Made by a program: the position numbers and the translations under genes | Shown: in pieces, positions 1 through 64,000 of the stretch | Layout of the letters: every line of letters begins with the position of its first letter | Numbering within the stretch: position 1 is the stretch's first letter | Notes under the pieces: generated by a model | The model's database searches: none | What the model was told of the DNA's origin: nothing | The model's input: only the letters and a program-made list of their open reading frames with translations | Assembly (NCBI RefSeq): GCF_000382885.1 | Contig: NZ_CAVK010000039.1 | Location: 1-64,000 of the forward strand | From: Sphingobium indicum BiD32 | GTDB lineage: Bacteria > Pseudomonadota > Alphaproteobacteria > Sphingomonadales > Sphingomonadaceae | Reading direction: 5' to 3' | DNA: 64,000 bases

Positions 1-68
1 CCCGCTTCCGGCCGGTCGAGCGTGATCCGCCCGATTCCGTCCTCGATCGCAAAGGCGATCCCGTCCAT
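1..68 (-). CDS. Enoyl-CoA hydratase/isomerase family protein, N-terminal fragment
   Basis: The reverse strand opens an ATG at 68 whose A is the last base of the upstream SDR stop (TGATG, one-base overlap), so the two genes are translationally coupled. The 22 visible residues, MDGIAFAIEDGIGRITLDRP and onward, match the first strands of crotonase-fold proteins, where a short beta segment is followed by the LxRPxx motif. The gene leaves the window at base 1, so its active-site glutamates cannot be examined. Its place as fourth gene after acyl-CoA dehydrogenase, thiolase and 3-hydroxyacyl-CoA dehydrogenase supplies the hydratase step of beta-oxidation. The family is inferred from very little sequence. 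Confidence 0.7.
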   Translation of the reverse strand, partial: MDGIAFAIEDGIGRITLDRPEA

Positions 69-829
69 CAGCGCGGCGCCATGCGGATTGCGCCGTCCAG
101 CCGGATGACATCGCCATTCAGCATCGGATTGCGGACGATCGATTCGACCAGTTGTGCATATTCGGCTGGCTTGCCGAGGCGACTGGGGTGCGGCACCTGA
201 GCGCCCAGCGCGTCCTTCACATTTTGCGGAAAGGCTTCCAGCATGGGGGTCAGGAAAATACCCGGCGCGATCGTCATGACGCGGATCTTGTGCTGCGCCA
301 GATCGCGCGCAATCGGCAGGGTCATGCCAACAACGCCACCCTTGGACGCGCTGTAGGCCGCCTGACCGATCTGCCCGTCATAGGCTGCGACCGATGCAGT
401 GTTGACGATGACGCCGCGTTCGCCGTCAATTTCCTCGGCGGCTGCCAGCCGCGCGGAAAATTTGGAGATGACGTTGAACGTACCGATCAGGTTGACGGTC
501 ACCGTCTTGGCAAAAGTGTCGAGCGGATGGGGCACATTTTCCTTGCCCACCGTCTTGATCGCAGGCGCAACCCCGGCGCAATTGACCAGGATGCGCGCAA
601 CGCCATGCGCCGCTTCCACCATGTCGAGTCCTGCTGCAACGCTGGCATCGTCGGCGACATTGACCCCGACATAGATGCCGCCCAGTTCGGAGGCGACCGC
701 CTTGCCCGCTTCCTCATTCAGATCGAAGATCGCGACCTTCGCCCCCTGCGCCGCCAGCATCATTGCCGTCGCCTTGCCCAGACCCGAAGCACCGCCTGTA
801 ACAATGGCGGATAAACCGTTGATATCCAT
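68..829 (-). CDS. SDR family 3-hydroxyacyl-CoA dehydrogenase (HSD10-like)
   Basis: A 253-residue classical short-chain dehydrogenase. The NAD-binding glycine motif TGGASGLG is at residues 11-18, the acidic residue after beta-2 (FDLN) selects NAD, and the catalytic Ser146, Tyr159 and Lys163 (YSASK) are all present. Length and the ending IRLDGAIRMAPR are typical of the type-2 3-hydroxyacyl-CoA dehydrogenase group related to HSD17B10, which oxidises 3-hydroxyacyl-CoA to 3-oxoacyl-CoA. The start at 829 has AGGGAC eight bases upstream. It lies 19 bases after the thiolase stop in an acyl-CoA dehydrogenase, thiolase, SDR, crotonase operon, which supports the beta-oxidation role. A steroid or alcohol substrate is also possible. 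Confidence 0.88.
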   Translation of the reverse strand: MDINGLSAIVTGGASGLGKATAMMLAAQGAKVAIFDLNEEAGKAVASELGGIYVGVNVADDASVAAGLDMVEAAHGVARILVNCAGVAPAIKTVGKENVPHPLDTFAKTVTVNLIGTFNVISKFSARLAAAEEIDGERGVIVNTASVAAYDGQIGQAAYSASKGGVVGMTLPIARDLAQHKIRVMTIAPGIFLTPMLEAFPQNVKDALGAQVPHPSRLGKPAEYAQLVESIVRNPMLNGDVIRLDGAIRMAPR

Positions 830-848
830 AATATTTGTCCCTGTTCGA

Positions 849-2033
849 TCAGATCAGTTCGATCGCCATCGCCGTCGCCTCACCACCGCCAATGCACAGG
901 CTGGCGACGCCGCGCTTCAGCCCGCGCGTTTCCAGAGCGCCAATCAGCGTCGCGACGATGCGCGCGCCGGACGCGCCGATCGGATGACCGAGCGCAGTCG
1001 CGCCACCATTGACGTTCAGCTTCTCCGCCGGGATGCCCAGTTCCTTCGCCGCAATCATCGCGACGACGGCAAAGGCTTCGTTGACCTCGAACAGATCGAC
1101 ATCCTCGACCGACCAGCCTGCCTTTTCCAGCAGCTTGCGCATCGCCGGGACCGGCGCTGTGGTGAATTTCGACGGCTCATGGGCGTGGCCGGCGGTCGCG
1201 ACCACGCGGGCGACGACCTTCATCCCCTGCTTGTCCGCGACGCTCTGTCGGGTCATCACCAGCGCCGCCGCGCCATCGGAAATGGAAGAGGCATTGGCGG
1301 CGGTGATCGTGCCGTCCTTGACGAAGGCGGGCTTGAGGCCGGGGATCTTGTCCGGCCGTGCCTTGCCCGGCTGTTCATCGGTATCGACGATCGTATCGCC
1401 ACCCCGGCCCTTGACCGTCACAGGCGTGATTTCACGGACGAAGGCCCCGCTGCCGATCGCCGCACTGGCGCGTTCGAGCGAACGGATGGCATAGTCATCC
1501 TGATCGGCGCGGGTGAACTGGTAATCACGCACCGCTTCCTCGGCAAACACGCCCATCGCCTTGCCGGGTTCATAGGCGTCTTCCAGCCCGTCCATCATCA
1601 TCGTGTCGATGATCCGGTCATGGCCGATTCGCGCGCCGCCGCGATGCTTGGGCAGGGCGTAGGGGGCATTGGTCATGCTCTCCATCCCACCCGCAATCAC
1701 GACATCGACCGCGCCAGAACTGAGCGCCTCATGCGCCATGATGGCGGCCTGCATCCCCGATCCGCACATCTTGTTGACGGTGGTCGCTTCGGTGTTGAGG
1801 CCAAGGCCAGCGCCGAGTGCCGCCTGCCGCGCAGGCGCCTGTCCCAGACCCGCAGGCAGGACGCAGCCCATATAGATGCGATCGACCGCATCGACGGACA
1901 CGCCCGCGCGCTCGACCGCCGCCTTCACCGCCGCTGCGCCCAGCTCCGTAGCCTTGAGCGCGGACAATGCGCCCTGAAACCCGCCCATCGGCGTGCGGGC
2001 ATAGCTGGCGATGACTACCGGATCGTCCTGCAT
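849..2033 (-). CDS. Acetyl-CoA acyltransferase (thiolase)
   Basis: A 394-residue thiolase of normal family length. The nucleophile Cys90 lies in NKMCGSG, the catalytic histidine is His350 in GHPIGASG, and the second cysteine is Cys380 in CIGGGEA, so the full active site is kept. It would cleave 3-oxoacyl-CoA with CoA to acetyl-CoA plus a shortened acyl-CoA, or run the reverse condensation. The ATG at 2033 is preferred because AAAGGA lies about seven bases upstream; an in-frame ATG two codons earlier sits too close to it. The acyl-CoA dehydrogenase stop is 11 bases upstream. A longer open frame to 2432 runs inside that gene and is not coding. Confidence 0.93.
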   Translation of the reverse strand: MQDDPVVIASYARTPMGGFQGALSALKATELGAAAVKAAVERAGVSVDAVDRIYMGCVLPAGLGQAPARQAALGAGLGLNTEATTVNKMCGSGMQAAIMAHEALSSGAVDVVIAGGMESMTNAPYALPKHRGGARIGHDRIIDTMMMDGLEDAYEPGKAMGVFAEEAVRDYQFTRADQDDYAIRSLERASAAIGSGAFVREITPVTVKGRGGDTIVDTDEQPGKARPDKIPGLKPAFVKDGTITAANASSISDGAAALVMTRQSVADKQGMKVVARVVATAGHAHEPSKFTTAPVPAMRKLLEKAGWSVEDVDLFEVNEAFAVVAMIAAKELGIPAEKLNVNGGATALGHPIGASGARIVATLIGALETRGLKRGVASLCIGGGEATAMAIELI

Positions 2034-2044
2034 ATACATTCCTT

Positions 2045-3169
2045 TCAAAGACTGCGCGCAATGACCATGCGCTGAATGTCCGACGTGCCTTCGTAAATCT
2101 GGCATACGCGGACATCGCGATAGATTTTGGCGACGCCATATTCTTCCAGATAGCCATAGCCACCCAGCGTCTGGAGCGCGCCCGATACGATCTGTTCGGC
2201 GGCTTCGGACGCAAACAGCTTGGCCATCGACGCTTCGGTCAGGCAGGGCAGACCCGCATCCTTGACCTGCGCGGCGTTCAGCACCAGTTGCCGGGCCGCC
2301 TCCAGCCGGGTGGCTAGGTCGGCAAGGCGAAAGCCCACGGCCTGATGCTCCATGATGGCTTTTCCAAAACTCTTGCGATCCTTGGCATAGGCGACCGCAA
2401 TGTCGAGCGCCGCCTGCGCCATGCCGACACATTGCGCGGCAATGCCGATCCGCCCCGTCTCCAGATTGGCGAGCGCAATGCGATAGCCCTGCCCCGGCTG
2501 TCCGATCAGCAGATCATCCTCGACAAACATATCGTCGAACCGCAGCGCGCAGGTGTCCGACGCGCCCTGCCCCAATTTATGTTCGACCTTGTCCACGCCA
2601 TAGCCAGGGCGATCCGTCGGCACGATGAACACCGACAGGCCTTTCTTGCCTGCGTCCGGGTCCGTCACCGCGACCACCATGACGACGCCTGCAATCTTGC
2701 CTGATGTGATGAACTGCTTGGCACCGGTGATGCGCCAGCCGCCATCGACCTTGATCGCGCGGGTGCGCACGGCGGAGGCATCAGACCCGGCATCGGCTTC
2801 GGTCAGGGCAAAGGCACCGATCGTTCGCCCGCCGATCAGGTCGGGCAGGAAGCGCGCCTTCTGCGTCTCGCTGCCATCCTTGAGCAGGCCGGACACGAGG
2901 ATGCTGTTCTGGATCGACACGATGGTGGAGAGTGCTCCGTCGGCCGCCGCCAGTTCAATGAGCGCCAGCGCGTAGGACACCGCATCGGTTTCCGCTCCGC
3001 CAAAGCTTTCCGGCGCGGTCATGCCCCACAGGCCGAGACCTGCCATCTCCTCGAACAAAGCAGGAGGATAGCCGCCTTCCGATTCAAAGCGAACACTGTG
3101 CGGGCGGATCGTGTCCTGCGCAAAGCTGCGCACTGTATCGCGGATGGCCGTCTGGATTTCGGTCAGCAT
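2045..3169 (-). CDS. Acyl-CoA dehydrogenase
   Basis: A FAD-dependent acyl-CoA dehydrogenase of 374 residues, the first enzyme of the operon, forming the 2,3-double bond of an acyl-CoA. The N-terminal helical domain is followed by the FALTEADAGSDAS segment typical of the middle beta domain. The C-terminal signature IYEGTSDIQ carries the catalytic base Glu360. I start at ATG 3169; a TTG nine bases upstream at 3178 would add MGF. GAGGGG at 3183-3188 is slightly too near the TTG and slightly too far from the ATG, so the start is not settled. Divergent from the TetR gene and probably under its control. Confidence 0.92.
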   Translation of the reverse strand: MLTEIQTAIRDTVRSFAQDTIRPHSVRFESEGGYPPALFEEMAGLGLWGMTAPESFGGAETDAVSYALALIELAAADGALSTIVSIQNSILVSGLLKDGSETQKARFLPDLIGGRTIGAFALTEADAGSDASAVRTRAIKVDGGWRITGAKQFITSGKIAGVVMVVAVTDPDAGKKGLSVFIVPTDRPGYGVDKVEHKLGQGASDTCALRFDDMFVEDDLLIGQPGQGYRIALANLETGRIGIAAQCVGMAQAALDIAVAYAKDRKSFGKAIMEHQAVGFRLADLATRLEAARQLVLNAAQVKDAGLPCLTEASMAKLFASEAAEQIVSGALQTLGGYGYLEEYGVAKIYRDVRVCQIYEGTSDIQRMVIARSL

Positions 3170-3189
3170 AAAACCCAATCGTCCCCTCT

Positions 3190-3203
3190 ATACTCACGGG
3201 TAT
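3190..3203. promoter_or_regulatory. Candidate TetR operator between acyl-CoA dehydrogenase and TetR gene
   Basis: A 14-base imperfect palindrome, ATACTCACGGGTAT, with half sites ATACTC and ATACCC (five of six matching) around a two-base centre. It sits in the short divergent gap between the beta-oxidation operon and the TetR gene, where such a regulator would normally bind. Binding is inferred from position only. Confidence 0.35.
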
Positions 3204-3253
3204 ATTGATTATTCGCGGGTTTCTTGTCAAGAGGAGCGGATAAGGAGATCCGC

Positions 3254-3883
3254 TTGCCCCAGCCAACTGCCGCCCCATCCCCCTTCCGATCGCGCGAGGA
3301 ACGCGAACGTGACCGTGAGGAGAAGCGCGAAGCCGTGCTGCGGGCCGCGGTGCGGATGTTCAACGCGCGCGGTTTCCACGCCACCTCGCTGGATGATGTT
3401 GCCGCGAGCCTTGGGATCAGCAAGCCGACCATCTACCATTATCTGGGCAATAAGGAGCAGGTGCTGATCGAATGCGTCACTCGCGGGCTGGAACTGTTGA
3501 GCGAGGCTGCCGATACCGCACGGGCACAGCCGGGCGACGGGCTGGCCCGGTTGCGCAGCGTCCTGCGCAGCTATGCGCAGGTGATGATGGACGATTTTGG
3601 CCGCTGCGTCGTGCGCACCGGTGACGAATTTCTCTCCGCCGAAGGGGCCGCCCTGTTCCGTGCGCGCAAGCGGGCGATCGACCTGTCGGTCCGCGCCCTG
3701 ATTGAGGATGGCATCGCCGATGGGTCTATCGCGCCACTCGACGTGCGCATGACCGCCTTTACCTTGGCAGGGGCGATCAACTGGTCGGGGCGCTGGCATG
3801 ACCCGGACGGCGCGCTGAGCGCAGAGCAGGTCGCCGATTCGATGGTCGACATCTTGATCAGCGGCCTCGCCCCGCGCGGTTGA
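3254..3883 (+). CDS. TetR/AcrR family transcriptional regulator
   Basis: A 209-residue TetR-type repressor. A charged N-terminal tail (REERERDREEK) leads into the conserved helix-turn-helix, with FNARGFHATSLDDVAASLGI followed by SKPTIYHYLGNKEQV, then an all-helical ligand-binding domain. The start is TTG 3254, chosen because AAGGAG lies six bases upstream; an in-frame TTG at 3224 has no such site. It is divergent from the acyl-CoA dehydrogenase operon, so it probably responds to an acyl-CoA or pathway intermediate in the manner of FadR/PsrA-like TetR proteins. The effector is unknown. Its stop is three bases from the stop of the convergent alcohol dehydrogenase gene. Confidence 0.9.
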   Translation: MPQPTAAPSPFRSREERERDREEKREAVLRAAVRMFNARGFHATSLDDVAASLGISKPTIYHYLGNKEQVLIECVTRGLELLSEAADTARAQPGDGLARLRSVLRSYAQVMMDDFGRCVVRTGDEFLSAEGAALFRARKRAIDLSVRALIEDGIADGSIAPLDVRMTAFTLAGAINWSGRWHDPDGALSAEQVADSMVDILISGLAPRG

Positions 3884-3886
3884 CGC

Positions 3887-4972
3887 TTAACTCTGCGGCA
3901 TCACGACGACCGGCTTGACCACCGCGCCGCTATCGGACGCCGCGAAGGCAGCCTCCAGATCGGCAAATTCATAGCGCTGGATCAGCTTTTCCAGCGGCAG
4001 GCGACCTTCGCGATAATAGCCGATCAGGCGCGGGATGAAGCTCTGCGGGGCGATGCCGCCTTCCACCACGCCGACGATCCGCCGCCCCATGCTCATGATC
4101 GCCGACGGGTCGATGCTAAAGTCGCCGGGCGGATAGGCGCCCACCAGCGCCAATGTGCCACGCTGCGCCAGCCGATCGACCGCCAGCCCCAGCAGCGCAG
4201 GTACGCCGGTCGTATCGACGATATGGTCGAACAGTCCATTGAGCGTGGCCAGATCATCCCCCGCCTCGGTCGCGCCCAGTTCGCGCGCCAGGGCAAGGCG
4301 GCTGGCGTGGCGGTCAATCACCACGATCCGCCCCGCGCCCGCAATCACCGCCGCCATCAGCGCCGACAGGCCGACCGCGCCTGCGCCCAATATCGCAATC
4401 GACTGGCCAGGCATGACCTTCAATGTCTCCAGCACCGTGCCCGCGCCGGTCTGAACTCCGCAACCCAGCGGCGCGAGGATATCGAGCGGCAGATCGCGCT
4501 CGATCCGCACCACATTGTCGCTATGGGCAAAGGCATGGGTGGCAAAGGCCGACTGGCCGAAAATATTGCCGCCGATCCGCTGATCGCCGCGCCAGATGCC
4601 GCCCTGCCCCGCCTGCGTCAGTCCCAGAAAGTTGCGCGGCACAAATTCCACGCAATAGCCGGGTTGATGATCGTGGCAGGCTCCGCACGCACCGCAACTA
4701 TGGAAGCTGAGCAGCACATGATCGCCGGGCGCGACGCTGTCCACGCCCGGTCCCACCGCATCGACCACGCCCGCCCCTTCATGGCCCAATATGACCGGGA
4801 AGGGGATGGGCAGCGCACCGTCGCGCATCACCATGTCGGTGTGGCAGATGCCGCAGGCATGAAGCCGGACCCTTATCTGGTCGGGACCGGGCGGATCCAT
4901 CGTCAGCGTCTCGAAGCGGAAGGGGCTGCCCGCCCCCTCCACCACCGCCGCTTCGATCGCGATGCTGACCAT
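3887..4972 (-). CDS. Zinc-dependent alcohol dehydrogenase (aryl-alcohol type)
   Basis: A 361-residue medium-chain dehydrogenase. Catalytic zinc ligands are Cys43 and His44/His64 in CGICHTD and LGHEGAG. The four structural zinc cysteines Cys93, Cys96, Cys99 and Cys107 are present, and the nucleotide-binding loop GAGAVG lies near residue 198. The sequence style resembles NAD-dependent benzyl or aryl alcohol dehydrogenases. ATG 4972 follows the TonB receptor stop by two bases, so it is translationally coupled; a longer frame to 5005 would overlap the receptor. With the ALDH of the same run it would take an alcohol to an acid. The true alcohol is not known. Confidence 0.9.
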   Translation of the reverse strand: MVSIAIEAAVVEGAGSPFRFETLTMDPPGPDQIRVRLHACGICHTDMVMRDGALPIPFPVILGHEGAGVVDAVGPGVDSVAPGDHVLLSFHSCGACGACHDHQPGYCVEFVPRNFLGLTQAGQGGIWRGDQRIGGNIFGQSAFATHAFAHSDNVVRIERDLPLDILAPLGCGVQTGAGTVLETLKVMPGQSIAILGAGAVGLSALMAAVIAGAGRIVVIDRHASRLALARELGATEAGDDLATLNGLFDHIVDTTGVPALLGLAVDRLAQRGTLALVGAYPPGDFSIDPSAIMSMGRRIVGVVEGGIAPQSFIPRLIGYYREGRLPLEKLIQRYEFADLEAAFAASDSGAVVKPVVVMPQS

Positions 4973-4974
4973 GA

Positions 4975-7554
4975 TCAGAAGTCGAAGCCGAAGCGGACAT
5001 ACCATTCGCGCGGCCGGTTATAGGTGCCAAAGATCGCACCCGCCGCGATGTTCGATCCGCCCGACGTCAGGAAGCGCTTGTCGGTCAGGTTTGTGCCGCC
5101 CGCCGTCAACGACCAGTGGCCGTCTGGTTCGCGATAGCTGATCGATGCGTTGACGATGTCGGTCGACACCCGTTTGAGCAGCAATGTGCGCTGCGTGTCG
5201 TTCCAAGCGCTGGAGGTGTAGGTCCAGTCGGCGAGCATGACCACCGATCCGCCATTGCCCAGCTTCGCCTCATAACGCGGGCTGAGATTGACCTTCCATT
5301 TGGGGGTCTTGGGCAAATCTTCGCCCACCAGCGTTCCCGCCTGGAACGGATTGGCCCCGCCCACGGCGGCAGCGCCCGGCGATACCGACGTATATTGCGC
5401 GTCGATATAGCCGACCGCGCCATTGATGGTCAGGCCATCGACCGGGGCGGCCACCATTTCCAGCTCGAAACCCCGGATGCGCGCATCGCCCGCATTGGCG
5501 ATGGTGGGCGATGTGCCGACCTGGATATTGAGCTGAATGTCGCGATATTTGGTCGAGAAAACCGCCGCGTTGAGTTGCAGATGGCGGTCAAGCAGGGTCG
5601 ATTTGATGCCCGCTTCCCAGGTCGTCGCCTTTTCCTCGTTAAAGTCCGGTGCGACATTGCCCTGCGGGTTGGTGAGGCGCGTGGTCCAGCCGCCGGTCTT
5701 ATAACCCTTCGACCAGCTGCCATAGAGCATGACATCTTCCGACGGGTGAATCTGTACGCCAACCTTGGGCGAGAAGTCGCTGAATTTCTTGCGATTGACG
5801 CCCGGCGTATAGACCCGCACCGGGTTGGTGGGGTCAGGATAGCTCAGCGCCGCCTGGCAAGGCACTGGTGCCAGCGGGAAGGCACCGCCGGGGAAGATAT
5901 TGCCATTGGCGTCGGCGCAACCGAACAGCTTGTAGTTGAACCCGTTCAGTTCCTGCTGACCGCCCTCAAACCGCTTGCGTTCATTGGTGTAGCGCCCGCC
6001 GATGGTGATGCCGATCAGGTCGATCGGCCGATAGTCGATCTGGCCAAAGAAGGCGTAATTCTTGGTCGCCAGTTCGTTCGGCCCATCGACCTGCACCAGA
6101 CCTTCGCCAAAGGTCACGAAGTCATGCAGGTCGCCTGATTCCTTGAAATAATAGGCACCCAGCACATAGCGCAGCTTTTCATCAAACGCATTGCCGAGCA
6201 GCTGGAATTCCTGGCTGAACTGCCATTGGTTCATGGTGAAGCTGAGTTGCAGGAAGTTGAGCGGCGATCCGTCCGCATCCAGCCCGGCGTTCCAGTGCAG
6301 CTCGCGATAGGCGGTGATTGATTTCAGCGCGACATTGTCGGCCAGATCGAAATCGACGATACCGCTCAAGCCCCAGCTTTCCAGATTGGAATAGCTGTTG
6401 CCGCTGGCATAGCTGCGGTCCTTGTTGGCGATCAGGTAGCGACCGTCCCACGGCAGGCGATCATTGGCCGGATTGCCGTCGACATTGGCGCTGGCGACGC
6501 TGGCCAGCTGAAATTGCGGGTTGAACTGGGTACCGGAAACGCCGCACAGCGCCTGCGCATTGCGCGCCGCGATTTCCCCGCCCGTGCTACCGATGCAGAA
6601 ATTATAGAGGCCCGCGAACAGGAATCCGGTGGTGCCGGTCGGATCAAACGCCGTGCCGGGCAGGTTGGTCGTGCCTGCAAAATTGCCGGGGACGAACTCC
6701 GCCGTGCCGATCAGCTTGTTGGCCGACGTACCCTTGTCCTTGCTATAATCGCCGGAGAAGGTGGCCCGCACCGCGCCGCCATTATCCCAGCGCAGCTTGC
6801 CGCGCAGGTTCCAATTGTCATTTTCGCCTTCCTTGTTGGCGCTGTCATAGCCAGCGGCGGAAAAAGCGGAGAAAGGCGGCGCATTATTGGCGCGCTGGTC
6901 GGGATATGGCAGGCGCTTCAAGAACCCGTCGCGCGACTTGATGCCGAATGTGAGGGCGGAACTGAGGCCATCGGTGATCGGCACCGTCACCGACCCGCGC
7001 GCCTGAAACAGCTTGTAGCTGCCCAGTGTCACATCACCCTTGGCGGTAAATTCCTTGCCCGGATCGGCGGTGACGATGGAGATCGCGCCGCCGATCGTGT
7101 TGCGGCCGAACAGCGTCCCCTGCGGCCCCTTCAATATCTCGACCCGCGCGACGTCCAGCAGATCCTGGTTCGCGCCGACCGTGCGGGCAAGGTAAACGCC
7201 ATCCAGATAGATGCCGACGCCCGGATCGATGTTGAAGGCGAAATCGTCCGACCCGATGCCGCGAATATAAGCGGACAGCACGGCAGTGGAGCCGGAAAAG
7301 GGCGTGCCAGCGTCCAGATTGACGTTGGGCGCGATGGCGGAGAGTTGCGCCACGCTGCCGACCGCGCGTTCCTGCAAGGATTCAGAGGTGAAGGCCGAAA
7401 TCGCGATCGGCACGTCCTGCACATTTTCCGCACGCTTCTGCGCGGTCACGACGATTTCGGCGATGCCGCCGCTCTGTTCGGCATCCTGCGCCAGCGCTGG
7501 TGCTGCGACCAGTGCGCTCGACGCCATCAGCATCGCAATCATGGACTTGCCCAT
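4975..7554 (-). CDS. TonB-dependent outer membrane receptor
   Basis: An 859-residue TonB-dependent receptor. It has an N-terminal signal peptide ending near ALAQDAE, a TonB-box-like stretch IAEIVVTAQKR, a plug domain with VEILKGPQGTLFGRNTIGG, a 22-strand barrel region and a terminal aromatic residue (RFGFDF). It imports a substrate across the outer membrane using TonB-ExbBD energy. ATG 7554 (MGKSM) is chosen because GGGAGG is six bases upstream; the earlier ATG at 7560 abuts that site. It is coupled to the downstream alcohol dehydrogenase and follows an AraC gene. The neighbours suggest a hydrophobic or aromatic alcohol or ester rather than iron, but no ligand can be read from sequence. Confidence 0.93.
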   Translation of the reverse strand: MGKSMIAMLMASSALVAAPALAQDAEQSGGIAEIVVTAQKRAENVQDVPIAISAFTSESLQERAVGSVAQLSAIAPNVNLDAGTPFSGSTAVLSAYIRGIGSDDFAFNIDPGVGIYLDGVYLARTVGANQDLLDVARVEILKGPQGTLFGRNTIGGAISIVTADPGKEFTAKGDVTLGSYKLFQARGSVTVPITDGLSSALTFGIKSRDGFLKRLPYPDQRANNAPPFSAFSAAGYDSANKEGENDNWNLRGKLRWDNGGAVRATFSGDYSKDKGTSANKLIGTAEFVPGNFAGTTNLPGTAFDPTGTTGFLFAGLYNFCIGSTGGEIAARNAQALCGVSGTQFNPQFQLASVASANVDGNPANDRLPWDGRYLIANKDRSYASGNSYSNLESWGLSGIVDFDLADNVALKSITAYRELHWNAGLDADGSPLNFLQLSFTMNQWQFSQEFQLLGNAFDEKLRYVLGAYYFKESGDLHDFVTFGEGLVQVDGPNELATKNYAFFGQIDYRPIDLIGITIGGRYTNERKRFEGGQQELNGFNYKLFGCADANGNIFPGGAFPLAPVPCQAALSYPDPTNPVRVYTPGVNRKKFSDFSPKVGVQIHPSEDVMLYGSWSKGYKTGGWTTRLTNPQGNVAPDFNEEKATTWEAGIKSTLLDRHLQLNAAVFSTKYRDIQLNIQVGTSPTIANAGDARIRGFELEMVAAPVDGLTINGAVGYIDAQYTSVSPGAAAVGGANPFQAGTLVGEDLPKTPKWKVNLSPRYEAKLGNGGSVVMLADWTYTSSAWNDTQRTLLLKRVSTDIVNASISYREPDGHWSLTAGGTNLTDKRFLTSGGSNIAAGAIFGTYNRPREWYVRFGFDF

Positions 7555-7649
7555 TATCATCCTCCCGTAAATGCCTCGCCTGTGTCGGCGACTTGGGGTG
7601 ATGATAGGCGCGAGGACGGATCAGGTCTTGGATCAGGGCGAACTGGCAA

Positions 7650-8666
7650 TCAGGACGCAAGCGAACTCCCGGTGCCGCTCCGCCACTGGCTGGGTGCAGC
7701 ACCAAAGCGTCGCCGAAAGCAGCGGGTGAAGAAAGCGGAATCGTTGAACCCGACCTCGAAGGCGACATCGGTGATCGTGCGCCCATCGTCGCACGCCAGC
7801 AAGCTCGCCGCCCGCTCCAGCCGCCGCGCGGTGATGAAGGCGGTGGGGGTCAAGCCGACATGACGGACGAAGCTCTTTTGCACCGCGCGGGGCGACAGGT
7901 CGAGCGCCTGGCAGATCAACGCGGTGCCAAGGTCGGGATTGCCCAGATGCTCCAGCGCATAATCCACCGGGGAACGCGGCAACTGAATCGCGGGCCGATC
8001 AAGCGTGCTGCGACGGCACAACATCCGCGCCGCATCGGCCAGCAAGACCCCGGCATCGTCGTCCAGATCGGCAAACTGGTCCCGCTGCGACCACAGGCCA
8101 TGCAGCACATGGGCCAGGAACAGGACATTGGGATTGGTCGATGGCATCAGGCAGCCATGCCAGTCACGTCCGGCAATATCGTCGCCCATCATGGCAACGG
8201 GCACCTGCAGGATCAGGCAGTCATTATATTGCGAAATGTCGATGGCATAAGGGTGGCGGTCATCGGCGATCACAATGTCGCCGATCCGCGCAGTGCTGCT
8301 GCGGTCGCCATGCAGCATGGTCATCGACCCGCGATGGAGCAGGTGGAGCAGCAGATGCCGCCCCTCCCCTTCATTGGCGACCCGGCTGACCTGCGCCCGT
8401 TCGCTACGCGCCCGCGCCAGCCCGACCACGCCCAGCGACCAGCGCGCCAGCTCGGCCTTGATGCCCTCCGGCGCATGGGCGGTCATGCCGGGGAAGGCTT
8501 CGGCGACAACCTCACGCCAGAAACGCTGGCGACGCGGCGGCGGCACCAGCCGGGTCGAAAAACGCTCGACCGCGCTCAGCGGACCCACTCCGCATGATCG
8601 AAACCATCTTGAGCCATGCCCGGCATCCCTCTCTCTGCCCGCCGCGACACTATTACTGGTCGTCAA
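7650..8666 (-). CDS. AraC family transcriptional regulator
   Basis: An AraC regulator of up to 338 residues. The C-terminal 100 residues hold the paired helix-turn-helix, with LICQALDLSPRAVQKSF and later ITDVAFEVGFNDSAFFTRCF. The N-terminal half resembles the AraC_binding_2 effector domain. The start is uncertain. TTG 8666 gives the longest frame and GTG within CGVGPL gives a shorter one. The only ATG with a good ribosome site (GAGAGAGGG) is at 8615-8617 in another frame and meets a TGA after 13 codons. It lies between the DoxX-like gene and the TonB receptor on the same strand, and probably activates that receptor or the flanking dehydrogenase genes. Confidence 0.85.
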   Translation of the reverse strand: MTTSNSVAAGRERDAGHGSRWFRSCGVGPLSAVERFSTRLVPPPRRQRFWREVVAEAFPGMTAHAPEGIKAELARWSLGVVGLARARSERAQVSRVANEGEGRHLLLHLLHRGSMTMLHGDRSSTARIGDIVIADDRHPYAIDISQYNDCLILQVPVAMMGDDIAGRDWHGCLMPSTNPNVLFLAHVLHGLWSQRDQFADLDDDAGVLLADAARMLCRRSTLDRPAIQLPRSPVDYALEHLGNPDLGTALICQALDLSPRAVQKSFVRHVGLTPTAFITARRLERAASLLACDDGRTITDVAFEVGFNDSAFFTRCFRRRFGAAPSQWRSGTGSSLAS

Positions 8667-8736
8667 CGAGTCATCCCATGGAGAGAAAAAGTATCCCAGG
8701 CATACGACACTGGCAATATGGCCGATATATCACAAC

Positions 8737-9147
8737 CTACCAGCGCAACAGTGCGATCAGTTCCCTGCGCCAGGGCCAGAGGAGAATGGCGTTGAGCAGG
8801 AGGGTGACGATGCCGAATATATATTCGACCAGGCCCGGATCCAGCACGAAATTCCAGTAACCGATCACCACGTTCAGCGGGACGCTGGCCAGCGCGGCGG
8901 GCAGCACAGCCCGGTTCGCCAGAACCAGCAGCGCCACCACCACCTCCATCACCTTGATCAGGGCAAACAGCCCGCTGTGGATCAGCGCCAGGGTGAATTC
9001 CTGCGCCAGCGGCGTATTGCCCAGCGGCTGGAGGTCGAAGGGGGTGAAATATTCCACCCCCGAAAACAGGAACCAGCCACCATAGATGATCCGCGCGGCG
9101 GTAAAGGCTGCGCCCTGTCCACGCCCCTGTGCGTCCAGCACGATCAT
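8737..9147 (-). CDS. DoxX-like integral membrane protein
   Basis: A 136-residue protein with four predicted membrane segments: around residues 18-33, 55-74, 78-97 and 108-128. The first segment carries IIYGGWFLFSGVEYF, the pattern of the DoxX/DoxD-like fold. The function of most family members is unknown; some act with quinone-linked or oxidative stress enzymes. Its ATG follows the aldehyde dehydrogenase stop by two bases, so it is translated with that enzyme and may sit beside it at the membrane. No catalytic residues can be assigned. Confidence 0.75.
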   Translation of the reverse strand: MIVLDAQGRGQGAAFTAARIIYGGWFLFSGVEYFTPFDLQPLGNTPLAQEFTLALIHSGLFALIKVMEVVVALLVLANRAVLPAALASVPLNVVIGYWNFVLDPGLVEYIFGIVTLLLNAILLWPWRRELIALLRW

Positions 9148-9149
9148 GG

Positions 9150-10619
9150 TCAGAAGCCGGCCGGGGTTGCGTCGAGCAAGATGGTCTTGCTCTCCAGATA
9201 GGGATACAGCCCTTCCACCCCGCCCTCGCGACCAATGCCCGACTGTTTGAAGCCACCGAAGGGCAGCCCGAATTCCAGCTTCATGCCATTCTGCCCGAAG
9301 CCGCCCGCACGGATGCGGCGACCGATGCGATAGGCCGCGTCCGCATCATTGGTCAGCACCGACCCGTTGAGGCCGAAAGCGCTGTCATTGGCGATGCGGA
9401 TCGCATCTTCCTCATCATCGGCGGGGATCAGGCACAGGACCGGCCCGAAAATCTCCTCCTGCGCGATGCGGCTCTTGTTATCGACATTGGCAAAAAGGGT
9501 CGGCTCGATGAAATAGCCTTTGTTCATATGGGCCGGACGATTGCCCCCGGTGACCAGATCGGCGCTTGCCCGACCCAGCGCGACATATTCCTCCACCCGT
9601 TCCAGTTGGCGCTTCATCGCCACCGGGCCAAGCTGGGTATCGGGTGCATCGCTATGGCCGATGCGGATGCCCTGCATCACCTTGGCAATGGCGTCGGCCA
9701 GTTCGTCATGGCGATGGCGTGGCACGATGGCGCGCGACAGCATGGCGCACACCTGCCCGCTCATGATGGTGATGGTGTTGCCCAGGATCGCGGCAGCCAC
9801 CTCGATCGGAAAATCGTCGCGGACGATCGCCGCGGACTTGCCGCCCAGTTCCAGCGTGCAGCGCGCGACCCGCCCGGCGCACACCTCGCCGATGCGCTTG
9901 CCCGCCAGTGTCGATCCGGTGAAGGTCACCTTGTCGATACCGGGGTTGCGAACCAGATGGTCCGACGCATCGCGCCCGGCCGCGACCAGATTGACGACGC
10001 CCGCAGGGACGCCGGCGGCCTCTGCCGCTTCGGCCATGATATAGGCTTCCAGCGGGGTTTCGGGCGATGGTTTCATGATGACGGTGCAGCCTGCGACCAT
10101 GGCATAGGCGACCTTGGCCGACATGATGCCATAGGGCGCGTTCCAGGGCGCGATCGCCGCGACGACCCCGGCAGGCTCCTGCGCCACGATGGCGGTATGG
10201 ACCTGGCTCGACGGGCGCTTTTCGACGAAAGGAAAGCTGTCCGCATAACCTGCGATCGCCATCATCGTCATGGTCGCGCCGCCGGTCATGATCGGCGCGA
10301 AGCTGGCAAGGCCGCCGACCTGTGCGGTCCAGGCGGCGGCCAGTTCAGGCGCGCGCTTGCCCAGTTCTTCCCCCATCCGCCGCACAATCGCGCCACGCTC
10401 CGCAGGTGCCATGGTGGACCACGGCCCGTCGTCAAACGCCTTGCGCGCGGCGGCGACGGCGCGGTCCATATCCGCTTCCGTGCCATCAACGACGCGGGCG
10501 ATAACCTCTTCGCTATTGGGCGATATGATCTCGATCACGCCATTGCCCGTCGATTCGACCCACGCGCCGCCGATGAACAGCTTGTCGGGATGGGCGATAT
10601 GGATGTTGTCGGGAACCAT
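9150..10619 (-). CDS. NAD(P)-dependent aldehyde dehydrogenase
   Basis: A 489-residue aldehyde dehydrogenase of standard length. Asn160 in PWNAPYG stabilises the intermediate, the coenzyme loop is FTGSTLAGKRIGE near residue 233, the general base is Glu257 in LELGGK, and the nucleophile is Cys291 in SGQVC. EEIFGPVL near the C terminus is also conserved. The start ATG 10619 has AGAGGA six bases upstream. It heads the minus-strand run with the DoxX protein, AraC regulator, TonB receptor and alcohol dehydrogenase, and is divergent from an MFS importer across a region with two matching palindromes. It would oxidise the aldehyde made by the alcohol dehydrogenase; the substrate is inferred. Confidence 0.93.
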   Translation of the reverse strand: MVPDNIHIAHPDKLFIGGAWVESTGNGVIEIISPNSEEVIARVVDGTEADMDRAVAAARKAFDDGPWSTMAPAERGAIVRRMGEELGKRAPELAAAWTAQVGGLASFAPIMTGGATMTMMAIAGYADSFPFVEKRPSSQVHTAIVAQEPAGVVAAIAPWNAPYGIMSAKVAYAMVAGCTVIMKPSPETPLEAYIMAEAAEAAGVPAGVVNLVAAGRDASDHLVRNPGIDKVTFTGSTLAGKRIGEVCAGRVARCTLELGGKSAAIVRDDFPIEVAAAILGNTITIMSGQVCAMLSRAIVPRHRHDELADAIAKVMQGIRIGHSDAPDTQLGPVAMKRQLERVEEYVALGRASADLVTGGNRPAHMNKGYFIEPTLFANVDNKSRIAQEEIFGPVLCLIPADDEEDAIRIANDSAFGLNGSVLTNDADAAYRIGRRIRAGGFGQNGMKLEFGLPFGGFKQSGIGREGGVEGLYPYLESKTILLDATPAGF

Positions 10620-10668
10620 GGTCTATCCTCTTCCTGGGTGGCGCTGCACGCCTTTCCAGTGCATGACT

Positions 10669-10682
10669 ATAACGAACGTTAT
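10669..10682. promoter_or_regulatory. Operator candidate 1, ALDH/MFS divergent region
   Basis: Perfect inverted repeat ATAACG-AA-CGTTAT. The same 14-mer in reverse orientation, with 12 of 14 bases identical, lies 79 bases further on. This copy is 37 bases upstream of the ALDH start codon. Confidence 0.55.
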
Positions 10683-10718
10683 TATTATCGCAAGCCGTTC
10701 CATCGGCTTTTTTAACAC

Positions 10719-10749
10719 TTGACAGTCCGGGTCCGGCCAAACCTATTAT
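10719..10749 (+). promoter_or_regulatory. Sigma70-like promoter for the MFS transporter gene
   Basis: TTGACA at 10719-10724 and TATTAT at 10744-10749 are separated by 19 bases, a little longer than ideal; CTATTA one base earlier gives 18. The second palindrome overlaps the -10 element, the usual arrangement for repression. Confidence 0.4.
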
Positions 10750-10766
10750 ATCATTCGTTATGATAT
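10748..10766. promoter_or_regulatory. Operator candidate 2, ALDH/MFS divergent region
   Basis: Perfect seven-base arms ATATCAT and ATGATAT around TCGTT. Read on the reverse strand it contains ATAACGAATGATAT, matching operator candidate 1 at 12 of 14 positions. It overlaps the proposed -10 of the transporter promoter. No local regulator is an obvious partner; the AraC and TetR genes nearby and the MarR gene at 36785 are all possible. Confidence 0.5.
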
Positions 10767-10804
10767 GGGCGCAGACCCGACCAGGTGAGAGGAAACGCCG
10801 ATCC

Positions 10805-12019
10805 ATGACCCATTCCTTGGATACGGACGTTGCGCCAGCCTTTACGCCCCGCCTGATCCTGTCGCTGTTCCTGTGCGGCGTCATCCTGTTCGTCGATGGT
10901 TATGATCTCGCCGCGCTGCCGCTGGCGCTTCCCCATATTGCCGTCGCGCTCGACATACCGGCCGCCCGCTTTGGTTTTGCGCTGTCGGCGGTGCTGCTGG
11001 GTCTGGGCGTTGGCGCGGTCCTGCTGGCACCGCTGGGCGACCGCTTCGGCCACCGGCGGACGATAATCGTCTCTGTCGTCTGTATCGGCTTGCTGACCAT
11101 GGCGACCGCCAGCGGAACAAGCATTGGCAGCTTCATCGTCTGGCGCCTGCTGACCGGACTGGCGCTGGGGGCATGTCTCCCCAATGTAACCGCGCTCGCC
11201 GCTATCTGGGCACCGCCGGGTCGACGGGCCAGCACGCTGACGATCGTGTCGCTCGGCATCTCCTTTGGCGCTATCATAGCGGGTCTGATCGCACCGCCGC
11301 TGGTCGCGCTGGGCGGCTGGCGCGCCCTGTTCCTGCTACCGGGTGCCGCGACATTGCTGCTGGCGGTGGCGCTGTTCCTGCTCTTTCCGACCGAACAGAA
11401 GATGACACCATCGACCAGCGACAAGCCTGCCCGCCCGCTGGCCCGTATATTGACCAAACCGTTGCGGTTCCCCACCATCATTTTTGCGTTACTCTATGGT
11501 TTCAATGCCTTCGGCCTTTATCTTGTCATCAGTTGGACACCCACGGTGCTACCGCAGGCGGGCTTCACGCTGGATCAGGCGGCCCGTTCGATCACCATCA
11601 TCCAGTCGGGCGGGCTGGTCGTCGCCCTTGCGCTCGCCTGGCTGCTCGATCGTGGCCATGCCGTGCTGGCGCTGGTTGCATCCTACGCCACGATCATCGC
11701 CGCCTTTGCCCTGCTGGCGACCCTGCCTGCCGATCCGCTCCATTGGAACCTGCTGTTGCTCATCGCGGGCGGTGGCATTGTCGGCGTGCATTTATGCATC
11801 GTCGCGGTCGTCACCGGTGTCTTTCCGCCCGATTGCCTGGCCACCGCCATCGGCTTTGGCGTCGCGGTAGCCCGGATCGGCGCGATCGGTGGCCCGCTGG
11901 CGGGTGGCTGGCTGATCAGTCATGGTGCGGAGCCAAACCATTTTTTCCTTTTCGCCATCCTGCCCATGGCGCTTTGCCTGCTCATCACACTGGCCCTGCC
12001 CGCCGCGCGTCGCGCCTGA
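10805..12019 (+). CDS. MFS transporter, aromatic acid:H+ symporter type
   Basis: A 404-residue major facilitator with twelve predicted membrane helices. The first helix carries FVDGYDLAALPLALP, close to the DGxD signature of the AAHS family, which imports benzoate-type acids with protons. The loop between helices 2 and 3 is PLGDRFGHRRT, the MFS signature. ATG 10805 is taken because AGAGGAA precedes it by about ten bases; an earlier in-frame ATG at 10760 lies inside the palindrome and adds a non-membrane tail. It is divergent from the ALDH run with shared operators, so it may carry the same or a related substrate across the inner membrane. Confidence 0.88.
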   Translation: MTHSLDTDVAPAFTPRLILSLFLCGVILFVDGYDLAALPLALPHIAVALDIPAARFGFALSAVLLGLGVGAVLLAPLGDRFGHRRTIIVSVVCIGLLTMATASGTSIGSFIVWRLLTGLALGACLPNVTALAAIWAPPGRRASTLTIVSLGISFGAIIAGLIAPPLVALGGWRALFLLPGAATLLLAVALFLLFPTEQKMTPSTSDKPARPLARILTKPLRFPTIIFALLYGFNAFGLYLVISWTPTVLPQAGFTLDQAARSITIIQSGGLVVALALAWLLDRGHAVLALVASYATIIAAFALLATLPADPLHWNLLLLIAGGGIVGVHLCIVAVVTGVFPPDCLATAIGFGVAVARIGAIGGPLAGGWLISHGAEPNHFFLFAILPMALCLLITLALPAARRA

Positions 12020-12043
12020 TCCAGGCCCAATCGCCATTCAGCC

Positions 12044-13222
12044 CTAATCGATCAGGCGCAGGCCGATGGCAAAACGCAGCCCGACCACCCAGGCGTCGCG
12101 AATGGACGGGTCGGCGGCGGGGTTGCGGACATATTGCATATTGGGCTGGACCGTCAGCCACGGGGAAAGCGGCGTGCGATAGGTGACTTCGGCAACGGAC
12201 TCGGAACGGCCTGCACCGCTGTTCCGGCGATATTCGGTCGATGTCGTCGCGGTGATGACCGCCAGACCCAGTTCATCTTCCGGCCGGCCGGCTAGTGCGC
12301 CCGTCCATTTCACACCCATGCTGGCGAAACGGTCGAACATGTTGAAGCGCCCGTTCGACGTGCCAAGGCGAAAGAAGCCGTCAATCTGCGTGTCGCCATC
12401 GGTCATCAACGGCATCTCGCCGCGCAGATAGACCCCGCCATTGCCCCGCCCCCGGCCACCATCCCATCCATCAAAAGTGGCGGTATAGCGCCAGTGGCCC
12501 AGCAGGAGCCGCGCACCTGCAAGCGGCGCTTCCAGTTCGCCGATCAGCAGCGCGCCGTCGCCTTGGCCGAGCTTGATCACGGTGCGTGCGGGATGATCGG
12601 GGTCGCCCGGCACCCCGTCCAGCACGGCGGCGCGCACCGCCCAGCCCTTGGCAGGCCGCCATTCGACCCGCGCCGCCAGCGATGTCGATGGAAAGAGCGA
12701 CGGGCCGTTGCGGCCGGTCAGGGCAATATCGCTGCCGATGCCATGGGCGCTGCCGACGAACAGGCCAGCCGCGTCGAGTGAATCAAATTCCGAATTAAGG
12801 TCATACAGGCCCGCACGCAGCGACAGGCCGGGCGCCACCATCTGGTCGATCCACGCTTCATAAAGCTTGAACGCCCGCGTGCCCGTTTCGATATTGCTGA
12901 CGGCATGGGCGTCACCCACCGCGTTGGAGATCGACGCGCCATTATTGTAGATGCCATAGACATGCGCTTCTGCCCCGCGCCAGCCCAGCAGCGCCTCCAG
13001 ATCCACCTCGGCCACGATATCCAGATTGTCGAGATAGCGCGCGCGCCGCTTCACCCCGCCCGCCACATTGCCCATCACCTCGCCAGTATAGGTGATATCC
13101 AACAATAGCGGACCCTGCGCCTTATCAATCTCGCCCCCAGCGTGGATATGCGAATGGGGCCGCGTCGGCATCGCGTCACCCGCTGCAGCAGCCAGCAACA
13201 GGAAGGGGGTAACCATCACCAT
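12044..13222 (-). CDS. OprB-like outer membrane porin
   Basis: A 392-residue protein of the carbohydrate-selective porin OprB type. It has a short hydrophobic leader (TPFLLLAAAAGDA), then a barrel with alternating hydrophobic strands. FKLYEAWIDQM and LRAGLYDLNSEFDSLDAAG are typical of the family, and it ends with WVVGLRFAIGLRL. It forms a substrate channel in the outer membrane; not all members carry sugars. The start is uncertain: ATG 13222 or 13216, neither with a clear ribosome site, and the leader lacks positive charge. It is divergent from the TPP-riboswitch operon. Whether it serves thiamin uptake is only a suggestion from position. Confidence 0.75.
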   Translation of the reverse strand: MVMVTPFLLLAAAAGDAMPTRPHSHIHAGGEIDKAQGPLLLDITYTGEVMGNVAGGVKRRARYLDNLDIVAEVDLEALLGWRGAEAHVYGIYNNGASISNAVGDAHAVSNIETGTRAFKLYEAWIDQMVAPGLSLRAGLYDLNSEFDSLDAAGLFVGSAHGIGSDIALTGRNGPSLFPSTSLAARVEWRPAKGWAVRAAVLDGVPGDPDHPARTVIKLGQGDGALLIGELEAPLAGARLLLGHWRYTATFDGWDGGRGRGNGGVYLRGEMPLMTDGDTQIDGFFRLGTSNGRFNMFDRFASMGVKWTGALAGRPEDELGLAVITATTSTEYRRNSGAGRSESVAEVTYRTPLSPWLTVQPNMQYVRNPAADPSIRDAWVVGLRFAIGLRLID

Positions 13223-13417
13223 GGCAGGGACCGGAATTGCGAGACAGTCATAATACTGGCGACTTTAGGGTTTCATCACGCCATCGACCGCTGATCCATC
13301 GCCCCGCGCGCCATAGCTGACCGAAAATCGCCCCGGTTTCGGCAGGAATATGCGTTGTCTCACAGCGATCATTTGACGTGCGCGCGCCGACGCCATAGGC
13401 GCACGCTCAGTTTCAAC

Positions 13418-13522
13418 CCACGGGGTGTCCTGGCGCTGTCAGGGCTGAGAGGCGGATCGGGCGCAGGGGGCGTCCAGTCGGCAAACCCGCGAACCTGATC
13501 CGGCTCACACCGGCGGAGGAAT
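13418..13522 (+). ncRNA. TPP riboswitch (THI box)
   Basis: The conserved thiamin pyrophosphate aptamer core is complete and in order: CGGGGTGTCC, the hairpin CCTG/CAGG, GCTGAGA, a variable G-rich stem, ACCCGC, GAACCTGATC, the CGG/CCG stem, and GCGGAGGAA. The Shine-Dalgarno sequence GGAGGA (13515-13520) is part of the conserved 3' strand, and the receptor ATG follows eight bases later. TPP binding should therefore hide the ribosome site, giving translational control. It lies in the 306-base gap between porin and receptor. Upstream of it a GTGCGC/GCGCAC stem is visible but no clear promoter. Confidence 0.93.
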
Positions 13523-13528
13523 AGGGAT

Positions 13529-15673
13529 ATGCGTTTTTACGCCATTACGTCGCCTGCCATCTCGATTGCCCTGTTGCTGGGCGCAGGGTCCGCCCATGCC
13601 GATGACAGCATCATAGTCACCGCGCGCGGTCGCGAAGAAGCCGAAATCCGCGTGCCGGACACCATAGCCGTCTATGGTCCCGACGCCATCGCCGCGCGCC
13701 GCCTGACCACGATCGACGATTTCATCGCCGCGACGCCTGGCATTTTCATCATCAACGATCAGGACCCCGGCACCAACCTCATTTCCGTGCGCGGCATATC
13801 CACCAACCGCAGCCAGTCGCCATCGATTGCCTATATCGTGGATGGGCTGGCGCTGGCCGATTCCGAACTGTTCACGCTGCGCCCCTATGATCTGACGCGG
13901 GTCGAGATTTTGAAAGGGCCGCAGGGCGCGCTGTTCGGCCGCTCCGCATCGGGCGGTGCCGTCGCCATGACCACCAATGATCCCGGCCCGGACTGGGGCG
14001 GCGAGGCGGCAGTTGGTATCGGCAATGGCCTGACCTGGACCGCCGATGGCGTGGTCAACGCCCCGGTGTCGGATCAGGTGCAGTTGCGCCTGGCCGGTTC
14101 CTATCGCAACAGCGACGGCTTCATCCGCAACAGCTTTCTCGACAAGAAGGTCGATGGCAGCATCAGCCGCAATCTGCGCCTGAAGGCGACGGTCGCTCTG
14201 ACCGAAACCGCCACCTTCCGCTTCCGTCTGGGCTGGGCCAATGAGGAAGGCGGCGCGGCCTATATTTCGTCGGGCAATGTCACCGGTCTCTATAACGGCC
14301 GACTGTCAGGCGCGGCCCTGACCAACCCGTTCGGCGATTTTGAAGGCCGGGCATCACGCACATGGTGGGGCGCGCAAGCCAGCTATGAGCAGGAAGCGGG
14401 TGACGCGCTACTCTTCTCATGGACTGGTGGCTATGATGATTATCACAAGGATTTCGTTGAAGAACTGGATTTCCGCAACGACAAGCCGCTGACCTTCTTT
14501 GGCGTACCCGCCTTTCCAGATGGTATTCAACCCATCGCCCAACCCGTTGATATCAAGGCATGGACCAGCGAAACCCGACTGACCTCGCGCGGCGATGGGC
14601 CACTGCGCTGGCATGTCGGCCTGTTCTACCAGCGGCTGGAGCGCGACCGTACCGATGATTTCGGCCCGCTGCTGTTCGGCGGCGAAGCGTTCCGCGCCGA
14701 AACCCGATCCAGCCAGGTCGGCATCTTCGGACAGGCCAGCTATGACATTACGCCTCAGGTCGAGGCGACCCTGGCGCTGCGCTATGACCGCGACCAGCGC
14801 AAGGAAGATACGGTCGGGACCGCCAGCGGCACTACCGTCGCCCAGCGCGCCCGGACGTTCGAGAAATGGCAACCCAAATTATCCATCGCCTGGCGCCCGA
14901 CGGATCATCTGACCGCTTATGTGACCGGCGCGATCGGCTTCAAGGCAGGCGGGTTCAATCCGCTGCCCGGCGCCACCGATGTGTGGCAGGCAGTATTTCC
15001 GGCCGAAACCACTCGCTCGATCGAGATGGGCGTGAAGGGAGAAAGCGCCGATGGCCGTGTCCGCCTGTCGCTGGCCGGGTTCGTCACCGACTATGACAAT
15101 TTCCAGAACACCGTGTTCCTGGGCAATTCGGTCGTGCTGTCGGTGCCGCAGGTCGATGTCCACGGTATCGAGGCGTCCGCACAGGCAGCGCTTGGCGCGG
15201 GTTTCAACCTGGATGGCGGGCTGGCCTGGACCCATAGCCGCACCGGCACCTATTTCACGCCCAACCCGACCCCGGAACCGGGCGAACCCGCCATTCTGGA
15301 TATGAGCGGCCAGCGGACCCCCAACGCGCCCGACTGGACCGTCAATGGCGGCATCGGCTGGCAGGGCGCGGCTGGCCCGGCGACTGTCAATGTACGGCTC
15401 AGTGTCGCCTATGTGTCCCGCGTCGATTTCGAGATCGACAATATCCTCCATTCGCCGGGCTATACCTTGGTCGATGGGCGGGTCGGCGTCAGCCATGGGG
15501 CTTGGACCTTTGACCTCTGGGCCAAGAATTTGCTCGACAGAAGCTGGGCGATCTCGGCCTTCGGCCAACAGCAATTGCCGCTGCTGCTCGGCCTTGGCCC
15601 CAACGGCCCGTTCGACAGTTTCACCATCAACACCGGCCGCCAATTCGGCGCCAGCGCCACCATGCGCTTCTGA
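13529..15673 (+). CDS. TonB-dependent receptor, probable thiamin or thiamin-precursor transporter
   Basis: A 714-residue TonB-dependent receptor. A signal peptide ends near GSAHADD and is followed by the TonB-box-like SIIVTARG. The plug domain contains VEILKGPQGALFGRSASGG, and a barrel of aromatic-edged strands ends in ATMRF. Placement directly behind a TPP riboswitch whose Shine-Dalgarno is in the aptamer shows that thiamin status sets its expression. The next gene is tenA. Established practice assigns riboswitch-linked outer membrane receptors to uptake of thiamin, its phosphate or its pyrimidine. Which of these is carried cannot be decided here. Confidence 0.92.
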   Translation: MRFYAITSPAISIALLLGAGSAHADDSIIVTARGREEAEIRVPDTIAVYGPDAIAARRLTTIDDFIAATPGIFIINDQDPGTNLISVRGISTNRSQSPSIAYIVDGLALADSELFTLRPYDLTRVEILKGPQGALFGRSASGGAVAMTTNDPGPDWGGEAAVGIGNGLTWTADGVVNAPVSDQVQLRLAGSYRNSDGFIRNSFLDKKVDGSISRNLRLKATVALTETATFRFRLGWANEEGGAAYISSGNVTGLYNGRLSGAALTNPFGDFEGRASRTWWGAQASYEQEAGDALLFSWTGGYDDYHKDFVEELDFRNDKPLTFFGVPAFPDGIQPIAQPVDIKAWTSETRLTSRGDGPLRWHVGLFYQRLERDRTDDFGPLLFGGEAFRAETRSSQVGIFGQASYDITPQVEATLALRYDRDQRKEDTVGTASGTTVAQRARTFEKWQPKLSIAWRPTDHLTAYVTGAIGFKAGGFNPLPGATDVWQAVFPAETTRSIEMGVKGESADGRVRLSLAGFVTDYDNFQNTVFLGNSVVLSVPQVDVHGIEASAQAALGAGFNLDGGLAWTHSRTGTYFTPNPTPEPGEPAILDMSGQRTPNAPDWTVNGGIGWQGAAGPATVNVRLSVAYVSRVDFEIDNILHSPGYTLVDGRVGVSHGAWTFDLWAKNLLDRSWAISAFGQQQLPLLLGLGPNGPFDSFTINTGRQFGASATMRF

Positions 15674-15687
15674 CGAAGGAAACAGCG

Positions 15688-16350
15688 ATGGGCTTTTGCG
15701 ATGAGATTTGGGCAGACGTCGCCCCGCTGCGGCAGGCGATCCTGGCCCATCCCTTCCTGGCCGCGCTGGCCGACGGCACCCTGCCGCGCGAAAGTTTCCA
15801 GCACTATATCGTGCAGGACAGCCTTTATCTGGCGGAATATGCCCGTGTGCTGGCGATCGCCGCCGCCCGCGCACCCAGCGCCGCCGGGCGGCTGGAATTT
15901 TCCGACGGGGCGAAGGTGGCTGTGCAGGTCGAGGAAGGGCTGCATCAGGCCTTTTTCAGCCAGTTTGGCGTCAGTGCAACGATGGTGCAGGCGGTCGAGC
16001 CGACCCCGGCCTGCCTTGGCTATACCAGCTATCTGGCCAGCCTGGCCGCGACCCGCAGCTATGAGGAACTGATCGCAGGCATCCTGCCCTGCTTCTGGGT
16101 TTATTGGGAAGTCGGCTGCGCCATCAAGCCGCGCGCTACCAGCCCCAACCCCTATGCGCCATGGATCGACACCTATGCCGATCCCGGTTTCGGCGCAGCG
16201 ACCGATCGCGTCCGCACGCTGGTGGACGAAGCCGCCGCCACCACCACCCCGGCACTGCGCGATGCCATGGCCCGTGCCTTCCGCAATGCGACCCGGTACG
16301 AATGGATGTTCTGGGATTCGGCCTGGCGGCTTGAGAAATGGCCGGTCTGA
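15688..16350 (+). CDS. tenA: TenA family aminopyrimidine aminohydrolase / thiaminase II
   Basis: A 220-residue TenA protein. The catalytic triad falls at the canonical numbers: Asp44 in IVQDSLYL, Cys135 in ILPCFWVY and Glu205 in YEWMFW. The enzyme hydrolyses aminomethyl- or formylaminomethyl-aminopyrimidine to HMP for thiamin salvage, and can cleave thiamin itself. It starts 14 bases after the receptor stop and shares its TPP riboswitch. The pair therefore looks like an import-and-salvage unit: the receptor brings degraded or intact thiamin through the outer membrane and TenA recovers the pyrimidine in the cytoplasm. An inner-membrane transporter is not seen in the window. Confidence 0.93.
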   Translation: MGFCDEIWADVAPLRQAILAHPFLAALADGTLPRESFQHYIVQDSLYLAEYARVLAIAAARAPSAAGRLEFSDGAKVAVQVEEGLHQAFFSQFGVSATMVQAVEPTPACLGYTSYLASLAATRSYEELIAGILPCFWVYWEVGCAIKPRATSPNPYAPWIDTYADPGFGAATDRVRTLVDEAAATTTPALRDAMARAFRNATRYEWMFWDSAWRLEKWPV

Positions 16351-16445
16351 CGCGCGCAAATCGGAACTATAGGCGGAAAGCAGGATTCACGCCCCTGACA
16401 GCACCGGGGCAGAAACAGCGCCACGCCCGTCAACACGCCGGGCGC

Positions 16446-16526
16446 AAACATAGAATATGAAATCGACCTATCGACCCGGTGGCACGGGTGCTGAAAAAGG
16501 CCGCGTGTTCCCAAACATAGTCTATG
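16446..16526. repeat. Direct repeat AAACATAGNNTATG upstream of glpD
   Basis: Two copies, 16446-16459 and 16513-16526, share AAACATAG and TATG with two differing bases between, 67 bases apart. The second copy contains the palindrome CATAGTCTATG. They lie in the 261-base gap before glpD and could bind a glycerol regulator, but they do not resemble the enterobacterial GlpR site. The rest of the gap holds a weak GCCCC/GGGGC hairpin at 16391-16410 after tenA and nothing else clear. Confidence 0.35.
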
Positions 16527-16611
16527 GCAAGAAGCGGACGGACGATCGCGCCGCCGTAAGAGAGGGAGAGTTGCATCACCATGGGCACAGGGTTGACGCC
16601 GAACCGGACGG

Positions 16612-18087
16612 ATGACGATGAGGCCCGTCCCATCCATGCCTGAGCCGTACGACCTTCTTATCGTCGGCGGCGGTGTGAACGGCACTGCCATTGCCAGAGC
16701 CGCCGCCGTCGCGGGCCAGCGCATACTGCTGGTCGAGCAGGGCGATCTGGCGCAGGGGACATCATCCACCTCCACCAAGCTGATGCATGGCGGGCTGCGC
16801 TATCTGGAATATTATGAGTATAAGCTGGTGCACGAGGCGCTGGCCGAACGCGCGATCATGTTGCGCACAGCGCCGCACATCGTCTGGCCGCTGGAGTTTC
16901 GCCTGCCCCATATGCCAAGCATGCGGCCCTGGCCGATCGTGCGGATGGGGCTATGGCTATATGACCTGTTCGCTCTGGGTGGCAGCCTTCCCCGCTCGCG
17001 CGGCATCCGGCTGGACGATCCGGCGCTGGTGCAGAATGGTGGGCGGGGGTTCAGCTATTGGGACGGCTGGGTCGATGATGCCCGGCTGGTGGTGCTGAAC
17101 GCGGTGGACGCGGCGGAATCAGGCGCGAAAATCAGTACCCGCACCCGGCTGGAATCGGCGCAGCGGCAGGCGGACCAGTGGACCGTGACGCTGCGCGACG
17201 CAGCAGGCGCGCATCAGGTCTCGGCTCGAACCATCGTCAATGCGGCCGGGCCATGGGCGGAGCAGGTGCTGCACGGTCAGTTGGGACAGACTGACGGCAG
17301 CCATATCCGGTTGGTGCGCGGCAGTCATATCGTCGTAAAGCGGTGCCTGTCGGGAAACCATGCATGGCTGCTCCAACAACCTGACGGCCGGATCGTCTTT
17401 GCGATCCCCTATCTGGACGATTTCACCCTGATCGGCACCACCGAAGTCACGGTGAAGGACCCGACCGATACACAGATTGCGCCCACGGAAGTCGCCTATC
17501 TGCTGGACGCTGCCAATCTTTATCTGCGCACGCCGCTGCGGGACGAGGCGATCGTCGGCAGCTATGGCGGCATCCGTCCCCTGATAGATGACGGGACCGA
17601 AGCGGCTAAAGCGGTCAGCCGCGATTATAGGCTGGAGTTGGATCGGAATGGCGCGGCATTGCTCAGCGTGTTCGGGGGCAAGATCACCACCGCACGGCAT
17701 CTGGCGCAGGCGGCCTTGGATCGGCTGGGGATAGGAGGCGGTGACACGCGCGAGCGTCCGTTGCCTGGCGGCGAATTCACCGATTTCGGGGCATTTTTGG
17801 CAGATGTCCGCGCGCGTTGGCCTTTCCTCGAAGAACCCGTCGCCCGGCGCATGGCCCACGCTTATGGTAGCCGCATCGGCGCCGTTCTGGGCGACGCCCG
17901 CACGCCCGATAACCTCGGCGCGGACTTTGGTGCCGGGTTGCGGGCGCAGGAGGTCGATTACCTGATCGACTATGAATGGGCGCGCAGTGCCCACGACATC
18001 ATCTGGCGGCGGACCAAATTGGGCTATTATCTTAACCCTGCACAGATCGAGCGGCTGGATCACTATATCCACGAGGCAGTGGCATGA
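16612..18087 (+). CDS. glpD: Aerobic glycerol-3-phosphate dehydrogenase
   Basis: A flavoprotein of 491 residues that oxidises sn-glycerol 3-phosphate to dihydroxyacetone phosphate and passes electrons to quinone at the inner membrane. The FAD-binding loop GGGVNGTAIARAAA begins about residue 19, with STKLMHGGLRYLEYYEYKLV and the later GSYGGIRPL and FGGKITTAR, all GlpD signatures. The C-terminal DAO_C domain is present. The start could be ATG 16612, 16618 or 16636, none with a clear ribosome site. A 20-codon ATG frame with GAGGGAGAG upstream runs 16581-16643 across these starts. The stop overlaps glpK by four bases (ATGA). Confidence 0.93.
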   Translation: MTMRPVPSMPEPYDLLIVGGGVNGTAIARAAAVAGQRILLVEQGDLAQGTSSTSTKLMHGGLRYLEYYEYKLVHEALAERAIMLRTAPHIVWPLEFRLPHMPSMRPWPIVRMGLWLYDLFALGGSLPRSRGIRLDDPALVQNGGRGFSYWDGWVDDARLVVLNAVDAAESGAKISTRTRLESAQRQADQWTVTLRDAAGAHQVSARTIVNAAGPWAEQVLHGQLGQTDGSHIRLVRGSHIVVKRCLSGNHAWLLQQPDGRIVFAIPYLDDFTLIGTTEVTVKDPTDTQIAPTEVAYLLDAANLYLRTPLRDEAIVGSYGGIRPLIDDGTEAAKAVSRDYRLELDRNGAALLSVFGGKITTARHLAQAALDRLGIGGGDTRERPLPGGEFTDFGAFLADVRARWPFLEEPVARRMAHAYGSRIGAVLGDARTPDNLGADFGAGLRAQEVDYLIDYEWARSAHDIIWRRTKLGYYLNPAQIERLDHYIHEAVA

Positions 18088-19559
18088 GCATCGTCGCGAT
18101 CGACCAGGGCACCACCTCCACCCGCGCGATCCGCTTCGACGCGGCGGCGGCAATAGAGGCGAGCGCCAGCCGCGACTTGCCGCAGCATTATCCCCGACCC
18201 GGCTGGGTCGAGCAAGACCCGGAGCATATCTGGCAAGGCGCGCTGGCGACGCTGCGCGATGTGCTGACCCATGATGTCGCCGCGATCGGCATAGCCAACC
18301 AGCGTGAGACGATCCTGCTGTGGGACCGCGCGACCGGAAAAACGCTTCATAATGCGATCGTCTGGCAGGACCGCCGCACCGCCGACCGCTGCGCCGCGCT
18401 GCTGGCCGAGGGCATGGAGCCAATGGTCCGGGCCAGGACCGGCCTGCTGCTCGACCCCTATTTTTCCGCGACCAAGCTGGGCTGGCTGCTCGACACGATT
18501 CCTGACGCGCGGGCACGCGCCGAACGAGGCGAACTCGCCGCCGGGACGGTGGACAGCTTCCTGCTCTGGCGACTGACCGGGGGGCGGATCCATGCGACCG
18601 ACCTCACCAACGCCAGCCGGACCCTTCTATACAATATCGTGACCGAGCAATGGGATGACGATCTGCTCCGCCTGTTCGCGATTCCCCGCGCATTGCTGCC
18701 CGACGTCCACGCCAACGCGCATATCTTCGGCACCACCGACCCTGCGATTGTTGGCCGTGCCATCCCGATTGCGGGCATGGCGGGGGACCAGCAGGCCGCG
18801 CTGATCGGTCAGCGCTGCTTTGCGCCGGGGCAGATTAAATCGACCTATGGCACCGGCTGTTTCCTGCTGTCCAACATCGGCACCATGCCGACCCTGTCGG
18901 ACAAGCGACTGCTGACGACCATTGGCTATCGCATCGGGCAGGAGCGCGCCTATGCGATGGAAGGCTCAATCTTCATTGCGGGTGCGGCAATCAAGTGGCT
19001 GCGCGATACGATGGGCATCATTGACAGCGCGGAGGATAGCGCGCATCTCGCCGCATCGGTTCCCGCCGATCATGGCGTTCACCTGATCCCGGCCTTTGTC
19101 GGGCTGGGCGCGCCGCGCTGGCGGACCGATGTGCGCGCGTCGATCACCGGGCTAACGCTCGATACCGGCCCGGCGCATATCGTCCGCGCCGCGCTGGAGG
19201 CAGTCGCGTTCCAGACCTGCGACCTGGTAGAGGCAATGGCGGGCGAAGACATCGCCCCGCCCGCCATGCTGCGCATCGACGGCGGCATGGCGACCAACGA
19301 CTGGTTTGCGCAATTTCTGGCCGACATGATGGGGTTGCCTGTCGAACGCCCCGCCAGTCATGAAAGCACGGCGCTGGGTGCGGCCTTTCTGGCCGGGATA
19401 ACCGTCGGCCTTTGGCCCGATCTGGCCGCGCTTGACCAGCTGTCGCGCGAGACACGATCTTTTACCCCTGCCGCCGACGCGGATCGGGCAGTATCGCTGC
19501 GACGCTGGCGCAAGGTCGTGCAACAGGCGCTTGCTGCCGGCGTGGAGGAGAGGATTTGA
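18084..19559 (+). CDS. glpK: Glycerol kinase
   Basis: A 491-residue FGGY family kinase that phosphorylates glycerol with ATP. The N-terminal phosphate loop AIDQGTTSTRAI starts at residue 5. Further signatures are GIANQRETILLWDRATGKTLHNAIVWQDRR (seen in sections), SYGTGCF-like STYGTGCFLL, and the C-terminal DGGMATNDWFAQFLADMMG. GlpK members usually have about 500 residues, so the protein is complete. Its ATG overlaps the glpD stop. No glpF or glpR was found next to it, so glycerol entry must be by diffusion or a gene elsewhere. Confidence 0.93.
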   Translation: MSIVAIDQGTTSTRAIRFDAAAAIEASASRDLPQHYPRPGWVEQDPEHIWQGALATLRDVLTHDVAAIGIANQRETILLWDRATGKTLHNAIVWQDRRTADRCAALLAEGMEPMVRARTGLLLDPYFSATKLGWLLDTIPDARARAERGELAAGTVDSFLLWRLTGGRIHATDLTNASRTLLYNIVTEQWDDDLLRLFAIPRALLPDVHANAHIFGTTDPAIVGRAIPIAGMAGDQQAALIGQRCFAPGQIKSTYGTGCFLLSNIGTMPTLSDKRLLTTIGYRIGQERAYAMEGSIFIAGAAIKWLRDTMGIIDSAEDSAHLAASVPADHGVHLIPAFVGLGAPRWRTDVRASITGLTLDTGPAHIVRAALEAVAFQTCDLVEAMAGEDIAPPAMLRIDGGMATNDWFAQFLADMMGLPVERPASHESTALGAAFLAGITVGLWPDLAALDQLSRETRSFTPAADADRAVSLRRWRKVVQQALAAGVEERI

Positions 19560-19620
19560 GGAGCATGGACCAGCCCCGCATGCGCTCGATCCCGTTAGCA
19601 TCCATCCCCAAAAGGCGTGA

Positions 19621-19671
19621 CTGCCCGCAATCAAGCGGATGGATGCGGGCAGACAGGGGATATTGCCCTGT
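19621..19671. promoter_or_regulatory. Tandem hairpins in the leader of the M3 peptidase gene
   Basis: Two perfect stems lie back to back: CTGCCCGCA/TGCGGGCAG (19621-19629 with 19644-19652) and ACAGGG/CCCTGT (19653-19658 with 19666-19671). There is no T run, so they are not standard terminators. The second ends two bases before the AAGGAAG ribosome site of the next gene. Confidence 0.35.
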
Positions 19672-19684
19672 GTAAGGAAGCGTC

Positions 19685-21709
19685 ATGATACAGACGAACC
19701 CCCTGCTCGATTCCGGCCTTCACCCGCGCTTTGGTGACATCCGGCCCGACCATATCCTGCCCGCCGTCGAAACGGCCATTGCACAGCATCGCGTAGCGAT
19801 GCGGCGATGCGCCGAGGCAAAGGGATATGACGCGATTTTCCTGGCGAAGGATCGCGCCGACGCGGCCCTTTCGCGCGTGTGGCAGACCGTCTCGCATCTG
19901 GTCGGGGTCGCGAACACGCCGGAACTGCGCGCGGTGCATGGCGAAGTGCAGCCGATGATCGACAGCTATTTTGCCGAAGTCGGGCAGGATCGGGCGCTCT
20001 ATGACGCGCTGGTCGCCATCCCCCGCGACGGGCTGGGCGAGGCGGAGGCGCGCGCGCTGGCGCTGACCTTGCAGGGGTTTGAGCTGTCCGGGGTCGGGCT
20101 GGATGGCGTAGAGCGGGAGACCTTTGCCGCCAACAGCGTTGCGCAGGGACGGCTGGCCACCGAGTTTGCCAATGCCGTTATGGACGCGACCGAAGCCTGG
20201 ACGCTGCATGTCACCGACCCTGCCAGGCTGGCGGGTGTGCCGGACAGCGACCGGGGTGCCATGGCCCGCGCGGCAGAAGCCAGGGGTCTGGACGGCTGGC
20301 TGATCGACCTTCATGCGCCGTCGGTGCGGGCGATAACCGGCTTTGCCGACGATCGCGACCTGCGGCGCACCGTATATGAAGCCTATGGCACCCGCGCGTC
20401 CGATCAGGGCCCGCATGCCGGCCAGTTCGACAATAGCGACCGGATCACGCAATTGCTGGCGCTGCGGCAGGCGGCGGCAGGACTGCTGGGCTTTGCTGAT
20501 CCCGTCGCCTTGTCGCTCTCCACCAAAATGGCCCGCGATGGCGAGGAAGTCGATGCGTTTCTGGTCGACCTTGCCCGGCGCGCGCGCCCGCAAGCCGAGC
20601 GGGAGTTGGCCGAGCTGGCCGCGTTCGCGCAGGCGACACTGGGCATCGACACGCTCGAACCATGGGATATCGCCTATGCGACGGAGCGGATGCGGCGCGC
20701 GGTCCATGCGCTGGACGAGGCGGAAATCCGCGCCCATCTGCCGCTAACACGAATCCTGGATGGCCTGTTCGCGCTGGTTGCCGAGCTTTACGGGGTGGAC
20801 ATCCGCCCAGCCGATGGTGCGCCGGTCTGGCATGAGGATGTGCGTTATTACACTGTCCATGGTGCCGACGGCGCGCCGGTCGCCGCGCTCTATTGCGATC
20901 TGTTCGCCCGTGCGGGCAAGCGCGGCGGGGCGTGGATGGATGTGTGCCGCCCACGCCTGCGCGAGGCCGACGCCGTGCAAATGCCCATCGCCTATCTGGT
21001 CTGCAATTTCGCCAGCGGCAGCGCGGATCGTCCCGCGCATTTGACCCATCAGGAAATGGTGACGCTCTTCCATGAAATGGGCCACTGCCTCCACCATCTG
21101 CTGACGCAGGTCGATGTGCCCTCGGTCGGTGGCATATCCGGCGTCGAGTGGGATGCGGTGGAATTGCCGAGCCAGTTCATGGAGAATTTCGCCTGGGAAC
21201 CCGCCATGCTGCGGCGTGTATCCGCGCATGAGGAAAGCGGGTTGCCTCTGGACGAGGCGATGATCGGACGGATGCTCGCGGCGCGGCGGTTCATGGGTGC
21301 GGTGGCGCTGCTGCGCCAGGTCGAATTTGCCCTGTTCGACCTGCGCCTCCACCAGTCGGCAGCACAGGAGGATGGTCCATCGGTGCAGGAGATCGTCGCT
21401 GCCGTGCGGCAGGATGTGGCGGTGATCCATCCCCCGGCATGGCACCGCTTCTCGCACAGTTTCAGCCATATTTTCGCAGGCGGCTATGCGGCGGGCTACT
21501 ACAGCTATTTGTGGGCCGAACGCCTGTCCGCCGATGCCTTCGAGGCCTTCGCTGAAGAGAAGGCGGATCGCGCAGCGCTGGGCGGCCTGTTTCGCGATCA
21601 TGTGCTGGCGCGGGGCGGATCGCGCCCGGCGATCGACAATTTCGTTGCTTTCCGTGGTCGCCAGCCGGATTCCGCTGCGCTGTTGCGCGCGCTGGGTCTG
21701 GCGGCCTGA
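19685..21709 (+). CDS. M3 family oligopeptidase (OpdA/Dcp type)
   Basis: A 674-residue zinc metallopeptidase of the thimet oligopeptidase family that cleaves short peptides in the cytoplasm. The zinc motif HEMGH is at residues 463-467, followed some 25 residues later by the third ligand region GVEWDAVELPSQFMENF. The C-terminal HSFSHIFAGGYAAGYYSYLWAE is typical (seen in parts). No signal peptide is present. Length and order match oligopeptidase A (PrlC). It follows glpK by 125 bases containing two hairpins, so it probably has its own expression unit. Confidence 0.93.
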   Translation: MIQTNPLLDSGLHPRFGDIRPDHILPAVETAIAQHRVAMRRCAEAKGYDAIFLAKDRADAALSRVWQTVSHLVGVANTPELRAVHGEVQPMIDSYFAEVGQDRALYDALVAIPRDGLGEAEARALALTLQGFELSGVGLDGVERETFAANSVAQGRLATEFANAVMDATEAWTLHVTDPARLAGVPDSDRGAMARAAEARGLDGWLIDLHAPSVRAITGFADDRDLRRTVYEAYGTRASDQGPHAGQFDNSDRITQLLALRQAAAGLLGFADPVALSLSTKMARDGEEVDAFLVDLARRARPQAERELAELAAFAQATLGIDTLEPWDIAYATERMRRAVHALDEAEIRAHLPLTRILDGLFALVAELYGVDIRPADGAPVWHEDVRYYTVHGADGAPVAALYCDLFARAGKRGGAWMDVCRPRLREADAVQMPIAYLVCNFASGSADRPAHLTHQEMVTLFHEMGHCLHHLLTQVDVPSVGGISGVEWDAVELPSQFMENFAWEPAMLRRVSAHEESGLPLDEAMIGRMLAARRFMGAVALLRQVEFALFDLRLHQSAAQEDGPSVQEIVAAVRQDVAVIHPPAWHRFSHSFSHIFAGGYAAGYYSYLWAERLSADAFEAFAEEKADRAALGGLFRDHVLARGGSRPAIDNFVAFRGRQPDSAALLRALGLAA

Positions 21710-21827
21710 GCCGTTCAGGCGGATACCGCCTGAAAATCGATACCCGGTCTCTGCTTGATGTCGACCTTGCGCTCGGTGCGGTCGAAGATTTTGGGGCCAG
21801 ATCGTCCGGCATCCCGATAACATAGGC

Positions 21828-21859
21828 AACCGGCGTCGTCCTGAAGGGCGACGCCGGTT
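21828..21859 (-). terminator. Hairpin terminator after the HU gene
   Basis: Perfect 11-base arms AACCGGCGTCG and CGACGCCGGTT around a ten-base loop, immediately downstream of the HU stop. The T run is short on either strand, so it may work in both directions, also closing the M3 peptidase transcript. Confidence 0.6.
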
Positions 21860-21866
21860 TGGCCAA

Positions 21867-22142
21867 TCAGCCGTTCAGCTTGTCCTTGACCGCCTTGGCC
21901 GGCGTGAAGCCCAGCTTCTTGGACGCGGCGATCTGAATGGTCGCACCGGTCGAGGGGTTGCGGCCTTCGCGCGCCGGCGAATCCTTCACCTTGAACTTGC
22001 CAAAGCCGTTCAGCGACACTTCTTCGCCCTTGGCGGCGGCATCGGCGATGGCAGCAAAAACACCGTCGACAATCTTGCGGGCATCCGCCTTGGTGATGCC
22101 ATGTGCCGAGGCAACGCCGTCGGCCAGATCGCTATTGTTCAT
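21867..22142 (-). CDS. HU family DNA-binding protein
   Basis: A 91-residue nucleoid protein of the HU/IHF family that bends DNA non-specifically as a dimer. The N-terminal helices are followed by VSLNGFGKFKV and the arm motif REGRNPSTGATIQIAASKK, with FTPAKAVKDKLNG at the end; all are HU hallmarks. The start ATG 22142 has AAAGG seven bases upstream. A housekeeping gene, followed by a strong hairpin. The 169 bases between it and the next gene hold its promoter, but I could not pick a convincing -35/-10 pair. Confidence 0.93.
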   Translation of the reverse strand: MNNSDLADGVASAHGITKADARKIVDGVFAAIADAAAKGEEVSLNGFGKFKVKDSPAREGRNPSTGATIQIAASKKLGFTPAKAVKDKLNG

Positions 22143-22311
22143 AAAATGCCTTTCTTAGGGGTTATTGCCTTGCCCGCATAACCAAGGCTGAGGCGCTGGT
22201 CCATATGTCACGTACCGCAATCTTAGGCTTAGCGGGACGTTTAGGCCGATTTTCATGCCCTTTGTCGCACCTGACAGGTTTTCGGAACGATCGCTCACCC
22301 AAACCTATCGG

Positions 22312-24003
22312 CTAAAGCTGGTTATCCAATCCAGCCGCATGACGCGCGGCGATATAGCCGAACGTCAGGGACGGGCCGATGCTCGCCCCCGCGCCGGGAT
22401 AAACATTGCCCATCACGGATGCGGTTGTGACCCCAGTGGCGTAGAGGCCTGCGATCACGTTTCCGTCGGCGGTGACGACGCGGCCCTTGGCGTCGGTAAT
22501 GACGCCGCCATAGGTGCTGACGTCGCCCGGCACGACCGGAACGGCGTAGAAAGGCGCCTTGTCGATCGCGCCGATAGCGCTGCGTTCGGAGAAGGGATCG
22601 CCGACGAAACCGCAATTGTCATAGGCGCGCTCACCCCGGTGGAAATCCTCGTCCATGCCCTTGGCCACATGCCCGTTCCAGCGCGCCACGGTCGCCGCCA
22701 GCGCGGCGGGATCGACATCGATACGCCCGGCCAGTCCCTCGATCGTGTCAGCGGTGTGGAGATAGCCGCTTTCGATCCAGTTTTCCGGGATCTTCTTATC
22801 AATGAATTTGCCCGCGATCGCATAAAGTTCGACATAATGGCGGTCGAGGATGGCCCAGCTTGGAACGGACGGGGCGACGATGTTCCGTTTGCGCATATTT
22901 TCGCAATAGAGTTCGTAACTGCCACCTTCATTCATATAGCGCTGGCCGGTCTGATCGACCAGGATCGCGTGCGGCTTGCCGGTCATCGATTGGGCGCCGG
23001 GTGCGACATAAGTCTTGTCCCAGCCCGGCGCGAGCGTCATCTGGTAGCCTACAAGCTGGTCCATCTGCGCCAGCTGGCCGCCGATCCGCTCCAATTCTCG
23101 GTGCATCTCTCCGGTATCGCCCTCGGCGGTCTGCGACCATTGCGCCTGAGTACCGGGCATATAAGTGTCGCGCATCGCCTGATTTTGGGCAAAGCCCCCG
23201 GCATTGACGAGAACACCCAGTCGCGCGCCGATCCGCCATGGCTTACCATCGCGCATCGTCACGACGCCGGTGGCTGTTCCATCTTCGATTACCAGTTCGC
23301 TAACCGGCGCGTTCAACCGCAGGTCCACGCCCGCCGCAAGACCGGCCTTGAGCAGTCGTCCCTGCAACGCACCGCCCGCCGTGGTATATTTGCGGCCCAG
23401 CACCAGATCTCGCAGGGTGCGCAGGACGATCCGCCCCAGCATCTTGCCGGACGCCTTGTTGGTCCGCCGATGGCCCTGCGCCTCCATTCCCTCGACAAGG
23501 GTTACGTTGAATTCGGCGAAGCCCTTGCGCAGCATGTCGCGCCGCGACCCCAGTTCCTTGCGATCGAACGGCTTGGCGACGACAGTGCGGGACGTTTTGC
23601 AGCCGCCCGGCAGTTCATCATAATAGTCCGGCCAGAAGGTCGCGCCGCGTTGCAGCGCTACGCCCTTGTCGACCAGAAAGTCGATGGCAAGGGGTGCCTG
23701 GGTCACATAGGCCAGGCGCTTTTCGCGCGAAGTGCCCGGGGCCGGATTACCGTCCAGTTCCTGTAGCGCATCGAGATAGGTCATGGCCGCATCGGCGCTG
23801 TCCTGTTCCCCGTCGGCGAGCATGAAGCGGTTGGCCGGAATCCACATGACGCCGCCCGACTTGGCCGTCGTGCCACCGGCCCAGGCTGTTTTTTCGAGGA
23901 TGACGACCGACTTGTCAGCCTGACGCATGACCAGCGCGGAAATCATCGACCCCGCGCCGCTGCCCACGACCACCCAGTCGAACGTCTCGTCAAACCCGGC
24001 CAT
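22312..24003 (-). CDS. FAD-dependent oxidoreductase, 3-oxosteroid 1-dehydrogenase-like
   Basis: A 563-residue flavoprotein of the fumarate reductase/KstD family. The FAD-binding loop VVVGSGAGSM is at residues 11-20, with EKTAWAGGTTAKSGGVMW following. Near the C terminus, VYPGAGASIGPSLTFGYIAA keeps the Tyr and Gly of the YPGAG motif that are catalytic in 3-ketosteroid dehydrogenases. The 563-residue length also fits that group. It would introduce a double bond next to a ring ketone of a steroid or other alicyclic ketone. No other steroid-ring gene (KshA, HsaC) is in the window, so the substrate stays open. Divergent from an enoyl-CoA hydratase-like gene. Confidence 0.85.
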   Translation of the reverse strand: MAGFDETFDWVVVGSGAGSMISALVMRQADKSVVILEKTAWAGGTTAKSGGVMWIPANRFMLADGEQDSADAAMTYLDALQELDGNPAPGTSREKRLAYVTQAPLAIDFLVDKGVALQRGATFWPDYYDELPGGCKTSRTVVAKPFDRKELGSRRDMLRKGFAEFNVTLVEGMEAQGHRRTNKASGKMLGRIVLRTLRDLVLGRKYTTAGGALQGRLLKAGLAAGVDLRLNAPVSELVIEDGTATGVVTMRDGKPWRIGARLGVLVNAGGFAQNQAMRDTYMPGTQAQWSQTAEGDTGEMHRELERIGGQLAQMDQLVGYQMTLAPGWDKTYVAPGAQSMTGKPHAILVDQTGQRYMNEGGSYELYCENMRKRNIVAPSVPSWAILDRHYVELYAIAGKFIDKKIPENWIESGYLHTADTIEGLAGRIDVDPAALAATVARWNGHVAKGMDEDFHRGERAYDNCGFVGDPFSERSAIGAIDKAPFYAVPVVPGDVSTYGGVITDAKGRVVTADGNVIAGLYATGVTTASVMGNVYPGAGASIGPSLTFGYIAARHAAGLDNQL

Positions 24004-24149
24004 GCTCTGCTCTCCCTTGTATCTTGAAACAGGCTATAGCGCGATGACGGCGAATGGCAGTCCGCATGGGCAGACCAACAGCGCTTATCGCTGTGGCGAC
24101 GTTGGCAGGGACATGGAGCGTGATAAGGGAGGGTCAAGGAGACCCGCGC

Positions 24150-24950
24150 ATGAGCCAGCCATTGCCCCTGTTCCAGACCATCTTGCTTGAACGGCGCGAG
24201 CGGCTGCTGGTCGTGACGCTGAACCGGCCCGATGCGATGAACGCGGTGAACCTGACCCTGCACGACGAATTGCCCGAAGCGCTGACTTTTGCAGCGACCG
24301 ACCCTGATTCCGACGTCATCCTGCTGACCGGGGCGGGGCGCGCTTTTTCCGCTGGCGGCGACATTGCGCATATGGAGCATAATGCAGCCAATCCGCATCT
24401 GTTCGACCATGAGGCGCGGCAGGCCAAGCGGATCGTCTTTGCGATGCTGGACATTGAAAAGCCGGTTGTGTGCCGGATGAATGGTCATGCGGTGGGATTG
24501 GGGGCGTCGATCGCGCTGCTGTGCGACGTGATCTTTGCCGCCGAGGGGGCGAAGATCGGCGATCCGCATGTCGGCATCGGACTGGTCGCGGGGGATGGCG
24601 GCGCGCTCATCTGGGCGCAGCGGATCGGGCTGGCCAGGGCGAAGGAATATCTGCTGACCGGCGAGTTGCTGCCTGCGCGCAAGGCGGCGGAAATCGGTTT
24701 GATCAACCATTGCGTCGCGCCGGAGGAACTGGACAGCGCGGTCGACGCCTTTTGCGGCAAGCTGCTGACGGGTGCGCCCAATGCGATCCGCTGGACGAAG
24801 ATATTGACCAATATGGAGCTGAAGCGGATCGCCAGCGCGGTGATGGAGGCAGGAATCGCTTATGAGGCGCTCAGCGTCCGCAGCGCGGATCACCGCGAGG
24901 GGATTGCGGCGCTCAAGGAAAAGCGCGCGCCAAGATTTACTGGACTGTAG
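24150..24950 (+). CDS. Enoyl-CoA hydratase/isomerase family protein lacking the usual glutamates
   Basis: A 266-residue crotonase-fold protein. The oxyanion-hole segment FSAGGDIAHM is near residue 67 and the second one NGHAVGLGAS at 111-120. Where classical enoyl-CoA hydratase has Glu144 and Glu164 this protein has Ser120 and His140 (GDPHVGIG), with Asp149 close by. This places it in a crotonase subgroup with another reaction, such as hydrolysis, isomerisation or C-C bond cleavage. ATG 24150 is chosen for AAGGAG eight bases upstream; a longer frame from 24054 lacks a ribosome site. Divergent from the KstD-like gene, possibly co-regulated with it. Confidence 0.85.
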   Translation: MSQPLPLFQTILLERRERLLVVTLNRPDAMNAVNLTLHDELPEALTFAATDPDSDVILLTGAGRAFSAGGDIAHMEHNAANPHLFDHEARQAKRIVFAMLDIEKPVVCRMNGHAVGLGASIALLCDVIFAAEGAKIGDPHVGIGLVAGDGGALIWAQRIGLARAKEYLLTGELLPARKAAEIGLINHCVAPEELDSAVDAFCGKLLTGAPNAIRWTKILTNMELKRIASAVMEAGIAYEALSVRSADHREGIAALKEKRAPRFTGL

Positions 24951-24954
24951 AAAG

Positions 24955-24979
24955 ATCCGTTCGTGTCGAGCGAACGGAT
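24955..24979. terminator. Hairpin between convergent genes
   Basis: Perfect nine-base arms ATCCGTTCG and CGAACGGAT around TGTCGAG. It sits between two convergent stops, five bases after the crotonase stop and 14 before the Gfo/Idh stop, so it can serve both. No T run follows. The core resembles short palindromes common between sphingomonad genes; that comparison is from memory. Confidence 0.45.
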
Positions 24980-24993
24980 ATATGGTTATGGCG

Positions 24994-26100
24994 TCAGCTA
25001 ATGTCGGCCAACCGCACCCAATGACGGGTTTGGCTGGACAGGCGGATCGCTTCCTGCAAGCGTTCGACCTCCAGCGCTTGGGCGAAATCGGGCGTGCCTT
25101 GGCCGCGTCCATGGATCGCTTCGACCATGGCGTGCATCGACAGCGCCATGGGGTAGCTGGGCTGGGGCTCGCTTTGCCAGTCGAGCGCAATGCCGGGAGT
25201 GCTTTTGTAGCTGTCGGAAATCGCGACCTCTTGCAGGTCGCCCCCCAGTTGGCCGCCGCGCAGAATGCAGTCGCGGGCCGTCGGGAAGGTTGGCGAAGAG
25301 GCGACCAGCCGCCCCTTGTCACCAAAGACATCGATCAGCCAGCCGTCGTGCAGCGTCATGCTCCAGCTAATCTGCATCTGCATCGTCAGGCCGCTGGCAA
25401 AGCGCAGGATGACGTTGGCGAAATCGGTGGTTTCGGGCGTGATGCTGTCGCCATCAGGAAAGCGCCATTCGCGCAATATCTGGCTGTTGTCGGCGACCAG
25501 TTCGGCGACCGGACCGAACAGATGGCGCAGCATGTAGAGCGCGTGGCTGCCATTATTGCGGACGGCCGAGACCCCCTGCCCACTTTGTGCGAACCAGTTA
25601 TAGGGGAATTGCTTGTTTGGACTGTTGAACAACGACAGGTTGAAATGGCAGGTGCCGCCCAATGGTCTGCCGATAAAATCGGCGTCGAGCATCGCCTTCA
25701 TTTGGGCATGGGCTGGCAGCCACTGCGCGAAGGCATCGACCACGCCAATGCTGGTCCCGGCACACCATGCGGCGTCAATCGCCTTGGCCCCGGTCCAGTC
25801 GGCGGCGTGGGGGCTGGCATTGTAGACATGTTTGCCATTGGCGAGCGCGGCCAGCACCATCGGCAGGCGGACGCTGGGCCGGGTGCCCAGATCGACGATA
25901 TCGATATCCGGGTCGGCGCACATTTCGGCCACGTTCCAGAAGGCGCGCGGCAGGTTCAGCCGTTCGGCGGCGGCGCGGGCGGTTTCTTCGCGCGAAGTGC
26001 AGATCGCGGTGACCTCGACACCGGGAATGGCGCGCCAGGCGGGCAGATGGGCAAAAGCTCCCCAAGCGGCGCTGACGATGCCGACGCGCAGCGGTCTCAT
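24994..26100 (-). CDS. Gfo/Idh/MocA family oxidoreductase
   Basis: A 368-residue protein with an N-terminal Rossmann domain (VGIVSAAWGAFAHLPAW, residues 6-22) and a C-terminal GFO_IDH_MocA sheet domain. In typical sugar or inositol dehydrogenases the cofactor domain ends with EKP; here the matching place reads HVYNASPHAADW, so the usual lysine is missing and the activity may differ. Its start overlaps the stop of the lipoyl protein gene by four bases. A carbohydrate-type dehydrogenase in an acyl-CoA catabolic setting is unusual and its substrate is unknown. Confidence 0.85.
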   Translation of the reverse strand: MRPLRVGIVSAAWGAFAHLPAWRAIPGVEVTAICTSREETARAAAERLNLPRAFWNVAEMCADPDIDIVDLGTRPSVRLPMVLAALANGKHVYNASPHAADWTGAKAIDAAWCAGTSIGVVDAFAQWLPAHAQMKAMLDADFIGRPLGGTCHFNLSLFNSPNKQFPYNWFAQSGQGVSAVRNNGSHALYMLRHLFGPVAELVADNSQILREWRFPDGDSITPETTDFANVILRFASGLTMQMQISWSMTLHDGWLIDVFGDKGRLVASSPTFPTARDCILRGGQLGGDLQEVAISDSYKSTPGIALDWQSEPQPSYPMALSMHAMVEAIHGRGQGTPDFAQALEVERLQEAIRLSSQTRHWVRLADIS

Positions 26101-26327
26101 TCGATCGTGCCGAGGACCGTGCCGACCTCATAGGTTTCGCCGGGCTGGGCGATGATGCGCAGCGTGCCGCTGGCAGGCGATTCCACCTCGTTGGCCGACT
26201 TGTCGGCTTCGAGCAGATAGAGCGGCTGGCCCTCTTCGACCTGCGCGCCATCTTCGGCCAGCCATTCCGCAATCTGGGCCTCGGTCATCGAAAAGCCGAT
26301 CTTGGGCAGCAATATGTCGGTCGCCAT
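26097..26327 (-). CDS. Stand-alone biotin/lipoyl-binding domain protein
   Basis: A 76-residue protein that is a complete lipoyl domain and nothing else: DILLPKIGFSM, EWLAEDGAQVEEGQPL, then the hairpin EADKSANEV with the lipoylatable Lys43, and PASGTLRI. In 2-oxoacid dehydrogenases this domain is fused to the E2 core, which is absent here. The stop overlaps the start of the Gfo/Idh gene (ATGA), so the two are made together. It may swing an acyl or reduced group for an unidentified partner enzyme. A biotinyl carrier role is less likely because the residue before Lys is Asp, not Met. The 123 bases upstream hold nothing I can recognise. Confidence 0.85.
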   Translation of the reverse strand: MATDILLPKIGFSMTEAQIAEWLAEDGAQVEEGQPLYLLEADKSANEVESPASGTLRIIAQPGETYEVGTVLGTIE

Positions 26328-26450
26328 GGTCTTATTCCCTCATGCAAATGCGAAAATCTCTTGGCATCCGTCATGCCCGCTCCGGCGACGGTGCGGCAAT
26401 GCGCAGGGGCGATGATCCGGCCAATATCGTTGCCGCGATAGCCCCGGAGA

Positions 26451-27104
26451 TCAGTAACCGCGACTGTCGGTCCAGTCCTCGGTCTCGCCGGGCTTGTACG
26501 TCTTGCCGGGGGTTTTGCCCGATGCCGTCCTGAGGTCGAAACCGATCGGGTCCGCGCCACCCTCGATCCCGACGCCGAAGGAGGAGAGCGCCCAGCTGGT
26601 CATGACATAATGGCCGATGGAGAAAACCAGATCCATCTGCTGCTGCTTGGTGAAATGGCGGCCCAGCACCGCCCAGTTGGCGTCGCTGATCGTGCCGTCG
26701 GCCATGAGTTCACCGACCGAGCGCAGCACAGCATCATCGGCCTCGTCCCAATTGCCGCCCGCTGGATAGTCGCGGATCGCGGCGATATCCTCTAGGGTCA
26801 GGCCGGCGTTCAGTGCGTAGCCGACATGATTATGCCATTCATAGGCGGACTTCACCAACCAGGCGACGCGCAGGATCAGCAGTTCCAGATGCCTGGTCGA
26901 CAGTGAGTTGGACATAAGCAGATGCTTGCCCCAGATATTATAGACCTTGCCCAGACCAGGATGGTTGGCCATAACCATTAACACATTGGTTTTAGAGCCT
27001 TCTTCCCAGGAATTTGGCTCGCCCCAATAGGAAAACACCTCACGCGCATCGTCGGTCCATTCCGTGCGCGGCAGCGGGAGGATGCGGGGTTTGATGTCGG
27101 TCAT
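26451..27104 (-). CDS. Carboxymuconolactone decarboxylase family protein
   Basis: A 217-residue AhpD-like protein with the alpha-helical CMD fold: LILRVAWLVKSAYEWHNHVGYALNAGLTLEDI in the middle carries the conserved Glu-x-x-x-His pattern, without the CxxC of AhpD peroxidases (motif named in parts). Such proteins act as decarboxylases, hydrolases or dehalogenase-like enzymes on ring lactones, and many are uncharacterised. The start overlaps the stop of the acid phosphatase gene by four bases. The double-domain length and operon setting suggest a catabolic enzyme rather than stress defence. Confidence 0.85.
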   Translation of the reverse strand: MTDIKPRILPLPRTEWTDDAREVFSYWGEPNSWEEGSKTNVLMVMANHPGLGKVYNIWGKHLLMSNSLSTRHLELLILRVAWLVKSAYEWHNHVGYALNAGLTLEDIAAIRDYPAGGNWDEADDAVLRSVGELMADGTISDANWAVLGRHFTKQQQMDLVFSIGHYVMTSWALSSFGVGIEGGADPIGFDLRTASGKTPGKTYKPGETEDWTDSRGY

Positions 27105-27895
27105 GGTTGGGGTACTCCTTGGGTCAGCGCGGCGGCTTCAGCGTCGCAGCCGGTGGGTCTGGCCTTGGCGCGGGCGATATCCTTGCGCGCGGCCTTCATG
27201 TCTTTCTGGAATGCCGGATCGGCGTTGAGCCGGGCGAATACGACCGTGGCGGCAAGACGGCCCTCCTCGGTATCGCTGAGCCAATGGGCATTGCAGACGC
27301 GGCGGCTGTCGCCAAAAGCGCGGCCGCGCGCGACCAGCGCCGGGGCGAGATCGGGGTGCAACTGAGCCAGGATCAGCCCCCAGCCATAGCCGATGGCGCT
27401 GTGGCCGGACGGATAGGAGCCGTCCTTGCGCAGCATCGGTTCCCAGTCGGGAGTGCAGGTCGGCTGGCCGTTGACCATGAACGGGCGGGGGCGGGCGTAG
27501 CGATGCTTGATCGCGCTGGTGGACATGCCGAAATCGGCAAGGGTCCGGCGCAGCAGCCGATCGAGCCGGGGCGTCGTGTCAGGCCCGATCGCAACGCCCA
27601 GCGTGCAGGAGAAGGTCGCGGTTGCCTTGGGACCCAACAGATCGGCGTCGGCGGTCGCCAATGTCCAGCGCGGGCCGCCCTGCAACGCAAGCGCGGCTTT
27701 CGCCCCTTCATCATCGCGGGCCTGCGCGGCGGAGCCGGGTGCGGGTGGCGGCGGGGCGACATTGTCCGGCAGCGGCCCGTTCTTGAGATAGCCCGTGCCG
27801 AGCCGCGACATGCCGGGCGCCGCCGCCTGGGGTTGGGCCGCCATGCAGGGGAGTGCGATTGAGACGAGGCATAGGGTGATGAGATGCGCTTTCAT
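27101..27895 (-). CDS. Periplasmic class A acid phosphatase (PAP2 superfamily)
   Basis: A 264-residue protein with a signal peptide (LITLCLVSIALPCMAAQ). It carries the three-part signature of class A non-specific acid phosphatases and PAP2 enzymes: KHRYARPRP, YPSGHS and GDSRRVCNAHWLSD, giving the catalytic histidines, arginines and aspartate. It removes phosphate from small organic esters in the periplasm. ATG 27895 is at the signal peptide; a longer frame to 28069 lies inside the next gene and is not coding. Its role in a catabolic operon is unclear; perhaps it frees a phosphorylated substrate before import. Confidence 0.9.
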   Translation of the reverse strand: MKAHLITLCLVSIALPCMAAQPQAAAPGMSRLGTGYLKNGPLPDNVAPPPPAPGSAAQARDDEGAKAALALQGGPRWTLATADADLLGPKATATFSCTLGVAIGPDTTPRLDRLLRRTLADFGMSTSAIKHRYARPRPFMVNGQPTCTPDWEPMLRKDGSYPSGHSAIGYGWGLILAQLHPDLAPALVARGRAFGDSRRVCNAHWLSDTEEGRLAATVVFARLNADPAFQKDMKAARKDIARAKARPTGCDAEAAALTQGVPQP

Positions 27896-27899
27896 GATC

Positions 27900-28202
27900 C
27901 TAGAGTCCTTCGACCAGCAACGCGCGATACGGTGCCCCCTTCTGCCGCAACAGCGCGGATTGCTGATATTCCGGGCTGTTATACCAGGCCCGCGCCTTGT
28001 CTGCGTCCGGGAACTCCAGGATGACGATACCTTCCGGCCCCTCCCCTTCCAGCGTTTCGAGTGCGCCATAGACGGTAAGGGGTTTCAACCCATAATCGGC
28101 CACGAAACGCCCGGCATGGCTGCGGTTCATGCCGCTATAGGCGTCCATCGCCGCCTGATCGGTGACCGGGCCTTCGCGGGTGAAGATCATATAGGCTGGC
28201 AT
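27900..28202 (-). CDS. DUF1330 family protein
   Basis: A 100-residue protein of the dimeric alpha-beta barrel superfamily, DUF1330. Typical features are MPAYMIFTREGPVTD at the start and LEFPDADKARAWYNSPEYQ near residue 70, followed by a basic stretch. No enzymatic function is established for the family, though structural relatives act as small monooxygenases or dehydratases. It sits in a minus-strand run behind an MFS transporter and before the acid phosphatase. Confidence 0.88.
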   Translation of the reverse strand: MPAYMIFTREGPVTDQAAMDAYSGMNRSHAGRFVADYGLKPLTVYGALETLEGEGPEGIVILEFPDADKARAWYNSPEYQQSALLRQKGAPYRALLVEGL

Positions 28203-28214
28203 CGCGTGTCCCTC

Positions 28215-29549
28215 TCAATGTATCGCATGGTTGATCGCCGCACCGTTCCAGCCACCGGCCGCCGCGAAATCGGTGCGGCAGGAGTGGCTGGCGATCCAGG
28301 CCAGGATGGTGCTGGGGACGCCCACCAGCAACGCCCAGCGCATCGCCATGCCCAGCGAATCCTCGCCATAGATGGGGCGCAATATATCGCTGAGCCAGCC
28401 AACCAGCACTGGCCCACCGCCAAGGCCGATGACCTGGATCGATACCATCAGCACGGCGATGGCGGTCGCACGGGAGCGCGACGGGACGAGGCCTGCCACC
28501 ACCGCCATCAGCGGCGCGGCAGACAGGCCACCGATCAGCATGTTGAGACCATAAAGCGGGAATACACGGTCGGCAGAGCCGGTCAGGATCAGCCAGCCAA
28601 TGCCGGTGGCCATCGCGCCGCTGATCATCAGTATCCAGACATACCAGCGCATGTCGCGACGGCCCAGGAAGTCGGCCAGCGGCCCGCCGACCGTATGGCC
28701 GATCGCTGACCCGAAGAAGAGCGCGCCGCCCATTTGCAACCCAGCTTCATTGGCGGGCATTCCATGGGTCCGCTCCATGAAGGCGGGTGCCCAGCTGATA
28801 AAGCCCATGGTCAGCAAGGCGTTGAGCGAGGCAGCAAGGATCAGCGGGGGCAGCGTGCGAATCGCCATGAGTTCGCGGGCGGTCTGAAGGAAGGAGATGG
28901 CCGGTCCCTTCGCAGCAGGTGCACCATCGGCAAGACCCGCGCGGGTATCGCGCAGGGTGAACCAGACAATGGGAGCGAGGATGAAGCCGGGGATGCTGGC
29001 GAAGATCAGCGTGTTGCGCCAGCCATATTCCTGCACCGCCCAGCCGCCCACCGCCGGACCAAGGAAGGTGCCGAGCGACGCGCCGAGCAGGAAGATCGAC
29101 AGCGCCGTCGCCCGCTGGCGGATAGGAAAAAGGTCGGCGATCCATGCCTGGGATGGCGGTGTAAAGCCGCCTTCGCCAAGGCCAATGCCAGCCCGACCGA
29201 TCAGCAGCACCCAGAAGCTTTTGGCCGCGCCGCAGACGATGATCGCCGCGCTCCAGACGGTGGCGGCGATTGCGACGATCTTGCGCTTCGACCAGCGATC
29301 AGCCAGCCGCGCCAGCGGGATGATCGCCAATATATAGACGATGGCGATGATCATGTCCTTGACCATGCCGATTGCAGCATCCGACAGACCCAGTTCGCGG
29401 CGGATCGGTTCGACCATCACCACCATCAGATAGCGTTCGCCCTGCACGGACGCCGACACCAGGACCATGATGAAGAGAAACCAGGACCGGTAGGCCATGC
29501 TCGGCAGCGCCTCTGACAGCGCGGGCGGGCGTGGTTCGATGTCGGCCAT
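28215..29549 (-). CDS. MFS transporter (spinster-like)
   Basis: A 444-residue major facilitator with about twelve helices. Features of the spinster-like group are a conserved early segment RYLMVVMVEPIRRELGLSD, the loop PLARLADRWSKRKI and GLGEGGFTPPSQAWIADLF. In sphingomonads such carriers commonly lie in steroid, terpenoid or aromatic catabolic clusters, but direction and substrate are not known. The ATG 29549 has GAGGAA just upstream. The SDR gene stop is 34 bases before it, so SDR, MFS, DUF1330, phosphatase and CMD likely form one operon. Confidence 0.88.
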   Translation of the reverse strand: MADIEPRPPALSEALPSMAYRSWFLFIMVLVSASVQGERYLMVVMVEPIRRELGLSDAAIGMVKDMIIAIVYILAIIPLARLADRWSKRKIVAIAATVWSAAIIVCGAAKSFWVLLIGRAGIGLGEGGFTPPSQAWIADLFPIRQRATALSIFLLGASLGTFLGPAVGGWAVQEYGWRNTLIFASIPGFILAPIVWFTLRDTRAGLADGAPAAKGPAISFLQTARELMAIRTLPPLILAASLNALLTMGFISWAPAFMERTHGMPANEAGLQMGGALFFGSAIGHTVGGPLADFLGRRDMRWYVWILMISGAMATGIGWLILTGSADRVFPLYGLNMLIGGLSAAPLMAVVAGLVPSRSRATAIAVLMVSIQVIGLGGGPVLVGWLSDILRPIYGEDSLGMAMRWALLVGVPSTILAWIASHSCRTDFAAAGGWNGAAINHAIH

Positions 29550-29583
29550 ATATTTCCTCGCCTCTTAATCTGTCGGGGTCGGC

Positions 29584-30339
29584 CTACATCGCCGCCGTGT
29601 CGGCGGTCGGGCGGATCAGGATTTGCGACACGTTCGCCCGCGCGGGCAATGAGGTGATGAAAAGGATCGCTTGCGCGATGTCGTCTGGCTGCATCGCTGT
29701 GTCCTTGCCGACATGGTCGGTCATCGCCGCGCGCATCGCCGGATCGCTGATGCCGCCTGCGACTTCGGTGGCGGTCGCCCCCGGCTCCACGATCGACACC
29801 CGGATGCCCGCCCCACCCACTTCCTGACGCAGGCTTTCGGTCAGGCCGGTGAGGCCGAACTTGCTGGTCGAATAGGGACCAAACAGCCCCGCCGCGCGCC
29901 GTCCGGCGGTGGAGGAGATGTTGATGATGTCGCCGCCGCCCTGGGTCTTCATTGGGCCGATCGCCGCCTTGCAGGTGTAGAGCGTGCCAAACAGATTGAT
30001 GTCGATCACGCGGCGCCATTCGTCGAGCGACAGGCTTTCAACCCCGCCGGCCTGGATGACGCCGGCGGAATTGACGAGGATGTCGATGCGGCCAAGCTGA
30101 TCGATGGTGTCGATGACGGCACGGGTCGCCTCCGCCTCGACCGCGGCGTCGCCGGGCAGCGCGATTGCCTTACCGCCTGCTGCGTGAATATGATCGACCA
30201 GTGCGCGGAGGCGATCGACGCGCCGCGCTGACAGCGCTACCGCTGCCCCGGCACCCGCCAGAGCCAGTGCAGCCGCCTCGCCTATGCCCGATGACGCACC
30301 GGTCACCAGCGCGACCTTTCCTGCAAGGCAGCCTGCCAT
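29584..30339 (-). CDS. SDR family oxidoreductase
   Basis: A 251-residue classical SDR: TGASSGIG at residues 12-19, ARR after beta-2 suggesting NADP, LVNSAGV in place of NNAG, and catalytic Ser, Tyr and Lys in ISSTAGRRAAGLFGPYSTSK. ATG 30339 is chosen because AGAGGAG lies five bases upstream; a longer frame to 30543 has no ribosome site. It heads the minus-strand operon leading to the spinster-like transporter. Substrate unknown. The 226 bases to the divergent MFS gene at 30566 contain both promoters, but I see no clear operator. Confidence 0.88.
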   Translation of the reverse strand: MAGCLAGKVALVTGASSGIGEAAALALAGAGAAVALSARRVDRLRALVDHIHAAGGKAIALPGDAAVEAEATRAVIDTIDQLGRIDILVNSAGVIQAGGVESLSLDEWRRVIDINLFGTLYTCKAAIGPMKTQGGGDIINISSTAGRRAAGLFGPYSTSKFGLTGLTESLRQEVGGAGIRVSIVEPGATATEVAGGISDPAMRAAMTDHVGKDTAMQPDDIAQAILFITSLPARANVSQILIRPTADTAAM

Positions 30340-30565
30340 GTCCGCTCCTCTTATGCCTGTTACGGCCATGATCGCCCGAAGGCGCATCGCCGCACAAGGC
30401 GGGCAGGCGACATATCGCTCTGGCGGCCAGACGGGCGGCAATGATCCGGCTGGCATGCCGCGTGACCATGATAGCGCGGGGGCGATTTGCCTGGCGCGGC
30501 CCGACATGGCAGCCAGTCTGCGCCTGAACAGCCTGAGAAGCATGGCATCATAACAGGAGATGAGG

Positions 30566-31783
30566 ATGGGATCGGCCTATTGGGGCGAATTGCGGACGCA
30601 TTGGCGTCCGTTGCTTGCCGCGACCATGGGACTGGGGTTCGGCATAGGCCTGTCCGCCTATACGATGGGCCTGTTTGCGCCCAAGCTGATCGCCGAATTT
30701 GGTTGGCCAAAATCGCAATTCGCGCTGCTGGGCAGTTTCGGGCTGCTGATGTTGATCGCGCAGCCGATCACCGGGCGGTTGACCGACCGGTTCGGCGTGC
30801 GCGCCGTTTCCGCCGTGGGCGTTCTGGCAGGGCCGAGTGCCTATATCGCCTTTGCAATGCAGCCCGGCAGCATTCGCGCCTTCTTTGCCATTGCGGTCTT
30901 GCAGATCATGGTCGGCACGTTGACCACATCACCCGTATATACAAGGATCGTGGCGGAGCGGTTCGAGCGGGCGCGCGGGCTGGCCTTTTCCATCGTGATG
31001 ACCGGGCCGCCGCTGGTGGGTGCGGTGATCGCGCCGCTGCTGGGCAGGTTCATCGAGAGCGAGGGGTGGCGCAACGGCTATCTGCTGATGGGCGGGGTCA
31101 CGATGATATTCGGCCTGATCGCCGTGCTGATGACGCCGCCGCATATCGGCGTGCATCAGGACGCGGACATGCCGGTCGAACCCAAAAGGGGCTATGGCGT
31201 GATCATGCGCAATCCGGCCTTCTGGGTGCTGATCGTCGGCATGATATTGGTGAATATCCCGCAGGGGCTGCTGTCGTCGCAGTTGAAACTGGTGCTGATG
31301 GATAGCGGCGCGCAGTCGCAGACGGCGACCTGGCTGATTTCCGTTTTTGCGATCGGGGTGATGGTCGGCCGCTTTGCCTGCGGCCTGTCGCTAGACCGGA
31401 TGGAGCCGCATCTGGTTGCGGCGCTGACCCTATCAATGCCGGCGATCGGCATGATCCTGATGGCGTCGCCCTTTGACAGCACCATCGTGCTGGCGCTGTC
31501 GGTAGCAATGATGGGGCTGGCGCAAGGGGCAGAGGGCGATATCGCGGCCTATCTCGTGTCGCGACGTTTCGGGTTGAGTGTGTTCAGTCTGGTCATGGGG
31601 CTGGTCGGCGCGTCGATCGCGGGCGGGGCGGCGCTGGGGTCGCTGACGCTGAGTTACACGCTGCGCCTGTGGGGCAGTTATGCGCCCTTCCTGATGATCG
31701 GTGCCTGCGTCACGATCATGGGAGCGGCACTGTTCCTGACATTGGGACATGGTTCCCGCAAGATGGAGGCCGTGCGCACATGA
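30566..31783 (+). CDS. MFS transporter
   Basis: A 405-residue transporter with twelve predicted helices. The N-terminal half has GLSAYTMGLFAPKLIAEFGW and GRLTDRFGVRAVSAVGV, as in oxalate/formate-type and monocarboxylate-type carriers; it likely moves an organic acid. ATG 30566 is chosen over ATG 30560 because AGGAG lies six bases upstream of it and abuts the earlier one. Its stop overlaps the next SDR start (ATGA). Divergent from the SDR at 29584, which would allow joint control of two transport-plus-SDR units. Confidence 0.87.
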   Translation: MGSAYWGELRTHWRPLLAATMGLGFGIGLSAYTMGLFAPKLIAEFGWPKSQFALLGSFGLLMLIAQPITGRLTDRFGVRAVSAVGVLAGPSAYIAFAMQPGSIRAFFAIAVLQIMVGTLTTSPVYTRIVAERFERARGLAFSIVMTGPPLVGAVIAPLLGRFIESEGWRNGYLLMGGVTMIFGLIAVLMTPPHIGVHQDADMPVEPKRGYGVIMRNPAFWVLIVGMILVNIPQGLLSSQLKLVLMDSGAQSQTATWLISVFAIGVMVGRFACGLSLDRMEPHLVAALTLSMPAIGMILMASPFDSTIVLALSVAMMGLAQGAEGDIAAYLVSRRFGLSVFSLVMGLVGASIAGGAALGSLTLSYTLRLWGSYAPFLMIGACVTIMGAALFLTLGHGSRKMEAVRT

Positions 31784-32643
31784 AGAGCCGTGTGAAAGTC
31801 GCTGTCGTCACGGGCGCGAGTGCGGGTGTCGGCAAGGAGGCGGCACGCGCGCTGCTGCAACAGGGGTGGCGGGTGATCGGCGTCGGGCGCGATCCGGCGC
31901 GCTGCGCGGCAGCAGAGGCCGAACTGACCGCCCTGCCCGGCGCGGATTTCACCATGATCCGGGCGGACATGGCGCTGCTGGTGGAAACCGCGCGGGCGGC
32001 GCGCGAAATCGCAGCGCTTGCGCCGGAGATTGACGCGCTGCTCAACAATGCGGGCGGGGTGATGGCACAGCGGATCATCACTGCCGAGGGGCATGAGGCG
32101 ACCTTTGCGTCCAATCACCTCGCGCCGTTCCTGCTGACGCAGATATTGCTGCCCAATTTGCTGGCGGCAGCGGCACAATCGGCACCCGGTTCGGTGCGGG
32201 TGGCGGCGGTGTCGTCCACCGGCCATGAACATTGTGCCGGGATTGTATGGGACGACCTTATATTCACGGAGGGCTTTGTCGGTGGCGCGGCCTATTGCCA
32301 TGCCAAACTGGCCAATATTCTGTTCATCCGCGAACTGGCGCGGCGGCTGGACGGCACGGGTGTCGTCGCCCATGCGATGCACCCCGGTATAGTGGCGAGC
32401 AATTTCGCCAGCCACTGCGACGCGGCGATGCAAGCCTATATGGAGTCGATCGCCGACCGGGCGCTGACCCCGGCGCAAGCGGCAGAGACGCTGGTATGGC
32501 TGGCGAGCGATCCGGCACCGGGCCAGTCGAGCGGCGGCTATCATTATATGCGCGAAGCCGTGCCCTGTTCGGCGGCGGCACAGGACGATGCGGCCGCCGC
32601 GCGATTGTGGCAGGTGAGCGAGGCGCTAGTGGCGGGATACTGA
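31780..32643 (+). CDS. SDR family oxidoreductase
   Basis: A 287-residue SDR of the retinol dehydrogenase/protochlorophyllide-type group: TGASAGVGKEAARALL near residue 11, GRDP after beta-2, LLNNAGGV, and AYCHAKLANILF with the catalytic Tyr and Lys. It is longer than classical SDRs, as expected for this group. Its start overlaps the MFS stop by four bases. Substrate unknown; the coupling suggests it handles what the carrier brings in. Convergent with the DapB-like gene. Confidence 0.87.
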   Translation: MKSRVKVAVVTGASAGVGKEAARALLQQGWRVIGVGRDPARCAAAEAELTALPGADFTMIRADMALLVETARAAREIAALAPEIDALLNNAGGVMAQRIITAEGHEATFASNHLAPFLLTQILLPNLLAAAAQSAPGSVRVAAVSSTGHEHCAGIVWDDLIFTEGFVGGAAYCHAKLANILFIRELARRLDGTGVVAHAMHPGIVASNFASHCDAAMQAYMESIADRALTPAQAAETLVWLASDPAPGQSSGGYHYMREAVPCSAAAQDDAAAARLWQVSEALVAGY

Positions 32644-32655
32644 TCCCGCCGCCAG

Positions 32656-33696
32656 TCATAATTGCGCGATCACCTGTGGCATGTCCGCCGTGGTGCGGAT
32701 ACCGGGCAGGGCGTCGCACACTGCTGCAACAGCATTGACCGCGCGATGGGCGGTCAGGCCGGGGGTGAAGGCGGCATAATCTTCCGGCGCGACCGGGAAG
32801 CGGATGTCCACTTCCACCGGCGTGTCGCCCTCCACCCGAACGCGCCAGCCGGATTCGCGCAGGCGCCAGTCGGGCTGGTCGATTTCGCGGCTGCAATACC
32901 AGTTGGCGCGGAAGCGCAGTACCGGCTTGCCATTTCGCATTCCCGACACGGTGATGCGCTGGGCGGCGACCGTGCCGGCCGGGATGATGCCCGCCGCAAT
33001 CACGATGTCGCGGGTCGCCGCGCCCATTTCGCCGACCACGTCCCAGCTATCGATGACGATCCCCGCCGCATCCGCCAACTGGGCCAGTGATCCGGCAAAG
33101 TCGCTTTTCACATGCTCGAGCTGGCGCGGGTCGAAAGCACTGGGCGCGCGACCGAAACCCATGATGTTGAACAAGAGATCGGGCGAATTGCGGCTCGAAA
33201 CGTCGCCATATTCGTCGATCGTCAGGCAATCGAGCCGACGCGAAAGGGAGAGCAGCGGGATCGGCAGGGCTTCGGTCACGAAACCCGGACTGGAGCCGGT
33301 GCTGTAAATGGAGCTGTTGCCGGTGCGACAGGCCGCCTCGATCCGGTCGCGCATGGCGGCGTCCATTGAGGGCGGGTGGTGAAAGTCGCCACGGGTCGTG
33401 ACGACATTCTTGCCCGATGCGAGCAGGCGGCACAGTTCGTCGATGTCGGTGCCCTGCCGCATATAGAGGACGCAATCGGCGTCCATCGCGACCAGATCAT
33501 CGATCGATCCCGTGGCGATGACGCCGCAGGGCGCCAACCCGGCAAGGTCGCCCGCATCCTTGCCCCGCTTGTCGTCGGAACTGACCCATAGGCCGACAAG
33601 GTCGAGCGCGGGATGCTCGATCACGGTGCGCAGCGCGCGGGAACCGACATTGCCGGTCGCCCACTGGATGACGCGATATCGCCTCTTGCCTGTCAT
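32656..33696 (-). CDS. DapB-like NAD(P)H-dependent amine dehydrogenase family protein
   Basis: A 346-residue protein with an N-terminal dihydrodipicolinate-reductase-type Rossmann domain, VIQWATGNVGSRALR at residues 9-23, and a large C-terminal domain. Length and pattern match the group annotated as NAD(P)-dependent amine dehydrogenases, common in actinobacteria and sphingomonads, rather than true DapB (about 270 residues). The motif SSIYSTGSSPGFVTEALPI is typical. Substrates are largely unknown. It starts 18 bases after the MFS_3 carrier stop, so the two are co-transcribed. Confidence 0.83.
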   Translation of the reverse strand: MTGKRRYRVIQWATGNVGSRALRTVIEHPALDLVGLWVSSDDKRGKDAGDLAGLAPCGVIATGSIDDLVAMDADCVLYMRQGTDIDELCRLLASGKNVVTTRGDFHHPPSMDAAMRDRIEAACRTGNSSIYSTGSSPGFVTEALPIPLLSLSRRLDCLTIDEYGDVSSRNSPDLLFNIMGFGRAPSAFDPRQLEHVKSDFAGSLAQLADAAGIVIDSWDVVGEMGAATRDIVIAAGIIPAGTVAAQRITVSGMRNGKPVLRFRANWYCSREIDQPDWRLRESGWRVRVEGDTPVEVDIRFPVAPEDYAAFTPGLTAHRAVNAVAAVCDALPGIRTTADMPQVIAQL

Positions 33697-33714
33697 TGCC
33701 TCTCCTTCCGGGCA

Positions 33715-35379
33715 TCATGGCCCGATATAGTTGATCATGCCCTGCTGCGGATCAGGTGTATCGGTCTGCCAGCGCACCGATCCGAACGGCCGTTCCAGCC
33801 GTCGCCGCACGCGCAGATCGCCCGCCTTCCGGTCGAACGACCGCGCGAGCAGCTGGATATCCTTGTCTGCCTGGGTAAAGCGTTCGCGCATGTGCAGATA
33901 GTCACCCCAGGTCGGGCATTGATAGCGTTCGGTCCAGTGAGCCGGATTGGCAATGTCGCGCGAAATGGACCAGTTGAAGCCGCCATTGCGCAGCCGGGTG
34001 CGCTGGACCTGCAACATCGCGCCGTAGAAATCGCGGGCTTGCGACGGATCGACATCATAGTCGATTTCGATGATGATCGGCCCAGACCGGCGCGTCAGTG
34101 CCATGCCGACTTCCGGCTCATTTTGCAGCGATATGGGTTCGATATCGGCTTCGTTGGTGTCGGGCAGGGGCAGCAACAGGCCGATGACAGGCAGCGCCGC
34201 CAGCGCAAGGCCAGACAGATAGAGCGCGCCATCGACCGATAGCTGTCCCGCAACCCATCCCCACAGGGCCGCGCCAATCGCGATGCCGCCGGTCAGCGCC
34301 GAAGAGAAGAGCGAGAGCGCCCGCGCCGTGACCCAGCGCGGGGCGGACAGTTGCACCGCGACGTTGAACAGGGCGATGGTCAGAATATTCGCGCCGCCAG
34401 CGAGAAACAGGGCGAAGCAGGTGAGTGGCACCGAGCGGCTGAAGCCCGCCAGTGCCAGCGTTGCGCCACTGAGCAATGCCAGCAACGTCACGGTGCGGTG
34501 GGTACCGAGCTTTTCCCGGCAGGGAGCCACGAGCAAGGCACCGCCCACCGCGCCCAGTCCGCCCGCCCCCAGCAGCAGGCCGAAGGTGCTGGCATCGCCC
34601 CCCAGCAGATGCTTGGCGATCAGTGGCGCGAGTGCTGATGAGGATGCGCCGGCCAGGCCGAACAGGAAGGCGCGCACCAGAACGGTGCGGATTGGCGCGG
34701 CATGGAGGGCGTAGCGCGCGCCGGATACGATCGCGCGGTGGATCTGTTCGGGTGGCAGGCGCGAGGAGACGTGGCGGCGTCGCCAAAGGAAGAAGGCGAT
34801 GAAAAGCGGCAGATAGCCGATGGCGTTGACCGCAAAGGCGGCATGAGCGCCCGCCGCCAGCACGATGACACCGCCGATCGCCGGGCCGAAACTGCGCGCG
34901 ACATTATAGCTGATCGTGCCGAGCGCGATGGCGGCGGGCAGATGATGCGGGCCGACCTGCTCACTGATCGAGGATTGCCAGGCAGGGGAATAGAGCGCGA
35001 CCCCTGCCCCGATGAGCGAGCAGAAGGCCAGCAGCATCCAGGGCGAACTATGGCCCGACCAGGCGAGCAGGGTGAGGATCGTCGCGCAGACCATGGAGAA
35101 GGCAAGGCCCGTCATGGCAATGCGCCGTCGGTCGAACATATCGGCCAGCGCGCCCGCAGGCAGCGCGACCAGCATCAGCGGCAGCATCAGGGCGCTTTGC
35201 ACCAGCGCTACCATGCCGGGCGACGGGGTGAGCCGGGTCATTTCCCACGCCGCGCCGACCCCCAGGATCAGCTGGCCGAAATTGGACAGCAGACTGGCCG
35301 TCCAGATGCCGCGGAATACAGGTTCGCGAAGCGGCGCAAAAGTGCCGCCCGATGACCGATCATGCCCGGCTCTCGCCAT
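33715..35379 (-). CDS. MFS transporter, EntS/MFS_3-like, with soluble C-terminal domain
   Basis: A 554-residue carrier. Residues 1-410 hold the membrane domain of the enterobactin exporter type (FRGIWTASLLSNFGQLILGVGAAW at the start, named in parts, and DMFDRRRIAM). Residues after about 420 form a soluble ferredoxin-like domain (IIIEIDYDVDPSQARDFY, then TWGDYLHMRERFTQAD) found in many MFS_3 proteins. ATG 35379 has AGGGGG a few bases upstream; a longer frame to 35499 runs into the divergent promoter. It is most likely an efflux pump, and the operon partner suggests it exports a pathway product. Confidence 0.85.
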   Translation of the reverse strand: MARAGHDRSSGGTFAPLREPVFRGIWTASLLSNFGQLILGVGAAWEMTRLTPSPGMVALVQSALMLPLMLVALPAGALADMFDRRRIAMTGLAFSMVCATILTLLAWSGHSSPWMLLAFCSLIGAGVALYSPAWQSSISEQVGPHHLPAAIALGTISYNVARSFGPAIGGVIVLAAGAHAAFAVNAIGYLPLFIAFFLWRRRHVSSRLPPEQIHRAIVSGARYALHAAPIRTVLVRAFLFGLAGASSSALAPLIAKHLLGGDASTFGLLLGAGGLGAVGGALLVAPCREKLGTHRTVTLLALLSGATLALAGFSRSVPLTCFALFLAGGANILTIALFNVAVQLSAPRWVTARALSLFSSALTGGIAIGAALWGWVAGQLSVDGALYLSGLALAALPVIGLLLPLPDTNEADIEPISLQNEPEVGMALTRRSGPIIIEIDYDVDPSQARDFYGAMLQVQRTRLRNGGFNWSISRDIANPAHWTERYQCPTWGDYLHMRERFTQADKDIQLLARSFDRKAGDLRVRRRLERPFGSVRWQTDTPDPQQGMINYIGP

Positions 35380-35463
35380 CCTGCCCCCTATGCTTCCTGG
35401 CCCCGCCCACCTTGGGCAGCGGGCGCTACTGCCGTCCACCCTGCACGCCCTTGCCCTTCCGAT

Positions 35464-35481
35464 CAATCGCCCATGCGATTG
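35464..35481. promoter_or_regulatory. Palindrome upstream of the thiolase-MarR operon
   Basis: Perfect seven-base arms CAATCGC and GCGATTG around CCAT. CCATGCGAT inside it is repeated at 35496-35504, 25 bases on. Lying in the divergent gap and 55 bases upstream of the thiolase start, it is a candidate operator for the co-transcribed MarR protein. Confidence 0.45.
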
Positions 35482-35535
35482 GGAATGTGGGCCTTCCATG
35501 CGATAGCAAAGTCATCTTTCTACAGGAGACGAGCC

Positions 35536-36792
35536 TTGGCAGAGGCCTATATCATCGACGCGGTCCGCACCCCGCGCAGCATCGGCAAATTGGGCAAGGG
35601 CGCGCTGTCGCATCTGCACCCGCAGCATGTCGCAGCGACCGTGCTGCGCGCGATCCGCGACCGCAACGGCATCGATACCGCCGATGTCGATGATATTATC
35701 TGGGGCACCAGCGCGCAGATGGGGTTGCAGGGCGGCGATATGGGCCGGATGGCCGCGCTCGACGCCGGTTATGATGTGCGTGCGTCCGGGGTGACGCTCG
35801 ACCGTTTCTGCGGCAGCGGGCTGACCGCTACCAATCTGGCCGCGGGGCAGATCATGGCCGGGATGGAGGATCTGGTGATCGCGGGCGGGACGGAGATGAT
35901 GTCGCACGTCATGTCCTATGGCCAGTCGCTGCGAGAAGCGGGCGTGCCACCGGTCGGCGGGCTTGGCACTGGCAATATGCGGTTGCAGGCCAAGCATCCC
36001 CAGTCGAACCAGGGCGTCGCCGCCGACGCGATCGCTGCGATGGAGGGGATCAGTCGGGAACAGCTCGACGCCTTTGGCGCAGAGAGCCAGCGACGGGCAG
36101 GGATCGCGATTCAGGAAGGACGCTTCGCCCGTTCGACCGTCCCGGTGGTGGACGATGATGGCGCAGTCATATTGGACCATGAGGAATATCCCCGGCCCGA
36201 CACGACCGCCGAGCAGTTGTCGCAGCTCAAACCCGCCTTCGCCGCCTTTATGGACATGCCTTCGCGCGCCGACGGGCCAACCTTCCGTCAGCTGATCAAC
36301 CAGGTCTATCCTGACCTGGCGATCACGCCACTGCATCATGCCGGAACCTCATCGGGCGTGGTCGATGGGGCAGCCGCGATCCTGCTGGCGTCGGTGGTCT
36401 ATGCGCAGCGCCATGGCCTGAAGCCCCGCGCCCGGATCGTGGCGACCGCCAATATGGGAGATTGCCCGACGCTGATGCTGAACGGCCCCGTCCCGGCGGC
36501 GCGCAAGGTGTTGGCGAAGGCAGGGTTGCGGGTCGAGGATATCGACATATTCGAGGTGAATGAGGCGTTCGCGGTCGTGACCGAGAAGTTCATCCGCGAT
36601 CTGGGCATCGACCGCGCGAAACTGAACCCCAATGGCGGGGCGATCGCGCTGGGTCATCCGATCGGTGCGACCGGCGCAGTGCTGATCGGCACGGCGTTGG
36701 ATGAGCTGGAGCGGACCGGCGGACGCTATGGCCTGATCACCATGTGCGCGGCGGGCGGCATGGCGCCAGCGATCATCATCGAACGTGTCTGA
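35536..36792 (+). CDS. Acetyl-CoA acyltransferase (thiolase)
   Basis: A 418-residue thiolase. Nucleophile Cys92 in DRFCGSG, His374 in GHPIGATG and Cys404 in MCAAGG form the complete active site. It is of the FadA/FadI-like group and would release acetyl- or propionyl-CoA from a 3-oxoacyl-CoA. The start is TTG 35536, with AGGAG seven bases upstream; an upstream frame to 35362 has no support. It is distinct from the thiolase at 849. The MarR gene follows with an eight-base overlap, implying control of the same pathway. Confidence 0.92.
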   Translation: MAEAYIIDAVRTPRSIGKLGKGALSHLHPQHVAATVLRAIRDRNGIDTADVDDIIWGTSAQMGLQGGDMGRMAALDAGYDVRASGVTLDRFCGSGLTATNLAAGQIMAGMEDLVIAGGTEMMSHVMSYGQSLREAGVPPVGGLGTGNMRLQAKHPQSNQGVAADAIAAMEGISREQLDAFGAESQRRAGIAIQEGRFARSTVPVVDDDGAVILDHEEYPRPDTTAEQLSQLKPAFAAFMDMPSRADGPTFRQLINQVYPDLAITPLHHAGTSSGVVDGAAAILLASVVYAQRHGLKPRARIVATANMGDCPTLMLNGPVPAARKVLAKAGLRVEDIDIFEVNEAFAVVTEKFIRDLGIDRAKLNPNGGAIALGHPIGATGAVLIGTALDELERTGGRYGLITMCAAGGMAPAIIIERV

Positions 36793-37333
36793 TCCGGCGC
36801 AGAACATCGCCCCGGCTTGCAACGAGGACGGTTTCGTTTCGCCGCAATGGCGCTATGGTACGCGCTTCATGGCTGAACCGAACGATGATCTGCTGGCTGA
36901 TGACGCGAAGGCGCTGATGCGCAATGCGTCGCTGAAGCTGGTTGTGATCGCGCGGCAGTTGCGGGCGCATTTCGACCAGAGCGTGGTGCGGCTGGGCGTG
37001 ACGCGATCGCAATGGACAGTGATCGCGGCGGTGGCTCGCCACCCCGGCGCGACCCAGCGCACCATTGCCAATATGCTGGAAATTGCCGAAGCGTCAGCGG
37101 GTCGGCTGATCGACCGGCTGTGTGCCGATGGGTTGCTGGAACGGCGCGCCAAGGATGATGACCGCCGCGCCCATGCTGTATTCCTGACAGAGACGGGCCA
37201 GACGATCACGACGCAACTGGCGGGGATTGCGCGCGCCAATGAAGAAGTGGCTTTTGCCGGCTTCGATCATGACGACCTGCACCGGATCAACGCGCTGCTC
37301 GATACGATTTCAGAGAATATCGGCAAGCCATGA
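36785..37333 (+). CDS. MarR family transcriptional regulator
   Basis: A winged-helix regulator of up to 182 residues. The core runs LGVTRSQWTVIAAVARHPGATQ, then IANMLEIAEASAGRLIDRL and the wing with DDRRAHAVFLTETG. GTG 36785 gives the longest frame and overlaps the thiolase stop; ATG 36869 would give 154 residues, the usual MarR length, and may be the real start. Neither has a clear ribosome site. MarR proteins in acyl-CoA clusters often sense a CoA thioester. The palindrome before the thiolase gene is a likely target. Confidence 0.87.
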   Translation: MSDPAQNIAPACNEDGFVSPQWRYGTRFMAEPNDDLLADDAKALMRNASLKLVVIARQLRAHFDQSVVRLGVTRSQWTVIAAVARHPGATQRTIANMLEIAEASAGRLIDRLCADGLLERRAKDDDRRAHAVFLTETGQTITTQLAGIARANEEVAFAGFDHDDLHRINALLDTISENIGKP

Positions 37334-37362
37334 AAAAGGCGGCTCCGGGTTAGGGAGCGGCC
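37334..37362 (-). terminator. Rho-independent terminator of the periplasmic protein gene
   Basis: On the reverse strand, GGCCGCTCC and GGAGCCGCC pair with one mismatch around CTAACCC and are followed by TTTTT. It is 32 bases past the stop at 37394 and abuts the MarR stop, so it may serve both strands. Confidence 0.65.
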
Positions 37363-37393
37363 TATTCATTGCGAAGGACCGTCGCCCTTCCGA

Positions 37394-37699
37394 TCAGCGC
37401 GCGGTCAGCAGGTCGCGCTTCGACAGGTTGGTCACCAGCTTGCCATCGGCAGCCGCCAGGCTGGCGGCGGGAACAGCAATCATCTTGCCGTTGAGGATGA
37501 TCTGCGCGGCGCCATCGGCACCGACGCGATAGACGGCGGCAAGGCGATCGCCCGACGCGGTGTACAGCATCTTGCCCTTATATTCGGTGGCGATGGCTGA
37601 AGCCGAAGTCAGTTGCACGGCATCGTCGGCGGCAGCGACCTGCGGCACGATGGCGACAGCGAGTGAGACATAGGCGGCGATTTTGGCAAAACGGATCAT
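37394..37699 (-). CDS. Small secreted protein of unknown function
   Basis: A 101-residue protein with a signal peptide (AAYVSLAVAIVPQVAAADD) and a compact mature part of about 75 residues. The mature part has GKMLYTASGDRLAAVYRVGADGAAQIILNGKMI, resembling a PRC-barrel-like or small beta fold (named in parts). I do not recognise the family. ATG 37699 has AGAGG seven bases upstream. It has its own promoter region with two matching operators and a terminator, so it is a single-gene unit whose expression is switched by a specific regulator, perhaps the neighbouring MarR protein. Confidence 0.75.
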   Translation of the reverse strand: MIRFAKIAAYVSLAVAIVPQVAAADDAVQLTSASAIATEYKGKMLYTASGDRLAAVYRVGADGAAQIILNGKMIAVPAASLAAADGKLVTNLSKRDLLTAR

Positions 37700-37738
37700 G
37701 GCGAACCTCTGGTCGAAAAGGGAGAGCGATTCATTTAA

Positions 37739-37788
37739 TACTAAGCCAGGTTAGTAGTTCGTCAAAAACATGTCAAGCCAGCTTAGTA
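37739..37788 (-). promoter_or_regulatory. Two-site operator and promoter for the small secreted protein
   Basis: AAGCCAGGTTAGTA (37743-37756) and AAGCCAGCTTAGTA (37775-37788) differ in one of 14 bases and lie 32 bases apart, close to three helical turns. The first extends to TACTAA/TTAGTA inverted arms (37739-37756). On the reverse strand TTGACA (37771-37776) and, after 17 bases, TAACCT (37748-37753) make a plausible promoter that both repeats overlap. Confidence 0.6.
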
Positions 37789-37868
37789 TTTTATTTTCGC
37801 AGGTGCGAAGAAAAGGGCGCGCCGTTGGTACGACGCGCCCCGATTCCGGCGTGAATATGAGCGGATAG

Positions 37869-38660
37869 TCAGCGCGGCGGGAAGCGGATCGCGCCGTCGA
37901 TGCGGAAGGTCTGGGCGTTGATATAGCTGTTGCGGGCCAGTTCCATGGCGAGGCTGGCAAATTCGTCGGGCTGCCCCAGACGCCGGGGGAACGGCACCGA
38001 TTTTTCGAGATTTTCATACATGGGCGGGTTCATCTCCTTGAACCGCAGCATTGGCGGGGTCGCGAAGATGCCGGGCATGATCGCATTGACGCGAATCCCC
38101 AGATCCATGAGATCCCGCGCCATCGGCAGGACCATGCCGTTGACCCCGGCCTTGAGCGAACCATAGGCGATCTGGCCGACCTGCCCGTCCTCCGCCGCGG
38201 CGCTGGAGGTCAGGATGATGCTGCCGCGTTCATTGTCGACCAGCGGGTCGAGCGCGGCCATGCCAAGCGCGGAGATGGAGGCCATGCGGTAGCTGGCGAT
38301 CAATATGCCCTGTGCGGAAATCGCATAATCTTCGGTCGAGAGGCGCTTGAAACCGCCGCTTTCCTTATCCTTCGAGACGGTCTTGCCGCCCTTCGACACC
38401 ATGGCACAATGGACCAGCAGCCGTTCCTGCCCCTGAACGGTGCGGGCGCTGTCAAAGCCCGCGAGCGCGCTGTCCTCCGACATGATATCGACGCGGTGAA
38501 AGGTTGCGCCGACCTGGGCTGCGATTCCTGCGCCCTGGTCCTGATTGATATCGAAGATCGCGACCTTCGCACCCGCAGCGCGCAATGCCTTCACGGTGGC
38601 GAGACCAAGGCCGGATGCGCCGCCGGTGACGATGGCGGAAAGCGAAGAGTCGATGATCAT
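37869..38660 (-). CDS. SDR family oxidoreductase (HSD10-like paralogue)
   Basis: A 263-residue SDR, closely related in plan to the enzyme at 68-829: both start with LSAIVTGGASGLG and end with RIDGAIRxPPR-type sequence. FDIN after beta-2 points to NAD. The catalytic Tyr and Lys are in AYGSLK, with Ser in ILTSS. The normally conserved NNAG segment is replaced by VHCAMVS and there is an insert before the active site, so this copy may have shifted specificity or reduced activity. ATG 38660 has GGAAGGAC upstream. Divergent from the CoA-transferase operon. The 232-base gap contains an ATCGC/GCGAT palindrome at 38774-38787 and no other clear site. Confidence 0.85.
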   Translation of the reverse strand: MIIDSSLSAIVTGGASGLGLATVKALRAAGAKVAIFDINQDQGAGIAAQVGATFHRVDIMSEDSALAGFDSARTVQGQERLLVHCAMVSKGGKTVSKDKESGGFKRLSTEDYAISAQGILIASYRMASISALGMAALDPLVDNERGSIILTSSAAAEDGQVGQIAYGSLKAGVNGMVLPMARDLMDLGIRVNAIMPGIFATPPMLRFKEMNPPMYENLEKSVPFPRRLGQPDEFASLAMELARNSYINAQTFRIDGAIRFPPR

Positions 38661-38892
38661 GGCAGTCCTTCCGATATCTTTTCCGTTCCGCTATCGGCCC
38701 GGATTTCCCGACGCTCAATCCCAGTTTTTCGGGCCATGCCGCATATCGTGGCGGCGTTGAGGCCGGGCTTTGCATCGCGCTAGCGATAGCCCGCATCCAA
38801 CAGCCTGTCGGCTCTTGCGGCAACCGCCACAGCTTCTACGCTTTTTAGGTGATGAAGGCTGCGTCGTGCGGCGAATGAGGGGATGAGAGTTT

Positions 38893-40119
38893 ATGACCCA
38901 GGTCATGAAGGGTGTGCGCGTTTTGGAAGTAGCGCAATTCACCTATGTGCCTGCAGCAGGGGCGATCCTGGCCGATTGGGGTGCGGACGTCATCAAGATC
39001 GAGCATCCGGTGCGCGGCGACACGCAGCGCGGGTTCCTGAACATGGGCGGGGTGACGCTCGATCCCTTGCGCCATACATTGTTCGAGCATCCCAATCGCG
39101 GCAAGCGCAGCGTCGGCATCGACCTGTCGACCGCCGAGGGACAGGAAATATTGTACGAGCTGGCCAAGACGGCGGACGTATTCCTGACCAACTACCTCCC
39201 CCAGGTGCGGCAGAAGAACAAGTTCGACATCGAACATATCCGCGCGGTCAACCCGAATATCATCTATGCCCGTGGCAGCGCGCTGGGCAATAAGGGGCCA
39301 GAGCGCGAAATCGGCGGATTTGACGGCACCTGCTTCTGGTCGCGCAGCGGCGTCGCCTATGCGATGACGCCCGAAGCCCTGCCCGGCCCGCTGACCCAGG
39401 GCATACCGGCATTCGGCGATTCCATCGGCGGCATGTTCATCGCCGGTGGCATTTCCGGCGCGCTGCTGCACCGGGAAAAAACCGGCGAAGCGACCGAACT
39501 GGACGTGTCGCTGCTGAGCGCGGCCTGGTGGGCATCGGGCGCGCTGATATCGCAGGTGATGGAAACCGGGATCGAGACGCGCAACGGCATGCCGGTATCG
39601 GGCGGATCGCTGCGCAACCCGTTCATGGGCAATTTCCGTACCTCCGATGGCGGCACGATCAACCTGTGCATGGTCAGCCCAACCGGCCTGATTGCCGACA
39701 CGTTTGCCCATGTCGGCGTGCCGGAAGCCGCCGACGATCCACGGTTCAAGGATGTGCTGTCGTTGATCGACAATGCGGGCGCGGCGAGCGACATATTGGT
39801 CAAGGCGTTCGCGCAAAAGCCATTCGCCTATTGGCGGTCGCACCTGAAAACGATGAAGGGGCAATGGGCGCCGGTGCAAAGCTTTACGGACCTTTTGACC
39901 GACGAACAGACATTGGCCAATGACATGATCATCGAGGTCGAGGGTGCCGACGGCGGCAAGCCGTTGCGGCTGGTGCGTGGCCCGGTGCAGTTTGACGGCA
40001 AGCCACTGGAAACCACCCGCGCGCCCCAGGCATCGGAACATACCGAAATCGTGCTAATGGAACTGGGCGTCGAATGGGACCAGATCGAACAATGGAAAGC
40101 CAGCGGCGCAATCGCGTAA
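38893..40119 (+). CDS. CaiB/BaiF class III CoA-transferase
   Basis: A 408-residue CoA-transferase of normal domain order: N-terminal GVRVLEVAQFTYVPAAGAILADWGADVIKIE (named in parts), the catalytic Asp176 in FGDSIGG, then the small domain with FRTSDGGTINLC and the C-terminal return to the large domain. It moves CoA between an acyl-CoA and a free carboxylic acid. It is first in a plus-strand run with a small Cys protein, an AMP-dependent ligase, a second unusual CoA-transferase and an amidohydrolase. GAGGGG and GAG precede the ATG at less than ideal spacing. Confidence 0.92.
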   Translation: MTQVMKGVRVLEVAQFTYVPAAGAILADWGADVIKIEHPVRGDTQRGFLNMGGVTLDPLRHTLFEHPNRGKRSVGIDLSTAEGQEILYELAKTADVFLTNYLPQVRQKNKFDIEHIRAVNPNIIYARGSALGNKGPEREIGGFDGTCFWSRSGVAYAMTPEALPGPLTQGIPAFGDSIGGMFIAGGISGALLHREKTGEATELDVSLLSAAWWASGALISQVMETGIETRNGMPVSGGSLRNPFMGNFRTSDGGTINLCMVSPTGLIADTFAHVGVPEAADDPRFKDVLSLIDNAGAASDILVKAFAQKPFAYWRSHLKTMKGQWAPVQSFTDLLTDEQTLANDMIIEVEGADGGKPLRLVRGPVQFDGKPLETTRAPQASEHTEIVLMELGVEWDQIEQWKASGAIA

Positions 40120-40135
40120 CGCTTTGAAAGGCAGG

Positions 40136-40432
40136 ATGGACATGAAGCCCGGAACGAAACTGAAAAGCGCGATGTGCGACACCGAAGTGATGGTGATCCG
40201 CAGCGGCGCGGGCACTATCGAGTGTGGCGGTGCCGCGATGGGCGAAGCCAAGCCCGATGCGATCGGCACGCCCGCCCCGGATCTCGCCGCAGGCACATTG
40301 ATGGGCAAGCGCTATGTCGATGCGGCGGGGACATTCGAGTTGCTGTGCGTCAAGCCGGGCAAGGGATCGCTGTCGGTCGATGGCGTGGCGCTGAGCATCA
40401 AGGATGCCAAGCCCCTGCCCGCGTCGGACTGA
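40136..40432 (+). CDS. Small conserved-looking protein with three cysteines
   Basis: A 98-residue soluble protein (or 96 from ATG 40142, which has AGG six bases upstream). I do not recognise a named family. Cysteines are in SAMCDTEVMVIR, TIECGGAAM and ELLCVKPGKG, and GKRYVDAAGTFEL lies between the last two; the spacing could bind a metal or act as a CoA-protein scaffold. From memory, similar proteins occur beside acyl-CoA ligase genes in actinobacteria. It lies between a CoA-transferase and an acyl-CoA ligase with gaps of only 16 and 9 bases, so it is part of that operon. Confidence 0.7.
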   Translation: MDMKPGTKLKSAMCDTEVMVIRSGAGTIECGGAAMGEAKPDAIGTPAPDLAAGTLMGKRYVDAAGTFELLCVKPGKGSLSVDGVALSIKDAKPLPASD

Positions 40433-40441
40433 CACAAACCC

Positions 40442-41950
40442 ATGAACATCGCCCTCTTTCTGGAAATGGCCGCCGATACAGCACCCGACCGTATCGGGCT
40501 GGTCTGTGACGGCCAACGCTGGTCCTATGCCGATTTGCTTGCCGGGGCGCGCGGCGCGGCAGCGTTGATCCGTGACAGCGGCTGCGCCCATGTCGCGCTG
40601 CTCGACGAAAGCAGCGAGGCGGCGGCCATGGCGCTGTTTGGCGCGGCGCTGGCGGGCGTCCCCTATGTGCCGTTGAATTACCGGCTGGCCGACGCGGACC
40701 TGGGCGCATTGCTGGAACGGATCACCCCGGCGCTGATCGTGGGCGATGTCGATCGGGTAAGGCGGCTTTGCCCGACGGAAAGCAACATCGTGCTGACCCG
40801 CGCCGCCTTTGTCGAGGCCGCGCAGGCCCGCGCCGTCGATGCGCCGGCCGAGGGTGAGGATGGCGAGGGGATCGCGATCCAGCTGTTCACCAGCGGCACG
40901 ACCGCCGCGCCCAAGGCGGCGATCCTGCGCCATGCCAATCTGGTGTCCTATATATTGGGGACGGTCGAGTTTGCTGCCGCGCCGGAAGAGGACGCCGCGC
41001 TGGTCAGCGTCCCGCCCTATCATATCGCGGGCATCGCCGCCCTGCTCAGCTCCATCTATGCGATGCGGCGCATATTGATGCTGCCCGCTTTCTCGCCCGA
41101 AGCCTGGCTCGATCTGGCCGCAGATGAGGGGGCGAGCAACGCCTTTGTCGTGCCGACAATGCTGGCACGGATCATCGAGACGATGGCGAAGGGGGGGGCG
41201 AAAGGCCGCCGGCCCGACCTGTCGGCCTTGCGCGCGATCGCTTATGGTGGCGGCAAGATGCCGACCGAATTGATCCATCAGGCGCTGGACCTGTTTCCCG
41301 CGACCGGCTTTACCAATGCCTATGGGCTGACCGAGACAAGCTCGACCATCGCCCTGCTGGGACCGGAGGAGCATCGCGCCGCCCATGGATCGGACGACCC
41401 AATCGTGCGGGCGCGGCTGGGATCGGTGGGACGGCCGCTGCCGACCGTGGAGATCGAGATTCGCGACGAGGATGGTGCGGTGCTGCCGCCCGGCCAAGCG
41501 GGCGAAATCTATGTGCGCGGCGAGCAGGTGTCGGGCGAATATCGCGAACGCAGTGCGCTGGACGCCGATGGCTGGTTTCCGACGCGCGACGCGGGTTATA
41601 TCGACGCGGACGGCTATTTGTTCCTGTCGGGGCGCGCCGACGATGTGATCGTGCGTGGTGGCGAGAATATCTCGCCCGGCGAAATCGAGGATGTGGTTAT
41701 GACCCATCCGGCGGTGGCCGAGGCCGCGGCGGTCGCGATTCCTTCGCACGAATGGGGCGAGGCGGTTGGGCTGATCGTCGTGCCGCGCGCGGGGCATGAT
41801 GCACCGGGCGAGGAGGAATTGAAGCAGATGGTGCGCGCCCGTTTGCGATCCTCGCGCGTGCCGGAACGGGTGCTGTTCGCCGACGCCCTGCCCTATAATG
41901 AGATGGGCAAGCTGTTGCGGCGCGAGATCAAGAAGCTGTTTGCGGCCTGA
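40442..41950 (+). CDS. AMP-dependent acyl-CoA synthetase/ligase
   Basis: A 502-residue ANL-superfamily enzyme that forms an acyl-CoA from acid, ATP and CoA. The phosphate-binding loop FTSGTTAAPKAA is near residue 152, YGLTET follows, GYLFLSGRADDVIVRGGENISPGEIE marks the hinge, and the C-terminal catalytic lysine is in YNEMGKLLRREIK (motifs quoted in short form). It starts nine bases after the small Cys protein, and its stop is followed after one base by the next CoA-transferase start. Likely substrate: a cyclic or medium-chain carboxylic acid, inferred only from neighbours. Confidence 0.92.
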   Translation: MNIALFLEMAADTAPDRIGLVCDGQRWSYADLLAGARGAAALIRDSGCAHVALLDESSEAAAMALFGAALAGVPYVPLNYRLADADLGALLERITPALIVGDVDRVRRLCPTESNIVLTRAAFVEAAQARAVDAPAEGEDGEGIAIQLFTSGTTAAPKAAILRHANLVSYILGTVEFAAAPEEDAALVSVPPYHIAGIAALLSSIYAMRRILMLPAFSPEAWLDLAADEGASNAFVVPTMLARIIETMAKGGAKGRRPDLSALRAIAYGGGKMPTELIHQALDLFPATGFTNAYGLTETSSTIALLGPEEHRAAHGSDDPIVRARLGSVGRPLPTVEIEIRDEDGAVLPPGQAGEIYVRGEQVSGEYRERSALDADGWFPTRDAGYIDADGYLFLSGRADDVIVRGGENISPGEIEDVVMTHPAVAEAAAVAIPSHEWGEAVGLIVVPRAGHDAPGEEELKQMVRARLRSSRVPERVLFADALPYNEMGKLLRREIKKLFAA

Positions 41951-41951
41951 A

Positions 41952-43100
41952 ATGCGCCCGTTGACCCTGCCTCTGGCTGGCTGGGCCGAGGGGGAGTTGC
42001 GGGCGATGGGCATGCCTGCGGGGCTTTCCGGCGCGATGCTGATGGGTGAACGGGCGGCGCTGAACGGCTTTGCCGTGCCGGGGGTGGTGTCGGCGGGGGG
42101 CGGATGCCGCCTATATACGACGCGGGACGGGCATGTTGCGCTGACATTGGCGCGCGATGACGACCGGGCGATGCTGCCTGCGCTGTTTCAGGACGGGGAG
42201 CTTGACCCGGATGATGATGCGCAGATTGTAACGGCTTTTCGCGCATGTAGTGCCGATGCGCTGGTGGTGCAGGGGCGGATGCTGGGGCTGGCGATCGCAC
42301 GCATGGGCGAGGTGCCGGTGTCGCCGCCCTGTCAGGTGACGGCGGATGGCGCGGCAAAAGTGCGGACGGGGCCGTTGCTGGTCGTTGACCTGTCGGCCTT
42401 GTGGGCGGGGCCGCTGGCCGCGCACCTCATAGGGCTGACCGGCGCGCAGGTGGTGAAGGTGGAGAGCCGCAACCGGCCCGACCGGATGCGCGAGGGCGAT
42501 CCGGCGCTGTTTGCGCGGATCAATCAGGACAAGGCCAATGTCGCGCCGGACCTGCGCGATCGGGCGGATCGGGAGGCGTTGATCGCGCTCATCAGGCGTG
42601 CCGATGTGGTGATCGAGGCGGCGCGGCCACGTGCGTTGTGGCAGTTGGGGATCGACGCCGATGCGCTGGTGCGGGCGGTGCCGGGGCTGGTGTGGATGAC
42701 GATCACCGGTCATGGCGCGACGGGTGAGGCGGGCGACTGGATCGGTTTTGGCGATGACGCCAGCGTGGCGGGCGGGGTGAGCGATGCGCTGAGGACGGCG
42801 AGCGGGCGAATCGGCTTTGGCGGGGATGCCTGCGCCGATCCGCTGACGGGCATCCATGCCGCACGACTGGCGCTGGAGCGGGTGCGTAACGGGCGGGCGG
42901 CGCGGATGATCCTGTCGATGAGCGCGATCGTCGCCATGGCGCTGGACAGCGAAAGGCGGCGCAACGAGAAGGCGCTGATGACGGATTTGCAGGCATGGGG
43001 CGCAGCGCAGGGGCAGGCTTTTCCAGCTACCGCCGTTCGTCCGGCCGGGCGCGTGGCGGCGATGGGGCAGAACAATGCCATCTGGCTGGCGCGATGCTGA
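41952..43100 (+). CDS. Class III CoA-transferase with apparent circular permutation
   Basis: A 382-residue CaiB/BaiF-type protein whose segments are in swapped order. The Rossmann start LLVVDLSALWAGPLAAHLIG, which normally begins within the first ten residues, is at 142-161 here. The small-domain segment RLYTTRDGHVALTLARDD, normally near residue 250, is at 53-70. The chain ends soon after the dimer segment MILSMSAIVAMAL. The catalytic aspartate is kept as Asp296 in ADPLTGIHAA. Total length equals one normal subunit, so this is not a fragment fused to a second gene. The start follows the ligase stop by one base; the stop overlaps the amidohydrolase start by seven bases. Confidence 0.85.
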   Translation: MRPLTLPLAGWAEGELRAMGMPAGLSGAMLMGERAALNGFAVPGVVSAGGGCRLYTTRDGHVALTLARDDDRAMLPALFQDGELDPDDDAQIVTAFRACSADALVVQGRMLGLAIARMGEVPVSPPCQVTADGAAKVRTGPLLVVDLSALWAGPLAAHLIGLTGAQVVKVESRNRPDRMREGDPALFARINQDKANVAPDLRDRADREALIALIRRADVVIEAARPRALWQLGIDADALVRAVPGLVWMTITGHGATGEAGDWIGFGDDASVAGGVSDALRTASGRIGFGGDACADPLTGIHAARLALERVRNGRAARMILSMSAIVAMALDSERRRNEKALMTDLQAWGAAQGQAFPATAVRPAGRVAAMGQNNAIWLARC

Positions 43101-44476
43101 TACGGCGTGCCGAGATTGATAGGCAGACGCTGGCCGATGTGCGGATCGAAGGCGGGCGGATCGTGGCGGTCGGGCAGCTTGCGCCGGGGGGCGACGAGCG
43201 GGTGATCGACGCGGCGGGCGGCGCGTTGCTGCCGGGCCTGCATGACCATCATATCCATTGCGCCGCGCTGGCGGTGGCGCGCGTGTCGGTGGCGTGCGGG
43301 CCGCCCGATGTGCTGGATGAGGATGGTCTGGTGGCGGCGCTGGCACGACCCGGTGACGGCTGGCTGCGTGGCATTGGCTATCATGAGAGCGTCGCGGGGA
43401 TGCTGGATGCGAGGCGGCTCGACCGCTGGACGGGGACGCGGCCGGTGCGGGTACAGCATCGGTCGGGGCGGATGTGGTTCCTGAACAGCGCGGCGATGGC
43501 GCTGTTGCAGGGCGATGGGCCGGTGCCGCCGGGGCTGGACCGGGCGAGCGGGCAATTGTTCGATGCCGACCCATGGCTGCGCGATCGGCTGGGCAGCGTG
43601 CCGCCGGATTTCACCGCGATCGGCGCGGAGCTGGCAGCGATGGGGGTGACGGGGGTGACAGATATGTCGCCCGCCAATGACGAGGCGATGGCGGCGCATT
43701 TTGCGGCAGAGCATGGCGCCGGGCGCCTGCCGCAGCGGGTGGTGCTGGCGGGAACGCTGGGGCTGACCGATACGCCGCCCCTGCCCGGCATCATGATCGG
43801 CCCGGCCAAGCTGCATCTGCACGAACAGGCGTTGCCCGATCTTGACGATTGCGTGGCTTTTCTGCGCGGCGGGCATGTGCGCGGGCGGGTGGCGGCGATC
43901 CATTGCACGACGCAGACCGAGCTGGTGTTCGCGCTGGCGGCGCTGGACGAGGCCGGGGTGATGTGCGGCGACCGGATCGAACATGCCGGGGTGACGCCCG
44001 ACACACTGCTGGCGGACATAGCAAGGATGGGGCTGCATACCGTCAGCCAGCCCCATTTTATCGCCGAACGCGGTGACCGTTATCTGGCCGATGTCGATGC
44101 GCGCGACCGGCCCTTTCTCTACCGGCTGGGCGCGTTCATGCGGGCGGGCGTGGTGCTGGCGGGGGGGAGCGATGCGCCATTTGGTAGCGCCGATCCCTGG
44201 GCGGCGATGCGCGCGGCGGTGTCCCGGCGCACGGCAGCGGGCGCGCTGGTCGGGGTAGACGAGGCGCTGACGCCGGAGCAGGCGCGCGACCTGTTCCTGG
44301 CCGATCCGGTCGACCTGTCGCGCATCCGGCAGGTGGCGGTGGGGGCGACGGCGGACCTGTGCCTGCTGGATCGCGGCTGGGGCGAAGCGCGGAACCGGCT
44401 GGATGCGGGCGATGTCAGGCTGACGATGATCGGCGGGTCAATCGTCCATGAGTGCGTCGATCAGGCCCCAGTCTAG
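43094..44476 (+). CDS. Amidohydrolase family protein (amidohydrolase 3 / YtcJ-like)
   Basis: A 460-residue metal-dependent hydrolase. The N-terminal metal motif LHDHHIHCAA is near residue 52, further ligand histidines lie in LHLHEQ, AIHCTTQTE and DRIEHAGV, and the catalytic aspartate in GGSDAPFGS. The small beta domain at both ends, ADLCLLDRGW, is standard. ATG 43094 overlaps the CoA-transferase stop. It would open a lactone, lactam or amide, or hydrolyse a ring. Its 3' end overlaps the tail of the convergent crotonase gene by 39 bases. Substrate unknown. Confidence 0.87.
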   Translation: MLIRRAEIDRQTLADVRIEGGRIVAVGQLAPGGDERVIDAAGGALLPGLHDHHIHCAALAVARVSVACGPPDVLDEDGLVAALARPGDGWLRGIGYHESVAGMLDARRLDRWTGTRPVRVQHRSGRMWFLNSAAMALLQGDGPVPPGLDRASGQLFDADPWLRDRLGSVPPDFTAIGAELAAMGVTGVTDMSPANDEAMAAHFAAEHGAGRLPQRVVLAGTLGLTDTPPLPGIMIGPAKLHLHEQALPDLDDCVAFLRGGHVRGRVAAIHCTTQTELVFALAALDEAGVMCGDRIEHAGVTPDTLLADIARMGLHTVSQPHFIAERGDRYLADVDARDRPFLYRLGAFMRAGVVLAGGSDAPFGSADPWAAMRAAVSRRTAAGALVGVDEALTPEQARDLFLADPVDLSRIRQVAVGATADLCLLDRGWGEARNRLDAGDVRLTMIGGSIVHECVDQAPV

Positions 44477-45382
44477 CGCGGTGGCGGCGCTGATCCGGCG
44501 GCCCGACAGGATCATCAGTGCCGCGCGTTGCCGCCCGATCCGGCGCGATACCGATACACAGCCGCCCGCGCCGGGGATGATGCCCATCGCCAGTTCGGGC
44601 AGGTGGAACCAGGCGCTGGGGCTGGCGGTCAGGCGGGTGGCGAAGGCCGCCATCTCCAGCGCGGAGCCGACGCAGGCACCCTGCACATGCACATCGAGCC
44701 GGTCGGCGCAGCCTATGATCGCATGGGCGGGGAGCGTCACCATACGGATGGCGTGGGCCGTGGCGGGATCGCGGGTGGTGCCGAATTCGGACAGGTCTGC
44801 GCCGACCGAGAAGCTGCGCCCCGCCCCGCGCAGGCTGATGCGGGCGATGTCGCGGTCCAGTGCCGCCAGATCGAACGCTTCGCGCAGGCCGTCGCGCATG
44901 GGGCGGTCGATTGCATTGTGGACGTGGGCGCGGTTGAGCGTGACGGTGAGTTGATCGTCCGTGCGGTCCAGCCTGACTGCGCCGGGCGGTGATGCGGGCG
45001 CGGGGGTGCGAGACGCAAGCCAGCGGGCGTGGCCTTCGCTGCCCTGAAGCAGGCCATAAGCGAGCGATTCGGCGACCAGCGCGGGCGCGGCATCCATGTC
45101 CTCAATCAGCCGCAACAGCTGAACCAGCACGGCGGCGACCTGAGGCTGGGCAGTGATGGCGGCAACGATCATGGGGAGGGACGCGGGCGCGTCGACCAGC
45201 AGATCGACGTCTTTGGCGCGGGGATGATCGGGGGTGCCGATGCCGATCAACGGACAGGGCGGCAAGTGCCAGGGGGTTGCGTTCTGCACCGCCGCGAGAT
45301 CGACAATCGCATGGTCCGCGCCCTCCCCATCCCACGGGATCGTGAGCCGTTGCGGGTCGATCGGGGCGGTGGGTGGCGTCAT
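44438..45382 (-). CDS. Enoyl-CoA hydratase/isomerase with N-terminal extension
   Basis: A 314-residue protein whose C-terminal 180 residues form a crotonase core: RSFSVGADLSEFG, then ACVGSALEMAAF and FHLPELAMGIIPGAGG, keeping both catalytic glutamates. The first 130 residues are an extra domain with IGIGTPDHPRAKDVDLLVD and AESLAYGLLQGSEGHARWL, which I cannot assign. ATG 45382 is used; a TTG three codons earlier is possible, and neither has a good ribosome site. It is the only minus-strand gene in this module, convergent with the amidohydrolase and divergent from the next ligase. Confidence 0.82.
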   Translation of the reverse strand: MTPPTAPIDPQRLTIPWDGEGADHAIVDLAAVQNATPWHLPPCPLIGIGTPDHPRAKDVDLLVDAPASLPMIVAAITAQPQVAAVLVQLLRLIEDMDAAPALVAESLAYGLLQGSEGHARWLASRTPAPASPPGAVRLDRTDDQLTVTLNRAHVHNAIDRPMRDGLREAFDLAALDRDIARISLRGAGRSFSVGADLSEFGTTRDPATAHAIRMVTLPAHAIIGCADRLDVHVQGACVGSALEMAAFATRLTASPSAWFHLPELAMGIIPGAGGCVSVSRRIGRQRAALMILSGRRISAATALDWGLIDALMDD

Positions 45383-45511
45383 TTGCGGCAAGCTAAGACC
45401 CCACGCCGATGTCGCAAACCATCATGTTCCATTCATCGCCATGGCGTTGCGCAGAATGGTTGGCGGCGGCCCCTGCCCTGCCCCACTATCGGGCGTGTCA
45501 GGGAGACAGGC

Positions 45512-47020
45512 ATGAGTTTGCAGCAACGCAGCGCCGACGCCTTGCAGCGTGACCCGGCGCTGCCGGCGATCGAATTTGAAGGGCAGTGGCATGACTGGGG
45601 TGCGGTGCGCCAGGTTGCCGATGCCGTGCAGGCGGCGCTGGCCGCGAGCGGGATCGGCCCGGACGCGCCGGTTGCCTTCGTGCCGCGCAACCGGCCTGCG
45701 GCACTCGCCGCGCTGCTGGGGATGATGGCGCAGGGGCGCACGATCCGCATGATCTATGCCTTCCAGTCGGCAGGCGGGATCGCCCGCGATGTCGTGCGGA
45801 CGGGCGGGTCAGCGCTGATCGCCTTTGCCGACGACCTGGGCAACGAGGTCATGGCTGCTGCGCGGGGCGAGGGCGTGGCTGTGATCGCGCTGGAGGGTAT
45901 GGCGGCGATTCTGCGCAGCCCGGCGACGGGATCGGCCTGTGAGCGGAGCGGGCCTGACCAGCCGCAGATCGAGATATTGACCAGCGGCACCACCGGCCCG
46001 CCCAAGCCCTTTGCCGTGTCCTACGCCCTGATGGAACAGCATTTTCTGGGGTCACCGCTGACCCAAAGGCAGGGCGAGGATATCCTGTCCGCGCCGCCAT
46101 TCCTGCTCTATTTTCCGATCGGCAATATTTCTGGCCTCTATTCCACCCTGCCAATGCTGATCCGGGGGCAGCGGATGCTGCTGCTGGAGCGGTTCACCAT
46201 CGCCGCCTGGCACGACCATGTACTGCGCTATCGCCCGGCCCATGCCGGATTGCCACCCAGTAGCGTGCGCGGGGTGCTGGATGCTGATATTCCCGTCGCC
46301 GATCTGGCGTCGATCAAGGCGATCGGCTGCGGCGCGGCGCCGCTCGACCCCGGTGTGCAGCAGGCGTTCGAGGCGCATTATGGCATTCCCATCCTGCTAT
46401 CCTATGGTGCCACCGAATTTGCCGGACCTGTCGCGATGATGACGGCGGAACTGCACGCAACATGGGGCAGCACCAAGCGCGGCACAGTTGGCCGGGCGAT
46501 GGCGGGGGCGCAGCTGCGTATCGTGGATGCCGATAGTGGCGCGCCCTTGCCGACCGATATGCCCGGTTTGCTGGAGGTCATATCGCCGCGGATCGGCCCC
46601 GACTGGATTCGCACGTCGGACATGGCGCGGATCGACGCGGACGATTTCCTGTTCCTGCTGGGCCGGGCGGATGGGGCAATCATTCGGGGCGGGTTTAAAC
46701 TGTTGCCCGAGTCGATCGAACAGGCGCTGATGCTGCACCCCGCAGTGGCCGAAGCGGCGGTCATCGGCCTGCCCGACGCACGGTTGGGGCAGGTTCCGGC
46801 GGCTGCGATCCGGCTGTCCCCAGCTGCTCCCTCGGTCGATGCCGACATGCTGGCGGAGCATGTCCGTGCCCATCTGCTGGCCACGCATGTCCCGGTGAAA
46901 TGGCTGTTTTGTGCCGATTTCCCGCGCACGCCGTCGCTCAAGACTGATCGCCTGGCGCTTCGCTGCCTGTTTGATGAAACCGACAATGAGTCGGACAATG
47001 CCGCGATCGGCGTTACATAA
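45512..47020 (+). CDS. AMP-dependent acyl-CoA synthetase/ligase
   Basis: A second 502-residue ANL ligase. Motifs are LTSGTTGPPKPF, SYGATEFAGP, WIRTSDMARIDADDFLFLLGR (cited in short form), RGGFKLLPESIEQAL and the C-terminal PRTPSLKTDRL, where the catalytic lysine is kept although the usual SGK reads SLK. It has GGGAGA and AGG upstream of ATG 45512; longer upstream frames belong to antisense sequence of the crotonase gene. It resembles 4-chlorobenzoate- or fatty acid-type ligases. Together with the ligase at 40442 it could activate two acids of one pathway. Confidence 0.9.
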   Translation: MSLQQRSADALQRDPALPAIEFEGQWHDWGAVRQVADAVQAALAASGIGPDAPVAFVPRNRPAALAALLGMMAQGRTIRMIYAFQSAGGIARDVVRTGGSALIAFADDLGNEVMAAARGEGVAVIALEGMAAILRSPATGSACERSGPDQPQIEILTSGTTGPPKPFAVSYALMEQHFLGSPLTQRQGEDILSAPPFLLYFPIGNISGLYSTLPMLIRGQRMLLLERFTIAAWHDHVLRYRPAHAGLPPSSVRGVLDADIPVADLASIKAIGCGAAPLDPGVQQAFEAHYGIPILLSYGATEFAGPVAMMTAELHATWGSTKRGTVGRAMAGAQLRIVDADSGAPLPTDMPGLLEVISPRIGPDWIRTSDMARIDADDFLFLLGRADGAIIRGGFKLLPESIEQALMLHPAVAEAAVIGLPDARLGQVPAAAIRLSPAAPSVDADMLAEHVRAHLLATHVPVKWLFCADFPRTPSLKTDRLALRCLFDETDNESDNAAIGVT

Positions 47021-47041
47021 ACGAGAGTATCTCATTTTTAA

Positions 47042-47078
47042 TTGACAGGCCCGCCGCGTTAGTGAACACTACTGTTCA
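47042..47078 (+). promoter_or_regulatory. Promoter and operator of the IclR-amidohydrolase operon
   Basis: TTGACA at 47042-47047 is a consensus -35; the -10 region (AACACT or ACACTA) is weak. Over it lies a perfect palindrome, TGAACA-CTAC-TGTTCA at 47063-47078, 20 bases before the IclR start. This is the place expected for autoregulation by an IclR protein. Confidence 0.55.
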
Positions 47079-47097
47079 TAAACCGGAGGAGAGGACC

Positions 47098-47925
47098 ATG
47101 GCTCAAGTCGAGTCCAACAAGGCTAAGATCGCCAAGCGCGTCATCGAAGTGCTCGAATTCTTCGATGAGGATCACCCCCAGGCTACCGTGATGGATATTG
47201 TCCGCCGGTTCGACCGTCCGCAGTCCAGCACGTCTGAACTGCTGTCGAGCCTTGTGGACCTTGGCCTGCTGCACAAGGATCCCTGTTCGCGTTCCTATTC
47301 ACCCACCCCGCGCGCCGCGATGCTGGGGGCTGCCGTTCAGCCCAAGCTGGTGCGTGATGGCGCGCTCACGGGCCTGATCGACCGGTTGTCGGCGCAGACT
47401 GGCCTGGGCGTGGCCGTGTTCGGCATGGTCGGGCTGAAGGCGCAGGTATTCAACTGGCGCGTTGGCAAGCGGACCTTCCGCACGGCCGGTGCCGCCGGTT
47501 TCTGCGGTGGCCAGCAGGATCATCTGTCCGATAGCGCCGCTGGCTGGCTGTTGCTGTCGACCATCGCCCAGCCGCGTCGCGACGGCATGATCCGTCGCCT
47601 CAACGCCGAAGCGAGTGCCGATCGCAAATTCCTGCCCACCGAAATGGCGGCGCAGGTCCAGGCGTGCCGCGATCATGGCTTTGCCAGTGGCAAGGCCGGC
47701 TTTGGATCGATCGCCGACGTCACCGCCGTGCTGTTGCCCAACATGCCCGACGGACAGCCTCTGGCCATCGGCTTTGTCTATGAGCCGTCGGACCAGATCG
47801 ATGCCGACAGCCTGCTGCGCACCTTGAACGAGGCCGTCCGTCGCTGCGTCGAGGAGCCGGCCCCCGCGCCGGTATCCCCGCTGTTCGATGCCAGCCGCCA
47901 GACGATGGAGATGAAGCATGGCTGA
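47098..47925 (+). CDS. IclR family transcriptional regulator
   Basis: A 275-residue regulator with an N-terminal winged helix (RVIEVLEFFDEDHPQ, VMDIVRRFDRPQSSTSELLSSL, named in short form) and a C-terminal effector domain, shorter and more divergent than standard IclR. It has the family order but lacks some common effector-domain motifs. ATG 47098 follows GGAGGAGAGG; an upstream GTG is inside the palindrome. Its stop overlaps the amidohydrolase start by eight bases, so the two are coupled. It probably senses an aromatic or alicyclic acid and controls its own operon. Confidence 0.82.
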   Translation: MAQVESNKAKIAKRVIEVLEFFDEDHPQATVMDIVRRFDRPQSSTSELLSSLVDLGLLHKDPCSRSYSPTPRAAMLGAAVQPKLVRDGALTGLIDRLSAQTGLGVAVFGMVGLKAQVFNWRVGKRTFRTAGAAGFCGGQQDHLSDSAAGWLLLSTIAQPRRDGMIRRLNAEASADRKFLPTEMAAQVQACRDHGFASGKAGFGSIADVTAVLLPNMPDGQPLAIGFVYEPSDQIDADSLLRTLNEAVRRCVEEPAPAPVSPLFDASRQTMEMKHG

Positions 47926-49210
47926 TGTGAAGGACGCCAATGTAAAGGATGGGGCCGACGAGGAACTGGCCGCATCCGCCCGCAAATATTGGTCGGCCGA
48001 AGGCTATACCGAAGGCGGCGTCATCCGTGAGGTCGATTATGCGTCCCAGTCCGGCGGATTGGACCCGTCGCTGGCGGGCATCAAGATCGTCGATACTGAC
48101 ACCCACATTACCGAAGCGCCCGACCTGTTTACGTCGCGCGCACCGGCCAAATACAAGTCCAAGGTTCCCTATGTGAAGCTGGACGCCGATGGTGTGGAAC
48201 GCTGGTATGTCGGTGACCGCAATTTCGGGTCGATGGGTGGCAATGTCATCCGCGCCGACAATAACAAGCTGCTGGGGCGGCTGGCCTTCCCCAAGCTGGA
48301 GCAGGCGCATCCGGGCGGTCATCTGATCAAGGAACGGTTGCAGGCGATGGACGATATGGGCGTCTATGCCCAGATCGGTTTCCAGAATTCGGGCGTAACC
48401 CAGGCCGGGTCGCTGATGTCGCTGGGCGATCCCGATCTCGCACTCGCCATCGTCCAGATGTATAATGACGCATCGGCCGAATATCAGCAGGTGTCGGGCA
48501 ACCGCATCTTCAACATGGGGCATCTGCCCTTCTGGGACCAGAAGGCGCTGGAGACCGAAGCGCGCCGTTGTTACGACATGGGCCTTAAGGGCTTCGTCCT
48601 GCCCGATACGCCGGAACGTGTCGGCGTGCCGAGCTTCCTGCACGATTATTGGACGCCGTTCCTGGAGATGTGCGAAGCGACGGGCATGCCGCTCAACTTC
48701 CACCTCAATTCAGCGGTCGATCCCAATACGCTGACCTGGGAAGGCTTTGGCTTTGAACAGACGCTGTCGGTGGTAGCAACGATGTTCTCGATCGGCAATG
48801 CCGCGACGCTGGGCAACTGGATGGTGTCGGGACGGCTCGACCGTCATCCGAAGCTGAAGATCGGCCTCATCGAAAGCGGCATGGGCTGGCTGCCCTTCGC
48901 GATCGAAGCGCTGGAGCATCAGTTCAACGAGATGCTGCCGACCAAGAAAGGCCTGCTCAACAAGCGGCCATGGGAATATTTCCGCGACCATTTCTGGGTC
49001 ACCTTCTGGTTCGAGAAGGTCGGTCCCAAGCTGCTGCTGGAAACAATCGGCGTCGACAAGGTGATGTTCGAGACCGATTTCCCGCATCCCACCTCGCTCT
49101 ATCCCGGCGTACAGGCACATCTCGTCGATGTGCTGGGCGGCTATGATTATGCGGTGAAGAAGAAGGTGCTGCAGGACAACGCAACCACCATGTACAACCT
49201 GCCCTTCTGA
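47918..49210 (+). CDS. Amidohydrolase family protein (amidohydrolase 2, ACMSD-like)
   Basis: A 430-residue protein of the amidohydrolase 2 group, which includes decarboxylases of aromatic acids and hydrolases. The first metal motif is DTDTHITE in place of DxHxH, further ligands lie in NFHLNSAVD and ESGMGWLPF, and the C-terminal aspartate in FETDFPHPTSL. The atypical first motif and an 60-residue N-terminal extension are common in sphingomonad and actinobacterial catabolic clusters. Coupled to IclR and closed by a strong terminator, it forms a two-gene unit. The reaction cannot be fixed from sequence. Confidence 0.87.
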   Translation: MADVKDANVKDGADEELAASARKYWSAEGYTEGGVIREVDYASQSGGLDPSLAGIKIVDTDTHITEAPDLFTSRAPAKYKSKVPYVKLDADGVERWYVGDRNFGSMGGNVIRADNNKLLGRLAFPKLEQAHPGGHLIKERLQAMDDMGVYAQIGFQNSGVTQAGSLMSLGDPDLALAIVQMYNDASAEYQQVSGNRIFNMGHLPFWDQKALETEARRCYDMGLKGFVLPDTPERVGVPSFLHDYWTPFLEMCEATGMPLNFHLNSAVDPNTLTWEGFGFEQTLSVVATMFSIGNAATLGNWMVSGRLDRHPKLKIGLIESGMGWLPFAIEALEHQFNEMLPTKKGLLNKRPWEYFRDHFWVTFWFEKVGPKLLLETIGVDKVMFETDFPHPTSLYPGVQAHLVDVLGGYDYAVKKKVLQDNATTMYNLPF

Positions 49211-49224
49211 TCAGGGGCAAGACC

Positions 49225-49263
49225 GGGGCGCTCTGACCCTCTCCACAGAGCGCCCCGCTTTTT
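49225..49263 (+). terminator. Rho-independent terminator after the IclR-amidohydrolase operon
   Basis: Perfect 11-base arms GGGGCGCTCTG and CAGAGCGCCCC around a ten-base loop, followed by GCTTTTTG, 15 bases after the amidohydrolase stop. A textbook terminator. Confidence 0.92.
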
Positions 49264-49279
49264 GTTGCGCCGTGCCCGA

Positions 49280-49627
49280 TCAGGCGCGGGCGGCGGTGAT
49301 GATCACTTCCACCTTATAGTCAGGTGTCGCCAGCTTCGCTTCGCCCGTGGCGCGGGTGGGGGCCGCAACGTCAGCGATCCAGGCATCCCAGACCGCATTC
49401 ATTTCCGCAAAATCGGCCATGTCGGCCAGCCAGATGGTGGCGCGCAGGATATGCGCCTTGCTGCTGCCTGCCAGTGCGAGCAGTCGGTCGATTTCTTCGA
49501 GCGCAGCCTTGGTCTGGTTGGTCACGCTTTCGCCGGGCGCGCCGATCTGGCCGGCCAGATAGACGGTATCGCCATGGATGACGGCTTCGCTCATGCGCGG
49601 GCCAGTGTCGATGCGGGTAATGGTCAT
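49280..49627 (-). CDS. RidA family protein (Rid/YjgF/UK114)
   Basis: A 115-residue RidA-type protein: GDTVYLAGQIG near residue 19, LLALAGSSKAHILRATIWLADM in the middle, and EAKLATPDYKVEVIITAA at the end (named in short form). In true RidA an arginine near 105 binds the substrate carboxylate; here the equivalent place reads YKVEV, so it belongs to another Rid subgroup. Rid proteins hydrolyse reactive enamines and imines. It follows dadA by 18 bases, fitting removal of the imine released by D-amino acid oxidation. Confidence 0.88.
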   Translation of the reverse strand: MTITRIDTGPRMSEAVIHGDTVYLAGQIGAPGESVTNQTKAALEEIDRLLALAGSSKAHILRATIWLADMADFAEMNAVWDAWIADVAAPTRATGEAKLATPDYKVEVIITAARA

Positions 49628-49645
49628 GCTATTTCTCCTTGAAAA

Positions 49646-50902
49646 TCAGCGCTGGTAGCGTGCCAACGCCAGATCGGCGGTTTCGATGGCGGGGGCATGG
49701 CCGCCGATCAGGTCGGCGATCACCTGCCCCGATCCGCAGGCCATGGTCCAGCCCAGCGTGCCATGGCCCGTATTGAGGAACAGATTGTCGATCGGCGTCG
49801 CGCCGACGACCGGGGTGGAATCCGGCGTCATCGGCCGCAGCCCGCTCCAGAAAGTGGCTTTGGTCAGATCCCCTGCGCCGGGAAACAGCGTGCCGACACT
49901 ATGGTCGAGCGTGTCGCGGCGCGCCTGTGGCAGGTCATTGGTGTAGCCCGATAGTTCAGCCATGCCGCCGACCCGGATGCGGTCGCCCAGTCGGGTGATC
50001 GCTACCTTGTAGCTTTCATCGAGCAGGGTCGAGACCGGGGCGGCTTCCGGCTGAACGATAGGGACGGTGATCGAATAGCCCTTCACCGGATAGACGGGCA
50101 GGCGCAGGCCAAGCGGGGCGAGCAGCAAAGGCGAGAAGCTGCCCATGGCGACAAGGTAGGCGTCGCCGGTGACCGGGCCATCGTCGGTGACGACATGGGC
50201 GATGCGTCCGGCTTCGCGCGCCAGTCCGTTGATGGTGCGGCCCATCAGAAACTGGACGCCGCGTGCCTTGGCCATCGCCGCCAGCGCGTTGGTGAATTTG
50301 AAACAGTCGCCCGTCTCGTCATTGGGGAGGCGCAGACCACCCGCGATCGGCGAAGCGCTGGCAGCCAGGCCCGGTTCGGCGGCGATGCATCCGGCGCGGT
50401 CCAGCACCTCGAACGGGACATTGTCAGCGCGCAGCACCTCAATATCCTTGGCGATGCCGTCGAGTTGCTTCTGTTCGCGGAACAGTTGCAGCGTACCCTG
50501 GCTGCGCTCGTCATAGCTGATGCCGGTGGCGGCGCGGAGCGCAATCAGCTGGTCGCGGCTATATTCGGCCAGCCGCACCATCCGCCCCTTGTTGATGCGA
50601 TAGTCAGTCGCGTTGCAGTTGCCGAGCATGGCGATCATCCAGCGCAGCATCGCCATATCGACATTTGGGCGCAGGATCAGGGGGGCGTGCTGCATGAACA
50701 GCCAGCGAAGTGCCTTGGCCGGGATGCCGGGCGCGGCCCAGGGGGAGGCATAGCCGGGCGAGATTTCCCCGGCATTGGCGAAGCTGGTTTCCTGCGCCAC
50801 GCCGGTCTGGCGGTCGATCAGCACGACTTCATGCCCTGCCTGCGAGAGATACCAGGCGGAGGTGACGCCGATGACCCCGCCGCCCAAGATGACGACCTTC
50901 AT
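49646..50902 (-). CDS. dadA: D-amino acid dehydrogenase
   Basis: A 418-residue FAD-dependent dehydrogenase that oxidises D-alanine and other D-amino acids to 2-oxo acids and passes electrons to the respiratory chain. The FAD-binding start [17 protein letters not shown], then [20 protein letters not shown], and the late [14 protein letters not shown] and [16 protein letters not shown] are DadA signatures. Length matches the family. Its start overlaps the alanine racemase stop by four bases (ATGA), giving the classic dadX-dadA pair, here in the order racemase first. Confidence 0.94.
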
Positions 50903-52026
50903 GCCATGATGCTCCTGTCGGGGGTGGCGACCGGCGCGGGCAGATAGGTGCGCGCATAACGGTGGCCGAGCCGGGTCAATATTTCGTAGCTGATCGTGCC
51001 GGCCTGCGCCGCGACATCGTCAATCGTCTGGTGCGGGCCGATCAGTTCGACCGGGGCACCGGCACGGAGCACAGCATCAGGCACGTCGGTGACATCGAGC
51101 GCCATACTGTCCATCGATACCCGCCCGACGATCGGCACGCGCACCCCGGCAATATAGGCGCTGCCCCGGTTGCTCAGGTGGCGCGGCCAGCCATCGGCAT
51201 AGCCAACCGACACGGTCGCGACGCGCGAAGGGCGATCGAAACGGTGAGTCAGGCCATATCCGACCCCTGCCCCAGCATCGACGGTGCGCAACTGGACGAT
51301 AGTGGCATCGAGCGCGACGACGGGCTGCATCGGGTTGGGCTGGCCATGCGGTGCGCCACCATAGAGGGCGATTCCGGCGCGGACGATATCGCCATGCCCC
51401 ACGCCTGCCGTCATCGCGCCGCCCGAATTGTCAATCGAGCGCGGGACGCCGGGAAACTGGTGGGCGATGGCGTTGAACGTGGTGCGCTGTTGCACGTTGA
51501 ACCCGTCATCGGGATCATCGGCGCAGGCGAGGTGGGTCATGACCAGCAGCAGGTCGATACCAGCCAGCCGCTCCGGCGACACGCGCAGGGTTGCAAGGTC
51601 ATCCGCGGTCAGGCCGAGACGGGCCATGCCGCTGTCGACCTGGATCACGCCGGGCAGGGCGCGGTGCAGTGTGCGGGCAAGCGCGGCCCAGCCGTCGATC
51701 TGCTCCAGCGAATTGAGGATCGGGACCGCGCCGATCGCGGCACAATCGGCTTCCGTGCCGGGATAGAGACCGTTGAGGACGTACAGGGTCGCATCGGACG
51801 GCAGATGCGGTTGCAAGGTTGCCGCTTCGCACAGATGGGCGACGAAGAAGTGGCGGCAGCCTGCGGCATATAGAGATGTCGATACCGGGACGGCACCCAG
51901 GCCATAGGCGTCAGCCTTGACCACGCCAGCCACGCTGGCGGGCGCGACCTGCTGGGCGATCAGTCGATAATTGGCCACCAGCGCGCCAAGGTCGATGCGC
52001 AAGCGTCCCGCCGTCCCATGCTGCAT
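50899..52026 (-). CDS. dadX: Alanine racemase, catabolic
   Basis: A 375-residue fold-type III PLP enzyme. Lys37 in [11 protein letters not shown] forms the Schiff base, and the second-domain GYGLTHRF and [17 protein letters not shown] are family motifs. ATG 52026 is chosen because AAGGG lies about seven bases upstream; ATG 52032 is possible. It converts L- to D-alanine for DadA. The coupling with dadA and the divergent Lrp gene indicate the catabolic enzyme rather than the cell-wall Alr, though a single racemase may do both jobs. Confidence 0.92.
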
Positions 52027-52117
52027 GGCCATTCCCTTCCCGATGCCCCAGCATGATAAAACACGTTTGTGCGAATATCCATGCAATCAGCAGATGATCA
52101 TTCGATATTTTCCGCTT

Positions 52118-52128
52118 ATATGGCATAT
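52118..52128. promoter_or_regulatory. Small palindrome in the dadX-lrp divergent region
   Basis: ATATGGCATAT, perfect 11-base palindrome in the AT-rich 123-base gap between dadX and the Lrp gene. Lrp proteins bind degenerate sites there, so this is a weak candidate. Confidence 0.3.
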
Positions 52129-52149
52129 CGTTTCAGTGGATTTGAACAT

Positions 52150-52614
52150 ATGGCCATGTCCTTCGACAATATGGATCGCGCGATTCTGCGCCTGCTCAAG
52201 CTGAACGCGCGGCGATCCAATGCCGAGATCGCGGCGGAGGTCGGCCTGTCGCCGTCTGCCTGCCACCGGCGTATCCGCCAACTGGAAGCGGGGGGTTATA
52301 TTCGTGGCTATACGGTGGTCGCAGGGGGACGGGACGATAATAGCCTGGTCAATGTGCTGGTCCAGGTGACGCTGGATCGGCAGACCGAGGACCATCTCGC
52401 CCGCTTTGAACATGCGGTGCGGCAATGCCCGGAAATCCGCGAATGTTTCCTGATGACCGGCGCGGTCGATTATTGGCTGCGGGTGGAGGCGGACAGCGTC
52501 GACGCCTATGAACGCATCCATAGCGAAATATTGTCGCGTATGCCCGGCGTCACCCGGATCAATTCCAGCATCGCCATGCGCGACGCGCTGCGCCCGCGCC
52601 GTAACAAGGGATGA
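52150..52614 (+). CDS. Lrp/AsnC family regulator
   Basis: A 154-residue regulator: N-terminal helix-turn-helix NAEIAAEVGLSPSACHRRIRQLE (in short form) and C-terminal RAM domain with VNVLVQVTL and FLMTGAVDYWLRVE. It begins at ATG 52150 or 52156; a longer frame to 52069 extends into the promoter region. Divergent from dadX-dadA-ridA, it is the likely alanine- or leucine-responsive activator of that operon, as in other proteobacteria. Confidence 0.9.
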   Translation: MAMSFDNMDRAILRLLKLNARRSNAEIAAEVGLSPSACHRRIRQLEAGGYIRGYTVVAGGRDDNSLVNVLVQVTLDRQTEDHLARFEHAVRQCPEIRECFLMTGAVDYWLRVEADSVDAYERIHSEILSRMPGVTRINSSIAMRDALRPRRNKG

Positions 52615-52710
52615 TCAGCCCGCGCGAATTTCTGTCGCTGGGGCATCCGGCCGAGGGGCGATTTCCGGCGCGCGGCCATGTCGCCATTATAATGGGGTAA
52701 CCGATCTCGC

Positions 52711-53382
52711 CTAGCGAAAGCCGATTGCCCAGACGCAGGCGGCGGCGATGAGCAGGCCGACAAGCGCTTTCCAGGCTGACCCGGAGGGAAGATCCTTTGT
52801 CTCCTCAACCGGCATGGTGCCGCGGCCATGGATCATCGGGCCGATCAGATTGTGGCGCAGGCGCAGCAGATAATAGAGGATCGCAACGATGTGAAGCGCG
52901 ACCAGCGCGAGGAGCAAGTTGAACAACAGGCCATGCAGATCAGCGGCGACGCGCCCCTGATCAAAGCTGACATAGTTTGCGAGAGGACCCGATTCCAGAC
53001 CGTCCACATCCACGGCAAACAGGCCTGCCGTCACCATCGCCACCAGGCTGACGAGCATCAGCAATACGCTCCAGCCGCCGACCGGATTATGACCTGCCGT
53101 GGCGCGATAAGAGCGTGTCCTGAGATGGCCCAAATAGGCGAAGGCAGCGCGCGGGCTGCGCACGAAATGGCCGAAACGCGCCGTCCCACTGCCCACAAAG
53201 CCCCAATAGAGGCGAAAGATCAGCAGGAAGAGAATAGCGTAGCCCGACAGGCGGTGCCATTCCATCTCATGCCGTTCGCCGCTCCACCAGGAAAAGCCCA
53301 GCAGGGCGACGAGCAGCCAGTGAAATAGCCGGATATAGATATCCCAGACAAGCAGGCGGCGGGATGGGGCGTCGGTCGACAT
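52711..53382 (-). CDS. Cytochrome b561 family protein
   Basis: A 223-residue membrane protein with four to five helices and heme-ligand histidines in IRLFHWLLVALLG, HRLSGYAILF, DLHGLLFN and LVALHIVAILYY (short forms). It matches the prokaryotic cytochrome b/b561 family, which moves electrons between quinone and periplasmic cytochromes. It starts 12 bases after the cytochrome c-prime stop and ends the redox operon, so it is probably the membrane anchor that connects the periplasmic heme proteins to the quinone pool. Confidence 0.9.
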   Translation of the reverse strand: MSTDAPSRRLLVWDIYIRLFHWLLVALLGFSWWSGERHEMEWHRLSGYAILFLLIFRLYWGFVGSGTARFGHFVRSPRAAFAYLGHLRTRSYRATAGHNPVGGWSVLLMLVSLVAMVTAGLFAVDVDGLESGPLANYVSFDQGRVAADLHGLLFNLLLALVALHIVAILYYLLRLRHNLIGPMIHGRGTMPVEETKDLPSGSAWKALVGLLIAAACVWAIGFR

Positions 53383-53393
53383 GGCGGGATCGT

Positions 53394-53891
53394 TCAGCTG
53401 TCGGCGCGGAACTGGCGATGGCAGGCGGCGCAGGTGGCCCCGGTCGCCTTGGCCTGCGCGCGGATGGCATCGGCAGTGCCGCTGTTGGCGGTGGATACCA
53501 GCTTGCCGGATTCGGCGATCAGTTTCGCCATCTGTCCGTCAAAGGTCGCGCGATCGGTCCAGATATTGGGGAGCGCGTCGGTGGGTGCGCCCGCCGTCGG
53601 GCCGCTGCCCGCCGGGAAGAGCCGGGGTTGTTCGCGCGCAGTGGCGGCGATCATCTGCGCTGCCGCGACCATCGTGGCTTTCACCGGGGTGCCGCTTTTG
53701 AGCTGGTCGTTCAGCGCCTTCATCGCCGCGCCCATTTTCTTGTAGCCCGCCTGGCGCGCGGCTATCGCAGCTTTGGGCGCGGGCGCTGCGGCGGGGGCAG
53801 CGGTCAATGATCCCGCCAGCACGGGCAGCGCGACGAGAGAAATACCCGACAGCGCGAGCATCGGGCGGCGGAAAGCTGGCGATATGGTCAT
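53394..53891 (-). CDS. Cytochrome c-prime family protein
   Basis: A 165-residue exported class II cytochrome c. The leader contains ALSGISLVALPVLAGSL and an Ala/Pro-rich stretch. The mature protein is a four-helix bundle with RQAGYKKMGAAMKALND near the start and the heme motif CAACH close to the C terminus, as in cytochrome c-prime and c556. ATG 53891 is chosen at the leader; a longer frame to 53924 overlaps the ankyrin gene stop. It is set between the ankyrin lipoprotein and the cytochrome b561, making it the likely soluble electron carrier of the operon. Confidence 0.88.
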   Translation of the reverse strand: MTISPAFRRPMLALSGISLVALPVLAGSLTAAPAAAPAPKAAIAARQAGYKKMGAAMKALNDQLKSGTPVKATMVAAAQMIAATAREQPRLFPAGSGPTAGAPTDALPNIWTDRATFDGQMAKLIAESGKLVSTANSGTADAIRAQAKATGATCAACHRQFRADS

Positions 53892-53920
53892 GCGATGATC
53901 TACCCTGCGTGTTTTGCTGT

Positions 53921-55288
53921 TCAATGTTCAGGAACGGTCTGCGGCGCGGCGCCCGCCATCTTCACCGACGTCTTGTCGGGAAAGACCGTGCGAAAAATCT
54001 GTTTCACTTGCGTGAGGCCGCCGTCGGCCATCTGGGCGGCGGTCGCGCCATATTTGCTGGGGATGTCGGTGCGCGCGCCATGGGCTGCGAGGATTTTCAG
54101 CATCGCTTCCAGCTCCGGCTGGACACCGCCAGCCACCAGCCAGTGAAGCGCGGTCATGCCATTTGCCCCAGCGACATTCACGTCGGGTGCCAGCGACAGG
54201 GCATAGTCGAGCGTCGCTGTGCTGCCCCCGCGCGCGGACGCCAGCACGACGTTGGTGCCGTCCGCCGTGACGAAGCGGGGGTCGGCCCCGGCGGCCAGCA
54301 ACAATGCCATCGCATCCTTGCGGCCATTGGCGGCGGCGATCAGCAGCGGCGGCGTGGGGGGCACGGGCGGCGGGGGAACGCCGAAATTGGCTTCGGTCAC
54401 CCATGTGATCCGCGATGGACCGGTCAGGCCGTTGGGATCAGCGCCCTTGGCCAGCAGCAGGCGGATGAGATTGATGTCTCCGCCCGCTGCGGCACCATGG
54501 AGCAATTGCTCCCCGGTCCTGTCCCGCTCGACCACGTCCACGCCATACGGCACCAACAGAGCGGCGGCCGCGTAATTTTTCTGATAGAGCGCAAGCTGAG
54601 CGGCGCTGGTGTTTTCCGGGCCGCGATAGGCGCTGTCCGCGCCTGCGGCGAGCAGTGCCTGCGTGGCCGAGACAATGCCGCTCTTGATCGCGAAGAAGAG
54701 AGGCGTGAAGTCGCCCTTCGACACGCGGTTGGGATTTGCGCCAGCCTTTAGCAACAAGGCAATCGCTTCGGTCCGTCCGGCGGCGGCGGCCCACATCAGC
54801 GGCGTCTGGCCGCGACTGTCGATTCGGTCTGGGGCCGCGCCCATGGCCAGCATCCGTGCGACGGCGTCGGCGGGACCATAGCGGGCGCAGACGGCGAGCG
54901 GGGTCGTGCCGTCCGCCCGCGCCACGCGGACATCGGCGCGCGCGTCGAGCAATTGCGCGACGATTGCTGGCTCCCCCAGTTCGCAGGCGAGCGCCAGCGG
55001 CGTCACGCCGTCCTGATCGGCGCTGTTGACGCTCGCGCGCGCCGTCAGCAGCGCGGCGACAATGGCCGGATTCTGGACGTTCACTGCCCAACTGAGCGGC
55101 GTCGCGCCGAAGGCTAGCCTTTGGTCTGGATCGGCCGGCTCGGCCAGCGCTGCCTCAACCCCCGCCACGTCATTCGCGACGATCGCCCGCGCCAGCCCTT
55201 CGTCCTTCTGCGGCGCACGCGCCTGCGCCATGCCGCAACCGGCCAGCAGCGCCAGCAGGGCAAGGAAGGGGCGGGCGCGATCAGGCAC
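53921..55288 (-). CDS. Ankyrin-repeat lipoprotein
   Basis: A 455-residue protein with a lipoprotein signal (LLALLAGC, lipobox cysteine about residue 18) and some ten ankyrin repeats filling the rest: for example GVTPLALACELGEPAIVAQLL, GQTPLMWAAAAGRTEAIALL and GMTALHWLVAGG (given in short form). A proline-rich insert PPPPVPPTPP interrupts the array near residue 315. It is probably anchored to a membrane facing the periplasm and binds partner proteins. The GTG start overlaps the DUF1552 stop by eight bases (GTGCCTGA), so it is coupled to that gene. Ankyrin proteins next to cytochromes often serve as assembly or protection factors; no function is proven. Confidence 0.88.
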   Translation of the reverse strand: MPDRARPFLALLALLAGCGMAQARAPQKDEGLARAIVANDVAGVEAALAEPADPDQRLAFGATPLSWAVNVQNPAIVAALLTARASVNSADQDGVTPLALACELGEPAIVAQLLDARADVRVARADGTTPLAVCARYGPADAVARMLAMGAAPDRIDSRGQTPLMWAAAAGRTEAIALLLKAGANPNRVSKGDFTPLFFAIKSGIVSATQALLAAGADSAYRGPENTSAAQLALYQKNYAAAALLVPYGVDVVERDRTGEQLLHGAAAGGDINLIRLLLAKGADPNGLTGPSRITWVTEANFGVPPPPVPPTPPLLIAAANGRKDAMALLLAAGADPRFVTADGTNVVLASARGGSTATLDYALSLAPDVNVAGANGMTALHWLVAGGVQPELEAMLKILAAHGARTDIPSKYGATAAQMADGGLTQVKQIFRTVFPDKTSVKMAGAAPQTVPEH

Positions 55289-56621
55289 TGGTCAGCGCCG
55301 TGAACGGGCCGTCACTGTCGCCGAAGCGGGTCGCTGGCACATCAAGCACATGCAGCGCGCTCAGCAGCAGATTGGACATGGTCGTGCCCTTTGGCGCGAC
55401 GATATGCCGGTCGCCCGGCACCAGCCCGCCTGCGACGATGACGGGCAGGTCCATATGATCATGCTCATTGGGATCGCCAAAGGCCGATCCGCGCAGCACG
55501 AGGGTCCGGTCCAGCAGCGATCCTTCGCCGTCCTTTACCGCCTTCATCCGGTCCAGATAATAAGCGAAATATTCCATATGATGCCGGTTGATGCGCGCCA
55601 GCTTCGCCATTTTTTCCGGGTTGTTGCCATGATGGCTGAGCATATGATGCGAATCCGGCACGCCGATTTCGGGATAGGTGCGGTTGCTGAGTTCGCGGCC
55701 GATCATGAAGCTGCCGATACGGGTGATGTCGGCCTGCATCGCCAACACCTGAAGGTCGATCATCAGACGGACATGCGCGTCGAAACTGTCGGGGATGCCC
55801 GCAGGCCGTTCCAGACCGGCGCTTTGGGCGCCGCCGCCCGACGCGATCGCGCGCTGGATACGACGTTCGATGTCGCGGGTCGCTTCCAGATATTCGTCGA
55901 GCTTGTGGCGGTCCTCCATCCCCAGCACGCCGCTCAGCCGGGCGCTGTCGTCCATCACGAAATCGAGGATACTCGATTGCCGCCGCAACTGGGCCAGGCG
56001 GCTTTTGGCGTCCAGCGCGTCGCCATCGCCGAACAATCGCTCGAACACGTCGCGCGGATTGGCGGTGACGGGCAGTGGCACGGTGGGGTTCCGCCAGCTG
56101 ATGCCGTTGGTGTAGGCACAGCTATAGCCGATGTCGCAACTGCCGAGCAGGCTGGCCTGGTCGATGCCCAGTTCCAGCGAGCTGAGCGGGGTCGCGTCGC
56201 CCAGATGATCGGCATAGGCCTGATCGACCGAAATACCGCAGCGTATGTCGGTCCCCTCGGTCTGACGGACATGGACCCCGGTGATGAAGGCGGGACAGGA
56301 TCGGCCATGCCCGGCGGGACGGTCCCCCATCGCCGCCGCGCTGGGGTGGCCAAGGCCGGTCACGACGCTGATCTGCGCGCGATGCGGCGCCAGAGGCTCC
56401 AGCGTGGGCGGCAGCGTGAAGCCCGGTCCCTGCGTCGCGGGCAGAAACTGGTTCATCATCATGCCGTTGGGGGAATAGAAAATCTGGAGCCGCTTGGGCC
56501 GGGCCGCGACGTCGGCGGCCTTCGCCGATGGCATCATCGCTTCCAGAAATGGCAGCGCCATGGTCGTGCCTGCGCCGCGCAGCAGGGTACGGCGGCTAAG
56601 CGGTTTGCGCAGGATGATCAT
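55281..56621 (-). CDS. DUF1552 family protein with Tat signal
   Basis: A 446-residue exported protein. The twin-arginine signal RRTLLRGAGTTMALPFLEAM begins at residue 10, so it is folded, possibly with a cofactor, before export. DUF1552 features include RLQIFYSPNGMMMNQFLP, SVVTGLGHPSA, SSLELGIDQ and the C-terminal HDHMDLPVIVAGG. The fold is thought to relate to the alkaline phosphatase/sulfatase group (DUF1501), but no enzyme activity is established. ATG 56621 has GAGGGGAG upstream. It follows the DUF1592 protein by 11 bases, the arrangement seen in planctomycetes, myxobacteria and some proteobacteria. Confidence 0.9.
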   Translation of the reverse strand: MIILRKPLSRRTLLRGAGTTMALPFLEAMMPSAKAADVAARPKRLQIFYSPNGMMMNQFLPATQGPGFTLPPTLEPLAPHRAQISVVTGLGHPSAAAMGDRPAGHGRSCPAFITGVHVRQTEGTDIRCGISVDQAYADHLGDATPLSSLELGIDQASLLGSCDIGYSCAYTNGISWRNPTVPLPVTANPRDVFERLFGDGDALDAKSRLAQLRRQSSILDFVMDDSARLSGVLGMEDRHKLDEYLEATRDIERRIQRAIASGGGAQSAGLERPAGIPDSFDAHVRLMIDLQVLAMQADITRIGSFMIGRELSNRTYPEIGVPDSHHMLSHHGNNPEKMAKLARINRHHMEYFAYYLDRMKAVKDGEGSLLDRTLVLRGSAFGDPNEHDHMDLPVIVAGGLVPGDRHIVAPKGTTMSNLLLSALHVLDVPATRFGDSDGPFTALTSA

Positions 56622-56631
56622 CTTGCTCCCC

Positions 56632-59064
56632 TCATTGACCGGTTGTCCTTCGCAGGGTGAAGGGCGCGCTATGCACGATCCCCTTGATGACTGTCTGGAT
56701 GCGATAGCCATCGGCGGCGGCGCTGCGGCCGATGGTGCGGATGGCGGGCATGTCGCGCGCATCCACCCCGCGGGCCAGCGCATAGGTCAGCAGCCTTTCG
56801 GTAAAGGCGCTGGCAAACTCGTCCTTCTGCGTCAGCAATATCCGCTTCAGCCCCGAGAGCCCGGCAAATTGGGTGCCATCGGGCATCCGCGCCGACACGT
56901 CGATGGGCTGGCCCGCATCCTTTTGCCGGAAAGCGCCGATCGCGTCGAAATTTTCGAGGCTAAAGCCCAGCGGGTCCATCTTCACATGGCAGGCGGCACA
57001 GGCCGGGCTTTTGCGATGCAGCTCCAACTGCTCGCGCGCGGTCAGCAGGCGGCCGTCATGCTTGTCCTGCAAGGCGGGCACATCGGGCGGTGGCGGGGGT
57101 GGCGAGGCGGCGAGCAGATTGTCGAGAATCCACTTGCCCCGCTTCACGACGGACGTGTGATTGCCATAGGAGGTGACGGTGAGGATGCTCGCCTGCCCCA
57201 GCAACCCGCCACGATTGGACGCCGGGTCCAGGCTGACCCGGCGCATGGCGGTGCCGGTGACGCCGCCAATGCCATAATGCTCGGCCAGCCGCTGGTTGAG
57301 GAAGGTATAGTCCGCCGCGATGAAATCCAGCAGGCTGCGGTTGGTGCGCAGAACATAGCTGAAGAACATTTCCGTCTCACGCGCCATGGCGCTGCGCAAA
57401 CGGGTGTCGAATTTGGGAAAAACGGTGATGTCGGGGCGCTGCTGGTCCAGATTGCGCAGATAGAGCCACTGGCCCGCGAAATTGCTGGTCAGCGCCTGCG
57501 CGCGCGGATCGGCCAGCATCCGCGTGACTTGCGCGTCCATGACACCCGGCTTCTGTAGCTGTCCGGTTTCGGCCAGGTGCAGCAGGGTTTCATCGGGGAT
57601 GCTGCTCCACAGGAAGAAGGACAGGCGCGAGGCAAGTTCAAGGTCGGTCAGGCGACGGACGCCGCCCGCCTTGCTACCCGGCGGATCCCGTTCGACGAGG
57701 AACAGGAAGTGCGGCGACACAAGAATCGCCTCCACCGCCGCCTCCACCCCATGTTCAAAGTCCGACTGGGCGCGCTCGGTCGCATAGACCCGCATCAGCG
57801 GGGTGAGGTCGCTGTCGGTCACCGGACGGCGATAAGCGCGGCGGGCAAGCGACGCGACGATCTGCCGGGCACAGCTTGTTTCGGCGGTGGTGCGCGCGGG
57901 CTTGCACAGGTAGATGCGATCGCGGCTGGGCGTTCTGCCGACGCCCTTGGGTGAAAATGGCCCGGCCACGTCGATCTGGAGGACGTCGCGGGGAAAATTC
58001 TGCTGCGAATAGCGCGGCGACATGCGGTAGGATGGGACGTCGATCGACTTTACGCGCACGCCATCGACCGAAACGTCCATGGGCAACATCACCGGCGGGG
58101 CGGTCGGCACCGGCACCTTGTCGAGATCGTTGCGCAGCGTCTGGACGCTTTCGTCGGGCGCGATCTGGCGGCGGAAGGACAGGCCGATGACATGCGCCCC
58201 GGCTTTCAGCGGCACGCGGACGCTGACCTTGTCCTCCTTCTGCCGGTCGGTTTCATTATTGGTGTTGGCGTTCAGCCAGCCGCTAATCTCGTAGGTCGCA
58301 TCGTAACGGGCATAATAAGTGAACGCCCCGCCGCCGCGCGAACCGAGCGGCAGGTCGTCGCTGGCACGTTCATTATAGGCGGGGCGACCGGCGTTCATGA
58401 CCGATCCATCCTTGGGCACTTCATAGGATGTGACGAATTCCCGCCGGGACGTGAGGCCGGTCGCCATGCGCCCGACCTTTCCCGCGACCGCGATATAACG
58501 GTCCATCAAAGTCGGCGAGACGCTGAGGACATCGGCGATATTGTCGAAGCCATAGCCCGAATTATCCTGCGGCAATTCGCGGCTGACATCGACCTTGAGC
58601 GCCAGCAGGTCGCGAACGGCATTGGCATATTCGACGCGGTTCAGGCGGCGGATGGTGGCGCGGCCGGGATCGGGATGCTGGGCGGCATAGGCATCCAGCC
58701 CGTTTTCCAGCCACTGGACGAAGGCGGCCCTGGCAGCAGGCGTCGGCTGCGGCTTGTTAAGCGGCGGCATTTCGCCCTGACGGGTGCGGCGCAGCACCTT
58801 TTCCCAGATGTCCATATTCGTGCCGTGCAGCAGATCGCCATTGCGCACATCGTCGAGCGAGAGATTGGCGATCTTGTCGCTATCGTTGTGGCAGCGTGCG
58901 CAATAGTCGCCCAGGATCGCTGGTGTAGCGTCGGGCGCAGTGTGGGCGGCAGCGGTGGGCAGTGGCGGCACCTCGTCAGGCCGCGCCAGAACCGACGCTG
59001 CCGCCGCCAGCGCACTGAGCGCCAGGATGCAACTGGGCAAAGTCGGATGCCAGTTCAGGCCCAT
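56632..59064 (-). CDS. DUF1592-family diheme protein (DUF1587/1595/1592/1588/1585)
   Basis: An 810-residue exported protein of the planctomycete-cytochrome domain type. After a signal peptide comes a heme motif CARCH near residue 54 (PSCyt1-like), then DUF1587 with IRRLNRVEYANAVRDLL, DUF1595, DUF1592 with EAILVSPHFLFLVERD, DUF1588 with HTSVVKRGKWILDNLL, a second heme motif CAACH, and DUF1585 with FTERLLTYALARGVD. It therefore binds two c-type hemes in the periplasm. The family has no known reaction. It is the first gene of a five-gene minus-strand operon. Confidence 0.92.
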   Translation of the reverse strand: MGLNWHPTLPSCILALSALAAAASVLARPDEVPPLPTAAAHTAPDATPAILGDYCARCHNDSDKIANLSLDDVRNGDLLHGTNMDIWEKVLRRTRQGEMPPLNKPQPTPAARAAFVQWLENGLDAYAAQHPDPGRATIRRLNRVEYANAVRDLLALKVDVSRELPQDNSGYGFDNIADVLSVSPTLMDRYIAVAGKVGRMATGLTSRREFVTSYEVPKDGSVMNAGRPAYNERASDDLPLGSRGGGAFTYYARYDATYEISGWLNANTNNETDRQKEDKVSVRVPLKAGAHVIGLSFRRQIAPDESVQTLRNDLDKVPVPTAPPVMLPMDVSVDGVRVKSIDVPSYRMSPRYSQQNFPRDVLQIDVAGPFSPKGVGRTPSRDRIYLCKPARTTAETSCARQIVASLARRAYRRPVTDSDLTPLMRVYATERAQSDFEHGVEAAVEAILVSPHFLFLVERDPPGSKAGGVRRLTDLELASRLSFFLWSSIPDETLLHLAETGQLQKPGVMDAQVTRMLADPRAQALTSNFAGQWLYLRNLDQQRPDITVFPKFDTRLRSAMARETEMFFSYVLRTNRSLLDFIAADYTFLNQRLAEHYGIGGVTGTAMRRVSLDPASNRGGLLGQASILTVTSYGNHTSVVKRGKWILDNLLAASPPPPPPDVPALQDKHDGRLLTAREQLELHRKSPACAACHVKMDPLGFSLENFDAIGAFRQKDAGQPIDVSARMPDGTQFAGLSGLKRILLTQKDEFASAFTERLLTYALARGVDARDMPAIRTIGRSAAADGYRIQTVIKGIVHSAPFTLRRTTGQ

Positions 59065-59186
59065 TCATTACGATCCTATATCCCGCGAGCAGTCGTGCGC
59101 CGCCCCCTTCACCCTGCCATGACGTTCGGCGGCTCATCGTCCGCCGTGCGTCCATGCAAATCGGGTATGATCCTGGGCCTATGGCG

Positions 59187-59229
59187 GATTCCGCCTTGCG
59201 TCCATTGCCGTTAACGGGACGGCGGAATC
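59187..59229. repeat. Inverted repeat in the intergenic region before the adenosine deaminase gene
   Basis: GATTCCGCC (59187-59195) and GGCGGAATC (59221-59229) are perfect nine-base arms 25 bases apart, with GTTAAC in the loop. It lies in the 297-base gap between two divergent genes and may be an operator or an RNA hairpin. Nothing else recognisable is present in the gap. Confidence 0.35.
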
Positions 59230-59361
59230 GCAAAATTAGGCCACCCCGGTGAGCCGCCCCGTGCGCCAGAGCGCTCTGATTTTCGCAACGGGACGTCCAC
59301 AATATCGTCATTGAACATTGCGGGCGTCGTCGCCAGAAGGACCGCGAAACGGGGGATCTAT

Positions 59362-60876
59362 ATGACGCGGGTGGCTGCACTGTTGGTGGCGCTGATGCTA
59401 AGCGCCGGGCCGGTCATGGCGCGGACGCCCGCCGCCCCTGTGTCCAACGAAGCGCGCACCGCCGCCTATCTGGACCGGATTGCGGGCAGCAGTCCGCGGC
59501 TGCGCATCTTCCTGCAAGCAATGCCCAAAGGCGGCGACCTGCACAATCATGCGGGCGGGGCCAATTTCGCGGAGGATTATCTGCGCTGGGCGGCGGCCGA
59601 TGGCCTGTGCATAACGACCGATACGCATCATATTGTCGATCCGCCCTGCACCGCGCCGGGGCGCGTTTCAGCGGCTGGGCTGGAGAAGGCATATCCTCAT
59701 TATTCGCGCGCGATCGACGCCTTTTCCACGCGCGGGTTCGAGGCGGGCGTGGGTGATCCGACGGTGTCGGGTTATGACCGTTTCTTTGCGACCTTCGATG
59801 CGTTCGGCCCGGCCTATAGCCGCCATGTCGGCGAAGCCATGGCGCTGACCCGGCAGCAGGCGGCGGCGGACCATCTGTCCTATGTTGAACTGGGCAGCGG
59901 CGCGCGCGCGGGCTGGATGCTGGGCATGAAGATGGCCGATGCCGACGCCAGCGATTTGGCCGCGTTATACGCGAAGATTGTGCCACTATTGCCGGACGCC
60001 GTTGCGAGCGCAAAGGTCGACTATGACGGCTATGATGCGCAGGGCGCGGCGATCGACGGGTGCGGGACGGCCAATCCGAAACCCGCCTGCGGCGTGGAAA
60101 TGCGCTATCTCTACACCGCGATCCGCACCAGCCCGCCTGCGCAGGTGTTCGCGCAACTGGCGTTTGGCTTTGCACTGGTCGAGGCCGATCCGCGCTTTGT
60201 CGGCGTCAATATCGCTGCACCGGAGCATGACCCCGTCGCGGTGCGCGATTATGCGCTGCATATGCAGATGATCGCTTTCCTCAAGGCGCGGCATTCCGAG
60301 GTGCAACTGTCGCTTCATGCAGGCGAACTGACGCTGGGCCTGGTTCCATCGCGCGACCTGAACTTTCATATTCGCGATGCGGTGCAGGTTGCCGGCGCGG
60401 GGCGGATCGGCCATGGCATCGACATCGCCTATGAGAGCGATGCACCCGCGCTGCTGGCACGGATGGCGCGCGATCAGGTGGCGGTGGAGATCAACCTGAC
60501 CAGCAATGCCGTCATATTGGGGGTGAAGGGCAGCGATCATCCGCTGTCGCTGTATCGGGAAGCGGGCGTGCCGGTGGTGTTGTCGACCGACGATGAGGGC
60601 GTGTCGCGCAGTGACATGACCAACGAATATCTCCGCGCCGTCACCGAACAGGGGCTGCGCTACGCGGACCTCAAGCAGATCGTGCGCAACGGGTTGCATT
60701 ACAGTTTCCTGCAAGGCGAGAGTCTGTGGCAGGACAAGCCGGGCGGTGCGCGGGTTGCGGCGTGCATCGTAATGGACGCGCCGGGGTGTAGCGCCTGGCT
60801 GGCGGCAAGTCCCAAGGCGGCGGCGCAAGCCAGGCTGGAGCGCGACCTTCAGGCCTTTGAAGCTATGCCGCGCTGA
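59362..60876 (+). CDS. Secreted adenosine deaminase family protein
   Basis: A 504-residue exported metal-dependent deaminase. The signal peptide is VAALLVALMLSAGPVMA. Metal and catalytic residues follow the ADA order: GGDLHNHAGG, then LSLHAGELT, GHGIDIAY and STDDEGVSRSDMTNEY. Length and secretion match the ADA-related growth factor group (ADGF/CECR1 style) rather than the 340-residue cytoplasmic enzyme. It would turn adenosine to inosine outside the cytoplasm. ATG 59362 follows GGGGGA; a longer frame to 59311 has no ribosome site. Its 3' end overlaps the convergent permease gene by 14 bases. Confidence 0.88.
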   Translation: MTRVAALLVALMLSAGPVMARTPAAPVSNEARTAAYLDRIAGSSPRLRIFLQAMPKGGDLHNHAGGANFAEDYLRWAAADGLCITTDTHHIVDPPCTAPGRVSAAGLEKAYPHYSRAIDAFSTRGFEAGVGDPTVSGYDRFFATFDAFGPAYSRHVGEAMALTRQQAAADHLSYVELGSGARAGWMLGMKMADADASDLAALYAKIVPLLPDAVASAKVDYDGYDAQGAAIDGCGTANPKPACGVEMRYLYTAIRTSPPAQVFAQLAFGFALVEADPRFVGVNIAAPEHDPVAVRDYALHMQMIAFLKARHSEVQLSLHAGELTLGLVPSRDLNFHIRDAVQVAGAGRIGHGIDIAYESDAPALLARMARDQVAVEINLTSNAVILGVKGSDHPLSLYREAGVPVVLSTDDEGVSRSDMTNEYLRAVTEQGLRYADLKQIVRNGLHYSFLQGESLWQDKPGGARVAACIVMDAPGCSAWLAASPKAAAQARLERDLQAFEAMPR

Positions 60877-62203
60877 CCCGGTCGGGCACGGCAAGGTTCA
60901 GGATCACCGCCACCAGTGCAGCAGGCAGGACGCCTGATGTCAGGATGATGCGCAGCGTTCCGGGCAGGTGCGATACGGCGTCCGGCTCCAGTTCAAGCCC
61001 GATGCCGATCGACAGGGCCACGCCGAAGATCAGCATGTTGCGCTGGGTCCATGCGACGCCCGACAGGATCGACAGCGCGGCAGACGCGACCATGCCGAAC
61101 ATCACGATCACCCCGCCGCCCAGTACCTCGATCGGGATGGTGGTGATGAGCGCGCCGATCTTGGGCGCAAAGCCGCACAGGATGAGGAACAGCGCGCCGA
61201 TCGTCACGATATGGCGGCTCATGATACCGGTGATCGCGATCAGCCCGACATTCTGGCTGAAGGAGGTGTTGGGCATCGCGCCGAACATGCCCGCCAGCGC
61301 GGTGCCAAGGCCGTCCGCACTGGTCGCGCCGATGAGTTCGCGATCGGTGGCCGGGCGTCCAGCGCCGCCTTCGCAGATGGCCGACACCGCGCCGATCGAT
61401 TCGATCGCGGAGATAAACCCCATCAGGCAGAAGCCCAGGATCGCCGGGAAGGATACCGCAAAGCCGAAATGGAAGGGCTGCGGCACCATCACCCATCCTG
61501 CTGCCGCGACCGGGGCAAGCGACACCCGCCCCATCGCTGCCGCAACGCCGTAACCCGCTAGCAGCCCCAGCAGCACCGAGGCGGTCGACCATAGCCCGCG
61601 TCCGTAGAAGCTGAGGCCCAGCGTCACGACGACGACGATGCCCGCCAGCATCCAGCTCGTCCCCGCGCCATAGGCGGGCGTGCCCTGCGCCGCGACGCCA
61701 CCGGCAGCATATTGCACCCCGACGCGCATCAGCGACAGGCCGATCATCAGCACGACCAGCCCCGTGACCATCGGCGGCAGGGCGAAGCGGATGCGGCCGA
61801 TGCAGCTGCTGACGCAGGCGTGGAACAGGCCGCCGATAACGGCAGCGGTGGTCAGCTGTGCCATGGCTGCCACCCCCTGCCCCGCGACGATCGGGATCAT
61901 CACCGGCAGGAAAGCAAAGCTGGTACCCTGCACGATTGGCAGGCGCGCGCCGACCGGACCGAGGCCGATCGTCTGCATCAGCGTGGCGATGCCAGCGAAC
62001 AGCATCGCCATCTGGATCATGTAGATCATGGGCGCTGGGTCTGGCGATCCGAAGCCGAAACCGGCCGCGCCCGCGACGATGATCGCCGGGGTCAGATTGC
62101 TGACGAACATCGCCAGAACGTGCTGGACGCCCAGGGGAATCGCGACGGCCAGGCCGGGGAAATGATCGGGATCGCGGGCTTGCTCCGCCGTCATGGGAGA
62201 CAT
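60863..62203 (-). CDS. Nucleobase:cation symporter-2 (uracil-xanthine/purine permease)
   Basis: A 446-residue NCS2 transporter with about 14 helices. Signatures are QGTSFAFLPVMIP, the SQNVGLIAITG motif (QNxGxxxxT), and FCLMGFISAIESIGAVSAICEG (in short forms). It carries xanthine, uric acid or another purine base into the cell with protons. ATG 62203 overlaps the stop of the deaminase gene by one base (TGATG), so the two are coupled and the base carried is likely the deaminase substrate or product. Confidence 0.9.
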   Translation of the reverse strand: MSPMTAEQARDPDHFPGLAVAIPLGVQHVLAMFVSNLTPAIIVAGAAGFGFGSPDPAPMIYMIQMAMLFAGIATLMQTIGLGPVGARLPIVQGTSFAFLPVMIPIVAGQGVAAMAQLTTAAVIGGLFHACVSSCIGRIRFALPPMVTGLVVLMIGLSLMRVGVQYAAGGVAAQGTPAYGAGTSWMLAGIVVVVTLGLSFYGRGLWSTASVLLGLLAGYGVAAAMGRVSLAPVAAAGWVMVPQPFHFGFAVSFPAILGFCLMGFISAIESIGAVSAICEGGAGRPATDRELIGATSADGLGTALAGMFGAMPNTSFSQNVGLIAITGIMSRHIVTIGALFLILCGFAPKIGALITTIPIEVLGGGVIVMFGMVASAALSILSGVAWTQRNMLIFGVALSIGIGLELEPDAVSHLPGTLRIILTSGVLPAALVAVILNLAVPDRVSAA

Positions 62204-63564
62204 CAGGCGAGACTCATCAGACGGGTGAGCGAGCGCTCGGCGGCTTGCAGGATGGTCGTGCGATCGGCCTGCACCAGTTGCCCGTCGCGCACCACTGCGC
62301 GGCCTTCGACGAACACATTGCGCGCGCCCGTGGGCGGACTGAGGATCAGGCCCGCAACCTTGTCCCACGCGCCCATGGAGGCGAAGTTCATACCGTCCCA
62401 CAGGACGATATCCGCGCGCTTTCCCGCCTCGATCGAGCCGCAGTCGTGGCGGCCCAGCATCTCTGCCCCGCCGCGCGTGGCGATGTACAGCGCGTCACGC
62501 GGATCGAAGGCGGCTGGGCCGCCGATCGCGCGCTGGAGCAGCACTGCCTGCCGCGCTTCCAGCAGCAGGTTGCCGCTGTCGCTGGAGGCCGAGCCATCGA
62601 CGCCAAGGCCGAGCGATACGCCCTGTTCAAACATCGATTTGAGCGGGGCGATGCCGGAGCCAAGGCGGCAATTGGAGCAGGGGCAGTGAGCGATGCCGGT
62701 GCCGGTCCGAGCGAACAGGGCGATTTCGCGGACATCGAGCTGGACACAATGGGCATGCCAGACGTCGGGGCCGACCCAGCCCAGACTTTCGGCATAATCG
62801 CCGGGACGGCAGCCGAAGCGCTCGAGCGAGAAGGCGACGTCGTCAGCATCCTCGGCCAGATGGGTGTGCAGCATCACCCCCTTGTCGCGCGCGAGCAATG
62901 CGGCGTCGCGCATCAGCCCCTGGCTGACCGAAAAGGGCGAACAGGGGGCCACGCCGACGCGGACCATGGCCCCCTCCCCCGCGTCATGGAAACGGTCGAT
63001 CACGCGGATCGTGTCATTCAGAATCGCGCGCTCATCCTCGACCAGATTGTCGGGCGGCAGGCCACCGTCGCTTTCCCCCACGCTCATCGCGCCGCGCGTG
63101 GGATGGAAGCGGATGCCGATGCCCTGCGCGGCGGCGATCGTGTCATCGAGCGTCACGCCATTGGGGAAGAGGTAGAGATGATCGGAGGTCAGGGTGCAGC
63201 CCGACAGCGCCAGTTCGGCAAGGCCAAGCTGGGTCGCGGCGAACACGTCATCGGGCCGATATTGCGCCCAGATCGGATAGAGGCGTTTGAGCCAGTCGAA
63301 CAGCGAGGCGTTGATTGCGCCGGGCAATGATCGGGTCAGCGACTGGTAGAGATGTTGATGGGTGTTGACGAGGCCGGGCGTGACGACACAGCCGCGCGCG
63401 TCAACCACCTCGTCGGCCTCGGCCAGCGAAGAGGCCAGCTCCGCCGTTGTCCCGACCGCCAATATGACCCCATCCCGGAAGGCGACTGCCCCGTCGGCAA
63501 TTTCCCGCCGGGGATCATCCATGCAGACAAGGATGTCGGCGTTGCGGATGACGGTAAGCGCCAT
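62203..63564 (-). CDS. 8-oxoguanine deaminase-like amidohydrolase
   Basis: A 453-residue metal hydrolase of the cytosine deaminase/AtzA group. Motifs are NTHQHLYQSLTRSLPGA with the first metal histidines, LFDWLKRLYPIWA (a mark of the 8-oxoguanine deaminase subgroup), HTHLAED, HAHCVQLD and VDGSASSD with the catalytic aspartate. It converts 8-oxoguanine to uric acid, or acts on a related aminopurine such as guanine or isoguanine. ATG 63564 follows the upstream gene stop by one base. Neighbouring NCS2 permease and purine nucleoside permease support a purine role. Confidence 0.8.
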   Translation of the reverse strand: MALTVIRNADILVCMDDPRREIADGAVAFRDGVILAVGTTAELASSLAEADEVVDARGCVVTPGLVNTHQHLYQSLTRSLPGAINASLFDWLKRLYPIWAQYRPDDVFAATQLGLAELALSGCTLTSDHLYLFPNGVTLDDTIAAAQGIGIRFHPTRGAMSVGESDGGLPPDNLVEDERAILNDTIRVIDRFHDAGEGAMVRVGVAPCSPFSVSQGLMRDAALLARDKGVMLHTHLAEDADDVAFSLERFGCRPGDYAESLGWVGPDVWHAHCVQLDVREIALFARTGTGIAHCPCSNCRLGSGIAPLKSMFEQGVSLGLGVDGSASSDSGNLLLEARQAVLLQRAIGGPAAFDPRDALYIATRGGAEMLGRHDCGSIEAGKRADIVLWDGMNFASMGAWDKVAGLILSPPTGARNVFVEGRAVVRDGQLVQADRTTILQAAERSLTRLMSLA

Positions 63565-63565
63565 G

Positions 63566-64000
63566 CTATTGGGGCACGGTCTTTTCGTAGCGATCCCAAT
63601 GGCTGACCAGTTCGTCCACGACCTTCGATCCGACCAGATAGAGGCTTTCAAGCGCCGCATTCATGCCGGCATAGCCTTCATTTTCGGTCAGCAGATAATG
63701 GGCAGCTGTGTCGCCGGGCGGCGGCATGGTGAAGTTGCTGCCCGCGCGCAGCACCATGAAGCGATCCTTGTCCACCCGGCCGATCTTGTCGAGATAGACG
63801 ATCGATTGATAGGTGCCGGTTTCCTCCATCGCGGAGGTGACGAATTCGCCCTTCCCCTGCGTCCAATAATTGACCCAGTCATTGGCCCAGTCGGTCATCC
63901 GCGCGCCATGCCAGAAGGTCATCGCCGCCAGTTGATCACCCTTCAGCACGAAGGGCGGGCGTTGCGCCATCGGATGGTTGGTGAAGCGGGCGCGTTCCTT
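63566..64000 (-). CDS. Purine nucleoside permease (NUP) family protein, partial
   Basis: The C-terminal 144 residues of a protein that continues past the window edge. The frame is open through ATG 63970 to base 64000 (KERARFTNHP at the edge), so that ATG is internal. AMTFWHGARMTDWANDWVNYW, EETGTYQSIVYL, GSNFTMPPPGDTAAH and KVVDELVSHWDRYEKTVP match the purine nucleoside permease family (shown in short forms), periplasmic proteins related to nucleoside phosphorylases. The stop is followed after one base by the deaminase start, so it heads or precedes this purine operon. Confidence 0.8.
   Translation of the reverse strand, partial: KERARFTNHPMAQRPPFVLKGDQLAAMTFWHGARMTDWANDWVNYWTQGKGEFVTSAMEETGTYQSIVYLDKIGRVDKDRFMVLRAGSNFTMPPPGDTAAHYLLTENEGYAGMNAALESLYLVGSKVVDELVSHWDRYEKTVPQ

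Follow-up and report, generated by a model that had tools for sequence, protein, structure and literature searches.

Proteins of the PSCyt3/PSD type (DUF1587-1595-1592-1588-1585) occur in Planctomycetes and Verrucomicrobia, where, according to the accessible sections of a 2017 report, the PSCyt3 genes usually adjoin a family of unknown genes (PMC5615132). The DUF1592 protein from Sphingobium indicum BiD32 carries the same Pfam domains; its locus differs in lying in a sphingomonad and in adding genes for an ankyrin-repeat protein, a cytochrome c', and a cytochrome b561 to the pair. A similar architecture, in which a cytochrome domain precedes a module that begins with DUF1587 and contains a further CxxCH motif, is found in the X183-X132 proteins Cbp2D from Cellvibrio japonicus, which is required for growth on insoluble cellulose, and TERTU_3803/TERTU_2913 from Teredinibacter turnerae; the equivalence of X132 and DUF1592 is taken from figure legends and compares descriptions only. 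These are multidomain secreted proteins, carrying carbohydrate-binding modules in Cbp2D and TERTU_3803, and the accessible text reports no DUF1552, c', or b561 partner (PMC8981238, PMC10916295, PMC12542752). Neither a Cbp2D-type carbohydrate-binding module nor a YceI-like (X158) domain was detected by Pfam in the Sphingobium protein.

Because the neighboring family of PSCyt3 was reported in 2017, the label "undescribed" given in the first-pass annotation does not apply to the DUF1592/DUF1552 pairing, judging from the accessible part of that report (PMC5615132). The accessible portions of the literature on b561/c' operons, AnkB and catalase, X132, and the alkaline phosphatase superfamily with DUF1501 do not describe this gene set, and no reaction for DUF1592/PSCyt3 or DUF1552 was found in the literature. 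Here the pair is encoded in culturable, genetically tractable sphingomonads, and the electron carriers can be recognized within the same compact operon, so that its role is open to direct tests.

Composition of the five-gene operon

The window (the whole analyzed stretch of 64,000 nucleotides) contains five tightly packed, co-oriented minus-strand genes, as previously noted: the DUF1592 protein (56632-59064, 810 aa), the DUF1552 (HXXSHH) protein (55281-56621, 446 aa, ATG at 56621), the ankyrin-repeat protein (53921-55288, 455 aa, GTG start), cytochrome c' (53394-53891, 165 aa, exported), and membrane cytochrome b561 (52711-53382, 223 aa). Of the spacings given earlier, the eight-base DUF1552/ankyrin overlap and the gaps of 29 (ankyrin/c') and 11 bases (c'/b561) are retained, but DUF1592 and DUF1552 are separated by 10 bases, not 12. 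None of the five proteins matched an NCBIfam family above cut-off; sub-threshold matches to Legionella ankyrin effectors are explained by the ankyrin repeats alone.

The exported DUF1592 protein comprises an N-terminal cytochrome-like domain, an inserted beta-sandwich (about residues 206-370), and domains in the order PSD3-PSD5-PSD4-PSCyt3-PSD2, all above cut-offs (PF07631, PF07627, PF07624, PF07626, and PF07637, with E between 1e-47 and 9e-24); PF07626 (DUF1587) spans residues 139-202 and precedes the CxxCH module at 689-693. Its proposed diheme nature agrees with two haem motifs: CARCH (residues 55-59, 58888-58902, minus strand), present as CxxCH in 73 of 75 homologs and gapped in the other two, and CAACH in the PSCyt3 domain (residues 689-693, 56986-57000, minus strand), present as CxxCH in all 75. 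The N-terminal haem domain falls just below the PSCyt1 cut-off (20.8 vs 22 bits) and matches CcoP with E 0.002 in a PDB sequence search, which gave no solved relative of DUF1592 (only E 0.029). With the AlphaFold2 model (mean pLDDT 87.1), a fold search returned weak lectin-like matches to the beta-sandwich only (best Z 5.0), a mere hint that the modeled insert might bind carbohydrates.

Cytochrome c' (PF01322, E 2.3e-27) has its best match among solved cytochromes c' at E 2.6e-12 (PDB phmmer), and its haem motif near the C-terminus (CAACH, 53418-53432, minus strand) is conserved as CxxCH in 48/48 homologs. In b561 (PF01292, E 2.6e-20), four histidines are conserved in 48/48 homologs and one in 47/48. 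The exported ankyrin protein (Ank_2, E 7.9e-53) is a third part of the core and probably acts as a scaffold or assembly factor. Its designation as a lipoprotein scaffold is weakened: the window protein carries the lipobox LAGC, but a crude extraction of N-termini detected a lipobox in 4 of 41 ankyrin proteins, where two of the four rows come from the same genome and the signal peptide was missed in at least three rows, as was one MAGC variant. Close relatives devoid of the lipobox share an AQA-R signal-peptidase-I-like site.

Cytochromes c' are gas binders, and periplasmic AnkB supports catalase in Pseudomonas. The operon might protect the envelope from peroxides, lipid peroxyl radicals, or NO, in which case b561 and c' would keep a detoxifying protein in its reduced state and the ankyrin protein would act like AnkB. 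A precedent for a membrane b561 linked to a periplasmic partner is LcoA, which counters lipid peroxyl radicals together with the lipocalin BcnA, as stated in the accessible text of PMC9113575. Such a role is nevertheless very unlikely. In contrast to LcoA-BcnA and AnkB-type systems, neither a YceI/lipocalin family nor a catalase or peroxidase family was detected by Pfam among the five proteins and five scanned neighbors, and the "peroxide-related" label given earlier is not supported; the fold search also gave no peroxidase-like match for DUF1592, although it barely probed the helical part.

Predicted fold and conserved histidines of DUF1552

The DUF1552 protein (PF07586, E 2.7e-100) has a twin-arginine signal, with RR present in 77/77 homologs, in keeping with the suggested Tat export. 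No solved relative was found by PDB sequence search (only E 0.29). The AlphaFold2 model (mean pLDDT 82.7), however, resembles nucleotide pyrophosphatases (NPP) and sulfatases in the PDB (VIA Z 17.4, rmsd 3.4, 245 residues; Foldseek best E 4.3e-5, TM about 0.4), and so the family is predicted to adopt an alkaline-phosphatase-superfamily fold.

On the basis of sequence spacing and the predicted fold, a conserved histidine probably occupies the nucleophile position. His105 (codon 56307-56309, minus strand) has the spacing of a hydrolase nucleophile, lying 10 residues before a TG-like turn in 77/77 DUF1552 proteins, and the Ser/Thr/Cys nucleophile before that turn is absent from all of them. In comparison, the corresponding residue is Thr in 16/18 NPP loci and Cys in 15/18 sulfatase loci; the other five loci gave no match to the motif used, which could match Ser, Thr, or Cys only. 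Both histidines of the HxxxH element (His326 and His330, 55632-55646, minus strand) within the HXXSHH motif are present in 77/77, and H387 and H406 are conserved in the alignment. By sequence pattern, the position equivalent to the metal-binding Asp of the first strand carries Asn, Met, His, Leu, or Ile. Profile comparisons gave no useful match of DUF1552 to NPP (0.3% probability) and a weak local match to sulfatases at the C-terminal strand (4%, p 0.01); both seed sets consisted of the longest ORF over each match, re-selected for the motif count only, and included wrong-frame rows. DUF1501 gave a weak profile match (29% probability, E 5.8e-4, with seven wrong-frame DUF1501 rows included), has His at the same spacing in 31/31, and adjoins a PSCyt2 protein in locus L046; it differs from DUF1552 in its partner cytochrome family and in retaining D-H motifs.

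DUF1552 could be a metal-dependent hydrolase within the alkaline phosphatase superfamily that employs either His105 or a metal-bound water as the attacking group, with the cytochromes serving a separate or regulatory purpose. The similarity of the predicted fold to NPP and sulfatases, the D-x-H and D-H motifs kept by the related DUF1501 in 31/31 rows, and the frequent vicinity of sulfatase genes to PSCyt genes in the accessible part of PMC5615132 are consistent with this assignment, which nonetheless appears unlikely: the invariant His at the nucleophile position and the replaced metal-binding Asp depart from hydrolases, and the invariant pairing with a two-haem protein is left unexplained. 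As the protein combines a phosphatase shape with a histidine at the active-site position, it may instead be an unrecognized kind of redox enzyme. If so, a hydrolase fold that ranks among the most thoroughly studied would have acquired a new use, and the way in which Cbp2D-like proteins aid cellulose breakdown might become clearer.

Distribution of the core and its linkage to c' and b561

The first-pass annotation would have been refuted by a lack of co-occurrence in other genomes, and the search for other loci did not refute it. As a five-family system the arrangement holds for sphingomonads, where its order is conserved; the general core is DUF1592-DUF1552, usually with an ankyrin protein. 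Among 80 named loci out of 562, this core recurs in Acidobacteriota, Planctomycetes, Verrucomicrobia, Armatimonadota, and Proteobacteria, while c' and b561 accompany it only in sphingomonads: at the thresholds used, they are missing from 54/54 loci of other phyla, from 5/5 other alphaproteobacterial MAG loci, and from L061, L068, and L072 of Novosphingobium. Because they are missing from so many DUF1552 loci, the core presumably works without c'/b561 or with other donors. In a 398-genome phylum sample, each of the eight PSCyt3 places above the cut-off has a DUF1552 match at a distance of 425-477 bases.

The five-gene order is kept in 17/21 named sphingomonad loci (among the same 80) and in 10/10 other same-genus loci with a window-type DUF1552, in two of which DUF1592 is cut by a contig end. 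Since the flanking genes differ between the same-genus loci, the layout represents more than chance. Three pairs of loci are duplicates from the same genome (L032/L053, L038/L052, and L134/L152).

Strong c' genes lie less than 10 kb from a DUF1552 gene in 35/35 cases in Sphingobium (genomes G000-G090, assigned from a kinship column that lists part of the genomes) and in 0/28 in other genera of the order; 67 of 84 c' rows were used, with 63 above 50 bits counted and 21 weaker rows dropped. At c' loci from other genera, b561 is nearby in 14/16, as expected for generic c'-b561 pairs, from which the Sphingobium arrangement differs in its proximity to DUF1552. Within the genus, 26 genomes encode both c' and DUF1552, 4 DUF1552 only, none c' only, and 61 neither (Fisher p 6.7e-19, a statistic that ignores kinship). 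The pair c'/b561 is absent at 8 of 42 same-genus DUF1552 places.

The tie between c' and DUF1552 extends to a second DUF1592/DUF1552 type of very divergent sequence (type 2), where the c'/b561 pair is placed on varying sides and in varying orders; one such locus belongs to an annotated plasmid of Sphingobium herbicidovorans. Mirror-tree correlations range from 0.76 to 0.97 (without a housekeeping control). In the trees, DUF1552 is split deeply and c' distances are much shorter, which argues for c'/b561 having joined two old DUF1592/DUF1552 cores; the b561 tree covers part of the set, and long-branch warnings apply to this analysis.

Putative electron route and upstream element

The chain of b561, c', DUF1592, and DUF1552 proposed in the first-pass annotation is plausible and gains strength from the strict linkage of c' to DUF1552 in the genus. 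There is about an even chance that the operon constitutes a periplasmic redox module passing electrons between these four proteins. DUF1592, with its two c haems, would serve as the electron relay, and DUF1552, with its Tat-type export, phosphatase-like fold, and histidine-rich site where hydrolases have the nucleophile, would be the likely catalytic partner. In sphingomonads, an added generic c'/b561 pair would link the module to the membrane quinone pool, with the route quinol, b561, c', DUF1592, DUF1552 or its reverse. The electron transfer, its direction, the metal, the substrate, and the ankyrin role are all inferred.

Delivery of electrons to DUF1552 is slightly favored, as in two distant genomes a DUF1592 module beside DUF1552 is fused to the starch-binding CBM26, a GSDH (sugar dehydrogenase) domain, which releases electrons, and a cytochrome c (CBM26 is present in the DUF1592 homologs of L214 and L216). 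Conversely, the module might act as a dehydrogenase feeding respiration, with DUF1552/DUF1592 oxidizing a periplasmic substrate and passing electrons through c' and b561 to quinone. HiPIP is typically a high-potential carrier, and the HiPIP genes adjoining two type-2 loci are equally compatible with electrons leaving the module. One type-2 locus also has genes for Rieske, flavin monooxygenase, and VOC proteins and for a TonB receptor in its vicinity, which would suit this route. This direction seems improbable: the fused GSDH already supplies the dehydrogenase, so that DUF1592/DUF1552 would seem to form the acceptor end in that fusion, and c'/b561 are dispensable in other clades.

The HiPIP genes and a DUF2231-PSCyt1 membrane cytochrome gene adjoining another type-2 locus suggest that electron carriers are interchangeable. 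A tentative and rather doubtful extension is that DUF1552, and probably DUF1501, are metal-dependent, oxygenase- or oxidase-like oxidoreductases built on the alkaline phosphatase fold. A histidine belonging to a His-rich metal site would have replaced the hydrolytic nucleophile, and two-haem DUF1592, as a dedicated partner, would exchange electrons with DUF1552. The donors could then vary: sphingomonads would use b561/c', starch-binding relatives a sugar dehydrogenase and cytochrome in fused form, and other loci a DUF2231 membrane cytochrome or HiPIP. The substrate might be a sugar, a polysaccharide, or an envelope glycan, by analogy with LPMO-type systems.

A candidate promoter or operator lies upstream of DUF1592, at a distance of about 135 bases from its start (59198-59240, minus strand). 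No FNR or other known operator was recognized in it by eye. The element forms a near-invariant block in the alignment of eight upstream sequences and has one exact match in the window against zero expected; its 19-base core is found exactly in 7 of 212 loci, two of which belong to the same genome.

Gene order and taxonomic range of the operon

The operon (52711-59064, minus strand) encodes, in this order, the DUF1592, DUF1552, ankyrin, cytochrome c' and cytochrome b561 proteins, with intergenic spacings of 10, -8, 29 and 11 bases. PF07586 (DUF1552) is present in 34 of 150 relatives, and 20 of these regions were taken for comparison. The five-gene order is identical in all ten other Sphingobium loci of the window type (DUF1592 being truncated by a contig end in two). 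The neighbouring D-amino-acid-dehydrogenase-like protein and alanine racemase genes with a divergent Lrp/AsnC regulator (dadA/alr/asnC, 49646-52614) flank the operon in only four of the ten, and the purine permease switches side. Upstream, a stretch from 59065 to approximately 59361 reaches a divergent gene for an adenosine deaminase family protein (59362-60876), predicted to be exported by its apparent signal peptide. The block 59198-59240 is nearly invariant in eight relatives, with variable sequence around it, and is compatible with a single candidate promoter region for the whole operon. The adenosine deaminase gene adjoins a xanthine/uracil-type permease gene, an arrangement kept in many relatives.

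Loci were compared among the best 80 of 562 DUF1552 matches. In this set, DUF1592 and ankyrin genes accompany all 21 Sphingomonadales loci, and c' and b561 genes accompany 17; one of the remaining four is cut by a contig end, and the others, L061, L068 and L072, lack both. Five other alphaproteobacterial MAG loci of the set contain the triad of DUF1592, DUF1552 and ankyrin, and c'/b561 were not found in them. The 54 loci from other phyla include DUF1592 in 51, ankyrin in 42 and c'/b561 in none at the thresholds used, several of these contigs being short. Pairing of DUF1592-type genes with a gene family of unknown kind has been reported (PMC5615132), and no ankyrin, c' or b561 partner is described in the accessible portions of the literature naming DUF1592 or DUF1552; the ankyrin gene as a third member across phyla is new here. 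In the alphaproteobacterial MAG locus L073, the triad is followed by a gene for a predicted exported protein (12809-13666) matching the metallo-beta-lactamase fold, and in L076 by one (12729-13580) that resembles it by eye only.

PF07586 is rare across the phylum (8 genomes in an even sample of 398, the window's own included). In that sample, PSCyt3, a domain of the DUF1592 protein, exceeds the cut-off at eight places, each with a DUF1552 match 425-477 bases away; no DUF1552 accompanies three further PSCyt3 matches of lower score. Locus L046 (G135, listed in the same order) carries PSCyt2, DUF1501 and DUF1559-like prepilin genes beside DUF1592-DUF1552; these are planctomycete-like, and the bin is likely contaminated.

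Association of c' and b561 with the DUF1592/DUF1552 pair

In Sphingobium, every c' place above 50 bits (35/35) has a DUF1552 gene no more than 10 kb away, the largest separation being 7.8 kb, as against 0/28 in other genera of the order. This exclusive linkage is new here. Conversely, 34 of 42 Sphingobium DUF1552 places have c' inside 10 kb. By genome, 26 encode both, 4 DUF1552 only, none c' only and 61 neither (p 6.7e-19, inflated by relatedness). The stronger argument for membership is that c'/b561 accompany two deeply separated DUF1592/DUF1552 types in varied positions, namely immediately downstream, some 7 kb distant, or upstream and separated from the pair by other genes. The two DUF1552 types are deeply split, by branches of 4.3 and 5.7 changes per site, whereas the c' proteins associated with them cluster closely around an open fork that also holds one long-branched c' from another family; c'/b561 thus probably joined both cores inside this lineage. 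A type-2-like pair from another family of the class (L215) likewise has a c' gene beside it. Tree distances correlate at 0.76-0.97, a figure without a housekeeping control. The operon's own genome has a second, divergent DUF1592-DUF1552 locus with c' and b561 (L048; G000 contig C155:45000-54000), which also codes for a 410-aa protein lacking any Pfam match and for one that resembles Lipoprotein_15 below the cut-off.

The DUF1592 and DUF1552 proteins

The DUF1592 protein is predicted to be exported. Its two CxxCH motifs are conserved in 73/75 and 75/75 homologues, Met99 in 74/75 and His683 in 75/75. Searches of the PDB by sequence and by fold (with a model of good confidence, pLDDT 87.1) found no clear solved relative. 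Two genomes from the phylum sample encode proteins of 2157 and 2369 residues, respectively, that terminate in this module and also contain CBM26 (starch-binding), GSDH (sugar-dehydrogenase) and cytochrome c domains. Their genes lie directly beside DUF1552, and such GSDH/CBM26 fusions adjoining DUF1552 are new here. Two more long homologues bear Ig or PKD domains, with a GSDH match below threshold in one. According to PMC8981238, PMC12542752 and PMC10916295, Cbp2D of Cellvibrio, which combines an X183 cytochrome with a DUF1587-led X132 module, is required for growth on insoluble cellulose; a CBM2 DUF1592 protein of Cellvibrio appears in a table of PMC6004670.

The DUF1552 model (pLDDT 82.7) matches enzymes of the alkaline phosphatase superfamily: 473 of 914 compared chains have Z of at least 8, ENPP7 reaches Z 17.4 over 245 residues, and the best Foldseek match has E 4.3e-5 and TM ~0.4. 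The nucleophile, 10 residues before a TG turn, is Thr in 16/18 NPP loci and Cys in 15/18 sulfatase loci (the motif admitted only Ser, Thr or Cys, and the other five loci gave no match), whereas DUF1552 has His105 at this spacing in 77/77 sequences, followed by a turn with Thr or Ser in 75/77 and Gly in 62/77. His105 is tentatively assigned to the nucleophile position, on the grounds of this spacing, of a helix that begins at residue 105 in the model, and of the predicted fold; a histidine at the nucleophile spacing is new here. Plain hydrolysis is disfavoured for DUF1552 because the nucleophile is missing. His326, His330 and His387 are each conserved in 77/77, and His406 in 75/77. DUF1501, a weak profile relative, also has His at the nucleophile spacing (31/31 sequences read); a DUF1501 gene occurs in the operon's genome (G000:C11:5153-6208, locus L235), and 71 of the 299 genomes sampled from the phylum carry the family.

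Putative electron path and alternative carriers

Most likely, b561 would exchange electrons with quinone, c' would ferry them from or to b561, DUF1592 would pass them via its two haems, and DUF1552 would consume or provide them; the ankyrin protein is probably a holder or assembler of the DUF1592/DUF1552 pair. The first-pass annotation had also considered a peroxide-related system, and defence against peroxide finds no support here. Electrons may instead run from DUF1552 towards quinone, in a dehydrogenase direction. Delivery to DUF1552 is preferred, since the fused GSDH is an electron source and the fusion proteins probably sit outside the cell, remote from the respiratory chain.

The four Sphingobium genomes without c' (L042-L045) have a VOC-fold protein between DUF1592 and DUF1552 (read in L042, L043 and L045; matched by Pfam only in L042), and downstream of DUF1552, L042 has an ankyrin protein of larger size together with a DUF2231-PSCyt1 membrane cytochrome. 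HiPIP genes occur at the type-2 loci L050 and L051. The adjoining electron carrier thus varies around a constant pair. VOC (glyoxalase-like) proteins with export signals (L042:7418-8257, L043, L045 and L215:5823-6299) recur at DUF1592/DUF1552 pairs having other electron carriers.
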